A stretch of 45,063 bases of DNA, from contig JAHWJY010000011.1 of NCBI GenBank assembly GCA_019348135.1, forward strand, positions 1 through 45,063, given 5' to 3'. A program made the translations under genes and the position numbers. Each line of letters starts with the position of its first letter. Position 1 is the stretch's first letter. This DNA is from Actinomycetota bacterium (lineage in GTDB: Bacteria > Actinomycetota > Nitriliruptoria > Nitriliruptorales > Nitriliruptoraceae). Below are positions 1-45,063 of the stretch, piece after piece. The notes under the pieces are model-generated. The model made no database searches, was not told the origin of the DNA, and worked only from the letters and a program-made list of their open reading frames with translations.

Positions 1-896
1 AGGCGGCCGGCGGCGAGCAGGGCGACGAGTTCAAGTACTCCGACGTCATCGCCCGCCACTTCGGCACCGACCACCACCAGATCCGCATCGACACCCAGCG
101 GATGCTGCCGGCGCTGGGCGAGGCCATCTCCGCCATGAGCGAGCCGATGGTCAGCCACGACGCGGTGGCGTTCTACCTCCTGTCCAGCGAGGTCGCGAAG
201 CACGTCAAGGTGGTGCAGTCGGGCCAGGGCGCCGACGAGGTCTTCGCCGGCTACCACTGGTACCCGCCCATGGTCGGCGCCTCCGAGTCGGCGGCGGTCG
301 AGACCTACCGCCGCGCCTTCTTCGACCGCTCGCACGACGAGATGGCCGAGGTCCTGAACCCCGAGCACCGCATCGAGGAGGACGTCAGCCGCGCGTTCGT
401 CGAGGCCCACTTCGCGATGCCCGGCGCCGAGACGTCCGTCGACAAGGCGCTGCGGCTCGACTCCCAGATCATGCTCGTGGACGACCCCGTCAAGCGCGTC
501 GACAACATGACGATGGCGCACGGGCTGGAGGCCCGGGTGCCGTTCCTCGACCACGAGGTGCTGGAGCTCGCCGGCCGCATCCCGCCCGCGCTGAAGCTGG
601 CCCAGGACGGCAAGGGCGTGCTCAAGGAGGCCGCGCGACAGGTCATCCCGCACGACGTCATCGACCGCCCGAAGGGCTACTTCCCGGTCCCGGCCCTCAA
701 GTACCTCCAGGGGCCGTACCTCGACCACGTCCGTGACGCGCTCCACGCCCCCGAGGCGCGCCGGCGCGGGCTGTTCCGCGACGACTACGTCGAGGCGCTC
801 CTCGCGGCACCGAACGACGAGCTCACCCCGCTGCGCGGCAACAAGCTGTGGCAGCTCGGACTCCTGGAGCTGTGGCTCCAGGCACACGGGATCTGA
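1..896 (+). CDS. asnO: N-acetylglutaminylglutamine amidotransferase, C-terminal part (asparagine-synthase family)
   Basis: This is the 3' half of a glutamine-dependent amidotransferase whose start lies upstream of the window. The reading frame is open from base 3. About 297 residues are visible, covering the AMP-forming synthetase domain of the AsnB family: GQGADEVFAGY near the 5' side, then the KRVDNMTMAHGLEARVPFLD block typical of the family. In the NAGGN pathway this enzyme amidates the C-terminal glutamine of N-acetylglutaminylglutamine (TIGR03104 type). The assignment to NAGGN rather than plain asparagine synthesis rests on the next two genes, which are the other two members of the conserved trio. 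The stop is 9 nt before the next ATG, so the genes are probably one transcript. An ordinary AsnB is the alternative, but it is unlikely in this context. Confidence 0.9.
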   Translation, partial: AAGGEQGDEFKYSDVIARHFGTDHHQIRIDTQRMLPALGEAISAMSEPMVSHDAVAFYLLSSEVAKHVKVVQSGQGADEVFAGYHWYPPMVGASESAAVETYRRAFFDRSHDEMAEVLNPEHRIEEDVSRAFVEAHFAMPGAETSVDKALRLDSQIMLVDDPVKRVDNMTMAHGLEARVPFLDHEVLELAGRIPPALKLAQDGKGVLKEAARQVIPHDVIDRPKGYFPVPALKYLQGPYLDHVRDALHAPEARRRGLFRDDYVEALLAAPNDELTPLRGNKLWQLGLLELWLQAHGI

Positions 897-905
897 GGCC
901 CACCC

Positions 906-2735
906 ATGACCCGTCCCGGACGCGGTGACCGCACCGGCCGCGGCGCCGCCCGCCGGCGTGCCGGCCGGCCGGTCCACGACGATGCCCTGTCGACGCGCTC
1001 CTGGACGGACCGGCCGGCCCACCTCGCCGCCGACCTGCGCGAGAACGTCTCCGTCGAGTGCGGGTGGGGGCGGCTGATCTTCGGGCAGACGTTCCCGGAC
1101 CACACCCAGATCACCGAGGTGATCCGCGAGGAGGAGGCCGGGCGGCGGGACATCTGCATGTACGTCCGGGATCCGCACGTGCTCGTGGCGCGGGCCCCGC
1201 AGGAGCTGTTCATCGATCCGTCGCACACCTTCCGGTTGTGGCTGCACCGCTACCGGGCGAGCCCCAAGCCGCCGCGGGGGGTGGTCGTCCGCGAGATGCG
1301 CGACGAGGCCGACGCCGAGGCCATCAACCGGCTCTACACGGCGGCGGGCATGGTCACCGCGCCGGCGGAGGTCCTGTGGCGGAACCAGCGCACGAAGACC
1401 TTCATCTACCTCATCGCCGAGGACGTCGACTCCGGTGACACGGTCGGCACCGTCACCGGCGTCGACCACCGGCACGCGTTCGACGACCCCGAGCAGGGCT
1501 CGTCGCTGTGGTGCCTCGCCGTCGACCCGCAGGCGACCCGGCCGGGCGTGGGGGAGGTGCTGGTGCGCACGCTCGCCGAGCGCTTCAAGGCGCGGGGACG
1601 CGCCTACCTCGACCTGTCGGTCGTGCACGACAACGAGCCGGCCATCGGGCTCTACGAGAAGCTCGGGTTCGTGCGCGTCCCGGTGTTCGTCATCAAGCGC
1701 AAGAACCCCATCAACGAGCGCTTCTTCTCGGCGGTCCCCGACGACGACCTCGAGGCGCTCAACCCGTACGCGCGGATCGTCGCGGACGAGGCCCTGCGGC
1801 GCGGCATCAGCGTCCGGGTCGTCGACGCGGAGGGCGGGTTCCTCGAGCTCGCCCACGGTGGCCGCAGCATCATCACCCGCGAGTCGCTGTCCGAGCTGAC
1901 CACCGCCGTCGCGATGTCGATGTGCGACGACAAGCGCGTCACCCGCCGCGTCTTCGAGCGCGAGGGGCTGCGTGTCCCCCGTGGCATCACGGTCACCGAC
2001 GCCGAGGGGGCGCGGGCCTTCCTCGACGAGGCCGGCGAGGTCGTGGTCAAGCCGGCGCGGGGCGAGCAGGGCCGCGGCATCACCGTCGGGGTCACGACCC
2101 CCGACGAGCTCGAGGAGGCGATGTCGCTGGCCGAGCGGTTCTGCCCCGAGGTCCTCCTGGAGGAGGTCGTCGAGGGGGAGGACCTGCGCGTCCTGGTGAT
2201 CGACCACGAGGTCGTGGCGGCGGCCGTCCGCCGACCGGCGCGCGTCCGTGGCACCGGCAGGCACACGGTCGAGGAGCTGATCGAGTCGCAGTCGCGTCGC
2301 CGCGCCGCGGCGACCGACGGCGAGTCCTCGATCCCGGTCGACGACCTCACCGTCGCCGCGGTCCGGGGGAAGGGCTTCGAGCTGGACGACGTCCTCGACG
2401 AGGGGGTGGAGCTCGACGTGCGGCGCACCGCGAACCTCCACACCGGGGGGACGATCCACGACGTCACCGACGACCTCTCCCCGACCCTGGCCGAGGCGGC
2501 CCGGCGTGCCAGCCAGGCGCTCGACATCCCCGTCGTGGGACTCGACCTGCTCGTCCCCGACGTCACGGGGGACGACTACGTGATCATCGAGGCGAACGAG
2601 CGCCCGGGGCTCGCGAACCACGAGCCGCAACCGACCGCGGCACGGTTCGTGGACCTGCTCTTCCCGGGGACCCGCGCGCTGCCGCGCGGCTGGGACCCCG
2701 GACAGACGGGCCGCGGCGAGGACCATCTCGTGTGA
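906..2735 (+). CDS. ngs: N-acetylglutaminylglutamine synthetase (GNAT + ATP-grasp fusion)
   Basis: This 609-residue enzyme builds the acetylated dipeptide of the NAGGN osmolyte. Residues about 126-265 form a GNAT acetyltransferase domain, with the acetyl-CoA region around residues 202-220 and the YEKLGF motif at 250-255. Residues about 335-595 form an ATP-grasp ligase like cyanophycin or glutathione synthetases, with VVKPARGEQGRGITV near 380 and a late IEANERPGL metal-binding stretch. This order matches the NAGGN trio GNAT family (TIGR03103). The Arg-rich first 30 residues are poorly conserved, so the true start could be slightly downstream. The gene lies 9 nt after the amidotransferase and 69 nt before the M42 peptidase. 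Confidence 0.92.
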   Translation: MTRPGRGDRTGRGAARRRAGRPVHDDALSTRSWTDRPAHLAADLRENVSVECGWGRLIFGQTFPDHTQITEVIREEEAGRRDICMYVRDPHVLVARAPQELFIDPSHTFRLWLHRYRASPKPPRGVVVREMRDEADAEAINRLYTAAGMVTAPAEVLWRNQRTKTFIYLIAEDVDSGDTVGTVTGVDHRHAFDDPEQGSSLWCLAVDPQATRPGVGEVLVRTLAERFKARGRAYLDLSVVHDNEPAIGLYEKLGFVRVPVFVIKRKNPINERFFSAVPDDDLEALNPYARIVADEALRRGISVRVVDAEGGFLELAHGGRSIITRESLSELTTAVAMSMCDDKRVTRRVFEREGLRVPRGITVTDAEGARAFLDEAGEVVVKPARGEQGRGITVGVTTPDELEEAMSLAERFCPEVLLEEVVEGEDLRVLVIDHEVVAAAVRRPARVRGTGRHTVEELIESQSRRRAAATDGESSIPVDDLTVAAVRGKGFELDDVLDEGVELDVRRTANLHTGGTIHDVTDDLSPTLAEAARRASQALDIPVVGLDLLVPDVTGDDYVIIEANERPGLANHEPQPTAARFVDLLFPGTRALPRGWDPGQTGRGEDHLV

Positions 2736-2804
2736 GGCCCGCCACCGCCCGCTACCGACGGGAGGGCGGCGCGGCACCCGCGGTCGGCTCGCTACGGTTC
2801 CAGG

Positions 2805-3977
2805 ATGGATGCCAAGAAGCTCGACATCGACCTGGACTGGCTGCAGCGTGTCATGCTCGACATGCTGCGGATCCCGAGCCCCACGGGCCGCACCGACGAG
2901 ATCATGCAGTACGTCGGCGAGGTGCTGGAGGACCTGGGGCTGCCGTTCGCGCTGACGCGACGCGGGGCCATGTTCGCCCACCTCGAGGGCACGCGTGACG
3001 TCCCCGAGCGCGCGGTGGTCGTGCACACGGACACGATCGGGGTGATGGTCCACTCCATCAAGGCGAACGGCCGGCTGCGGGTCGTGCCGATCGGGACGCA
3101 CTCGGCACGGTTCAGCGAGGGTGCGCGCGTCACGGTCTTCACCGACGGCCCCGAGCGGTACTCCGGCACCATCCTCCCGCTGCTCGCGTCGGGGCACGCC
3201 TACGCCGACGAGGTGGACACCCAGGGGGTGGGATGGGACCACGTCGAGCTGCGCCTCGACGAACAGGTCGCGACCGACGACGACGTGCGGGCGCTCGGGG
3301 TCTCCCAGGGGGACTTCGTCGCGCTGACGGCGCTCCCCGAGGTCACGGCCTCCGGGTTCGTGAAGTCGCGCCACCTCGACGACAAGGCGGGGGTCGCCGC
3401 GGCGTTGGCGGCGGTGAAGGCCCTGCGCGAGCACGACGTCGAGCTGACGGTGCCGGCGCGCCTGCTGATCACGATCTCCGAGGAGGTCGGGCACGGGGCG
3501 AGCCACGGGCTGCAGACCGGTGTGGCCGAGATGGTCTCGATCGACAGCGCCATCGTCGCCCCGGTCCAGCACTCGACCGAGACGGGTGTCACGATCGCGA
3601 TGCAGGACCTCCACGGGCCGTTCGACTACCACCTGACGCGCAAGCTGCTGAAGCTCGCCGGCGACCACGGCATCGAGGCCAACCGCGACGTGTTCACCCA
3701 CTACCGGTCGGACGTCGCGTCGGCGCTCGAGGCCGGCGCCGAGATGCGTGCCGCCCTGATCGGGTTCGGGACCGACGCCACCCACGGCCACGAGCGCACC
3801 CACCTCGACGCCATCCGGCAGGTGGCCGAGCTGACGGCGCTGTACCTCCAGACCGACCTGACGCACGGCGACTGGGACGTCCACGACCTCGGTCCGCTGG
3901 CCGAGTTCCCGTCCACGTCCGTCCAGCCGGCTCCCCGCGAGCCCGGGATCCGGACCTCCGACGACGACGCCGAGTAG
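2805..3977 (+). CDS. NAGGN-system M42-family metallopeptidase
   Basis: This 390-residue cytosolic M42 (glutamyl aminopeptidase/endoglucanase-like) hydrolase is the third member of the NAGGN trio (TIGR03106 type). Expected binuclear metal ligands are visible: H74 and D76 in VVHTDTIG, the Asp of RHLDDKAGV, the catalytic Glu pair in SEEVGHGAS, and a late His in GTDATHGHERTHLD. Its role in the pathway is not settled. Turnover of the acetylated dipeptide when osmotic stress ends is a reasonable inference. It is 69 nt downstream of the synthetase with no obvious terminator between them, so co-transcription is likely. Length is normal for the family. Confidence 0.92.
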   Translation: MDAKKLDIDLDWLQRVMLDMLRIPSPTGRTDEIMQYVGEVLEDLGLPFALTRRGAMFAHLEGTRDVPERAVVVHTDTIGVMVHSIKANGRLRVVPIGTHSARFSEGARVTVFTDGPERYSGTILPLLASGHAYADEVDTQGVGWDHVELRLDEQVATDDDVRALGVSQGDFVALTALPEVTASGFVKSRHLDDKAGVAAALAAVKALREHDVELTVPARLLITISEEVGHGASHGLQTGVAEMVSIDSAIVAPVQHSTETGVTIAMQDLHGPFDYHLTRKLLKLAGDHGIEANRDVFTHYRSDVASALEAGAEMRAALIGFGTDATHGHERTHLDAIRQVAELTALYLQTDLTHGDWDVHDLGPLAEFPSTSVQPAPREPGIRTSDDDAE

Positions 3978-4004
3978 CCCGACCGGGCGGAGCGAGGAGC
4001 ACCC

Positions 4005-4955
4005 GTGCGGATCGCCTTGATGATCGAGGGCCAGGAGGACGTCTCCTGGAAGGACTGGACCGCGCTGGCCGAGGCGGTGGACGGCACCGGCTACGACGCG
4101 CTCTTCCGCTCGGACCACTACCTGTCGCTCATGGGCTTCGAGCACGAGCGGGACGCGACCGACGCCTGGACCGTGCTCGCCGGGCTGGCCGCCGTGACCG
4201 ATCAGGTGCGCCTCGGCACGCTCGTCTCGCCGGTGACCTTCCGCCACCCCTCCCAGCTCGCCAAGATCGTCGCCACCGTGGACCACATCTCCGGTGGACG
4301 GGTCGAGCTCGGCATGGGCGCCGGCTGGAACGAGCGCGAGCACGCGGCCTACGGCTTCGCCTTCCCGGAGGTCGGTGAGCGGTTCGACCGGCTGGAGGAG
4401 CAGGTCGAGATCGTGTCCCGCAGCTGGTCCGAGGACGAGCTGAGCTTCGCCGGCGACCACTACTCGCTCGACGGGGTCACCGCACGTCCCCGGCCGGTGC
4501 AGTCGCCACCGACGCTGCTGCTGGGAGGCAGCGCCGGCCCACGCGCCTCGGCGCTCGCCGCCCGCTACGCCGCCGAGTACAACAGCGTGCCCACGGACCA
4601 CGAGGGCGTCCGGGAGCGCCGGGCCAACCTCGACCGTGCCTGCGAGGCGGTCGAGCGCGACCCCGCGGACCTGCCGCTGTCGATGATGGTGCCGCTCGTG
4701 GTCGGCGAGACCCGTGCCGAGGTCGAGGCGCGTGCCGCGACGATCCTCGGCCGGCTCGGCCGTGACGGCACCGACGTGCCCACGTTCCTCGAGGAGCGGG
4801 CGGGCACGTGGCTCGCCGGGACGCCGTCACAGGTCCTGGACCAGATCGGCCGGCTGGGCGACCTCGGCGTGTCGCGCGTGATGCTGCAGCACCTCGACCA
4901 CACCGACCTCGAGACCGTCGAGCTCGTGGCCGAACAGGTCATCCCCAACCTGTAG
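4005..4955 (+). CDS. LLM-class F420-dependent oxidoreductase (luciferase-like)
   Basis: This 316-residue protein has the luciferase-like monooxygenase (LLM) TIM-barrel pattern: an N-terminal MRIALMIEGQ strand, FRSDHYLSL, then LGTLVSPVTFRHPSQLAK and GRVELGMGAGWNEREH. The last two are hallmarks of actinobacterial F420-dependent TIGR03560-like oxidoreductases. The substrate cannot be predicted. The start is GTG at 4005, preceded by a GGAGC-type ribosome site, 27 nt after the M42 peptidase stop. It may therefore be read through from the NAGGN operon, though no functional link is known. FMN use instead of F420 is the main alternative. Confidence 0.85.
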   Translation: MRIALMIEGQEDVSWKDWTALAEAVDGTGYDALFRSDHYLSLMGFEHERDATDAWTVLAGLAAVTDQVRLGTLVSPVTFRHPSQLAKIVATVDHISGGRVELGMGAGWNEREHAAYGFAFPEVGERFDRLEEQVEIVSRSWSEDELSFAGDHYSLDGVTARPRPVQSPPTLLLGGSAGPRASALAARYAAEYNSVPTDHEGVRERRANLDRACEAVERDPADLPLSMMVPLVVGETRAEVEARAATILGRLGRDGTDVPTFLEERAGTWLAGTPSQVLDQIGRLGDLGVSRVMLQHLDHTDLETVELVAEQVIPNL

Positions 4956-5024
4956 CCGCGTCGCCTCCCACCTCGTGTCACACCCGCGCCGTACGGTCCT
5001 GCTGTCCGATATGGGAGGGACAGC

Positions 5025-6167
5025 GTGGAAGCCGTGCTCGGGTTGCTCGGGGCCGTGGTCGTGGGGCTCGTGGTCGCGCTCGTGGTCCAGCGCCAGCAGC
5101 GCGCGGGCACGCAGGCGCTGGTCGGTGACCTCCGCCGTGAGCTCGAGGCCCAGCGCGACAGCTCGCTCAGCGCCACGATCGAGACCGTCGTGTCGATCGC
5201 GCGGGAACAGCTGGGATCGGCGTCCGCGGCCGGCGTGACGGCCCTCGACCAGCGCAACGAGCTGATGGACCAACGCATCGACGGCATGCACACCGAGCTG
5301 CAGCGGATGACCGCGCTCGTCCGCGAGCTGGAGTCGCAGCGCGCCCGGAGCCTCGGCGAGCTGTCCGAGCAGCTCGCCCACACCGGCACGACGACCGCCG
5401 AGCTCGCCAAGGTGACCCAGACCCTCCGCCAGGCGCTGTCGAGCTCGTCGTCCCGCGGCCAGTGGGGCGAGCGGATGGCCGACGACGTCCTGCGCGCCGC
5501 CGGGTTCGTCGAGGGGATGAACTACCGCCGCCAGGCCGCCACCGCCGCGGGGCGGCCCGACTTCACCTTCCTCCTGCCCGACGACCGCTGCGTGCACATG
5601 GACGTGAAGTTCCCGCTCGACAACTACCTGCGCTACCTCGACGCCGGCGACGACGCCGCGCGCGAGCTGCACGGCAAGGCGTTCCTCCGCGACGTCCGTG
5701 CGCGCGTCAAGGAGCTCACGACCCGGGACTACATCGACCCCTCCGCCGGCACGCTCGACCACGTGCTGCTGTTCATCCCGAACGAGCACGTCTACGCGTT
5801 CGTGCACGAGCGCGACAACGGCCTCCTCGACCTCGCGCTCGAGCACCGCGTCGTCCTGTGCTCGCCGCTGACGCTGTTCAGCGTCCTGTCGGTCATCCGC
5901 ACCGCGGTCGACAACTTCGCGCTCGAGCGCACCAGCGGCGAGATCCTCGAGCTGCTCGGGAGCTTCCGCAAGCAGTGGGACCTGTTCGCCGGGCAGATGG
6001 ACAAGGTCGGCGACCGCCTCGACGCCGCGCGCAAGGAGTACGACGGGCTCGTCACGACCCGCCGGCGCCAGCTCGAGCGCCAGCTCGACAAGGTCGACGA
6101 GCTGCGCGACGAGCACGCCCTGGCCGACCGCCCCGCCCTCGTCGCGCTCGAACGCGAGACGGGCTGA
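5025..6167 (+). CDS. rmuC: RmuC-family DNA recombination protein
   Basis: This 380-residue protein has a single N-terminal membrane-anchor-like helix (about residues 2-22), a predicted coiled coil rich in Gln, Glu and Arg (about 30-130), and the RmuC core beginning at SSSRGQWGERMADDVL (about 142) and running through MDVKFPLDNYLRYL and LLFIPNEHVYAF. RmuC limits DNA inversion events in E. coli and has a nuclease-like fold. The biochemical activity is not established from sequence. The start is GTG at 5025, well supported by GGGAGGG 8 nt upstream. The 69-nt gap from the oxidoreductase could hold its own promoter. Confidence 0.9.
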   Translation: MEAVLGLLGAVVVGLVVALVVQRQQRAGTQALVGDLRRELEAQRDSSLSATIETVVSIAREQLGSASAAGVTALDQRNELMDQRIDGMHTELQRMTALVRELESQRARSLGELSEQLAHTGTTTAELAKVTQTLRQALSSSSSRGQWGERMADDVLRAAGFVEGMNYRRQAATAAGRPDFTFLLPDDRCVHMDVKFPLDNYLRYLDAGDDAARELHGKAFLRDVRARVKELTTRDYIDPSAGTLDHVLLFIPNEHVYAFVHERDNGLLDLALEHRVVLCSPLTLFSVLSVIRTAVDNFALERTSGEILELLGSFRKQWDLFAGQMDKVGDRLDAARKEYDGLVTTRRRQLERQLDKVDELRDEHALADRPALVALERETG

Positions 6168-6217
6168 CAGCGCGCATCTTGGCTGCAGCGACCGGCCGGG
6201 CCGCCTACGGTCGTCCT

Positions 6218-6231
6218 ACTACGTCAGTAGT
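6218..6231. promoter_or_regulatory. Inverted repeat upstream of the peptide ABC transporter (candidate operator)
   Basis: ACTAC-gtca-GTAGT is a short perfect inverted repeat 24 nt before the substrate-binding protein start codon. It stands out as AT-richer than its surroundings and sits where an operator or a short 5' leader hairpin would be. There is no direct evidence for the binding protein. Confidence 0.3.
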
Positions 6232-6254
6232 GGACATCGACACGAGGAGCACCG

Positions 6255-7865
6255 ATGCGCATCCGACGCATGCGTTGGGTCGCCGCTGTCTTCGCGCTCT
6301 CGCTGGTTGCGGGTGCGTGCGGCGGCGGGGGATCCGACAACGAGACCGAGACCGGCGCGACCGGCGACGACACCGGATCGACCGAGGGCGCGGCCGGTGA
6401 CGACGGCGTGCTCGTCGTCGGCACCACCGAGAAGCCGTCCACGATCGACCCCGCCGAGGTCTACGAGAAGTTCGCGTCCGACCTCCTGTTCAACACGACG
6501 GACCGCCTGATCGACCTCGAGCCCGGCACGGGCGACGCGGTCGAGGGCGTCGCGGAGTCCTACGAGATCTCCGACGACGGCCTCACCTACACGTTCACGC
6601 TGCGCGAGGGCGTGACCTTCCAGGACGGCTCGGACCTCACGTCCGAGGACGTCAAGTGGTCGCTCGAGCGCTCGCTCAACATCAACCACCCCGACGGTGC
6701 CTCGTTCCTGATCGCCGGGATCGAGTCCATCGAGACGCCGGACGAGCGCACCGTCGAGATCACGATCGCCGAGCCGAACGTGACGTTCCTGTCCCGTCTG
6801 GCCTACACGGTCGCGACCATCCTGCCGAGCGACTCCGACGTCTACACGGCACCCGACGCGGCGCTCGAGGAGCCCACCGCCGAGGAGGCGGGCGAGTTCA
6901 TCCAGGGCGAGACCATCGTCGGCTCGGGGCCGTACGAGATGACCGACTACAGCCCGGACCGCGGTGCCACGCTCGAGGCGTGGGACGGCTACTGGGGCGA
7001 GGCGCCGGCCATCCCGACCGTGAAGATCCAGTTCTTCGAGTCGTCGGCGCAGATGTCGAACGCGCTGCGCAACGGCGAGATCGACCTCAACATCAACGAC
7101 CTCGGTCCGGCCGAGCGGTCCGCCCTCGAGGGTGAGGACGGCATCACGGTCGAGCAGGGCGACGGTGGTCGCATCCGCTACATCGTGCTCGACGTCACCC
7201 AGGCGCCGTTCGACGACCCGGCCGTGCGTCGGGCGATGTCGCAGCACATCGACCGGCAGCGCATCGTGGACGAGGTCTTCGAGGGCGCCGGCCAGCCGAT
7301 CTTCTCGATGATCCCCCCGGGCTACCCGGCGTCGAAGGACTACATGTCCGACATCTCCGAGGACCTCGAGGGTCCGATCGACATCGAGCTGTGGTACCCG
7401 CTGAACAAGTACGGCGACACCGAGCCCGAGGTCGCCGAGACCATCGCACGGTCGCTGACCGAGTCGGGCGTGTTCAACGTCACGACCCGCGAGGCCGACT
7501 GGGCGGCGGAGTACTCGGCGAACCTGAGCAACGGCACCTACGCCGCGTACCTGCTCGGGTGGTACCCCGACTACATCGACCCGGACGACTACATCGAGCC
7601 GTTCTACCACTCGGAGCGGACGTTCATCGGGTTCTACGGGTCGGACGAGATGGACTCGCTGATCGAGGAGGAGCAGCAGACGACCGACCTCGACGCGCGT
7701 GAGGGGATCTTCGACGAGATCCAGCAGCTCGCGGCCGAGGACATGCCGTTCATCCCGCTCTACGAGGAGTCGTCGCAGGCGTACTACGCCGACGACCTCT
7801 CGGGTGTCGAGCACTCCATCGACATCGCCATCCAGTCGCGCTGGTACATGATCTCGCGCGGCTGA
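6255..7865 (+). CDS. Peptide/oligopeptide ABC transporter substrate-binding lipoprotein (family 5)
   Basis: This 536-residue protein begins with a lipoprotein signal peptide ending in the lipobox LVAGAC, followed by a Gly/Ser/Asp/Glu-rich linker, so it is anchored outside the membrane. The rest is a SBP family 5 (DppA/OppA) protein: VVGTTEKPSTIDP at the N-terminus, YTFTLREGVTFQDGSDLTSE, IVGSGPYEMTDY and the late AYLLGWYPDYIDPDDY. The mature protein is strongly acidic, which fits a salt-adapted cell surface, although many actinobacterial SBPs are acidic. It is the first gene of a five-gene transporter operon. GAGGAG precedes the ATG. The ligand is unknown. Confidence 0.93.
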   Translation: MRIRRMRWVAAVFALSLVAGACGGGGSDNETETGATGDDTGSTEGAAGDDGVLVVGTTEKPSTIDPAEVYEKFASDLLFNTTDRLIDLEPGTGDAVEGVAESYEISDDGLTYTFTLREGVTFQDGSDLTSEDVKWSLERSLNINHPDGASFLIAGIESIETPDERTVEITIAEPNVTFLSRLAYTVATILPSDSDVYTAPDAALEEPTAEEAGEFIQGETIVGSGPYEMTDYSPDRGATLEAWDGYWGEAPAIPTVKIQFFESSAQMSNALRNGEIDLNINDLGPAERSALEGEDGITVEQGDGGRIRYIVLDVTQAPFDDPAVRRAMSQHIDRQRIVDEVFEGAGQPIFSMIPPGYPASKDYMSDISEDLEGPIDIELWYPLNKYGDTEPEVAETIARSLTESGVFNVTTREADWAAEYSANLSNGTYAAYLLGWYPDYIDPDDYIEPFYHSERTFIGFYGSDEMDSLIEEEQQTTDLDAREGIFDEIQQLAAEDMPFIPLYEESSQAYYADDLSGVEHSIDIAIQSRWYMISRG

Positions 7866-7881
7866 CCTGCACGAGCTGGAC

Positions 7882-7909
7882 GCGGCCGGGCCCACCTGGG
7901 CCCGGCCGC
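7882..7909 (+). terminator. GC-rich hairpin between SBP and first permease (attenuating terminator)
   Basis: A perfect 13-bp inverted repeat (GCGGCCGGGCCCA / TGGGCCCGGCCGC) with a tiny loop lies 16 nt after the SBP stop and is followed by a pyrimidine-rich stretch. In ABC operons such an element commonly lets the SBP be made in excess of the membrane parts, either by partial termination or by protecting the 3' end of the mRNA. There is no clear U-tract, so it may be a stabiliser more than a full terminator. Confidence 0.65.
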
Positions 7910-7959
7910 TTCCGTTCCTCCCGTCCGTACCGGCCCTCCGGGCGAGAGGGCGCGACCGC

Positions 7960-7965
7960 TACCCT
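7960..7965 (+). promoter_or_regulatory. Possible -10 element (TACCCT) before the first permease
   Basis: TACCCT is 33 nt before the GTG start of the permease and downstream of the hairpin, so it could give the permease/ATPase genes a promoter of their own. The same hexamer is found at the expected -10 distance from RNase P RNA and near tRNA-Val in this window. I see no convincing -35 here. Confidence 0.25.
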
Positions 7966-7997
7966 CCGGCCCGCTCTCCCGTCGTCGAGGAGCTCCC

Positions 7998-9023
7998 GTG
8001 GCCGCGCCATCCTCCGGTTCGCTGCGCTCCTACATCCTGGGACGCCTGGCGTTCGCACCGGTGTTCCTGTTCCTGCTCCTCACGATGCTCTTCATCCTCC
8101 TGCGGGTCGCGCCCGGCGACCCGGTGGCGGCCGCGCTGGGGGACCGCGTCTCGGCCGAGCAGCTCGACATCCGGCGTGAGGCGGCCGGCCTCAACGATCC
8201 GTTGCTCGTCCAGTACGGGCGCTACCTCGGCAACGTCGTCCAGGGCGATCTCGGCACGCCCATCACCGACCCACGCTCGGTGACCCAGATCGTCGCCGAC
8301 CTCTTCCCGGCGACGTTCGAGCTCACGATGTTCGCCATGATCGTCGCCGTCCTCGTCGGCATCATCGTGGGCGCGCTCGGGGCGCGGCACCGCGACGGGC
8401 TGTTCGACGTCGGGGGGCGGTTGTTCGGGATCCTCATCTACGCGGCGCCGGTGTTCTGGCTCGGCATCCTCGCGCAGCTGCTCTTCGCCAACCGGTGGGG
8501 GCTGTTCCCGACCGGCAACCGGGTGAGCGCGCGGATCACGTTCGACGATCCCACCGGCTTCTACCTGCTCGACGGCATCCTCACCGGCAACAGCCAGCTG
8601 TTCTGGAACGCCCTCGAACACCTCGTGCTGCCCGGCATGACCCTCGGCCTCGTGATCAGCGGCGTGTTCATACGCATGGTCCGCGTCAACATGCTCCAGA
8701 CCCTGCGGTCGGACTACGTCGAGGCCGCCATGGCACGGGGCATCCCCGAGCGCAAGGTCGTGTTCCGCCACGCCTTCCGCAACGCGCTCGTGCCGGTGGT
8801 CACGATCATGGGGCTGCAGTTCGCCCTCCTGCTCGGCGGCGCCATCCTCACCGAGACGACGTTCTCGTGGCCCGGGCTCGGCCAGGCCCTCGTCGAGTAC
8901 ATCAACACCCGCGACTACGCCGCCGTCCAGGGGATCGTCACGTTCTTCGCGATCCTCGTCGTCGCCGTGAGCCTGCTGATCGACATCATCAACGGACTCG
9001 TCGACCCACGGGTGAGGTACTGA
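7998..9023 (+). CDS. dppB: Dipeptide/oligopeptide ABC transporter permease (DppB/OppB type)
   Basis: This 341-residue inner-membrane protein has about six transmembrane helices. The N-terminal helix (residues 10-35, YILGRLAFAPVFLFLLLTML) is followed by RVAPGDPVAAALGD and a long periplasmic segment typical of DppB. The EAA loop that contacts the ATPase is EAAMARGIPERKVVFRH. The GTG start at 7998 has an AGGAG site 8 nt upstream. The stop overlaps the next start in TGATG, so the permeases are translationally coupled. Confidence 0.93.
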   Translation: MAAPSSGSLRSYILGRLAFAPVFLFLLLTMLFILLRVAPGDPVAAALGDRVSAEQLDIRREAAGLNDPLLVQYGRYLGNVVQGDLGTPITDPRSVTQIVADLFPATFELTMFAMIVAVLVGIIVGALGARHRDGLFDVGGRLFGILIYAAPVFWLGILAQLLFANRWGLFPTGNRVSARITFDDPTGFYLLDGILTGNSQLFWNALEHLVLPGMTLGLVISGVFIRMVRVNMLQTLRSDYVEAAMARGIPERKVVFRHAFRNALVPVVTIMGLQFALLLGGAILTETTFSWPGLGQALVEYINTRDYAAVQGIVTFFAILVVAVSLLIDIINGLVDPRVRY

Positions 9024-10126
9024 TGCCGACGGCGACCGCACCGGACGTCGGCACGGGTGCCCCCGTGGACGAGCGCAGCTCGCTACGTCGACGCTTCGAC
9101 CACGCCATCAAGCCGTGGCGTCGGGCCAACCCCATGGCACGCTGGCTCGTCATCGCCGGGCTGCTCATCACGTCCGGCTTCGGGTTCCTCGCGCTGTTCC
9201 CCGACGTCGTCGCCCCCTACGGCGAGAGCCAGTACCAGTACGTCGTCGGCACCACCGACGAGACCGGCCCCGGCGGTGAGGCCTGCGGCCGCGGGGCGGA
9301 GTGCGAGCAGATCCCGCGTCGGGCCGAGCCCGGCGCCGGCTTCCCGTTCGGGACCACGTCGGCGCGGCTCGACGTCTTCTCCCGGGTCGTCCACGGCGCG
9401 CGGGTGGCGTTCTCGATCGTGCTCATGTCGACGGCGCTCGCGATGGGCATCGGGGTCCCGCTGGGGCTCTACTCGGGCTACCGGGGCGGCAAGCTCGACC
9501 GCGTCCTCGTCACGTTGATGGACGCGATCTACGTCATCCCGGGGCTGCTGCTGGCGATCATCGTGGCGTTCGTGCTCAAGCAGTACTTCGCGCCGGGGCT
9601 CGCCTCGGCCGCTATCGCCGTCGGGGTGGTCTACGTCCCGCAGTACTTCCGCGTGATCCGCAACCACACGCTGTCGGTGAAGGAGGAGCCGTTCGTCGAG
9701 GCCGCGCGCTCCATGGGCGCCCCCCCGCGGACGATCATCGGCCGGTACGTGTTCTTCAACGTCGTCCAGAGCGTGCCGGTCATCTTCACCCTGAACGCCG
9801 CCGACGCCGTGCTGACGCTGGCCGGGCTCGGCTTCCTCGGCTACGGCGTGCCCTTCCCGCAGGCCGAGTGGGGCCTCGACGTCTCCCGCGCCCTGTCGGA
9901 CGTCGTCTCGGGGTTCTGGTGGACGGCGTTCTGGCCGGGCCTCGCCATCATGCTGCTCGTGACCGGCCTGACCCTGGTGGGGGAGGGGCTGAACGACATC
10001 GTGAACCCGCTCCTGCGCGTCAAGGGGTTCAAGGGCAAGGTCCCGAAGCGGGGCGAGCCGACGCCCGAGGCGGAGGCCGAGGTCGAGCGACAGATGTCCC
10101 AGACCGCGAAGCGAGAGAACGCGTGA
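9023..10126 (+). CDS. dppC: Dipeptide/oligopeptide ABC transporter permease (DppC/OppC type)
   Basis: This 367-residue second permease starts at the ATG sharing its A with the dppB stop. It has a roughly 45-residue cytoplasmic N-terminus, one helix, then a periplasmic segment of about 65 residues containing two Cys (GGEACGRGAECEQIP, about residues 88-102) that could form a disulphide. The five-helix BPD transporter domain follows. The EAA loop is EAARSMGAPPRTIIGRY. The C-terminal tail is a highly charged extension after VNPLLRVKGFKGK. The stop overlaps the next gene's GTG. Confidence 0.93.
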   Translation: MPTATAPDVGTGAPVDERSSLRRRFDHAIKPWRRANPMARWLVIAGLLITSGFGFLALFPDVVAPYGESQYQYVVGTTDETGPGGEACGRGAECEQIPRRAEPGAGFPFGTTSARLDVFSRVVHGARVAFSIVLMSTALAMGIGVPLGLYSGYRGGKLDRVLVTLMDAIYVIPGLLLAIIVAFVLKQYFAPGLASAAIAVGVVYVPQYFRVIRNHTLSVKEEPFVEAARSMGAPPRTIIGRYVFFNVVQSVPVIFTLNAADAVLTLAGLGFLGYGVPFPQAEWGLDVSRALSDVVSGFWWTAFWPGLAIMLLVTGLTLVGEGLNDIVNPLLRVKGFKGKVPKRGEPTPEAEAEVERQMSQTAKRENA

Positions 10127-11199
10127 GCGCCTCCACCGCCCCCGCCCCCGGACCCCGCGGCAGCGGCGCGGCCGCGCCCGTCCTCGAGGTGCGTGACCTC
10201 TCCGTCGCCTACGGCACCCCCGCCGGCTCGCTGCACGCGGTCGACCGCATCTCGTTCGACCTCTACCCCGGCGAGAGCCTCGGGGTGGTGGGGGAGTCCG
10301 GGTGCGGCAAGTCGTCGATGGGGCGCGGCCTGCTGCAGCTCATGCCGCCCGGGGGCGACATCGGCGGCAGCGTCAAGCTCGCCGGCGAGGAGCTGATCGG
10401 CGTCGACGCGGCACGCCTGCGTCGTGCACGCGGCGAGGACCTGGCGCTCGTCTTCCAGGAGCCGATGACCCGGCTCGACCCGTTGATGCGGGTCTCGGAG
10501 CACTTCGTCGAGGCCATCCGTGCCCACCGCCCCGACGTCAGCAAGGACGACGCCGAGCACATGGGCCGCGAGGCGCTGGCCCAGATGGGCATCCCCCCGA
10601 CCCGGGCGCGCAACTACCCGCACGAGTTCTCGGGCGGGATGCGCCAGCGGATCATGATCGCCCTCGGCATCGTCCTGAAGCCCAAGGTGATCGTCGCCGA
10701 CGAGCCGACCACGGCCCTCGACGTCATCGTCGAGGCCCAGATCCTCGACCTCCTCGACCGCCTCCGGTCGGACGAGAACGTCGGGCTCATCCTCATCACC
10801 CACAACCTGGGCACGGTCGCCGAGACCTGTGACCGGGTCGCGGTCATGTACGCCGGACGGATCGTCGAGACCGGCTCCGTGGCGCAGGTCTTCGACGACC
10901 CCAAGCACCCGTACACCCAGGGCCTGCTGCGATCGGTGATCTCGATCGACACGACCGAGCTGTCGTCGATCGAGGGTTCGCCGCCGGACCTGGTCTCCCC
11001 ACCGCGGGGCTGCCGGTTCACGCCCCGGTGTCCCGAGCGGTTCGACGCCTGTCCGACGGTCGACCCGGTCCTGGCCGAGACGAACCCCGGCCAGCACGCC
11101 GCGTGCCTGCTCTACCCCGGTGCGGACGCGGGCAGCCCACGCACGGTCGTGCCGCCCGAGCGCGCGGCCGCACAGCCCCACCAGGGGGAGACACGATGA
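10123..11199 (+). CDS. dppD: Oligopeptide ABC transporter ATP-binding protein (DppD/OppD type)
   Basis: This 358-residue ATPase starts at a GTG overlapping the dppC stop (GTGA). Walker A is GESGCGKS (residues 57-64), the signature is SGGMRQR, and Walker B is VIVADEPTTALD. The C-terminal oligo/dipeptide-transporter domain carries the usual Cys cluster, CRFTPRCPERFDAC, with a fourth Cys about 20 residues on. In mycobacterial Dpp this cluster is reported to hold an Fe-S centre. The protein pairs with the following ATPase to power import. Length is normal. Confidence 0.94.
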   Translation: MSASTAPAPGPRGSGAAAPVLEVRDLSVAYGTPAGSLHAVDRISFDLYPGESLGVVGESGCGKSSMGRGLLQLMPPGGDIGGSVKLAGEELIGVDAARLRRARGEDLALVFQEPMTRLDPLMRVSEHFVEAIRAHRPDVSKDDAEHMGREALAQMGIPPTRARNYPHEFSGGMRQRIMIALGIVLKPKVIVADEPTTALDVIVEAQILDLLDRLRSDENVGLILITHNLGTVAETCDRVAVMYAGRIVETGSVAQVFDDPKHPYTQGLLRSVISIDTTELSSIEGSPPDLVSPPRGCRFTPRCPERFDACPTVDPVLAETNPGQHAACLLYPGADAGSPRTVVPPERAAAQPHQGETR

Positions 11200-12521
11200 C
11201 GGCGCAGCCCACGCCCCGCGAGCCGTCCGGCGACGTCCTGCTCGACGTCCGAGACCTGCACACCCACTTCAACGTCGGTGGTGGCGTGCTGTCCGGCGGC
11301 GGCGACGTCGTCCGGGCGGTCGACGGGGTGACCTTCGACGTGCGACGGGGCGAGATCTTCGGGCTGGTCGGCGAGTCCGGCTCCGGCAAGACCACGCTCG
11401 GACGCACGATCCTCGGGCTCGCTCCCGCGACGTCGGGATCGATCCGGTACGGCGACCACGACCTCGCGACCCTCGACGAGAAGCGCTTCCGACCGCTGCG
11501 CCGGCGGCTGTCGATGATCTTCCAGGACCCGAACGCGTCGCTGAACCCCGCCATGACGATCGCCCAGGGCGTCGGGCACCCGCTGCGCATCCACGGGATC
11601 ACGAGCGACCGGGCCGCCACGCGCGCCAAGGTCGCCGAGATGCTGGAACGCTGCGGGCTCGCGCCGGCCGAGCGCTTCCTGGACCAGTACCCCGAGGACC
11701 TCTCCGGCGGTCAGAAGCAGCGCGTCGTGATCGCCCGGGCGCTCGTCACCGAGCCGGACCTGGTCGTCGCCGACGAGCCCGTCGCGGCGCTCGACATGTC
11801 GATCCGGGCCAAGGTCCTCGAGCTCATGATGGATCTCAAGGACGAGCTGGGGCTGACCTACCTCTACATCACCCACGACCTCTCGTCCGGCAAGTTCGTG
11901 TGCGACCGCATGGCGATCATGTACCTCGGGCAGATGGTCGAGTGGGGCGACGCCGAGGGGATCTACGACGACCCCCAGCACCCGTACACGCGGGCGCTGC
12001 TGGACGCGATCCCGCTGCCGGACCCGAGCCGCAAGGGTCGCGACCGACAGCTGCCGCGCGGGGAGATCCCGGACGCCGTCGAGCCGCCCGCCGGGTGCCG
12101 CTTCCACCCGCGCTGCCCGGCGGCGTTCGAGCCGTGCGGATGGGAGGGGCGCGACCTCGTCGACGCCATCGAGGAACGCTGGACCAGCGTCGGCGAGGAC
12201 GTCTTCGAGCGCGAGCTGGCGCTGGTGGGTGATCTCCAGAAGGCCGCGGTCGGCCGCGACGAGATCCGCTTCCCCGCGGCCGACGCCGGCGCGCTGCGCA
12301 GCTGGCTCGAGGACGTGGGGCCGCAGCTGCCCGCCGCGGTCGCGAGCGGGATCGACACGGTCGAGGAGGACGGCTCGGACGTGGTCGTGCGGTTCCGCTG
12401 GGGCCCGGAGCCCGGTCAGCAGGACGTCGCCGGCCGGCGCGTGGCGTGCCACCTCCACGGGGTCGTGGTCCGACCGGACGGCGACCACGTCGGGACGCCA
12501 CCGGCCGACCGTGTCTCCTGA
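11196..12521 (+). CDS. dppF: Oligopeptide ABC transporter ATP-binding protein (DppF/OppF type) with extended tail
   Basis: This 441-residue second ATPase starts at ATG 11196, overlapping the dppD stop, with GGGGGAG upstream. Walker A is GESGSGKT (residues 59-66), the signature is LSGGQKQR (169-176), and Walker B is LVVADEPVAALD (189-200). It is about 85-100 residues longer than usual. The C-terminal cluster has C301, C307 and C314 in normal spacing, but the fourth Cys (C418, in RRVACHLHG) is 104 residues further on instead of about 20. The extra segment (about 317-412) is acidic and ends in a beta-like VVVRFRWGPEP stretch. I do not recognise it as a named domain. Confidence 0.92.
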   Translation: MTAQPTPREPSGDVLLDVRDLHTHFNVGGGVLSGGGDVVRAVDGVTFDVRRGEIFGLVGESGSGKTTLGRTILGLAPATSGSIRYGDHDLATLDEKRFRPLRRRLSMIFQDPNASLNPAMTIAQGVGHPLRIHGITSDRAATRAKVAEMLERCGLAPAERFLDQYPEDLSGGQKQRVVIARALVTEPDLVVADEPVAALDMSIRAKVLELMMDLKDELGLTYLYITHDLSSGKFVCDRMAIMYLGQMVEWGDAEGIYDDPQHPYTRALLDAIPLPDPSRKGRDRQLPRGEIPDAVEPPAGCRFHPRCPAAFEPCGWEGRDLVDAIEERWTSVGEDVFERELALVGDLQKAAVGRDEIRFPAADAGALRSWLEDVGPQLPAAVASGIDTVEEDGSDVVVRFRWGPEPGQQDVAGRRVACHLHGVVVRPDGDHVGTPPADRVS

Positions 12522-12990
12522 CGTCCCCGATGCCGGGACCGACGGGGTCCTCGTGCTGGGACCCGATCCGGTGCGGGCTCGCTGGTGGGCCGGCTGGTCC
12601 CTCCTGCTCGTGGCCCTGACGCTGGTGCTCGCCATCGCGTCCGGCGGCGGGGTCATCGAGTGGATCGCGGTGGCCGTGGCGATGGCCGTCGCGCTGTACT
12701 TCGTCATCCCCGTCGCCTCGCCGGCGACGACGACGCTCGTGTTCGACGCCCGTGGGGTGCGTGGACGGATGTACCACGTGCCGGTGGCCGTCGACTGGGA
12801 CCCGGTCCAGGTCGCCCGGGTGGTGCGCGTCGTCGGTGAACCGGTCCTCGAGCTGCACGTCCGCGAGCCGAGCCCGCAGGGCGATCCGTGGCGGACGCGT
12901 GCCTTCGGCGTCCTCCTGCCCATCGGCGCGGACCTCGACGCGCTGCAGACCTTCCTGGACGGTCGCAGCGGCCTGCGCCGGCGCACGTGA
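12511..12990 (+). CDS. Small membrane protein of unknown function, distal gene of the dpp operon
   Basis: This 159-residue protein starts at GTG 12511, inside the end of dppF. Two hydrophobic helices (about residues 25-47 and 50-71) form a hairpin near the N-terminus. They are followed by a soluble, mainly beta-looking region (TTTLVFDARGVRGRMYHVPVAVDW) that resembles the layout of small bacterial PH-like (DUF304/bPH2-style) membrane proteins, but I cannot confirm that fold. The overlap with dppF implies co-expression. A role in the transporter is not established. Confidence 0.7.
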   Translation: MSPDVPDAGTDGVLVLGPDPVRARWWAGWSLLLVALTLVLAIASGGGVIEWIAVAVAMAVALYFVIPVASPATTTLVFDARGVRGRMYHVPVAVDWDPVQVARVVRVVGEPVLELHVREPSPQGDPWRTRAFGVLLPIGADLDALQTFLDGRSGLRRRT

Positions 12991-13014
12991 CGTGGGGTGC
13001 GGCTCGCCGGGCCG

Positions 13015-13046
13015 TACCCTGCCGTCCTACGCTCGTCGTGCGAGCG
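13015..13046 (+). promoter_or_regulatory. Possible promoter and leader hairpin for the peroxiredoxin
   Basis: TACCCT (13015-13020) lies 56 nt before the peroxiredoxin start and is followed by a small hairpin CGCTCG-tcgtg-CGAGCG (13030-13046), which would lie at the start of the transcript. A -35 is not convincing. The 85-nt gap after the membrane protein stop makes a separate promoter plausible. Confidence 0.3.
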
Positions 13047-13075
13047 ACCCGTCCGTCCCCCGAGGAGCCCCGCAG

Positions 13076-13549
13076 ATGACCGTCGAGGTCGGTGACGCCG
13101 CCCCGGACTTCGAGCTCAAGGACCAGACCGGCCAGCCCGTCCGCCTGTCGGACTACCGCGGCAAGAAGGCCGTCGTGCTCGTCTTCTACCCGTTCACGTT
13201 CACGGGGGTCTGCGAGGGCGAGCTGTGCTCGATCCGCGACGAGATCGACGTGTTCCAGAACGACGACGTGCAGACCCTCGCCGTGTCGGTGGACTCGCCG
13301 TTCGCCCACCGGGTGTGGGCCGAGCAGCAGGGCTACCAGTTCCCCCTCCTGGCGGACTTCTGGCCCCACGGGGAGGTCGCGCGGACGTACGGGGTGTTCA
13401 ACGACCAGCTGGGGTGTGCTGTGCGCGGCACCTTCATCATCGACCGGGACGGCACGGTGACCTACAAGGTCGTCCACGGGCTGCCGGACGCCCGCGACCA
13501 GGACGACTACAAGCACGCGCTCGAGAAGGTCGGCGCGCTGGCGTCGTGA
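13076..13549 (+). CDS. ahpE: AhpE-type peroxiredoxin
   Basis: This 157-residue thioredoxin-fold peroxidase closely follows mycobacterial AhpE: VLVFYPFTFTGVCEGEL, FPLLADFWPHGEVARTYGVF, RGTFIIDRDG. It reduces hydroperoxides through the peroxidatic Cys, here C46 (codon 13211-13213), using mycoredoxin or mycothiol systems in relatives. It has two more cysteines than the strictly 1-Cys AhpE pattern, C51 and C114, which might act in resolving or signalling. Start is ATG 13076 with GAGGAG about 12 nt upstream. Confidence 0.93.
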   Translation: MTVEVGDAAPDFELKDQTGQPVRLSDYRGKKAVVLVFYPFTFTGVCEGELCSIRDEIDVFQNDDVQTLAVSVDSPFAHRVWAEQQGYQFPLLADFWPHGEVARTYGVFNDQLGCAVRGTFIIDRDGTVTYKVVHGLPDARDQDDYKHALEKVGALAS

Positions 13550-13581
13550 CCTGACGCCGGCGCCACGCAACGGGAACGAGG

Positions 13582-15051
13582 ATGGCGATGCCCGAGATCC
13601 GTGAGGCCCTCTCGTACGACGACGTCCTCCTGGTGCCCCAGTCGTCCTCGGTGCTCCCGCGCGACGTCGACACCTCCACCCGCCTGCACGAACGCCTCGA
13701 GCTGCGCCTGCCGCTGGTCTCCGCGGCCATGGACAAGGTGACCGAGGCCGAGATGGCGATCGCCATCGCGCGTCAGGGCGGCATCGGGGTCGTGCACAAG
13801 AACGCCTCGATCGAGCGCCAGGCCGGCATGGTGGAGGCCGTGAAGCGCTCGGAGTCGGGGTTCATCTCCGACCCGGTGACCCTCGGCGCCGACGACCGCG
13901 TGGGCACCGCGTTCGACCTCATGGCGAAGTACCGCGTGAGCGGGTTCCCGGTCGTCGACGCGGCCCGGAACCTCGTCGGCATCGTCACCAACCGCGACCT
14001 CCGCCTCGACGCCGAGCGCGACCGGCCCGTCCGGGACTTCATGACCTCCGAGGGGTTGGTCACGTCCGGGCCCGGCACCACGCTCGAGCAGGCCCGCGAT
14101 CTCATGCAGGACCACCGCGTCGAGAAGCTGCCGATCGTGGACGGGACCGAGCTGGTCGGGATGTTCACGTTCAAGGACGTCGAGAAGGTCCGGCGCTACC
14201 CGAACTCCGCCAAGGACGGGCGTGGTCGCCTGCTCGTGGCGGCCGCCGTCGGGGTCGGCGCCGAGGGCCAGGACCGCGCCGCGGCGTTGGTCGCCGCCGG
14301 GGTCGACATGCTCTCGATCGACTCGTCCCACGGCCACGCCGCGGGCATCCTCGAGTTCGCGGCCAAGCTCAAGGACCTCTTCCCCGACGTCCCGCTGGCG
14401 GTCGGCAACGTCGCGACCGGCGACGCGGTGCGGGCGTGCGTCGACCACGGCGCGGACATCGTCAAGGTCGGCGTCGGACCCGGGTCGATCTGCACCACCC
14501 GGATCGTGACCGGTGTCGGGATGCCGCAGCTGACCGCCGTGATGGACTGCGCCGAGGTCGCCGCCGAGCTCGGCGTCGCGAGCATCGCCGACGGCGGCAT
14601 CCGCTACTCGGGCGACGTCGTGAAGGCGCTCGCCGGCGGCGCGACGGCGGTGATGGTCGGCAACCTCCTCGCCGGCACGGACGAGTCCCCGGGCGAGCTC
14701 GTCCTCGTGGGCGGCCGTCGGTACAAGGAGTACCGGGGGATGGGCTCCATCGACGCGATGCGCGCCGGGTCGGCGGACCGCTACTTCCAGGAGGGCGACG
14801 AGCCGTCGAAGCTCGTGCCCGAGGGCGTCTCCGGCCTCCTGCCGTACCGCGGCTCGGTCGGCGAGGTCACCGACCAGCTCGTCGGCGGCCTCCGCGCCGG
14901 CATGGGCCTGATCGGCGCCCGCGACCTCCCGTCGCTCGCCGAGCGTGCCGTGTTCGTGAAGCAGACCGCCGCCGGCTCGCGCGAGTCGCACGTCCACGAC
15001 CTCGACGTCGTGCACGAGGCACCGAACTACTCGGTCCCCGGCCGCGACTGA
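13582..15051 (+). CDS. guaB: Inosine-5'-monophosphate dehydrogenase
   Basis: This 489-residue IMPDH catalyses IMP + NAD to XMP, the first committed step to GMP. The N-terminal barrel begins ALSYDDVLLVPQSS. Two CBS domains interrupt it at about residues 95-210. The catalytic loop is GVGPGSICTTRIVTGVG with Cys304. The mobile flap region follows RRYKEYRGMGS. Length is typical for bacterial GuaB. ATG 13582 has GGAACGAGG upstream; ATG 13588 is a possible alternative. It is 32 nt after ahpE, so the two may be co-transcribed. Confidence 0.96.
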   Translation: MAMPEIREALSYDDVLLVPQSSSVLPRDVDTSTRLHERLELRLPLVSAAMDKVTEAEMAIAIARQGGIGVVHKNASIERQAGMVEAVKRSESGFISDPVTLGADDRVGTAFDLMAKYRVSGFPVVDAARNLVGIVTNRDLRLDAERDRPVRDFMTSEGLVTSGPGTTLEQARDLMQDHRVEKLPIVDGTELVGMFTFKDVEKVRRYPNSAKDGRGRLLVAAAVGVGAEGQDRAAALVAAGVDMLSIDSSHGHAAGILEFAAKLKDLFPDVPLAVGNVATGDAVRACVDHGADIVKVGVGPGSICTTRIVTGVGMPQLTAVMDCAEVAAELGVASIADGGIRYSGDVVKALAGGATAVMVGNLLAGTDESPGELVLVGGRRYKEYRGMGSIDAMRAGSADRYFQEGDEPSKLVPEGVSGLLPYRGSVGEVTDQLVGGLRAGMGLIGARDLPSLAERAVFVKQTAAGSRESHVHDLDVVHEAPNYSVPGRD

Positions 15052-15061
15052 CCGCGCCCAC

Positions 15062-15116
15062 GGAACTTGGCACCCGCTTCCTTGGCATATCGATGAACCA
15101 GGGGGGGCTAAGTTCC
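15062..15116. repeat. Long-loop inverted repeat between guaB and the flotillin gene
   Basis: GGAACTT (15062-15068) and AAGTTCC (15110-15116) are inverted around a 41-nt loop. The loop contains a direct repeat of CTTGGCA (15066-15072 and 15081-15087), an AT-rich patch and a run of seven G. It occupies the 75-nt gap between convergent genes, where a bidirectional terminator is expected, but the geometry is unlike an ordinary intrinsic terminator. Confidence 0.4.
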
Positions 15117-15126
15117 TGCGCCCGGG

Positions 15127-16521
15127 TCAGGCGTCCTCGGCGGCGGTCGTGGCCGGCTCCGGCGTGTCCTCGCGGGCGCCGAGCCGGGACAGGAGCGCCC
15201 GGAGGTCGATGCCGGTGAGGTCCGAGCCGATCTGGATGCCCTGCTCGACGTTGCTCGACACCGTCTTCGCGAGCTGGGACGCCCCGTCGGTCGAGATGAC
15301 CGTCAGGCGGTCGACCGCGCTCAGCGGTTCGCTGGCGGCCCGCACCAGCTCGGGGAGGACGGCGGCGATGAGGTCGAGCGTCGCCGCCTCGCCGTAGAGC
15401 GAGAAGGCGTCGGCGTTCTTGCGGCGGGCCTCGGCCTCGGCCTCGCCCTTGGCGAGGATGGCCTCGGCCTCCGCGCGGCCCTCGAGCTCGACGGCCTCGG
15501 CCATGCGCGCACGGCGGGCCTTCTCGGCCTCGGCATCGAAGATGGCCGAGTTCTTGCGCGCCTCGGCCTCCTGCTCGATGCGGTAGCGCTCGGCGTCGGC
15601 GGGCTTGCGGACCTCGGCGTCGAGCTGGCGGTCGCGCAGCGCCGCCTCGCGCTCGGCGACGAGCTCCTGCTCCTGGATGACCTCGCGGCTGCGGGCCGCC
15701 TCGCGGAGCGGTCCGGCGGCGGCCGCCTGGGCCTGGGCCTCGTCGGTCTCCGCCTTGATCTCGGCCTTCTTGAGCTCGAGCTGGCGCTGCTGGACCGCGA
15801 CGGCCTCCTCGGCACGGAGGCGCTCCTCCTCGGCGGCCTGGTTGGCGCGGGCCTCGGCGATCTTGGCGGTCTGCTCGACCCGGGCCGCCTCGGGGCGGCC
15901 GAGGTCGGTGAGGTACTCGCCCTCGGCCTGGATGTCCTGGAGCTGGAAGGTGTCGAGCGTCAGCCCCTGGTTGGTGAGCGAGGTCTCGGCCTCCTCGGCG
16001 ACCGCCGACGCGAACGTCGCGCGGTCCTTGATGATCTCCTCGATCGTCAGCCGACCGACGATGGCGCGCAGCGAGCCGGCGAGCACCTCGGTGGTGAAGG
16101 TGTCGACCTCCTTCTGCTGGGTGAGGAAGCGCTGCGACGCGGCGCGGATGGCGTCCTCGTTGCCGCCGACCTTCACGACCGCGACGCCGTCGAGGTCGCA
16201 CTTGATGCCCTGGCTCGACACCGCCCCGCGGATCGAGACCGAGATGCGGCGGCTCGACAGGTCCATCACGTGGAGGCGCTGCACGAACGGCAGCACGAAC
16301 ACGCTCGCGCCCATGACGACCTTCTGGCCGCTCATGTCGTGGGAGACCTCGCCGGTCTCGGGGTTCTTCACCGGCGAGCCCTTGCGGCCGGTGATGATGT
16401 AGGCCTCGTTCGGCCCGGCCACCTTGATCCGCGAGACGATCAGGTACGCGACGAGGATCAGCAGCGTGACCGCGCCGATGATCCCCAGCACCAGCGGCGA
16501 CGAGAAGATGAAGTCGAGCAT
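15127..16521 (-). CDS. floT: Flotillin-family (SPFH/band 7) membrane scaffold protein
   Basis: This 464-residue flotillin organises membrane microdomains. It has an N-terminal transmembrane helix (about residues 8-29), an SPFH/band-7 domain (about 30-200, including VAGPNEAYIITGRKG) and a long Ala/Glu-rich coiled-coil stalk (about 195-370) with repeated EAEA patterns. The tail (about 375-464) is the flotillin C-terminal region that drives oligomerisation, ending with an Ala/Thr/Glu-rich stretch. It follows the NfeD-type gene by 12 nt with AAGGGG before its ATG, the same pairing as Bacillus YuaF-YuaG. Closely spaced translation suggests the two proteins work together. Confidence 0.93.
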   Translation of the reverse strand: MLDFIFSSPLVLGIIGAVTLLILVAYLIVSRIKVAGPNEAYIITGRKGSPVKNPETGEVSHDMSGQKVVMGASVFVLPFVQRLHVMDLSSRRISVSIRGAVSSQGIKCDLDGVAVVKVGGNEDAIRAASQRFLTQQKEVDTFTTEVLAGSLRAIVGRLTIEEIIKDRATFASAVAEEAETSLTNQGLTLDTFQLQDIQAEGEYLTDLGRPEAARVEQTAKIAEARANQAAEEERLRAEEAVAVQQRQLELKKAEIKAETDEAQAQAAAAGPLREAARSREVIQEQELVAEREAALRDRQLDAEVRKPADAERYRIEQEAEARKNSAIFDAEAEKARRARMAEAVELEGRAEAEAILAKGEAEAEARRKNADAFSLYGEAATLDLIAAVLPELVRAASEPLSAVDRLTVISTDGASQLAKTVSSNVEQGIQIGSDLTGIDLRALLSRLGAREDTPEPATTAAEDA

Positions 16522-16533
16522 CGGGACAGCCCC

Positions 16534-17082
16534 TTAGTCGGTCGTGGCCGTCGCCGGCTCGACCATCACGGCCGAGGTCGACAGGACGGCCACGACGCGC
16601 ACCTGCGAGCCCGCCGCGATCCGTTCCGTCGCCCGGGCGTTGTACTTGCGCTGCTCGCCGTGGTGGCGCAGCGTCACCTCGCCGTAGCCCTCGTCGGGGA
16701 TCGTGGTGATCACGATGCCCGGCGAACCCTCGAGCCCCTGGGTGGTCACGGTCTCGTCGGTCGGCATGTTGACCAGCGTCCGCATCATCAGCAGGGCGAG
16801 GCCGCCGACGGCGAGGCCGCTGGCGAGCCCACCGAGTGCGCCCAGCCCGACGCCGACGTCCGTCCCGTACATGATCAGCGCGGCGCCGAAGCCGAACGAC
16901 GCCAGGAACGCGCCCAGCACGGGGCCCGAGAAGACGCCGCCGCCGGTGTCGAGCTCGAAGCCGCCCAGGAGGCCCTCGAAGACCTCACCGAGGACGAGCG
17001 AGAGCAGCAGCAGGGCGAGCCCCACCGCCCCGATGACGAGGAACGCGGTCATCGACTGCCCCCCGAGGATGAAGTCCAGCAT
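16534..17082 (-). CDS. NfeD/YuaF-type membrane protein, flotillin partner
   Basis: This 182-residue protein has three or four hydrophobic helices (about residues 12-40, 50-72, 78-100), then a C-terminal soluble domain of about 75 residues with beta-strand pattern (GLEGSPGIVITTIPDEGYGEVTL) consistent with the NfeD OB-fold. It lacks the N-terminal serine-protease domain of long NfeD proteins, so it is a short YuaF-like type. Such proteins sit beside flotillins and localise to the same membrane domains. It is the first gene of the two-gene unit, with a start at 17082. Confidence 0.87.
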   Translation of the reverse strand: MLDFILGGQSMTAFLVIGAVGLALLLLSLVLGEVFEGLLGGFELDTGGGVFSGPVLGAFLASFGFGAALIMYGTDVGVGLGALGGLASGLAVGGLALLMMRTLVNMPTDETVTTQGLEGSPGIVITTIPDEGYGEVTLRHHGEQRKYNARATERIAAGSQVRVVAVLSTSAVMVEPATATTD

Positions 17083-17136
17083 GCGCGCACCGTAGTTGGG
17101 CCGTCCGGCGTCCGTCGGAGGTTCGCCGCGGGTCGC

Positions 17137-17784
17137 TCAGTCCCGTCCCTGCCAGGTCGAGATGCAGGCCTCGTTGCCCTCCGGGTCGGCGAGCGTCACC
17201 CACGCCGGCGACCGGTCCCGGACGACGCGGCCGCCGGCCTCGACCGCCGCGGCGACCCTCGCGTCGGCCCGGTCGTGCGGGACGGCCACGTCGATGTGGA
17301 TGCGGTTGCGTCCCGGGCGGGGCGCGTCCATCTCCTGGAACCAGACCGTCGGACCGTGTCCTGCGGGGTCCTCGAGGTCCCCGGCGTCGCTCTCCCCGTA
17401 GCCCAGCACGGCCAGCCAGAACGGGCGCACGGCCGCGATGTCGAGCGCGTCGACCGCCACCTCCGTCAGCGACACCGCGCCGGGATCGGCCGCGACGCCA
17501 CGCTCGCGCGCGGCCTCCGAGATCCGCCGGGCGAGGTCGGCGTCGCGGGACGACAGCTGCCCGACGTCGTGCGAGGTCAGCCGCACCGTGACGCTGCCGT
17601 AGCGCAGGTCGACGTCGGGGTGGTGGTTCGCCTCCTCGGCCAGTCCGCCGATGGCGTTCACGAGCTCGAGACCGGCCGCGAACGACCCGGTGTCGAAGCG
17701 CGTGCACGCGGACCGCAGCAGCACGCGCCAGTCCTCGACCCCGTCGGCGTCGTGGAACTGCTGCGGCGTGATCGTCCCGGTCAT
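17137..17784 (-). CDS. Pterin-4a-carbinolamine dehydratase / VOC-domain fusion protein
   Basis: This 215-residue protein joins two domains. Residues 1-98 resemble 4a-hydroxytetrahydrobiopterin dehydratase (PCD/DCoH), with the active-site motif EEANHHPDVDLRYGSVTVRL and a following SSRDADLARRI helix. Residues about 103-215 are a glyoxalase/VOC domain (LTEVAVDALDIAAVRPFW, RIHIDVAVPHDRADARV, LADPEGNEACIST). This fusion recurs in actinobacteria. Whether it acts on pterins there is unproven. The VOC part keeps some candidate metal ligands (H of RIHIDV, E of GNEAC). It stops 52 nt before the NfeD-like start on the same strand. Confidence 0.88.
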   Translation of the reverse strand: MTGTITPQQFHDADGVEDWRVLLRSACTRFDTGSFAAGLELVNAIGGLAEEANHHPDVDLRYGSVTVRLTSHDVGQLSSRDADLARRISEAARERGVAADPGAVSLTEVAVDALDIAAVRPFWLAVLGYGESDAGDLEDPAGHGPTVWFQEMDAPRPGRNRIHIDVAVPHDRADARVAAAVEAGGRVVRDRSPAWVTLADPEGNEACISTWQGRD

Positions 17785-17876
17785 GGTCGTCTCCCTCCTC
17801 CGGTGTCCGCCGACCCTACGACGGTCCGCCGACCCCTGCCGAGGCGTAGCCTCCGACCGAGCGGGAGGAGCAGGCG

Positions 17877-18347
17877 ATGGTCACGCAGAGCGGGCCCCAC
17901 GCCGTGCAGCGGCTCTACGACGCGTTCCGCGCCGGCGACGGTGACGGCATGCAGGACTGCTACGCGCCCGGGGCCACGTTCCGGGACCCCGTCTTCGAGC
18001 TCCGCGGGGCCGACCGCATCGGCGCGATGTGGAAGATGCTGCTCGCCGGCGGGTCCGACCTCGAGGTCGAGGCGTCCGGGATCACGTCCGACGGAGTGAC
18101 CGGCAGCGCCCACTGGGAGGCCCGGTACACGTTCTCGACGGGGCGACGGGTCCACAACGTCATCGACGCGACGTTCCGTCTCGAGGACGACCGCATCGCC
18201 CTGCACGTCGACCGCTTCGGCTTCTGGCGGTGGTCGCGCCAGGCGCTCGGCGCGCCCGGTCTGCTCCTCGGCTGGTCGCCGGTCGTCCGCGGCAAGGTGC
18301 AGCGAACGGCGGCGCGGAGCCTCGACCGCTTCCAGGCCGGGTCGTAG
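17877..18347 (+). CDS. NTF2-like (SnoaL-type) domain protein
   Basis: This 156-residue protein has a cone-shaped NTF2-like fold signature: VQRLYDAFRAGDGDGMQDCYAPGATFRDPVF at the N-terminus and GSAHWEARYTF and NVIDATFRLEDDRIALHVDRF in the sheet. It ends in a longer tail (about residues 120-156) with a FGFWRWSRQALG motif seen in many actinobacterial SnoaL-like proteins. It may be an enzyme or a ligand-binding protein. No substrate can be named. It is transcribed divergently from the PCD/VOC gene (92 nt gap) and converges on the sigma factor gene with 5 nt between stops. Confidence 0.8.
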   Translation: MVTQSGPHAVQRLYDAFRAGDGDGMQDCYAPGATFRDPVFELRGADRIGAMWKMLLAGGSDLEVEASGITSDGVTGSAHWEARYTFSTGRRVHNVIDATFRLEDDRIALHVDRFGFWRWSRQALGAPGLLLGWSPVVRGKVQRTAARSLDRFQAGS

Positions 18348-18352
18348 CGGTC

Positions 18353-18949
18353 TCAGCCGACGGCGCGGTCGGCGGCGAGCAGCTCCTCGCCGAGGCCGCG
18401 GAGGCCGTCGCGGATGCGGCTCTTCACCGTCCCGAGCGGCCGCCCCAGCTGCTCGGCGGCCTCGCGGTAGGTCAGGCCCTGGTAGTAGGTGAGGTGGATC
18501 GCCTCACGCTGCAGACGCGACAGGCGACGGAACGCCTGCTGGACCTCCTGACGGTCCAGGCCCGTCTCGACGTCGCCCCACACGACGTCGGCGCAGCGCT
18601 CGAGGGTGCGCGCCGCCTGACGCTGGTCGCGGTCCCGCGAGGCCTGCACGCTGCGGACGCGATCGATGGCACGCCGGTGGGCCATGGTGAGCAGCCACGT
18701 CGTGGCCGACCCGCGCGCCGCGTCGAACGACGGGGCCTTCCTCCACGCCTCGACGAACACCTCCTGGGCCACGTCCTCGGCGAGGTGGCGGTCCCGCAGG
18801 ACCCGCACGGCCACGCCGAACACGCTCGGGGCGGTCGCGTCGTAGAACGGGCCGAAGGCGGCCGCGTCGCCCGTGGCGATGCGGGCGAGCAGGGCGTCCG
18901 TGTCGTACCGCGGCGCGGTCGATGTCGGGGAGGGGGCCGGGAGCGTCAC
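18353..18949 (-). CDS. ECF-subfamily RNA polymerase sigma factor (SigK/LitS-like)
   Basis: This 198-residue ECF sigma factor has region 2 at about residues 25-100 (FGPFYDATAPSVFGVAVRVL, EDVAQEVFVEAWRKAP, TWLLTMAHRRAIDRVR) and region 4 at about 135-190 (LSRLQREAIHLTYYQGLTYREAA, GRPLGTVKSRIRDGL). The sequence is closest in style to actinobacterial SigK. No RskA-like or zinc anti-sigma gene follows: the stop is 5 nt from the convergent NTF2 gene. Start is GTG 18949 with GAAGGA just upstream. It diverges from a CarH/LitR-type MerR gene, the arrangement seen for litS-litR in Streptomyces, which suggests transcriptional control instead of anti-sigma control. Confidence 0.92.
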   Translation of the reverse strand: MTLPAPSPTSTAPRYDTDALLARIATGDAAAFGPFYDATAPSVFGVAVRVLRDRHLAEDVAQEVFVEAWRKAPSFDAARGSATTWLLTMAHRRAIDRVRSVQASRDRDQRQAARTLERCADVVWGDVETGLDRQEVQQAFRRLSRLQREAIHLTYYQGLTYREAAEQLGRPLGTVKSRIRDGLRGLGEELLAADRAVG

Positions 18950-19025
18950 CAGGATCCTTCAGCGTCGCGGACGACTCGCGGAGGGGACCGGCCCCCGGGG
19001 GGAGCGGTGCTCGCGAGACCGAAAC

Positions 19026-19055
19026 TGTTCATGTACAGTATCTGTACAGAATATA
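19026..19055 (+). promoter_or_regulatory. MerR-gene promoter with double TGTACA operator candidate
   Basis: The 130-nt divergent region between the sigma and MerR genes is GC-rich except for an AT-rich island. It holds two palindromic TGTACA hexamers (19032-19037 and 19043-19048), each followed by G, with 11-bp periodicity, so they face the same side of the helix. They lie between a possible -35 (TGTTCA, 19026-19031) and a -10 (AATATA, 19050-19055) reading toward the MerR gene, spacer 18. An operator inside a promoter spacer is typical of MerR-family control. The same box could act on the divergent sigma promoter. Confidence 0.6.
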
Positions 19056-19079
19056 CGCGCATCGACGACAGGTGGAGCG

Positions 19080-19688
19080 GTGGGTGGCGGTGTCCTTTCG
19101 ATAGGTGAGCTCGCCCGGCGTGCCGGGGTGAGCGAATCGACCCTGCGGGCCTGGGAACGGCGCTACGGGCTGCTCGAGCCCGAGCGGACGGCCGGCGGAC
19201 ACCGGCGCTACCGCCTCGAGGACCTCGAACGGATCGCCCAGCTCCTCGAGCTCGTCGACGACGGGCTCGCCGTCGGCACCGCGGCCGCACACGTGCGCGC
19301 CGGCGACGCGCCGGCGATCGCGACCGCGTCCGCCCGGAACCGTGCCGCTCCCGCACGCCCGGCCGCCGAGCCCACGCCCGACGTCGACAGCGTCGCGCTG
19401 ACGCTGGCCTACCGCGCGGCGCTGCGCCTGCTGCAGCTGCGCCACGCCGAGGAGGCCACCGCCGTCCTGACCGACCTCGTCACGGCGCTGGGCGGGCGGC
19501 CGGTGTCGGCGGCCGACGCCGGCGAGGACACGCTGCCGCTGGACCTGTCGTTCGGGTACGGCGAGCCGGTGCTGGTGGCCGCCGCCCCACTGAGCCTGGC
19601 CCGGATGCGGCTCGAGTTCGTGCTCCCCGAGCTCCTGGAGGGCGCCCGTCACGTCGTCGACCTGCTCCGCGACCAGGGATCGGCGTGA
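19080..19688 (+). CDS. MerR-family regulator with CarH/LitR-type DNA-binding domain, lacking the B12 domain
   Basis: This 202-residue protein starts at GTG 19080 (AGGTGG 7 nt upstream). Residues 6-75 are a winged helix-turn-helix of the MlrA/CarH/LitR subgroup: LSIGELARRAGVSESTLRAW, then ERRYGLLEPERTAGGHRRY. After an Ala/Pro-rich linker (about 80-100), residues 103-202 form a separate alpha/beta region (LTLAYRAALRLLQLRHAEEA, LPLDLSFGYGEPVLV) that has no CarH light-sensor or cobalamin motif and that I cannot name. It likely binds the TGTACA pair just upstream and so regulates itself and the divergent sigma gene. Its natural partner may be the B12-binding protein encoded tail-to-tail 10 nt away. 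Confidence 0.88.
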   Translation: MGGGVLSIGELARRAGVSESTLRAWERRYGLLEPERTAGGHRRYRLEDLERIAQLLELVDDGLAVGTAAAHVRAGDAPAIATASARNRAAPARPAAEPTPDVDSVALTLAYRAALRLLQLRHAEEATAVLTDLVTALGGRPVSAADAGEDTLPLDLSFGYGEPVLVAAAPLSLARMRLEFVLPELLEGARHVVDLLRDQGSA

Positions 19689-19698
19689 CCCCTGGGGT

Positions 19699-20727
19699 CT
19701 AGCTGAGCAGGCCCAGCAGCACGTCGTGCGTCCGTCGGAGGTGCGACGGTAGGGCGGCCTGGACGGCGCGGAGCGACTCGTCCACCACGGACGCGGGCAG
19801 CCCGCGGCTGGTCAGCACCTCCTCGAGCCACACGAGGTACTCGACCATGACGCGGTCGTCGCCGGTCATCACCGCGGCCTCCAGGAACCGCAGGAGGAAC
19901 TGCAGGTCCTCGTGGGTGCGGGCCAGCTGCGCCGCGTCGTAGTCGCGGACCGCCGGCCACCGCTCCGCGAGCCGGTCGGTCGCCGCGACGACGATCTCGC
20001 CCCGCTCGGCCTCGAGCGCCAGTGCCTCCGGCTCGGGCGCCGGCGCGTCCGGCCCCGGTGCCTCACCGGCGGCCCAGCGCTCCAGCAGGATGTCCCCGGC
20101 ACCGAGGTCGGCGGCCCAGCCGTCGGCGCCGAGGGCCCGCGCCCGCCGCTCGTCCGGCCCGTAGCCCGCGCCGGTCGCGAGGACCGGTACGCCCTCGCCG
20201 CGGACGGCACGGATGGAGCGCCCCGCCCCGGGCAGGTGCATCGAGATGGAGCAGCAGACCACCGCGGCCGTCCAGTCCTCGCGCCGCGCCGCGGTCGCGA
20301 GGTGCGGCGCCGGCATCGACCCACCGAGGTTCACCACGGCCCAGCCCCGCGAGCGCAGGCCCGCCGTCACGAGCCGGGTCGCCAGCACGTGCCACTCGCC
20401 CTCCGCGCACACGACGGCGATCCGCCCCGTCCGCGCCGGGAGGTCCGGGGACCGCCGGTCGAGCACACCCACGACGGCGTCGATCACGGCCGTGGCGGCG
20501 TGTTCCTGGGCCACCGTCCAGCGGTTGGTCTGCCACAGCTGCCCGATGCGCCGCTGGACGGGGGCGACGATGTCCGTGACGAACCGTTCGACGGTGAGGC
20601 CACCGGCCAGGAGCCCGTCGGCGAGCTGCAGCGCCGCGGTCAGGTCGGACCGGCTGGCGAGCTCCAGGAGCCGCTCGTGGTCGTCGTCCCCGCCGGCGGC
20701 GGTCGTCCCGTCCGCGTCCTCGGCCAC
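19699..20727 (-). CDS. Free-standing cobalamin-binding protein with CarH-type light-sensor motif
   Basis: This 342-residue soluble protein has no DNA-binding domain. Residues about 17-92 form a helical bundle containing W65 and E75-H76, the same W-x9-E-H spacing as the adenosyl-capping residues of Thermus CarH (W131, E141, H142). Residues about 101-220 form the Rossmann-like B12-binding domain. Its motif is E111-W-H113-V-L-A where DxHxxG is usual, with H113 as the expected lower cobalt ligand. Residues about 237-342 are an extra helical domain (HEDLQFLLRFLEAAVMTGDD, EYLVWLEEVLTSRG). The residue after W65 is Q66, where CarH has His132. It lies tail-to-tail with the MerR gene and is probably its sensor. 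Confidence 0.88.
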   Translation of the reverse strand: MAEDADGTTAAGGDDDHERLLELASRSDLTAALQLADGLLAGGLTVERFVTDIVAPVQRRIGQLWQTNRWTVAQEHAATAVIDAVVGVLDRRSPDLPARTGRIAVVCAEGEWHVLATRLVTAGLRSRGWAVVNLGGSMPAPHLATAARREDWTAAVVCCSISMHLPGAGRSIRAVRGEGVPVLATGAGYGPDERRARALGADGWAADLGAGDILLERWAAGEAPGPDAPAPEPEALALEAERGEIVVAATDRLAERWPAVRDYDAAQLARTHEDLQFLLRFLEAAVMTGDDRVMVEYLVWLEEVLTSRGLPASVVDESLRAVQAALPSHLRRTHDVLLGLLS

Positions 20728-20791
20728 GGGGCTCCTCCGGTCCGCCGCCGAGGCTAGTCAGCGAGACGACGGCGCGGCCCGTGGTCCGGGC

Positions 20792-21790
20792 TCAGCTGCA
20801 GTGAGGCGGGGTCACCGGGCGTGCGGGGTTCCAGGCGCACGCGCCGAGGACCTCCTCGAGCAGGGTCGGACGGTCGGTCATGATGCCGTCGACGCCGATG
20901 GCGATCAGCCACTCCATGGTGGCTCGGTCGTTGATCGTCCACACGTGTACCGCGAGCCCGTTCGCGTGGGCGTCGCGGACGAAGTCCTCGGTGACGACCT
21001 CGATCCCCTCGAAGGTGACGGGCACCTGCAGCGCCACGTACCGCGGGTTCGGCGCGCCGGGCAGCGGCCCGTCGGCCGAGAGCTTGAAGGCCGCCGCCTG
21101 TGCGGTGGCGACGGCGGTGTCCACGTCCGGCGCGTGGAGCTTGAACCGCTCGACCGCCAGGTCGGAGAACGCGACGACGATGACGTCGTCGGTCCGGTCG
21201 AACTCCGCGAGGAGGTCGGCGAGGAGCTCCTCGTACGGTTCGGTGTCCGGGGCGGTGCGCTTGATCTCGATGTTGATGAGCTCGTCCGGGAACTCCTCGA
21301 GGATCTCGCGCACGGTCGGGATGCGGAAGTCCTCCGGGGCGAACCCCTCGGGCGGGGGCTCGTCGCCGGTGGCGATCCCGCGGTGCACGTAGTCCGCCTC
21401 CGGCCGGGTGCAGCCGAAGTCCGGGTTGCAGGTGCCGGGACCGGGGACGAACCAGTACGCGGCGTCCAGGGACTGGATCTCGTCGAGGGTGAGCTCGTCG
21501 ACCCGGCCGGACCCGTCGGTCGTCCGGTCCACCGTGGTGTCGTGGATGGCGACCAGCTCGCGCACGCCGTGCTCGTCGGGCGCGGTCGCGTGGACGTCGA
21601 TCTCGAGGACGTCGGCGCCCTTCTCCGCGGCGGTCTTGAGCGCGTAGAGCGTGTCGGAGGGTGCCTCGAACTCGCCGCCCTGGTGCGCGATGTTGAGCAC
21701 GCGACGGTCGAGCCACCCCTCCTCGGCCCCCGCGAGGCCGAGGAGCCCGGGCAGGGCGAGCAGGAGCAGGAGGGGGAGGAGTCGCTTCAT
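20792..21790 (-). CDS. Secreted glycerophosphodiester phosphodiesterase
   Basis: This 332-residue protein starts with a Sec signal peptide (MKRLLPLLLLLALPGLLGLA, cleavage near residue 22). The GDPD TIM barrel follows: NIAHQGGEFEAPSDT, GADVLEIDVHAT, AIHDTTVDRTTDG and late ELINIEIKR and VHVWTINDRATMEWLIAIG. It hydrolyses glycerophosphodiesters, probably for phosphate or glycerol recovery outside the membrane. The first motif reads HQGG...PSDT instead of HRG...PEN, a variant that I recall from other actinobacterial secreted GDPDs, so activity is likely retained. Two Cys in CNPDFGC could form a disulphide. It is 49 nt after the HAD gene. Confidence 0.9.
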   Translation of the reverse strand: MKRLLPLLLLLALPGLLGLAGAEEGWLDRRVLNIAHQGGEFEAPSDTLYALKTAAEKGADVLEIDVHATAPDEHGVRELVAIHDTTVDRTTDGSGRVDELTLDEIQSLDAAYWFVPGPGTCNPDFGCTRPEADYVHRGIATGDEPPPEGFAPEDFRIPTVREILEEFPDELINIEIKRTAPDTEPYEELLADLLAEFDRTDDVIVVAFSDLAVERFKLHAPDVDTAVATAQAAAFKLSADGPLPGAPNPRYVALQVPVTFEGIEVVTEDFVRDAHANGLAVHVWTINDRATMEWLIAIGVDGIMTDRPTLLEEVLGACAWNPARPVTPPHCS

Positions 21791-21839
21791 GCCCAGGTGT
21801 TCGCCGCGGGGGCACCCGGCTCCTGCCGACCGTGCGTCC

Positions 21840-22718
21840 TCAGGGCCCGCCGCGCCAGCCGAGGCAGGCGTCGATCGCGTGGGCGACCCCGTCGGCGTCG
21901 ACCTCGGGGACGATCAGGTGCGCCGCGTCCTTGACGACCTGCTCGGCCTGCCCCATCGCGATGGCCGTGCCCGCCACCGCGAACATGGGCAGGTCGTTCG
22001 GGGCGTCGCCGACCGCCACCGTGGCGCGGAGGTCGACCCCGAGGTGGGCGGCCGCGGCCGTGACGGCCCGGCCCTTGTCCACCGTCGGGTCCGTGGCGTT
22101 GACGTAGGTGATGGTCGGGGTGACGGGCGACCCGGCGGGCCCGGCCCGGACCCCGGCGAGGTCGAGCGCCGCGACGACCGGGTCGGGCGAGGCGCCGTCG
22201 AACAGGCCGAACGTGGCCTTGAGCACGGGCACGTCGCCCAGCTCCGCCGGTCCCTGCACGACGGCGAACGGCTCGTGACCCAGCAGCTCCCAGTGCGGAC
22301 GCGCGCGCTCGTCCCGCACGGTCACGGCGAAGCCGTCGGGGGTGTAGAGCTCGGCGTAGGCCCCGAGCTCCGCGGCGACCCGGAACACGGAGGCGAGACC
22401 GGCGGGCGACAGCGGCCAGGTGGCGATGCTGCGCCCGGCCGCCCGCACCTCGGCGCCGTTGTGGAGCACGTGCGGCCCCGGGAGGCCCAGCTGGCGCCAC
22501 AGCGGCTCCACGGCGAGGCGCATCCGGCCGGTGGCGAAGCCCACGACCAGCCCGCCCTCCCGGGCCCGCGACGCCGCCGCCACGACCGCGTCGGTCGCGC
22601 GTGCGCTCGGGCCGACGAGGGTGCCGTCGACGTCCGCGACGAGGTAGGCGGGGACCGCGGGTGACCACGCCTCGTGGCGGCCCCCGGGGAGGAGGCCGGT
22701 GGGGAGCTCGTACGTCAT
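21840..22718 (-). CDS. Cof-type HAD-superfamily (IIB) phosphatase
   Basis: This 292-residue HAD hydrolase has motif I VADVDGTLV (nucleophile D29, D31), motif II VVGFATGR and motifs III/IV VDKGRAVTAAAAHLG and VAVGDAPNDLPMFAVAG, with a C2B cap between. Such enzymes remove phosphate from sugar phosphates or flavin/PLP intermediates; the substrate here is unknown. The first 20 residues (LPTGLLPGGRHEAWSP) precede the usual start of the fold and could be an overlong start call. It directly follows the DUF3467 gene with 2 nt between stop and start. Confidence 0.88.
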   Translation of the reverse strand: MTYELPTGLLPGGRHEAWSPAVPAYLVADVDGTLVGPSARATDAVVAAASRAREGGLVVGFATGRMRLAVEPLWRQLGLPGPHVLHNGAEVRAAGRSIATWPLSPAGLASVFRVAAELGAYAELYTPDGFAVTVRDERARPHWELLGHEPFAVVQGPAELGDVPVLKATFGLFDGASPDPVVAALDLAGVRAGPAGSPVTPTITYVNATDPTVDKGRAVTAAAAHLGVDLRATVAVGDAPNDLPMFAVAGTAIAMGQAEQVVKDAAHLIVPEVDADGVAHAIDACLGWRGGP

Positions 22719-22720
22719 CG

Positions 22721-23014
22721 TCAGCCGATGGCCTTGACGTTGCCGTACTTCTCCTCGTAGGCGGACAGGTTCGTGTTCAGCGCCTGGATGACGCGGGCCA
22801 CCATCGTGGGGGCGATGCGCATGCGCTGGACGACGTCCGCGTTCACCCGGTTGGGCTCTCCCGAGGGCAGGAGCTGGCAGAAGTCGAGGGTGAACTCGTG
22901 GGGGGAGTGGGTGACGACCAGGAAGTTGGCGTAGTCGCCGTACTTGACGTCGTCGCTCACCACGACGGAGATCTGCTGCTGGCGCGGCTGGTCGGACGAC
23001 GGCTGGTCGCTCAC
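22721..23014 (-). CDS. DUF3467-family protein
   Basis: This 97-residue protein has a short Gln/Ser/Asp-rich N-terminus followed by the DUF3467 pattern: YGDYANFLVVTHSPHEFTLD, then AP-TMVARVIQALNTNLSAYE. The family is small, widespread and uncharacterised, and reminiscent of archaeal and bacterial small regulatory proteins. No catalytic residues are evident; a single Cys (FCQLLP) is present. It is transcribed divergently from pgi (157-nt gap) and heads a unit with the HAD phosphatase and GDPD. Confidence 0.9.
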   Translation of the reverse strand: MSDQPSSDQPRQQQISVVVSDDVKYGDYANFLVVTHSPHEFTLDFCQLLPSGEPNRVNADVVQRMRIAPTMVARVIQALNTNLSAYEEKYGNVKAIG

Positions 23015-23171
23015 GGGGTGCTCCGGTGTCGCTCAGGGGTGGGGTCGTGGACCGAGGCTAGCGGCGGCGGTCCCGCGGTCTCGGTCCGGGGGACAGGGCA
23101 CCGTCCGGCCGCTCGGCCCGGCCCGCCCCCTAGGCTCGACCGGAGACGACGCCCGACCTGAGAAGAGGACG

Positions 23172-24716
23172 ATGACGCACACCGGACCGGGGACCGAACG
23201 GCTGGGATCTATCGCCGGGGCGATCGACGCCGCGGACGAGGAGGTACGCGAGCTCGTCCCCCGCATCTGGGAGCGTGACCACACGGTGTGGCAGCCGGAG
23301 CCCGACGAGGTCGCGGACCGGCTGGGCTGGCTGGACGCGCCGACGGCGTTCGCCGGACGGATCGACGAGCTGACGGCCTTCGCCGACGAGGTCGTCGCCG
23401 ACGGGTTCACCGACGTGCTGCTCGTGGGCATGGGTGGCTCCAGCCTGTACCCCGAGGTGCTCGCCCGCACCTTCGGCTCGACCGAGGGACACCCACGACT
23501 CACGGTGCTCGACTCCACCGACCCCGCGGCGGTGGCCAGGGCCGGCGCCGAGCTGCCCCCGGCGACCACCCTGCTGGTCGTGTCGTCGAAGTCCGGCACG
23601 ACGATCGAGACGCGCAGCCACCTCGAGTGGTTCTGGTCGCTCCTGTCCGATGCCGTCGACGAGCCCGGGCGGCACGTCGTCGCCATCACCGACCCGGGGA
23701 GCGAGCTCGTCGCCCTGGCCGAGGAGCGCGGCTTCCGTCGGGTCTTCGAGAACCCCGCCGACATCGGCGGCCGCTTCTCGGCGCTGTCCTACTTCGGGCT
23801 CGTGCCCGCTGCCCTGCTGGGCGTCGACCTCGAGCGTCACCTCGCCGGCGCCACCGCCGTCCTCGAGGCGTGCCGCAGCACCGACCTCGACGTGAACGGG
23901 CCGGCCCGCCTGGGCGCGGTCCTCGGGGTCGGCGCCGAGGCCGGACGCTGGGAGCTGACGCTCGTCCTGCCCCGTGCCGTGGAGGCCATCGGCGACTGGA
24001 TCGAGCAGCTCGTGGCCGAGTCCACCGGGAAGCACGGCGTCGGCATCCTCCCGATCGTGGGCGAGCCGGTGGCCGACCCGGACACGTACGACAACCGCCG
24101 GCTGTTCGTGTCGCTCGGGACCAACGAGGGCATCGACGCCCTCGCCGAGGCGGGCCACCCGGTGGTCGAGATCCCGTTCGACGGCGCCGCCGACCTCGGC
24201 GGCGAGGTCGTGCGCTGGGAGTTCGCGACCGCGGTCGCCGGCGCGCTCCTCGGCGTGAACCCGTTCGACCAGCCCGATGTGCAGTCCGCGAAGACGGCCG
24301 CCTCGCGCGTGCTCGACGAGGGTGTGCCGGACATCGCCCCCGTCAGCCCCGCCGACCTCCTCCGACAGGTCGAGCCGGGCGACTACGTCGCGATCACCGC
24401 GTTCGTGGATCCCGGCAGCGAGGTCGTCGACCGGCTCGAGTCGGTCCGGCTGCGGATGCGCGACCTGCTCGGCGTGCCGGTGACGCTGGGGATCGGCCCG
24501 CGCTACCTCCACTCCACCGGCCAGCTGCACAAGGGCGGGCCCGAGCGCGGCGTGTTCATCCAGGTCGTGGGCGACGACCCGGAGGATGTCGCCATCCCCG
24601 GCCGCGACATCGGGTTCTCCACCCTGAAGCAGGCGCAGGCCGCGGGCGACCTCGAGGCGCTCCAGGCGGCGGGCCGCCGCGCGGGTCGGGTCGATCTCGA
24701 CGCGCTCGTCCGCTAG
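23172..24716 (+). CDS. pgi: Glucose-6-phosphate isomerase
   Basis: This 514-residue protein is of the class fused to transaldolase in other bacteria (Tal-Pgi), here free-standing. The sugar-isomerase (SIS) domains show VGMGGSSLYPEVL, VVSSKSGTTIETRSH and the PGI signature DIGGRFSALSYFG. The second domain has LGTNEGIDALAEAGHP and the C-terminal helix region HSTGQLHKGGP. It interconverts glucose-6-P and fructose-6-P in glycolysis and gluconeogenesis, and thereby supplies glucose-6-P for trehalose synthesis. Start ATG 23172 follows AGAAGAGGA. Its stop shares CTAG with the convergent permease gene. Confidence 0.93.
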   Translation: MTHTGPGTERLGSIAGAIDAADEEVRELVPRIWERDHTVWQPEPDEVADRLGWLDAPTAFAGRIDELTAFADEVVADGFTDVLLVGMGGSSLYPEVLARTFGSTEGHPRLTVLDSTDPAAVARAGAELPPATTLLVVSSKSGTTIETRSHLEWFWSLLSDAVDEPGRHVVAITDPGSELVALAEERGFRRVFENPADIGGRFSALSYFGLVPAALLGVDLERHLAGATAVLEACRSTDLDVNGPARLGAVLGVGAEAGRWELTLVLPRAVEAIGDWIEQLVAESTGKHGVGILPIVGEPVADPDTYDNRRLFVSLGTNEGIDALAEAGHPVVEIPFDGAADLGGEVVRWEFATAVAGALLGVNPFDQPDVQSAKTAASRVLDEGVPDIAPVSPADLLRQVEPGDYVAITAFVDPGSEVVDRLESVRLRMRDLLGVPVTLGIGPRYLHSTGQLHKGGPERGVFIQVVGDDPEDVAIPGRDIGFSTLKQAQAAGDLEALQAAGRRAGRVDLDALVR

Positions 24717-25579
24717 CGGAGCCAGCCCCAGCGGCGGGCGAGGAGCGCCTGGATCGTGATCAGCACCCCCGTCACGACGAACAGGACGAGGGTCAGCATC
24801 GCGCCGTACCCGAACCCGAGGAACTCGAAGGCCTGGTCGAAGATGTAGACCGGCAGGAACAGCGTCGCCGCGTCGGGGCCGCCGTCGGTCAGCACGTACG
24901 CCGGGACGAAGTTCACCTGCAGCGACAGGATCGTGTCGCGGACGGCGAGCAGCACGAGCAGTGGGGCGAGCTGCGGCAGCGTCACGTGGCGCAGCTGCTG
25001 CCACGCCGACGCGCCGTCGACCGCGGCGGCCTCGTAGGTCTCGGCGGGGAGCGAGCGTCGGGCGGCCAGCGTGACGAGGAACGCCTCCCCGATCGGGAAC
25101 GCCATCATGATCACGATGGCCCAGCGAGCGCCCCAGGCCGTGCTGAGCCACACCGGCTGGGGCAGGCCGAACGCCCCGAGGACGCCGTTCACGGGCCCGT
25201 ACAGCGGGTTGAACACCCACAGGAACACCAGCGCCAACGCGACGTCGGGGATCACCGTCGGCAGGTAGACGAGGACACGGCCGAGGCGTGCGCCCCGGCG
25301 TGGGCGCGCGAGCGCGATGCCGGCGCCGACGGCGACGAGCAGCCGGATGGGGACGGCGAGGAGCGCGAACAGCACCGACGCCCGCAGTGCGGCTGCGGCG
25401 AGCGGATCCTCGAACGCCCGTCGGAGGTTGCCGAGGCCGGAGAAGCGCGGTGTCCCGAAGCCGGTGTGGTCGGTGAACGCGTAGCCGAAGGTGATGAGCG
25501 CGGGGACGACGAGCAGCAGCGCGATCCCGATCCCGAAGGGAGCCAGGAGGGGCAGCGCGGACGCGCCGCGGCCGCGCAT
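24713..25579 (-). CDS. Carbohydrate ABC transporter permease (MalF/UgpA type)
   Basis: This 288-residue integral membrane protein has six predicted helices. Typical MalF-family stretches are PSIGL-like PALITFGYAFTDHTGFG at the N-terminus, RVLVYLPTVIPDVALALVF, and the EAA loop YEAAAVDGASAWQQLRHVTL. The TDGGPDAATLFLPVYIFDQAF stretch is characteristic of sugar permeases. The ATG at 25579 overlaps the preceding SBP stop (TGATG). It is the last gene of a three-gene operon. Its stop codon overlaps that of pgi on the other strand. Confidence 0.92.
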   Translation of the reverse strand: MRGRGASALPLLAPFGIGIALLLVVPALITFGYAFTDHTGFGTPRFSGLGNLRRAFEDPLAAAALRASVLFALLAVPIRLLVAVGAGIALARPRRGARLGRVLVYLPTVIPDVALALVFLWVFNPLYGPVNGVLGAFGLPQPVWLSTAWGARWAIVIMMAFPIGEAFLVTLAARRSLPAETYEAAAVDGASAWQQLRHVTLPQLAPLLVLLAVRDTILSLQVNFVPAYVLTDGGPDAATLFLPVYIFDQAFEFLGFGYGAMLTLVLFVVTGVLITIQALLARRWGWLR

Positions 25580-26853
25580 CACGTCGAGCCCGTCCGCGCG
25601 AACGTGGCGCGCGTCTCGTCGAGGAGCCGTTCGATCCCCGCCTCGCGGTCGATGCGGCCGTAGAAGATCTCCGCGAGGATGTCGTCCGCCAGCTTCTCGA
25701 CCGCGTGCCAGGACGCCACGTTGGGGGTCGCGCGCGCGATCTCGGCGTTCGAGACGAACACCTCGGCGTTCGCCGGCGGCACGTCCTCGCGGAGGAACGC
25801 CGGCGAGGTGAGCACGTCGCGTCGGGACGGCACCGTGCGGCCGGACCCGGCGAGGATCTCCTGCCCGCGCGTCCCCATCGCGAACTCCACGAGCCGCCAG
25901 GCCCCGTCCTCGTTCCCGGTGCCGGCGGAGATGCAGTAGGCGTCGGAGTGCAGCATCGTGACCGGCGTGCCCCCCGGCGCGACCGGGAGTGGGGCGACGT
26001 CCCAGGTGAACCCGTCGATGGTGCGGAGGTCCGGCACCGACTTCCGCGAGTTGAGGTACATGCCGAGCCCGCCGCGGATGAAGCGGGACTCCGCGTCCTC
26101 CGACCGCTCCTCGACGTCCGGCGGGACGACCCCGTGCACGAGCGACAGGTCCAGGAACCAGTCGAGCGCCTCGCGGGCCGGTCCGGCATCGAGCTCGAGC
26201 TCGGTCGGCGCGTCCTGGTCGTCCACCACCTCGCCGCCGTTGGACCACACGAACGGGGCGATGCGGATGAGCGCCGGCTCGGTGCCGAGCCCGTAGACCC
26301 CGTCGCCGGTCAGCTCCTCCGCGGTGGAGAGGAGGTCGTCCCACGTCCATCCCTCGGTGGGCAGCGCCACGCCCCGCTCCTCGAACAGGTCGCGGTTGTA
26401 GTAGACGACGAGCGAGGACACGTTCTGCGGCTGGCAGACGAGCTCCCCGTCCACCCGGAACGCCTCGAGCGGAGGGGTCACGAAGTCCTCCGCGGACAGC
26501 TCGTCGGAGGCGTCGAGGTACGGCTGCACCGGCGCCAGTGCGTCCTGGTCGGCGAACTGGCGGAACTTGCGGAAGTTCACGAGGAAGACGTCCGGAGGGG
26601 TGCCGCCGGCGAAGCCCGTGGCGAGCTTGGCCAGCAGGTCGTCCTGGTTCCCGACCGGGGTGAGCTCCACCTCCACGCCCGGGTTCGCGTCCTCGAACTC
26701 CGCCAGCATCGCCTCGTAGCCGGCGACCTCCTCGGGGCCGCCGAAGAGCATCATCGAGAGCCGGGTGCCGCCGCCGTCGGAGCCCGACGGGCCGCCCGCG
26801 CACGCGGCCAGCAGCACCGCGGCGGCGGTGACGAGTGCCAGACGGTTCCTCAT
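25579..26853 (-). CDS. Carbohydrate ABC transporter substrate-binding lipoprotein
   Basis: This 424-residue SBP family 1 (sugar) protein starts at ATG 26853. The signal peptide ends in the lipobox LLAACAGG. The mature domain begins RLSMMLFGGPEEVAGYEAML and includes TPPDVFLVNFRKFRQFADQD, YYNRDLFEERGVALPTEGWT, and late RFIRGGLGMYLNS. This is the pattern for malto-oligosaccharide, glycerol-3-phosphate or disaccharide binders; the ligand is not predictable. It lies between the two permease genes, overlapping each by 1-4 nt, an unusual order for this family, where the SBP is generally first. Confidence 0.92.
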   Translation of the reverse strand: MRNRLALVTAAAVLLAACAGGPSGSDGGGTRLSMMLFGGPEEVAGYEAMLAEFEDANPGVEVELTPVGNQDDLLAKLATGFAGGTPPDVFLVNFRKFRQFADQDALAPVQPYLDASDELSAEDFVTPPLEAFRVDGELVCQPQNVSSLVVYYNRDLFEERGVALPTEGWTWDDLLSTAEELTGDGVYGLGTEPALIRIAPFVWSNGGEVVDDQDAPTELELDAGPAREALDWFLDLSLVHGVVPPDVEERSEDAESRFIRGGLGMYLNSRKSVPDLRTIDGFTWDVAPLPVAPGGTPVTMLHSDAYCISAGTGNEDGAWRLVEFAMGTRGQEILAGSGRTVPSRRDVLTSPAFLREDVPPANAEVFVSNAEIARATPNVASWHAVEKLADDILAEIFYGRIDREAGIERLLDETRATFARTGST

Positions 26854-27677
26854 CGCCGCCACCTCCCGGCGGTCGCGAGCAGCCCCTCGTCGCCGAGGAA
26901 CGCCCGCTGCCCGAGCAGGAACACGGCCACCGGCGGGAGCGTCGTGAGCACCGCGCCGGCCATCAGCAGCGGCCAGTCGGTCGGGTTGAGCTGCTGGAGC
27001 AGTCGCAGGCCGAGGGGAGCGGTGAACAGCGACTGACGGTTGAGGTACAGGAGCGGGTCGATGAAGTTCGACCAGTGGAACGTGAACGCGAGGACGACCA
27101 CGGCGAGCGTGGCGGCGCGGGCCTGGGGCAGGCCGATCGACCACCACAGCCGCAGCGGACCGGCGCCGTCGAGGGCCGCCGCCTCCAGCTGCTCGTCGGG
27201 CAGCTGCCAGAAGGCGAACGCGTAGACGAGCACCAGGAAGGGGCTGGTGGCCACGAGCGCGAGGCCGACCAGCGGCACGAAGGTGTCGACCGCGCCGGCG
27301 AGTCGGAACAGCTCGAACCGCGTCGCCCAGACCGCGGTGACCGGGACCAGCAGCGCGCCGACGGTGGCCGCGAGCGCCCACCTCGTGGCGCGTGGCGGGA
27401 GGAGCCGGATCCCGAACCCGGCGAGGGAGCCGACGAGGACGGTGAGCGGCACCGCGAGGGCGGCGACGACGAGCGAGTTCCGGCCGTACGTCGCGAGGGG
27501 CAGGACCTCGGCGATGGTGGCGTACGCGTCGAGGGTGGGCGAGCCGGGCAGGATCTCGACACCGCGGGGCGGCGGCAGGCCGCGTCCCCGCAGCGACCCG
27601 CTCACCATCAGCAGCAGCGGGGAGGCGTACAGCAACGCGACGGCGGCGAGGAGCAGGCGGGGCAGGGCGCGGCGCAT
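26850..27677 (-). CDS. Carbohydrate ABC transporter permease (MalG type)
   Basis: This 275-residue permease is first in the operon. The N-terminal helix (residues 5-25), a PTLDAYATIAEVLPLATYGRNS stretch and the EAA loop LEAAALDGAGPLRLWWSIGL are MalG-like, and LYLNRQSLFTAPLGLRLL marks the late periplasmic segment. The start is at 27677 and the stop overlaps the SBP start in ATGA. No ATP-binding gene is present in or next to the operon, so the pair probably uses a shared MsiK/UgpC-type ATPase encoded elsewhere, as is common in actinobacteria. Confidence 0.92.
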   Translation of the reverse strand: MRRALPRLLLAAVALLYASPLLLMVSGSLRGRGLPPPRGVEILPGSPTLDAYATIAEVLPLATYGRNSLVVAALAVPLTVLVGSLAGFGIRLLPPRATRWALAATVGALLVPVTAVWATRFELFRLAGAVDTFVPLVGLALVATSPFLVLVYAFAFWQLPDEQLEAAALDGAGPLRLWWSIGLPQARAATLAVVVLAFTFHWSNFIDPLLYLNRQSLFTAPLGLRLLQQLNPTDWPLLMAGAVLTTLPPVAVFLLGQRAFLGDEGLLATAGRWRR

Positions 27678-27714
27678 GGGCGGGAGCGTAGGCGCCGCCG
27701 GAGGCAGGGCCGCG

Positions 27715-29355
27715 TCAGCGCTCGACGGCGAGCCAGTCGGCGAGCTCGGTCCGGGAGGTGTCGGCGTCGAAGGTCGTGACCTCGGCGGCGACCGGCACCA
27801 CCTCGCGCAGGAAGCCCTCGTGCGCCCCGTCGGCGGGGTCCTCGCGGGTGTCCTTGGCGAACGCGACGACCAGGCGCGCCGGGCGGCCGTCGTCCTTCAG
27901 GCGCAGGACCCGCCCGAGGCGTTGGATCATCTGCCGCCGGGTGCGGAAGGCGGCCAGGACGATCGCGACGTCCGCGGCGGGGACGTCGACGCCCTCGTCG
28001 AGCACCCGCGGGGCGACGACGACGCGGAGGTTGCCGTTGCGGAACTGCGCGAGGCGGATCCGGCGCTGCTTCTCGGGCAGCTCGCTGGAGACGGTCTCGG
28101 CCGGGACGCCGGCACGGCAGAGCAGGCGTGCCGCCTGTTCCGCCTGGTCGACGGTGTCCGTGAAGACCAGCGTGCGGTCGGCGTGACGCGCGATCCCGGG
28201 CGCGAGCGCGGCGACGACGTCGAGCTTGCCCGCCGCGGTCGCCGCCACGTCACGACGGGTGCGGACCCGGAAGAGGTACTCGCGGCACGCGGCGACCCGT
28301 GGGTCGCGACGTCGGGACGGGTCGCCCTCGGCCGCGGCGACCGTGGCGGCGACGGCCGCGAACAGGCGGCGCGGGTCGCGGGAGAACCCGTAGGTGCCCA
28401 CGAGGTCCCGGTGCAGCTGTCTGACCCGCCGGTCGAGCTCGTCGTAGGTGGCCCGCTCGTGCTCCTCCAGCGCCGTGCCCGCGAACGCGATCCGGAACGG
28501 GGCGACGACCCCGTCGGGGACGGCCCGCTCGTAGCCGTAGGCGCACACGACCGCACCGAAGTACGGCCCGAGCACGTCCTCGATGCCGTCGTCGTTGCGC
28601 TCGTAGGTGGCCGTGAGGGCGAGCCGCATGCCGAAGTCGGGGCGCAGGGCGGCGCCCCAGGTGGGTGCGCCGTAGCGGTGGGCCTCGTCGGCGACGAGCA
28701 GCCCGGGGTGGCCGGCGGGGACGTCGAACGGGACGGCTGCGGCGCTGTGCGGGGTGGCGACGACGACGTGGTGGTCGTGGAGATCGTCGGCGTCGCCGCC
28801 CCCGAGGCGTCCGAGCCGCGCACCGGGCACGAGGCGGCGCAGCTCGGTCGTCCACTGGTCGACGAGGTCGAGCGTGGGGACCACGACCAGCACCCGGCCG
28901 TCGTGTGCGAGGGCCACCCGCACCGCGGCGACCGCGAGACGGGTCTTGCCCGTGCCCGTCACCGCCTCGACGACGCCGCGCATGCCCGCCGCCGCCCACG
29001 CGGCGAACGCCTCGACCTGCCAGTCGCGCAGGTCCAGGCCGGCGAGCGGGTCGCCCGCGTCCACCGCGCGGGGCAGCCCGCCGGTCGTCCGGCGGTGAGC
29101 GGGCGGCGGCGTCGGAGCGTCGCCGGCGAGCTCCCACACCGCCTTGGGACCGTCGCCCGACCGCGTGAAGCGGGCGTCGCCGGCGAGTGCGCGCTCGACC
29201 TGCGTCCGCGGGATCCGCGCCGTGCGCGGGTCGGCCTTCAGCGCCCGCATCAGGTCGCGCACGGACCGCCCGTCGGCGGGGGACAGGTGGTCGGCGAGGA
29301 GGTCGGCGATCGGTGGCACGGCGGCAACCGTACGACCGTCGTGCGACACCACCAC
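27715..29355 (-). CDS. Superfamily 2 DEAH-box helicase (XPB/RapA-like two-RecA-domain protein)
   Basis: This protein is about 546 residues. An N-terminal region of about 85 residues looks like a small winged-helix domain (SVRDLMRALKADPRTARIPR). Helicase motifs follow in order: Walker A EAVTGTGKTRLA, motif Ia VVPTLDLVDQW, DEAH in VADEAHRYG, motif III LTATYER, and in RecA2 VVVAPRVLDEGVDVP and motif VI QMIQRLGRVLR. It is ATP-driven and probably acts on duplex nucleic acid; the specific role is unknown. The frame is open upstream through the tRNA gene, so that extension is excluded. GTG at 29355 (GGAGGT 10 nt before) is the best start, with GTG 29352 and 29349 possible. Confidence 0.87.
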   Translation of the reverse strand: MVVSHDGRTVAAVPPIADLLADHLSPADGRSVRDLMRALKADPRTARIPRTQVERALAGDARFTRSGDGPKAVWELAGDAPTPPPAHRRTTGGLPRAVDAGDPLAGLDLRDWQVEAFAAWAAAGMRGVVEAVTGTGKTRLAVAAVRVALAHDGRVLVVVPTLDLVDQWTTELRRLVPGARLGRLGGGDADDLHDHHVVVATPHSAAAVPFDVPAGHPGLLVADEAHRYGAPTWGAALRPDFGMRLALTATYERNDDGIEDVLGPYFGAVVCAYGYERAVPDGVVAPFRIAFAGTALEEHERATYDELDRRVRQLHRDLVGTYGFSRDPRRLFAAVAATVAAAEGDPSRRRDPRVAACREYLFRVRTRRDVAATAAGKLDVVAALAPGIARHADRTLVFTDTVDQAEQAARLLCRAGVPAETVSSELPEKQRRIRLAQFRNGNLRVVVAPRVLDEGVDVPAADVAIVLAAFRTRRQMIQRLGRVLRLKDDGRPARLVVAFAKDTREDPADGAHEGFLREVVPVAAEVTTFDADTSRTELADWLAVER

Positions 29356-29370
29356 GGAGGCGTCACCTCC
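29356..29370 (-). promoter_or_regulatory. Small inverted repeat covering the helicase ribosome-binding site
   Basis: GGAGG-cgtca-CCTCC (with a further C-G pair outside) sits immediately upstream of the helicase GTG starts. In the mRNA one arm is the GGAGG ribosome-binding site and the other arm is complementary to it. A 5-6 bp GC stem could lower translation initiation. It could equally be a chance feature of GC-rich DNA. Confidence 0.3.
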
Positions 29371-29390
29371 GGTGTCGCCGGCGCGAGCCG

Positions 29391-29463
29391 TGGGCGGTGA
29401 CGGGCTCGAACCGCCGACCCCCTCGGTGTAAACGAGGTGCTCTCCCAGCTGAGCTAACCGCCC
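29391..29463 (-). tRNA. tRNA-Val (anticodon UAC)
   Basis: The 73-nt cloverleaf is complete on the minus strand. The acceptor arm pairs GGGCGGT with ACCGCCC plus discriminator A. The anticodon stem CCTCG/CGAGG encloses TTTACAC, giving anticodon TAC (reads GUA and related Val codons). The T arm is GGCGG-TTCGAGC-CCGTC. CCA is not encoded. It lies 36 nt upstream of the helicase start on the same strand. A reading frame through it gives the well-known artefact peptide QLGEHLVYTEGVGG. Confidence 0.97.
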
Positions 29464-29474
29464 TGGGACGAGCG

Positions 29475-29480
29475 AGGGTA
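29475..29480 (-). promoter_or_regulatory. Candidate -10 element for tRNA-Val
   Basis: On the minus strand TACCCT lies 11 nt before the mature tRNA 5' end, a plausible -10 distance allowing a short leader removed by RNase P. The -35 is not clear (GGGAAC at a reasonable distance). The same hexamer precedes rnpB at 7 nt from its first paired base. Confidence 0.4.
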
Positions 29481-29506
29481 CGTCCCGACCGCGCGTTCCC
29501 GCCGCC

Positions 29507-29588
29507 ACCGTGGGCAGCGACGCGACCGTGAGCAGCGGGTCCCCGGATGCGGGGATGTGCTGCTCACGGTCGTCGCACCGCCCACGGT
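29507..29588. repeat. 82-nt nested inverted repeat between tRNA-Val and nif3
   Basis: Arms 29507-29536 and 29559-29588 are inverted repeats of each other: 9 bp (ACCGTGGGC/GCCCACGGT), a 7-nt internal loop, then 14 bp (CGACCGTGAGCAGC/GCTGCTCACGGTCG). The tip is a second hairpin, TCCCCG-GATG-CGGGGA (29540-29555). The left arm also holds a direct repeat, CCGTGGGCAGC and CCGTGAGCAGC, 18 bp apart. It lies between divergent genes, so it is not a normal terminator. A REP/BIME-like or miniature mobile element, a cruciform protein site or a structured leader RNA for nif3 are possible. Confidence 0.85.
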
Positions 29589-29626
29589 TACGCTCGCTTC
29601 GCACGGCCGACGGCGGGAGGCGCGCG

Positions 29627-30745
29627 ATGACCGAGACGGTGGGGGACTGGCTGCGGCTCGTCCACGACCTCTACCCGCCGGCGCAGGCGGCGAGCTGGGA
29701 CGCGGTGGGGCTCCAGGTCGGCGACCCCGACTGGCCGGTCGAGCGCGTGCTCGTGAGCCTCGACGTCACCACGGCGGTCGTCGACGAGGCGGCGGCCGAG
29801 CCGCGGACGCTGCTGCTCGCGCACCACCCGCTGCTCTTCCGTCCGCTGGCGCGCCTCACCCCGGACACGGCCGCGGGGCGCGTGGCGCTGCGCGCCGCCG
29901 TCGCCGGCGTGGCGGTCGCCGCCGCCCACACCAACCTCGACGTCACCGGCGACGGCGCCGGCACCTCCGATCCCGTCGCGGAGCTGCTCGGGCTCACCGA
30001 CGTCCGTCCGCTCACGACCGAGCTCCGCGACGCGACGATGCTCAAGCTCGTCGTCTTCGTCCCGCCCGAGGCCGTGGACGCGGTGCTGGACGCCGTCAGC
30101 GCGGCCGGCGCCGGCGAGGCCGGCGACTACGAGCGCTGCTCGTTCCGGGTCCGCGGCACCGGCACGTTCCGCCCGGTCGGGAACGCCTCGCCGTACTCCG
30201 GGGAGCACGGCCGGGACAACGACGTCGACGAGTTCCGCGTCGAGGTCCAGGTGCCGCGGTCCCGCGCCGGCGCCGTCGTCCGCGCGCTCCTCGCCGCGCA
30301 CCCGTACGAGGAGGTCGCCTACGACCTCTTCCCGACCGTGACGGGGGCGGAGGTCGGCTTCGGCCGCATCGGTCGCCTGCCGGCCGCGACCCGCCTCGCC
30401 GACCTCGCCGCACGCATCCGGGACGACCTCCCGGCACCCCAGCTGCGGCTGGCCGGCGACCCCGACCGGGAGATCCGGACGGTCGCCGTCGTCGGCGGAT
30501 CCGGGGACTCGCTCGTCCCCGCGGCGATCGGCGCCGGCGCGGACGTGCTCGTCACGGGAGACCTCAAGCACCACGTCGTGCTGGACGCGCTGGAGCTCGG
30601 CCTCGCCCTCGTCGATGCGGGGCACCACGCCACCGAGTCGGCGGCGCTGCCGGCCTGGATCGAGCGCCTCTCGACGGCGGCCTCCGCACGGGGTCTCCGC
30701 GCTCGGCTGCTACGTTCGGCGACCCGGACAAGCCCGTGGTCGTAG
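29627..30745 (+). CDS. Nif3-like dinuclear-metal-centre protein with inserted domain
   Basis: This 372-residue member of the Nif3/YqfO family (GTP cyclohydrolase I type 2-like) has metal ligands in the N-terminal lobe LLLAHHPLLF and VAAAHTNLD and the C-terminal lobe VDAGHHATE. Between the lobes, about residues 130-240 form the inserted PII/CutA-like domain of long YqfO proteins (LKLVVFVPPEAVDAVLDAVS, AAHPYEEVAYDLFP). These proteins are hexameric toroids of uncertain function. ATG 29627 follows GGGAGG. The next gene is the zinc-ribbon protein usually paired with it in actinobacteria (Rv2230c-Rv2229c style). Confidence 0.92.
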   Translation: MTETVGDWLRLVHDLYPPAQAASWDAVGLQVGDPDWPVERVLVSLDVTTAVVDEAAAEPRTLLLAHHPLLFRPLARLTPDTAAGRVALRAAVAGVAVAAAHTNLDVTGDGAGTSDPVAELLGLTDVRPLTTELRDATMLKLVVFVPPEAVDAVLDAVSAAGAGEAGDYERCSFRVRGTGTFRPVGNASPYSGEHGRDNDVDEFRVEVQVPRSRAGAVVRALLAAHPYEEVAYDLFPTVTGAEVGFGRIGRLPAATRLADLAARIRDDLPAPQLRLAGDPDREIRTVAVVGGSGDSLVPAAIGAGADVLVTGDLKHHVVLDALELGLALVDAGHHATESAALPAWIERLSTAASARGLRARLLRSATRTSPWS

Positions 30746-30764
30746 CCGTGTGTGAGAGGTCGTC

Positions 30765-31496
30765 GTGAGTCAGGATCCCACCGTCGACGACCTCAGCGGG
30801 CTCCTGGAGCTCCAGCAGACCGACGTCCGGATCCGCCGGATCCGCCACCAGCTCGACGATCTGCCGGAGCAGCGCGAGCTCGACGAGGCCGAGGCCCGCG
30901 CCACCGAGCTGACCCGCTCGGCGGACGCCATCCGGGTCGACCTCGACCGCGTGAACGTCGAACAGCGCCGCCTGGAGGGCGAGATCGACGTCCTGCGGCA
31001 GCGCAAGGACGCCGAGCACACGCGCATGTACTCCGGCGACATCTCCTCGCCGAAGGAGCTGCAGTCGCTGCGCGCCGAGATCGACGCCACCGAGCGTCGC
31101 ATCTCGCAGCACGAGGACGAGCTGCTCGAGGTGATGGAGCGGCTGGAGGCGCTGGAGAGCGGCCAGACCACGATCACCGAGGAGTTCGACGAGCTCGCCG
31201 GCCGGATCGAACAGCTCACGACCGCACGGGACGAGGCCGCGCAGGGCCTGCTCGCGGAGCTCGCCGAGCTCCAGGTGGTCCGCGAGAAGCAGCGCAGCGG
31301 CCTGTCGGACGACCTCCTCGCCCGCTACGACGAGCGCATCGACCGCTACAACGGTCTCGCGGTCGCCGAGCTCGACGACGGCATGTGCACCGGCTGCCGC
31401 ATCGAGCTCCCCGTCTTCGAGGTCAACGAGCTCCTCGACGGACCCCCGCTCGGCACGTGCCCGCAGTGCGGGCGACTCCTCGTCGTCCCGGCGTAG
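30765..31496 (+). CDS. Coiled-coil C4 zinc-ribbon protein (Rv2229c-like)
   Basis: This 243-residue protein has a long antiparallel coiled-coil hairpin (about residues 10-180, with heptads such as LDEAEARATELTRSADAIRV) and a C-terminal zinc ribbon with C208-x2-C211 and C232-x2-C235 (MCTGCRIELP, GTCPQCGRL). This matches the C4-type zinc-ribbon family, structurally like H. pylori HP0958/FlgZ, where it binds RNA and partner proteins. In actinobacteria the function is unknown but linkage to Nif3 is conserved. Start is GTG 30765 with GAGAGG 6 nt upstream, 19 nt after nif3. Confidence 0.92.
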   Translation: MSQDPTVDDLSGLLELQQTDVRIRRIRHQLDDLPEQRELDEAEARATELTRSADAIRVDLDRVNVEQRRLEGEIDVLRQRKDAEHTRMYSGDISSPKELQSLRAEIDATERRISQHEDELLEVMERLEALESGQTTITEEFDELAGRIEQLTTARDEAAQGLLAELAELQVVREKQRSGLSDDLLARYDERIDRYNGLAVAELDDGMCTGCRIELPVFEVNELLDGPPLGTCPQCGRLLVVPA

Positions 31497-31498
31497 CC

Positions 31499-31765
31499 GT
31501 GGCCGGGGAGCGTGAGGTGTACACGCCGGACGGCCGCGCCTGGCGCATCGTCCGCGCCCCACGCGGCCAGGCGCTGTCCACCCGGTTGCTCCGGCGCGAG
31601 GGCTGGCGTGTGCGGGCGACGACGGCCGGTCCGCCCGAGGAACGCCGCGAGTGGCACGTCGCGAGCCGCGCGGACGCGAGCTCGCTCGTGGACGAGATCG
31701 CGCTGGCTCTCCGCACGGGTGCCGAGGGTCCGCCCGAGCCGGCCCCCACGGACACCCCCGCCTGA
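31499..31765 (+). CDS. Small hypothetical protein downstream of the zinc-ribbon gene
   Basis: This 88-residue reading frame starts at GTG 31499, 2 nt after the zinc-ribbon stop, and continues with coding-like third-position GC. The protein (EREVYTPDGRAWRIVRAPRG, EGWRVRATTAGPPEERREWH) is basic in its first half and ends with a Pro/Glu/Thr-rich tail. It has no signal peptide or membrane helix. I do not recognise the family. In mycobacteria an RNase H-like gene follows at this position, and this is not one. It ends 4 nt before the convergent universal stress gene. Confidence 0.65.
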   Translation: MAGEREVYTPDGRAWRIVRAPRGQALSTRLLRREGWRVRATTAGPPEERREWHVASRADASSLVDEIALALRTGAEGPPEPAPTDTPA

Positions 31766-31769
31766 GCGA

Positions 31770-32246
31770 TCAGTCCCCGTCGCCGTCGCGGTAGCGGACG
31801 ACCGTGACCGGGACGTCGGCGGAGCGGACGACCGCCTCGGCGACGGAGCCGATGAAGATCCGGGACAGCCCGCGGTGACCGTGGGTCCCGACGACGACGA
31901 GGTCGGCACCGCGCTGCGACGCCTCCTCGGCGATGGTCTCCCCGATCCGCCGCCCCCCCGCCTCGACCACCGCGCCGGCGGCCTCGACGTCGTCGGGTGC
32001 GGTCCGCACCAGGTCGGCGACCATCCGCTCGGCCCCGGCGCGTTGCGCCTCGATCAGCTCCGGGTTGATGGCCTCGACGTTGACGTACGGCTCCATGCCG
32101 TAGTTGACGAACGGGACCGTCACGTCGTCCAGGACGTGCAGCACGGAACACGTGGCGCCGAGCTGGGCGGCGAGGTCGTAGGCGTGTCGCACGACGGCAC
32201 CGCTCGCGCGGGAGCCGTCGACGGCGACGAGGATGTGTCGGTACAT
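31770..32246 (-). CDS. Universal stress protein (UspA family)
   Basis: This 158-residue protein is a single Usp domain. It opens with HILVAVDGSRASGAVVRHAY and carries the ATP-binding type motif VVVGTHGHRGLSRIFIGSVA (G-x2-G-x9-GS) near the C-terminus, so it is likely an ATP-binding Usp. It is the last gene of the trehalose-linked operon, 14 nt after the GH15 fusion gene, suggesting co-expression under osmotic or stationary stress. The start at 32246 has GGAGGT upstream. Confidence 0.93.
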   Translation of the reverse strand: MYRHILVAVDGSRASGAVVRHAYDLAAQLGATCSVLHVLDDVTVPFVNYGMEPYVNVEAINPELIEAQRAGAERMVADLVRTAPDDVEAAGAVVEAGGRRIGETIAEEASQRGADLVVVGTHGHRGLSRIFIGSVAEAVVRSADVPVTVVRYRDGDGD

Positions 32247-32260
32247 GGCGGACCTCCGGG

Positions 32261-34579
32261 TCAGCGGCGTGCGGACGGGTGACGGGCGGAGCGCGAACGC
32301 TCGCGGCTCGACAGCTCGTCGTCGATGGCCGTGGCCGCCGCGATGAGCCCCATGTGGGTGAACCCCTGCGGGAAGTTCCCGAGCTGTTCGTGCGTCACGG
32401 GGTCGAGCTCCTCGGCGTAGAGCCCGAGCGGGCCGGCGAACCCTCGCAGCCGCTCGAACAGTCGTTGCGCCTCGTCGAGCTCGCCCATCCGGGCGAGGAG
32501 CTCGACGAGCCAGAACGAGCACAACAGGAACGCGCCCTCGTGTCCACTGAGGCCGTCCTCGGTCCGGTACCGCAGCAGCAGTCCGTCCGCGACCTCGAGG
32601 TCCTCCCGGATCGCCGTCACCGTCGAGCGGACGCGCGGGTCGGTCGGCGGGAGGAAGCCCTTGAGCGGGAGGAGCAGCAGGGACGCGTCGAGGGCGGTCC
32701 CGCCGAACACCTGCACGAAGCTGCCCCGGTCGTGGTCGAAGCCGTGCTCGAGGATGGCCGCGTGGATCTCGTCGGCGCAGGCGCTCCACCGGTCGTACGG
32801 GGCGCGCAGGCCGAGGTCGTGACCGATGCGGATGGCGCGGTCGACCGCCAACCAGCACTGGAACTTCGAGAAGGTGTGGTGGCGGGGCTCGCTGCGGATC
32901 TCCCACAGGCCGGCGTCGGGCTCGCGCCAGCGCTCGGCCACGGCCTCCACGAGCGTGCGGATCATCGGCCACCGCGCCGCCGGCACCTCGCCACCGACCT
33001 GCTCGGTGAGGTAGCCGAGCTCCATCGCGGCCCCGTAGATGTCGAGCTGGAGCTGGTGGGCCGCGCCGTTGCCGACGCGGACGGGGCGCGAGTCGGCGTA
33101 GCCCCGGAGGTGGGTGAGCTCGAACTCGGTGAGGTCGTCCTCGCCGGTCACGCGGTACAGCGGGCGCATCGAGTGCGCCCCGCCGATCCGGTCGGACAGC
33201 TCGGCCAGCCAGCGGATGAAGGTCTCGGCCTCGCGGCTGTGCCCGATCCGCAGGAAGCACTCGAGGACGTAGGCCGAGTCCCGGATCCACGCGTAGCGGT
33301 AGTCCCAGTTGCGTTCGCCGCCGATGCCCTCGGGCAGCGACATGGAGGGGGCCGCGACGAGCGCGCCCGTCGGCTCGAACACCAGCCCCTTCAGCACCAG
33401 CGCCGAGCGGACGACCTCGTCCCGCCACGGGCCCTCGTAGTCGATGAGCCGCGCCCACCGACCCCACGTCCGCAGCGTCAGCTCCAGCAGCTCGTCCGAC
33501 GGGAGGTGGTGGTGCGGACCGCGATCGGCGCCCTGGGTCTCGAGCCGGAACCAGCGTTCCTCGCCGTCCTCGAGCCGCAGGGTCGCGCGCGCCACGTCGC
33601 CGTTGTCGTCCTCGTGGGGCTCGATCGTCATCGCGACGTCGGTCAGGAGCTCGAGGGTGTCGTTGCCGGCCTGGCCGGCGATCCCCTCGTCGGTGTGCGA
33701 CAGGCTGGTGAAGGCGCGGCCGTAGTCGAACCGCGGCTGGAACTCGGACTCGAGCTCGACGTGGTCGTGCGCCTCGATCCGACGCAGGAGCGTGTGCCCG
33801 GTGTGGGAGGCGTCGAACGCGTTCACGCGGCTGAAGACGAGGAAGTCGGTGACGGTCGCGACCGGGTTGCCGTCGCGGACGAACCGCGTGACGAGCACGT
33901 TGGTCTCCCCGAGGTACGTGCGCTGGACCTCGAGCTGCTCGACCGGCCGGATGCACCACCGCCCGCCGCGGAGCGGGTCGAGGATGGCGGCGAAGACGCT
34001 GGGGGAGTCGAACCGGGGGATGCAGAACCAGTCGATCGAGGCCTCGCCGGAGACGAGCGCGGCCGTCCGGGAGTCGCCGATCATCCCGTAGTCGCCGATC
34101 GGGTGGAAGCCGGGGTGCCTCGGACCCGGGTCCGCCGGCGCGTCCGCCAGCGCCTCGAGGAGCGCCACGACCCGTCCGGGGCCGTCGAGACGCCACCGCG
34201 CGGAGGTGGCCCGGAGCGTGGGGGTCGCGACGACCGTTCGGCCTCCCCGGTGGTGCGCGGCCTCGAAGAGCCGGCGAGGCGTCTCGGGCCCCCCGAGCAG
34301 CAGCGGTTGCCGGTCGAGCGTGCGGGTCGACACCCAACGGACCGCGTCGTCGCCGTGGATCACGTCGAGACCCTCGAGCCCGAGCACCCCGGCGGCACGC
34401 TGCGACACGATGCCGACGTCGGTCCGTTCGGCGAGCCGTCGCAGCACCGCGACGGTGTCGTCGTCGAGACGCCCGTCCACGGGCAGGCCGATGCCGTCGA
34501 CGTCGAGCACGAGGAGACAGCGAGCGACGTCCGGGACCCCGTGGAGGATCGCGCCGAGGTCGTCGGGGAGTCGGTTCAC
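32261..34579 (-). CDS. GH15 trehalase/glucoamylase-type hydrolase with N-terminal degenerate HAD (OtsB-like) domain
   Basis: This 772-residue protein starts at GTG 34579, overlapping the otsA stop (GTGA). Residues 1-148 resemble a cut-down trehalose-phosphatase: LLVLDVDGIG carries D26 and D28 of HAD motif I but Ile instead of Thr, VGIVSQR resembles motif II, and motifs III and IV are missing. Residues about 155-765 are GH15: PIGDYGMIGDSRTAALVSG, GGERNWDYRYAWIRDSAYVL, the probable acid in GLWEIRS and base in GHEGAFLLCSFWL. Mycobacterial GH15 members hydrolyse trehalose, so this may recycle trehalose next to its synthase. Glucoamylase or dextran activity is the alternative. Confidence 0.88.
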   Translation of the reverse strand: MNRLPDDLGAILHGVPDVARCLLVLDVDGIGLPVDGRLDDDTVAVLRRLAERTDVGIVSQRAAGVLGLEGLDVIHGDDAVRWVSTRTLDRQPLLLGGPETPRRLFEAAHHRGGRTVVATPTLRATSARWRLDGPGRVVALLEALADAPADPGPRHPGFHPIGDYGMIGDSRTAALVSGEASIDWFCIPRFDSPSVFAAILDPLRGGRWCIRPVEQLEVQRTYLGETNVLVTRFVRDGNPVATVTDFLVFSRVNAFDASHTGHTLLRRIEAHDHVELESEFQPRFDYGRAFTSLSHTDEGIAGQAGNDTLELLTDVAMTIEPHEDDNGDVARATLRLEDGEERWFRLETQGADRGPHHHLPSDELLELTLRTWGRWARLIDYEGPWRDEVVRSALVLKGLVFEPTGALVAAPSMSLPEGIGGERNWDYRYAWIRDSAYVLECFLRIGHSREAETFIRWLAELSDRIGGAHSMRPLYRVTGEDDLTEFELTHLRGYADSRPVRVGNGAAHQLQLDIYGAAMELGYLTEQVGGEVPAARWPMIRTLVEAVAERWREPDAGLWEIRSEPRHHTFSKFQCWLAVDRAIRIGHDLGLRAPYDRWSACADEIHAAILEHGFDHDRGSFVQVFGGTALDASLLLLPLKGFLPPTDPRVRSTVTAIREDLEVADGLLLRYRTEDGLSGHEGAFLLCSFWLVELLARMGELDEAQRLFERLRGFAGPLGLYAEELDPVTHEQLGNFPQGFTHMGLIAAATAIDDELSSRERSRSARHPSARR

Positions 34580-36030
34580 GTGCCCCGGGTCCCCGACCCC
34601 TCCGGGGTACGGGCCGCCGCGCCCTCCTCGATGAGCGAGAGCTCGTCGGCGACCCAGCGGTAGACGTCGTTCTCACGCACCCGGGCCGACATCCTGCCCA
34701 CCCGGTCACGCCGGTCGGCGTGCTCCAGCTCGAGGCAGGTCTCCATCAGGAAGCTCATGCCCTCCACGTCGAACGGGTTGCACGCCACGGCGTCGGCCCC
34801 GAACTCGAGGGCGGCACCGGTGAACTCCGAGAGCAGGAGGACGCCGGCGCCCTCGCCGGCGTCCTGGCAGGTGACGAACTCCTTGGCGACCAGGTTCATC
34901 CCGTCCTTCAGTGGGGTCACGCACATGACGTCGGCGAGACGGTAGTAGGCCGCGAGCTGTGGTTTCGGGATGCCGCGGTAGAGGTAGTGGACCGGGACGT
35001 CCCCGCCGGGCTCCGTGAACCGCCCGTTGATGCGCCCGACCTCGGTCTCGACGCTGGTGCGGAGGTCGCGGTACTCCTTCACGTCGTCGCGGCTCGGGAC
35101 GGCGATCTGGACGAACGCGAAACGCTCGCGCAGCGCGGGGTTGCGCTCGAGCAGCAGCTCGATGGCCTCGAGCCGGTGCCGGATGCCCTTGGTGTAGTCG
35201 AGCCGGTCGACGCCGAGGAAGACGTGTCGTCCCGCGAACTGCTCGCGCAGGTCCGCCAGCTCGCGCTCGGTCTCGGGGTCGACGGCGAGTTCCGAGAACT
35301 CGCCGGCGTCGATCGAGATCGGGTGTGCGCCGGTGCGGACGCGTCGACCCTCGGGGAGGACGATCTCGTCGCCGTCGACCTCCGCGCCCGGGATGACCCG
35401 CGACACCGACCGGCGGAAGTTGTCGCAGTAGCGGGCGGTGTGGAACCCGACGGCGTCGGACGCGAGCAGCCCGCGCAGGAGTTCCTTGCGCCACGGCAGT
35501 CGCGCGAACAGCTCCGGGGGCGGGAACGGGATGTGGAGGAAGAAGCCGATCGGGCTCGCCGGGTGCAGGGCACGGATCATCTCCGGGGCGAGCATCAGGT
35601 GGTAGTCCTGGATCCAGAACAGGGGCGCCTCGCCGCCGACCTCGATGCGGGCGGCCTCCTCCGCGAACCGGCGGTTGACCTCCTGGTAGCTGCGCCACCA
35701 CCGTCGCTCGATGACGGGCGTGCGGATGAGGTCGTGGAACAGCGGCCACAGCGTGCGGTTCGAGAACCCGTAGTAGAAGCCCTGGATCTGGGCCCGGCTC
35801 AGCGGGAGCGGGTGCAGGTCGGCGTTGAAGCCCTCGACACGGTCGGGGACGCCGGTCGCGCCTCCGTCCCAGCCGATCCAGGCCCCGCCGACCTCCTCGA
35901 TCACGGGACGCATCGCGGTGACGAGCCCGCCGGCGGAGGGCTGCCACGTCCCGTCGTCGTCCTGGCTCACGGGCAGGCGGTTGGCGACGACGACGAGCGG
36001 TCGCCGGGTCGGGACGGTGGCGTCGGCCAT
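34576..36030 (-). CDS. otsA: Trehalose-6-phosphate synthase
   Basis: This 484-residue GT20 enzyme makes trehalose-6-phosphate from glucose-6-P and a nucleotide-sugar glucose donor. Motifs: [13 protein letters not shown] and SAGGLVTAM at the N-terminus, [46 protein letters not shown], and [16 protein letters not shown] in the donor site. The start is ATG 36030 with AGGAGG 9 nt before it, better than the upstream in-frame codon at 36066. It leads a three-gene operon with the GH15 fusion and a universal stress protein. No intact OtsB phosphatase is next to it. Confidence 0.95.
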
Positions 36031-36097
36031 GCGGGGGGAACCTCCTCGTCGTCGCACCCTACCCACGCGCCTGCGGGCCGAAGCCGGGCGGCGTGGC

Positions 36098-36904
36098 CTA
36101 CGGCAGGGGGTCGAGGGTGGCGTCGATGTGCTCCTCGAAGCGCTCCCGCAGGCCGGCGGTCACCGGGCCGGGAGCGGGGTACTCCCGGTCGCCGATCGCG
36201 TGCACGGGCAGGACGGGGCGCGTCGCGGACAGCACGAACGCCTCCTCCGCGGCGTCGAGGTCGGCGACGGTCAGGGTCCCGCGTCGGACGTCGGTGATGC
36301 CGGCGAGGCGCCGCACCGTGACGGAGTCGAGGATCGGGAGGCGGTCGGGGTCGGGGGTCACGACCGCACCGTCGAGGACGAGGCAGAGCGCGCCGCTCGG
36401 CAGCTCCATGAGCACCCCGTCGTCCACGATGAGGGCGTCGTCGGCGTGCGCCTCCCGTGCCTGCCGCAGCGCCCACTGGTTCGGGGCGTAGGACAGCGTC
36501 TTGACGCCCGACAGCGCCGACCGCCACGGCATCTCGACCGTCTCGAGCGAGATCGACGGCGGCCAGGCGACCGGGGACACGAGCCCCCGCAGGACCCCGC
36601 CGCGGGTCACGACGAGCTTCAGCGCGCCGTCGTGCTCTCCCCACGCGGCGAGGAGGTCCACGATGGCCTGTCGCAGCACCGGGACGCGGATCCCCATGGC
36701 CTTGGCCGACGTGCGCAGCCGGGCGAGGTGGTCGTCCAGCGCGTGGGTCCGGCCCCGGCGCACGAGCACCGCGTCGAACACCGCGTCGCCCCGCAGGAAC
36801 CCGTCGTCGGTGAGCGGGACGGTGGCCTCGGAGGCGGGCACCACACGACCGTCCACCCACGCGATCGCACGCGGGCCCGGACGGCTACGTGGGGTGTCGG
36901 TCAC
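36098..36904 (-). CDS. Class IV PLP aminotransferase (PabC/IlvE/DAAT family)
   Basis: This 268-residue fold-type IV PLP enzyme has an IAWVDGRVVPASEATVPLTDD opening, DGFLRGDAVFDAVLV, the PLP lysine in SGVKTLSYAPN (K135), and a C-terminal half with DDALIVDDGVLMELPSG and ILDSVTVRRLAG. Choices include 4-amino-4-deoxychorismate lyase (PabC), branched-chain aminotransferase and D-amino acid transaminase. The length and lack of neighbours in folate synthesis leave this open, with PabC-like preferred. GTG 36904 overlaps the preceding small gene's stop, so it is translationally coupled. Confidence 0.85.
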   Translation of the reverse strand: MTDTPRSRPGPRAIAWVDGRVVPASEATVPLTDDGFLRGDAVFDAVLVRRGRTHALDDHLARLRTSAKAMGIRVPVLRQAIVDLLAAWGEHDGALKLVVTRGGVLRGLVSPVAWPPSISLETVEMPWRSALSGVKTLSYAPNQWALRQAREAHADDALIVDDGVLMELPSGALCLVLDGAVVTPDPDRLPILDSVTVRRLAGITDVRRGTLTVADLDAAEEAFVLSATRPVLPVHAIGDREYPAPGPVTAGLRERFEEHIDATLDPLP

Positions 36905-37092
36905 AGGAACGTGCCGATCCCGAGCGCCACGAGCGCGACGCCGAGGACCCCGAAGAAGGCGCGCCACACGGTCTCGGGGAGCATCGCGACCAGGCCGACC
37001 TCGGTGTCCTCACCGGAGCGGAACCGGCCCCGCGCCGCGAGCCACAGGCTCCCGACGCCGAGCAGCGCCAACACGATCCCGTACCAGGGCAC
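36901..37092 (-). CDS. Small two-helix membrane protein
   Basis: This 63-residue protein starts at GTG 37092 with a strong GGAGGAAGG site upstream. It has two hydrophobic helices (residues 3-20 and about 43-62) joined by a charged loop (ARGRFRSGEDTEVGL). The stop overlaps the aminotransferase GTG (GTGA). That arrangement and the ribosome site make it a real gene despite its size. Function unknown; a membrane protein of this kind does not obviously serve the aminotransferase. Confidence 0.75.
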   Translation of the reverse strand: MPWYGIVLALLGVGSLWLAARGRFRSGEDTEVGLVAMLPETVWRAFFGVLGVALVALGIGTFL

Positions 37093-37134
37093 GTCCGTCC
37101 TTCCTCCGTCCCCGGGAACCCTACGCGGGTCGCG

Positions 37135-37163
37135 CTGACCGACGACCCGGTAGGCCGTACCCT
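37135..37163 (+). promoter_or_regulatory. rnpB promoter
   Basis: CTGACC (37135-37140) and TACCCT (37158-37163) are separated by 17 nt, good spacing for a housekeeping sigma-70-type promoter, and the -10 ends 7 nt before the first base of the RNase P RNA P1 stem at 37171. It is located in the 78-nt gap between the divergent small membrane protein gene and rnpB. Confidence 0.65.
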
Positions 37164-37169
37164 TGCGGG

Positions 37170-37577
37170 TGGAGGAGTCGGACAGGCGGCCGCAGCGGGG
37201 AACCGCTGAGGAAAGTCCGGACTCCACAGGGCAGGCTGCTGGGTAACTCCCAGGCGTGGTGACACGCGGAAAGCGCAACAGAGAGCAGTCCGCCGATGGC
37301 CGTCTCCGGACGGCACAGGTGAGGGTGAAACGGTGGGGTAAGAGCCCACCGGCGTCGCTGGTGACAGCGGCGGCCAGGCAAGCCCCAGTCGGAGCAAGAC
37401 CGAGCAGGGAGATGGGTGGCCCGCCCGAACATCGAGTCGCGAGGTCTCGTACCGAGCTGCTCGACCGATCCCAGGTAGGTCGCACGAGGCGGCGGGTAAC
37501 CGTCGCCCTAGATAGATGGTCGCCACCCGCAGGCTCCGCCTGCGGGGACAGGATCCGGCTTACCGTCCGACTCCTCC
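37170..37577 (+). ncRNA. rnpB: RNase P RNA, class A
   Basis: This is the catalytic RNA of RNase P, which trims tRNA 5' leaders. The ends pair perfectly as helix P1 over 13 bp (37171-37183 with 37565-37577, GGAGGAGTCGGAC/GTCCGACTCCTCC). The universal P4-forming block GAGGAAAGTCCGG is at 37208-37220 and the matching 3' block ACAGGATCCGGCTTA runs into P1. Internal blocks such as GAAAGCGCAACAGAGAGCAG also fit. Length about 408 nt is normal for high-GC actinobacteria. Reading frames across this stretch are artefacts. Confidence 0.97.
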
Positions 37578-37583
37578 AACTCC

Positions 37584-37637
37584 GGATCTGTGGTCGATCC
37601 GTCCCGGCATGCCGGGACGGACCCGCCACAGAGATCC
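37584..37637. terminator. Large palindromic terminator after rnpB
   Basis: A perfect 24-bp palindrome, TCCGTCCCGGCATGCCGGGA plus CGGA (37598-37621), is flanked by a second inverted repeat, GGATCTGTGG (37584-37593) with CCACAGAGATCC (37626-37637, 2-nt bulge). The whole can fold as one long stem. It lies 6 nt after rnpB and 9 nt before the convergent DUF1206 stop, so it probably terminates both directions, although it lacks a U-tract. Confidence 0.75.
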
Positions 37638-37646
37638 GCCGCCGGG

Positions 37647-38468
37647 TCAGCTGACCTGTTCGACGTGGGCGACGCGGCCGAGCACGAAGCAGTACGCCCC
37701 GTAGACCACCAGTCCGACCGCGACGACGAGCAGCATGGCGGTGCCGAGGGGCGCCTTCGCCAGCTCGGTCAGGGCGCCGCCGAGGCCGACGCCCTCGTCG
37801 GGCCCGTACGCGAGTGCGGCACGCACGAGGAAGCCGCCGACGAGCACGTAGGTGACGCCGCGCGCGAGGTGCCCTGCCACGCCGGCGCGCTCGAACCAGC
37901 GGCGCTCGTCGGCCTCCAGGGAGCCGTGACCGACCGCGTCCATGAAGTCGCGGCTGACGGCGATCTTGAACTGGTACAGCCCGACCACGCCGATGCCGAG
38001 GCCGACGGCGACGATCAACGCGACCCCGAAGGGGAGCTCCAGCACCCGTGCGGTCAGCTCCTGCTCCTGGTCGCCGCCGCTGGCGGAGCCGCCACCGAGG
38101 AGCGTCTTCGCGCCGAGGACGGCGAGCGCGCCGTAGAAGAGCCCGCGCAGCAGGAACGACAGGCGCAGGATCGGATCGGGCACGGACGACGTGCCGACGG
38201 GCCCGATCACGACCTGTGCCAGGCGCCACAGCGCGTAGGCCGCGAGGCCGAGGACGAGCACCCCGAGCAGGACCGCGCCGAACGGCTGGTCGGCGACGGC
38301 GTCGATGGCGCCCGACTGCGACGCCTCGCCACCTCCGCTGCCGCGCGCGACGTTCGCGGCGAGCACCCCGAGGACCGTGTAGAGGAACCCCTTGCCGTAC
38401 AGCCCGGCCCGGGCGGCGCGCTCGACGCCGTCGCTCCCGCGGAGGAAGCGGGCTGCGGTGCTCGACAT
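37647..38468 (-). CDS. DUF1206-family membrane protein
   Basis: This 273-residue protein has six transmembrane helices arranged as three tandem two-helix DUF1206 repeats. Each begins with an aromatic/Arg-Gly motif: [38 protein letters not shown] and [20 protein letters not shown]. The loops between repeats are Gly/Ser-rich. The family is common in actinobacteria and uncharacterised. It starts 8 nt downstream of the aldehyde dehydrogenase stop, and so probably belongs to the same transcript. Confidence 0.9.
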
Positions 38469-38476
38469 GCGGACTC

Positions 38477-39835
38477 CTACTCGACCCAGACGGTCTTGGT
38501 GTTGGTGAACTCCTTGATGCCGTACGAGCCGAGCTCGCGCCCGATCCCGGAGCTCTTGATGCCACCGAAGGGCACGCGCGGGTCGGACTTGACCAGCTGG
38601 TTGACGAACACGCAGCCGGCCTCGATCCGCGCCGCGACGCGCTCGCCCCGGTCGCGGTCCTCCGTCCAGATGCTCGCGCCGAGCCCGAACTCGCTGTCGT
38701 TGGCGACCCGGACCGCCTCGTCCTCGTCGGCGACGCGGAGCACGGCCGCCACGGGGCCGAACGTCTCCTCCGCCGCGGCGGTCATCTCCGGCGTCACGCC
38801 GTCGAGCAGCGTCGGCGCGTAGAAGTACCCCTCGCGGTCGAGCGACGTACCGCCGGTGACGAGGCGGGCGCCCTCGTCGACGCTGCGGCGCACCTGGTCG
38901 TGGAGGTCGTCGCGGAGGTCGTCGCGGGCGAGCGGTCCGACGTCGGTGTCCTCGTCCATCGGGTCGCCGATGGTCCGGGACTCGAGCTCCGCCCGGAACC
39001 GTTCGACGAACTCGTCGGCGACCGCGTCGGCGACGATGAAGCGCTTGGCGGCGATGCACGACTCGCCGTTGTTGATGAGCCGGCTCTGCACGCCGACCTC
39101 GGCGGCCCGAGCCACGTCCGCGTCGTCGAGCACGAGGAACGCGTCCGACCCCCCGAGCTCGAGCACGAACTTCTTGAGCGCCTCACCGGCCTGTGCCGCG
39201 ACCTTCCGTCCGGCACCGACCGAGCCCGTGAGCGTGACGGCCCGGATGCGGTCGTCGCCGATGACGTCGCCGATGGCGCTGCTGCCGACGAGCAGCGTCT
39301 GGAACAGCCCGTCCGGGGCGCCGCTGTCGGCGAAGACGCGCTCGATCTCGAGCGCGCAACCCGGGACGTTGGAGGCGTGCTTCAGCACCACCGTGTTGCC
39401 GGCCATGATGCTCGGTGCGGCCGCCCGGAACAGCTGCCAGAACGGGAAGTTCCAGGGCATGATCGCGAGGAGGGGTCCGAGCGGGTCGAAGCGCACGTAG
39501 CTCGTGCGGGCGTCCGTCTCGATCACGTCGTGGCGCAGGTGGTCCTCGCCGTGGTCGGCGTAGTAGCGGCAGACCCAGGCGCACTTCTCGACCTCGGAGC
39601 GCGCCGCGGTGATCGGCTTGCCCATCTCCTGCACCATCAACCGGGCGAGCTCGTCCCGGCGCTTCTCGAGCGTGTCCGCCACGTCGCGCAGCAGCTCGGC
39701 CCGTTCGCCGAAGCTCGTCCCGCGCCACGACGCCCACCGGTCCCAGCTCGCGCCGAGCCGACGGTCGACCTCGGCGCCGTCGTGTTCGTCGTAGGTCTCG
39801 AGCGTCGCGCCGGTCGTCGGGTTCACGGACTCCAT
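38477..39835 (-). CDS. gabD: NAD(P)-dependent succinate-semialdehyde dehydrogenase-type aldehyde dehydrogenase
   Basis: This 452-residue ALDH has the cofactor/catalytic blocks [47 protein letters not shown] with catalytic E226, and [13 protein letters not shown] with C260. The pattern, including the [16 protein letters not shown] start and [20 protein letters not shown] end, matches GabD1/GabD2-like SSADHs of actinobacteria. It oxidises succinate semialdehyde to succinate in GABA or alpha-ketoglutarate bypass metabolism; specificity is inferred by similarity. ATG 39835 follows GAGGAG at 8 nt. It diverges from hemE by 123 nt. Confidence 0.9.
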
Positions 39836-39958
39836 CGCGTGTGCTCCTCTTCGTGGCTCGAGGACAACGTAGGGCGCCCCAGCTCGCCGAGTTGGCTCGT
39901 CCGCGGTCCGTCCGGCACCGTACGTCCCACACCTCCCTCCACGTCCCCAGGACCGCTC

Positions 39959-41014
39959 GTGACCCCGCTCGCCCGCCGTGCGTTCCTCGCTGCCTGCCGT
40001 GGCGAGGAGCACGACACGGTGCCCGTCTGGTTCATGCGGCAGGCCGGCCGGTCGCTGCCCGAGTACCGCGCGATCCGTGAGCGGCACGACTTCGAGGAGG
40101 TGGTCCGGACCCCGGAGCTCGCCGCCGAGGTGACGCTCCAGCCGGTCCGTCGGTACGGCGTCGACGCCGCCATCCTCTTCAGCGACATCGTGACGCCCGT
40201 CGCCTCGCTCGGGATCGGCCTCGAGATCCGGCCGGGCGTGGGGCCGGTCGTCGACGAGCCGTTCCGTCGCCCCGCCGACCTCGCTCGGCTGCGGGAGCTC
40301 GAGCCGGAGGAGGATCTGCCGTACGTCCTCGAGACCGTCCGCCTCCTCGTGGCCGAGCTCGACATCCCGCTCATCGGCTTCGCCGGCGCACCCTTCACGG
40401 TCGCGAGCTACCTCATCGAGGGCGGCCCGTCGAAGACGTACGACCGCACCAAGGCGCTGATGTTCTCGGACGAGCCCACCTGGCACCGGCTCATGGAGCG
40501 GCTCGCCGGCATCACGCTGGCCTCGCTCCGGGCACAGGTCCGCGAGGGTGCGGCGGCCGTGCAGCTGTTCGACTCGTGGGCCGGCGCGCTGACGCCGGCG
40601 GACTACGAGCGCTACGTGCTGCCGCACTCGCGCCACGTCCTCACGGAGCTCGCCGACGCCGGCGTGCCGATGATCCACTTCGGTGTCGGGACCGGCGAGC
40701 TGCTCGGCCTGATGGCCGACGCCGGCGCCGACGTCGTGGGCGTGGACTGGCGGGTCCCGCTGGACGTCGCGCGGGCGCGTATCCCGGAGGGCGTCGGGAC
40801 CCAGGGCAACCTCGACGCAGCGGCCGTGCTGGCCCCGTGGGAGGTCGTCGAGGCCAGGGTGCGGGACGTCCTCCACCGCAGCGGGGGTCGCCGCGACCAC
40901 GTCTTCAACCTCGGCCACGGGGTCCTGCCGACGACCGAGCCGGACGTGCTCGCCCGGGTCGTCGAGCTGGTGCACCGTGAGGGGCGCACCGACGGGACCG
41001 TCGGCGATGGGTGA
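39959..41014 (+). CDS. hemE: Uroporphyrinogen III decarboxylase
   Basis: This 351-residue enzyme converts uroporphyrinogen III to coproporphyrinogen III. Signature 1 is [17 protein letters not shown] (substrate-binding Arg and catalytic region), and others are [50 protein letters not shown] and FNLGHGVLP near the C-terminus. Start is GTG 39959 with a modest AGGA site. Its last 8 nt overlap the next gene. It heads a three-gene haem operon. Confidence 0.96.
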
Positions 41015-41675
41015 GGTCGGGGTGGTGCTCCTCGGCCCACCGGGGGACGCGGCGGGGCTCGCCCCACGTTGCTCGTTCGACGCCGTCACCGGCGGCGACG
41101 CCGGCGAGCTGCGCACGAGGGCGGCCGTCGTGGGCCTCGCGGTCGAGCCCTGGCCGGCGTTCGCGCGGGAGCACGACCGGGTCCGGGACGCGGTCTCGCC
41201 GGCGCCCTACTTCGCCGTGCAGTCCTGGCACCTCCACCCCGCCTACGTCGACCGTCTCGCCTCGGCGGTCGAGCGCACCCGCTCCACCGCGCGGGAGGAT
41301 CTGCACGTCCTGTTCACGGCGCCGGGGCCGGAGGCCGAGCCCGAGCCGGGGGAGGTCGTGTTCCTGCGCGAGACCGCCGAGGCGGTCAGCGCGAGGCTGG
41401 GCCTGGCGCGACGCTCCATCGCCTGGACCTCCGGCGTCCTGGGGCCGTCGTCGCTCGCCGCGCTGACGGCGCTGACCGAGGCGCACGGGCGGTCCGCGGT
41501 CCTGCACTGCTCGCTCGACCCGCTCTCACGCACGGACGACGTCGCCGCCGAGGCGGCCCACCTCGGCGTCGAGCTCACCGCGGCCCGACTCGACCGGGAC
41601 GACCTCGCCGCCGTCCTCGAGGCGGTGGTGGCGACGGTCGTCGACCACGAACAGCTCGAGAGGGCGGGGCGATGA
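41007..41675 (+). CDS. Degenerate ferrochelatase-like protein in haem operon
   Basis: This protein of about 222 residues (ATG 41007; earlier GTG 40977 possible) sits between hemE and hemY. Parts follow ferrochelatase order: [14 protein letters not shown] at the start, [10 protein letters not shown], then [31 protein letters not shown], and [20 protein letters not shown]. It is about 100 residues shorter than HemH, and the residues that bind metal do not seem to be present: the SAH motif is TAP, and the late SDHxE motif is SRTDD. If the family call is right it cannot be a normal ferrochelatase. Its stop overlaps hemY (ATGA). The family call is moderate; the gene itself is solid. Confidence 0.6.
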
Positions 41676-43087
41676 CCCGATCGCGGATCGTGGTCGTCGG
41701 CGGGGGCATCACCGGCCTCGCGACCGCCTGGTACCTCCGCCACGGGCTCGACCCGGAGCGCGGGGACCGCGGCGTCGTCCCGGAGGTCACGGTGCTCGAG
41801 GCGTCCGACCGGCTCGGCGGCAAGATCGCCGGCGCCACGCTCGAGGGCACGCCGCTCGACGTCGGCGCCGACGCGTTCCTGGCACGCCGGCCCGAGGCCG
41901 AGCGGCTCGCCCGTCGGCTCGGTCTCGGCGACGACCTCGTGGCGCCGGCGACGGGGCAGGTGTGGCTGTGGGTGCGCGGTCGGCTGCGCCCGTTGCCGAC
42001 CGGCACCGTGATGGGTGTGCCCGGGGACCTCCGCGCGCTCGCCAGGTCCGGGATCCTCACGCCCACCGGGCTCGTCCGGGCTGGCCTGGAGCCGCTGTTG
42101 CCACGGCGGCGACGCGCCGGCGACCGGTCGGTGGGCGAGCACGTGACGCGGCGCTTCGGCGCCGACGTCACCGACGTCCTCGTCGAGCCGCTCCTGGGCG
42201 GGGTGTACGCCGGCCGGGCCGACCGTCTGAGCCTGGAGGCCGCCGCTCCGGCCGTGGCCGACGCCGACCGTTCCCGCAGCCTGCTGGCCGGCATGCGGGC
42301 GCAGACGCGGCAGGCCCGCGGCGACGACCGTCCCGTCTTCCTGACCGTCGCCGGAGGGCTCGGACGGATGGTGGACGCCCTCGCCGACGGCCTCGAGGAC
42401 GCCCGGACCGGGGCCGTGGTCACCGGGCTCGCGGTCGCGGACGCGGGCGGTGTGGAGGTCCTGCTCGGCGACGGGTCCCGGATCGCCGCCGACGACGTGG
42501 TCCTGACCGTGCCGGCGTACGCGGCGGCACCGCTCGTGGCCCCGGTCGTCCCGGCGGCGGCGCGGCTGCTGGCCGGCATCCCGTACGCGTCGGTGGCCGT
42601 GGTGAGCCTGGCCTACCCCGCCGGCGTCGCCGACGGGTTCCCGCGGGGCAGCGGCATGCTCGTGCCGCCGAGCGAGGGACGGCTCGTCAAGGCCGCGACG
42701 TGGTCGTCACGGAAGTGGCCGCACCTCGCGGACCGCGACCGGTTCCTGCTGCGCGCGAGTGTCGGCCGCATCGACGACCGTCGCTGGGAGGACCTCGACG
42801 ACACCGAGCTGACGGCGCGGGTCGTCGCCGAGATCGGCGAGGCCACCGGCACGCACGTCGCGCCGGTCGCGGGCCGGGTGACGCGCTGGGAGCGGAGCCT
42901 GCCCCAGTACGAGGTCGGCCACGCCCGTCGCGTGCGCGACGTCCGCGACGCCGTCCGCGTGCGGGCCCCGTGGCTCCACGTCGCCGGCGCCGCCTACGAC
43001 GGGGTCGGCCTCGCCCCGTGCGTGGCCCAGGCCGAGGCCCTCGCCGGCGGGCTCACGGGTGACCGGACCGGACGTCCGCGCGACTGA
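41672..43087 (+). CDS. hemY: Protoporphyrinogen/coproporphyrinogen III oxidase (HemY/CgoX type)
   Basis: This 471-residue FAD flavoprotein oxidises the porphyrinogen ring. The dinucleotide-binding motif RIVVVGGGITGLATAWYLRH is at the N-terminus, followed by LEASDRLGGKIAGATLEG and DVGADAFLARRPEAERL. The C-terminal FAD block is PWLHVAGAAYDGVGLAPCVA. In actinobacteria this enzyme usually works in the coproporphyrin-dependent route, making coproporphyrin III. The other route genes (active ferrochelatase, hemQ) are not next to it here. Its stop abuts the convergent M23-like gene at TGATCA. Confidence 0.93.
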   Translation: MTRSRIVVVGGGITGLATAWYLRHGLDPERGDRGVVPEVTVLEASDRLGGKIAGATLEGTPLDVGADAFLARRPEAERLARRLGLGDDLVAPATGQVWLWVRGRLRPLPTGTVMGVPGDLRALARSGILTPTGLVRAGLEPLLPRRRRAGDRSVGEHVTRRFGADVTDVLVEPLLGGVYAGRADRLSLEAAAPAVADADRSRSLLAGMRAQTRQARGDDRPVFLTVAGGLGRMVDALADGLEDARTGAVVTGLAVADAGGVEVLLGDGSRIAADDVVLTVPAYAAAPLVAPVVPAAARLLAGIPYASVAVVSLAYPAGVADGFPRGSGMLVPPSEGRLVKAATWSSRKWPHLADRDRFLLRASVGRIDDRRWEDLDDTELTARVVAEIGEATGTHVAPVAGRVTRWERSLPQYEVGHARRVRDVRDAVRVRAPWLHVAGAAYDGVGLAPCVAQAEALAGGLTGDRTGRPRD

Positions 43088-43900
43088 TCAGGCGCCGACG
43101 ACCTGGATGTGGACGTGCGGACCCGCCTTGCCGACGTGGCGGTCGATCTGGGAGCCGAAGGGCAGCTGCCGCGGGCGGGCGAGGACCGTCTCGCCGGCGA
43201 CGACCTGGTCGCCGACCGCGACCTGCGCGTGACGGACGTGGAAGACCTGGACCTTCACGTCGGCGTAGCCCTCCGGGACGATCTCGATCAGCACGTCGTT
43301 CGTCCGCCCGTAGAGGCTGTAGTCGCTGACGTTGACGACCGTGCCGGAGACGACCGCGTGGACCGGGAGGTCCTCGGACATCGCGATGTCGACGGCAGTG
43401 GAGGCGCCGACGCCGCGGCCGCGGGAGGCGAGGATGCGGTAGTCGGGGCCCGCGACGTCCTCCGGTGAGGTCATCCGGCCCTCGTTGGACAGGACCTTGC
43501 CGACGGGGTGGAGCGGGAGTCCCTGGGTCGAGCCCTCGTGGAACCCGATCGCCGCGATCTCCGTGCTCGGCTCGAGCAGCTCGAGGCCGGCGACGGTGGC
43601 GAAGACGCGGTGCTCGGGTTCGGGCTCCGGTGCGGGGGCCGGCGGCGCGACCGGCGTCGCCGTGGCGGCCGAGGCCGCCGCGGGGGAGCCGGCGAGGGCC
43701 CGGGTCTCGAGGGTCGCGGCGAGCACGTCGCTCACCGACGCCCACGGCAGCTGCGGCGCGAAGGCGTCCGGCGCCGCCTGCGCGAACGCGGGCTCGGTGG
43801 CGGTCGCCGGGGCGGCGGTCAGCGCGAGACCCAGGAGGGCCGTGGAGATGGTGGCCGAACGGCCGAATGCGCGAGCGTGCCGGGACAGGGGGAGGGACAT
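43088..43900 (-). CDS. Secreted M23-like (LytM fold) protein, probably non-canonical
   Basis: This 270-residue protein has a Sec signal peptide (about residues 1-33, ALLGLALTAAPATA, cleavage after ATA), a Pro/Glu-rich linker (VAPPAPAPEPEPEHRV), and a C-terminal M23-like beta domain (LPVHAVVSGTVVNVSDY, VAVGDQVVAGETV, GPHVHIQV). The HxH zinc motif is present but the first ligand motif HxxxD appears as ASTAVD, so His is missing. It may be a degenerate peptidoglycan-binding LytM protein like EnvC/NlpD regulators rather than an active hydrolase. Start ATG 43900; longer N-terminal frames are Pro/Arg-rich and non-coding-like. Confidence 0.75.
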   Translation of the reverse strand: MSLPLSRHARAFGRSATISTALLGLALTAAPATATEPAFAQAAPDAFAPQLPWASVSDVLAATLETRALAGSPAAASAATATPVAPPAPAPEPEPEHRVFATVAGLELLEPSTEIAAIGFHEGSTQGLPLHPVGKVLSNEGRMTSPEDVAGPDYRILASRGRGVGASTAVDIAMSEDLPVHAVVSGTVVNVSDYSLYGRTNDVLIEIVPEGYADVKVQVFHVRHAQVAVGDQVVAGETVLARPRQLPFGSQIDRHVGKAGPHVHIQVVGA

Positions 43901-44166
43901 CGAGGGCTCCGGGTCGGAGGGGGGTGCTCGGAGGTCTTGCGAGCGTCGTACTCGGAGGTCGTGCGGGTCTCGCGTGGGGGAGCGTGGGTGGCCCGCCGGC
44001 ATCCACGTGCTGGGTGCGGCCGGCGGGGCTGTGGTCGACGAAGGTGGGGGGCCGGTGTCCGACCGTCGAACGTCCGGGCGATACGCGCACGGGCGTCGCA
44101 CGCGCGCTCCGGGAACTTCCCGACGGGCCCCCGCGGCAGGTCTGCCAGGCGTCCGTCACGCCCCGT
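43901..44166 (-). other. 266-nt intergenic leader region with hairpin and short repeats
   Basis: No gene is seen. On either strand it holds a direct repeat, CTCGGAGGTC(T/G)TGCG at 43927-43941 and 43951-43965 (24-bp spacing), a 9-bp stem CCCGCCGGC/GCCGGCGGG (43992-44000 with 44019-44027) around an 18-nt loop, and GGGAA-c-TTCCC (44111-44121), which may terminate the SRAP unit. It would be the 5' leader of the M23-like gene. I looked for the conserved c-di-AMP (ydaO) riboswitch seen before actinobacterial cell-wall hydrolase genes and did not recognise it. Confidence 0.4.
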
Positions 44167-44862
44167 TCAGTCGACCTCACCGGGTTCGAGCAGCTCGGGA
44201 CCCTCGTTGCGCACGTTGTTCACGCGGTCGCTCACGGCGTAGCGCTCGATGCGCGGCACGCCGAGGGCCGCGACGGCCTCGAGCAGGTGCGGGGCCTCGT
44301 CCTCACCCGCACCCAGCCAGTCGCCGACGAGCTGCGGTGGGAGCATCGCGGGCATGCGGTCGTGGATCTCCGCGACCGGCGCCTTGGCCGGCATGGTGAC
44401 GATGGCGCACGAGTAGAGCGGCTCGGCGTCGTCGTCCGCCCGCGGGTCGCGCCAGGACGACCACAGCCCCGCGAACGCGAGCGGGGCGCCGTCCGGGTCG
44501 CGGAACACGTAGGGCTGCTTCCGGCTGCCGTCCCCCCGGTCGTGCCACTCGTAGAAGGCGTCGGCCGGGATGATGCAGCGGCGTGACGCGACGGCGCGGG
44601 AGAACATGCGGTTGCCGGCGAGGCCCTCGATGCGGGCGTTGATCGGCGCGGGCGACCCCTTCAGCTGCTTGGCCCAGAAGGGGACGAAGCCCCAGCGCAG
44701 CGTCCCGAGGCGTCGGACGTCCTCTCGCTGGATCACGGAGTAGACGTCCAGGGTGGGCGCGACGTTGTAGCGCTCGGGGAGCGGCTCCGTGCGGACCTCG
44801 GTGACCTCGAACGCCTCGGCGAGCTGCTCCGGCGTGGAGACGGAGACGTAGCGGCCGCACAC
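44167..44862 (-). CDS. yedK: SRAP-domain DNA-protein crosslink protein (YedK/HMCES family)
   Basis: This 231-residue protein senses abasic sites in single-stranded DNA and forms a protective crosslink through its second residue. The start is GTG 44862, giving MCGRYVS so Cys2 is exposed after Met removal. The conserved active-site residues are present: Asn in SPAPINARIE, Glu in DAFYEWHD and His in EIHDRMPAML. LRWGFVPFWAK is also typical. It begins 1 nt after the stop of the DinB-like gene (TGA-C-GTG), so it is translationally coupled to it. Confidence 0.94.
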   Translation of the reverse strand: MCGRYVSVSTPEQLAEAFEVTEVRTEPLPERYNVAPTLDVYSVIQREDVRRLGTLRWGFVPFWAKQLKGSPAPINARIEGLAGNRMFSRAVASRRCIIPADAFYEWHDRGDGSRKQPYVFRDPDGAPLAFAGLWSSWRDPRADDDAEPLYSCAIVTMPAKAPVAEIHDRMPAMLPPQLVGDWLGAGEDEAPHLLEAVAALGVPRIERYAVSDRVNNVRNEGPELLEPGEVD

Positions 44863-44863
44863 G

Positions 44864-45063
44864 TCAGAAGGGCGCGGCGGCGAACGCAGCGAGCTGCTCG
44901 CGGTGGTCGCGCTGGTGTTCGGGGAGGAACGCCAGGAGCTCGCCGAGGGCGATCGGCCCCTCCGTGGCGTGGACCGCGCGCCGTTCGAGCGCCCCCGCGG
45001 GGACCTCGGCGACCGTGGCGCGGAGCTCCAGCTGCGCCTCGTCGAGCTGCGCACGCAGGTCCT
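44864..45063 (-). CDS. DinB-family protein, C-terminal fragment at window edge
   Basis: The last 65 or so residues of a minus-strand gene whose start is beyond the window. The visible part is DLRAQLDEAQLELRATVAEV through LGELLAFLPEHQRDHREQLA and ends in AAPF. A helix with a late FLPEHQRDHREQ metal-binding-type His motif is characteristic of DinB_2 four-helix proteins. In actinobacteria these often use thiols such as mycothiol. With only the end seen, subfamily cannot be given. Confidence 0.6.
   Translation of the reverse strand, partial: DLRAQLDEAQLELRATVAEVPAGALERRAVHATEGPIALGELLAFLPEHQRDHREQLAAFAAAPF

Follow-up and report, generated by a model that had tools for sequence, protein, structure and literature searches.

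A photocobilin and a LitR-type MerR regulator with a photocobilin-associated domain form a putative two-protein light switch in an actinobacterium

RESULTS

A photocobilin gene lies tail-to-tail with the gene for a LitR-type MerR regulator

In a 45,063-nucleotide stretch of actinobacterial DNA (the window), we find a locus that probably encodes a two-protein light switch, in which a photocobilin would act in trans on a LitR-type MerR repressor and thereby gate an ECF sigma factor. The MerR protein carries, behind its helix-turn-helix (HTH), an undescribed C-terminal domain (CTD) that is found beside photocobilins in other actinobacteria, attached there to quite different effectors. The features of the locus are as follows.

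18353..18949, minus strand: ECF sigma factor gene, SigK-like, 198 aa (Pfam Sigma70_r2/r4_2; NCBIfam SigK-like)
19028..19049, between the ECF and MerR genes: two tandem 11-bp repeats, putative operator (fit to the CarH operator consensus)
19080..19688, plus strand: MerR-family regulator, 202 aa, GTG start (LitR/CarH-type HTH and photocobilin-associated CTD)
19092..19295, plus strand: MerR helix-turn-helix, aa 5-72 (MerR_1 match at 7-68)
19383..19679, plus strand: MerR CTD, about aa 102-200 (unclassified; co-located with photocobilins)
19699..20727, minus strand: photocobilin, 342 aa (PDB 8j2w match at 1.7e-60 over 18-335; key residues kept)
19729..20022, minus strand: photocobilin Phycobilisome-like bilin-binding globin, aa 236-333 (PF00502; Asp274, Trp300)
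20110..20424, minus strand: photocobilin B12-binding Rossmann domain, aa 102-206 (PF02310; axial His113)
20461..20676, minus strand: photocobilin B12-binding_2 four-helix bundle, aa 18-89 (PF02607; W65-x9-E75-H76)
20792-21790, minus strand: GDPD phosphodiesterase gene (precedes the photocobilin gene by 64 nt)

The ECF sigma gene is divergent from the MerR gene, and the MerR and photocobilin genes lie tail-to-tail with their stop codons separated by 10 nt (19689-19698). Because these two genes are convergent, they share no common transcript; the photocobilin gene may instead be co-transcribed with the GDPD gene upstream of it. The frames of the locus are not due to chance, as their defining domain matches have E-values of about 1e-10 to 1e-71. 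A first-pass annotation of this DNA had described the divergent ECF and MerR genes, a MerR protein of the CarH/LitR DNA-binding subgroup that lacks a B12 domain, and a convergent 342-residue B12 protein with the W-x9-EH motif and His113 and with no HTH. All of these are present; the Phycobilisome-family domain and the tandem TnnACA repeats had been overlooked.

The same annotation had proposed that the two proteins are the two halves of a CarH-type photoreceptor that work in trans. Joint action in trans is supported by the co-location of CTDs with photocobilins, by a fusion in cis, by the co-variation of the two proteins and by another MerR-CTD protein encoded beside a photocobilin, all described below. 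We reject a split CarH in the strict sense, since the B12 protein is a photocobilin and the C-terminus of the MerR protein is a different domain and no remnant of CarH.

The B12 protein has the domains and chromophore residues of a photocobilin

All of the sequence features that we tested place the B12 protein in the photocobilin family. It matches SasPcob (8j2w) at 1.7e-60 over residues 18-335, with 130 of 316 residues identical (41%), and AbPcob (8j2y) at 5e-43, and these two matches span nearly its full length; the match to CarH, at only about 5e-9, is far poorer. PF02607, PF02310 and PF00502 all score above their Pfam cut-offs, the Phycobilisome match (PF00502) with 24.3 bits against a cut-off of 22.2. 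A corrinoid protein of a methyltransferase was also considered and rejected, the matches to corrinoid proteins being weak and far under their cut-offs.

The residues expected to hold the chromophores are conserved. The light signature of W-x9-EH and E/D-x-H is present as W65, E75 and H76 and as E111-W-H113. Indeed, all seven of the SasPcob residues W61, E71, H72, H108, H137, D270 and W296, whose roles are described in PMC10979010, have an identical counterpart in the window protein (W65, E75, H76, H113, H142, D274 and W300, respectively), once the offset between the numbering of the paper and that of the PDB chain was settled with the W-x9-EH motif. The Asp and Trp of the bilin pocket do not vary across the 12 rows of a globin alignment of the family, and the globin region of the window photocobilin has no Cys for covalent bilin attachment. 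In AbPcob, a His replaces the bilin-pocket Asp and bilin is bound weakly, according to PMC10979010; since the window protein keeps Asp274 at this position, we expect it to resemble SasPcob and thus it should be a good biliverdin binder. By homology, we predict that the window protein responds to light and binds both cobalamin and bilin.

In the draft genome from which the window comes (3.17 Mb, 72% complete), only two B12-binding_2 proteins were found, the window photocobilin and a second photocobilin, and thus no ordinary LitR is seen in it. The window genome falls in the same family as genome G024, whose contig is identical, over the stretch compared, to a named Nitriliruptoraceae MAG (L121); the host is therefore an uncultured actinobacterium that belongs or is close to the Nitriliruptoraceae.

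The MerR regulator joins a LitR-type DNA-binding domain to an undescribed domain

The best partial match of the MerR protein in NCBIfam is CarH, and this match is limited to the HTH; similarly, the closest solved structures are the DNA-binding domains of CarA and CarH. When compared with HTHs from LitR-like (MerR-B12) proteins of its class, the HTH is 51-64% identical, and identity reaches at most about 61% over the full length. Pfam finds no B12 domain in the 202-residue protein. As this defining domain was tested for and is absent, the window MerR is not itself a CarH or class I LitR protein; our best reading is that it works like one, with light sensing outsourced to the photocobilin in trans.

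The CTD (residues about 102-200) has no relatives in Pfam or the PDB, apart from a marginal DUF6415 match in one member of the CTD family. An AlphaFold2 model is confident (pLDDT 95-98) and shows an alpha-alpha-beta-beta-alpha order with a long helix at the end, for which Foldseek returned no confident fold match and at best a weak GAF-like hint. The CTD is therefore an undescribed domain and not a leftover of CarH.

The C-terminal domain accompanies photocobilins across actinobacteria

Homologues of the MerR C-terminus were found to share contig positions with photocobilins in a set of 61 relatives. Profile searches with the CTD covered 66 genomes from the class and 397 from the phylum and yielded 26 good copies, 17 of which have a photocobilin less than 2 kb away (0.3-1.8 kb; Actinomycetota genomes). 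For five of the remaining nine copies, the contig breaks off on the side that should hold the partner, and four have no photocobilin nearby (two copies in genome G017 and one each in G316 and G239). In genomes of 2-5 Mb, we estimate that a CTD would neighbor a photocobilin by chance on the order of once in a thousand per copy. The genera in which the CTD adjoins a photocobilin belong to at least two actinobacterial classes. At one Actinomycetota locus (L235:1-1395, G510:C198), a CTD, a GGDEF domain and a B12-binding domain lie in a single frame, which is cut by the contig end.

Both co-occurrence and co-evolution of the two proteins across actinobacteria had been suggested as checks in the first-pass annotation, and the neighborhoods bear out the former, while the distances are consistent with the latter. 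Protein distances among CTDs correlate with those among photocobilins (Mantel r = 0.75, 22 loci; 0 of 20,000 permutations), and the correlation is 0.61 when only divergent pairs are considered. This co-variation supports co-evolution, although shared inheritance of neighboring genes alone could also give it.

The effectors that bear the CTD are most often intact GGDEF cyclases, and include degenerate GGDEF proteins, EAL or GGDEF-EAL proteins, PAS-HisKA-HATPase kinases and the MerR proteins. The closest relatives of the two window proteins are both encoded at locus L063, again tail-to-tail, but there the effector is a histidine kinase. At four loci (L074, L075, L080 and L082), the CTD protein has a degenerate GGDEF half to which Pfam is blind (L074 and L080 scanned); those of L074, L075 and L080 adjoin a photocobilin, while L082 stops at a contig edge. 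These four proteins are probably non-catalytic effectors.

It is somewhat more likely than not that the CTD is a dedicated photocobilin receiver, part of a modular two-protein B12/bilin system in which one kind of sensor is plugged into MerR, diguanylate cyclase or histidine kinase outputs, often with its own heme-degrading enzyme for bilin. The photocobilin might alternatively have its true partner elsewhere, in the CTD-GGDEF protein at the second photocobilin locus of the genome or in the GDPD protein, while the MerR CTD senses a small molecule. The short distance and shared strand of the GDPD and photocobilin genes would suit this arrangement, as would the many photocobilins elsewhere that lie beside SpoIIE/STAS or kinase genes, or are fused to GAF-ANTAR, without a CTD. 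GAF domains frequently bind small ligands, and the weak GAF-like hint in the CTD fold points the same way. However, the nearest relatives of the window photocobilin have no adjacent GDPD gene, and the MerR CTD itself belongs to the family that accompanies photocobilins, including a second MerR protein (locus L116) whose gene has a photocobilin directly after it. We consider this alternative unlikely, and very probably the photocobilin and the MerR protein act together in trans.

Photocobilins also occur in other settings. In large-genome Actinomycetota (L236-L243), the photocobilin has no CTD neighbor; those inspected lie beside STAS proteins and PAS/GAF-type or SpoIIE-like proteins, an arrangement also reported for SasPcob. 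At L137:823-2775 (G004:C136), one protein combines a photocobilin with GAF and ANTAR (RNA-binding antiterminator) domains, which suggests antitermination under light control.

Candidate bilin-supplying enzymes lie at many photocobilin loci

A gene or domain of the ABM family is present in, or fused into, about 14 photocobilin/CTD loci, among them L080:5486-5842 (G000:C79), L063:6352-6825, L065:6263-6643, L071, L118, L122, L123, L133, L134 and L234. The copy at G000:C79, the second photocobilin locus of the genome that holds the window, is most like HmoB and also matches MhuD heme monooxygenases. The window locus lacks an ABM gene, and no canonical heme oxygenase (PF01126) was found in the draft genome, which is 72% complete. 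These HmoB/MhuD-like enzymes may supply the bilin chromophore of photocobilins.

The photocobilin could, instead of light, report the supply of B12, or an oxygen or redox state, through adenosylcobalamin (AdoCbl) binding, with light incidental. AdoCbl binding alone alters the cyclase activity of AbDPcob, as described in PMC10979010, and neither phytoene synthase nor FAD photolyase, the classical light targets, was found in the draft genome; at 72% completeness, however, these absences are weak evidence. Against such a role, the window protein retains both the light signature (W-x9-EH and E-x-H) and the residues of the bilin pocket, whose Asp and Trp are invariant in the family alignment, and the HmoB/MhuD-like genes at many photocobilin/CTD loci are best fitted by a bilin chromophore. 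We regard cobalamin or redox sensing as improbable.

The CTD is joined to a MerR domain at two further loci

A scan of the named genomes brought the total of MerR-CTD fusions to three, the two beyond the window (L116 and L117) both being in Acidimicrobiales MAGs. The L116 locus is the second MerR-CTD/photocobilin pair; by eye, its photocobilin has intact B12 motifs and lacks the Asp and Trp of the bilin pocket. No photocobilin lies within 5.7 kb of the MerR-CTD gene of L117, where an IS110-type transposase (L117:6394-6927) is directly downstream, in the place that the photocobilin has in L116. In both loci, the same membrane-protein gene is transcribed divergently from the MerR-CTD gene; the two loci share an upstream dyad, and there are no CarH-type repeats upstream. 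Neither locus has an ECF sigma gene, so that the ECF sigma factor, which the first-pass annotation had counted in the module, is not a conserved component of it.

The 395 genomes searched in the class to which G325 belongs gave seven CTD loci, and no further MerR-CTD protein was found among them; the model used for this search included the HTH, so that its tally consists mostly of ordinary MerR proteins and only seven matches are CTDs. The MerR version is therefore rare, with two further copies and none more in the 395 genomes. A tree of the HTHs unites the three MerR-CTD proteins (93/71), a grouping that long branches make unsure.

An accidental placement of a MerR/ECF pair beside an unrelated photocobilin gene, to which the convergent genes without a shared transcript and an ECF gene and operator that are not conserved with the pair might point, is very improbable given that the CTD lies next to photocobilins in several genera and is in one case fused.

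CarH-type repeats separate the ECF and MerR genes

In the gap between the divergently transcribed ECF and MerR genes, positions 19028-19049 read TTCATGTACAG-TATCTGTACAG, two perfect tandem 11-bp repeats that fit nnnnTnnACAn, the consensus of the 11-bp repeats of CarH operators (PMC9304148). CarH and class I LitR operators have three to four tandem repeats, while the window has two and a degenerate third. The core, TGTACA-N5-TGTACA, occurs once in the window and in none of 100 shuffles, and is similar to the TGTACA-N12-TGTACA sites of Pseudomonas LitR (PMC9758184). A search of the draft genome that allowed up to 1 mismatch returned no other TGTACA-N5-TGTACA, and thus the likely direct target of the MerR protein is the divergent ECF/MerR promoter region alone. 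With a single likely target, a wider response would be expected to run via the ECF sigma factor, as with LitS in Streptomyces, and the ECF sigma factor is presumed to be the output of the switch.

A scan recognized no sigma-70-like promoter in the ECF/MerR intergenic region. Among SigK-like paralogues from the class, the window ECF sits on a long branch; as both MerR-adjacent ECFs are long branches, the tree is uninformative.

DISCUSSION

We propose that adenosylcobalamin makes the photocobilin sensitive to green light, that a bilin probably does so for red light, and that the photocobilin signals to the MerR CTD by direct contact. Bound to the two tandem repeats, the MerR protein would repress both its own gene and the ECF gene. 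In the dark, an AdoCbl-loaded photocobilin dimer would be present together with MerR on the operator, and ECF and MerR levels would be low. In the light, adenosine would be lost and the photocobilin dimer changed; the altered photocobilin would cause MerR to be released or remodeled on the DNA, ECF sigma levels would rise and its regulon would be turned on. We consider this course the most likely one and the opposite sign of the light response less likely. As described in PMC10979010, light monomerizes SasPcob, and a free photocobilin in its light state stimulates a separately supplied diguanylate cyclase domain in trans.

With the photocobilins of Zhang et al. 2024 (PMC10979010), SasPcob and AbDPcob, the window protein shares the architecture of B12 and bilin-globin domains and all key residues. 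AbDPcob has its diguanylate cyclase in cis, in the order DGC-CBD-BBD (PMC11796333), like the CTD-GGDEF-B12 fusion at L235, whereas in the window the output lies in trans, on a DNA-binding protein of the MerR family. The available text of PMC10979010 mentions neither MerR nor a receiver domain and calls the partner of stand-alone photocobilins unclear, a question to which a conserved partner domain would be a direct, testable answer. Such a domain would show one B12/bilin sensor serving transcription, c-di-GMP and kinase outputs. We found no pairing of a photocobilin with MerR via a shared receiver domain in the literature examined, which did not extend to the 2022 photoglobin survey. The MerR version would be a transcriptional switch predicted to respond to both green and red light, as is sought in optogenetics.

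Two systems are precedents for control in trans. In Rhodobacter, the B12-binding photoreceptor AerR controls a separate DNA-binding regulator, CrtJ, by direct contact (PMC5362033, PMC6199135), as we propose here. CrtJ is of the PpsR type, whereas the window partner has a MerR HTH. To our knowledge, AerR has no bilin-binding globin. In the second system (PMC9758184), PmlR2 is a class II LitR repressor that does not bind B12 and, like the window, has a TGTACA-type operator; its repression is lifted by the separate, adjacent blue-light photoreceptor PmSB-LOV, an anti-repressor. PmSB-LOV is a flavin LOV protein where the window has a photocobilin. Moreover, class II LitRs keep a remnant of the four-helix domain, in contrast to the alpha-alpha-beta-beta-alpha CTD of the window MerR, which has no B12_2 match.

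CarH and class I LitR with LitS are like the window in the type of HTH and in tandem 11-bp TnnACA repeats, of which the putative operator of the window has two perfect copies, and in the Streptomyces litR-litS system, as in the window, an ECF sigma gene adjoins that of the regulator. The window differs in having a free-standing B12 sensor that carries a bilin domain in addition, and a regulator with an unrelated CTD. At L132:1784-3531 (G014:C237), a LitR-like MerR-B12 gene is divergent from a gene for an ECF sigma factor 56% identical to that of the window, and the gap between the two genes holds three 11-bp repeats, GACAAACACTC-GTCAAACATTT-GACAAACCTTC.
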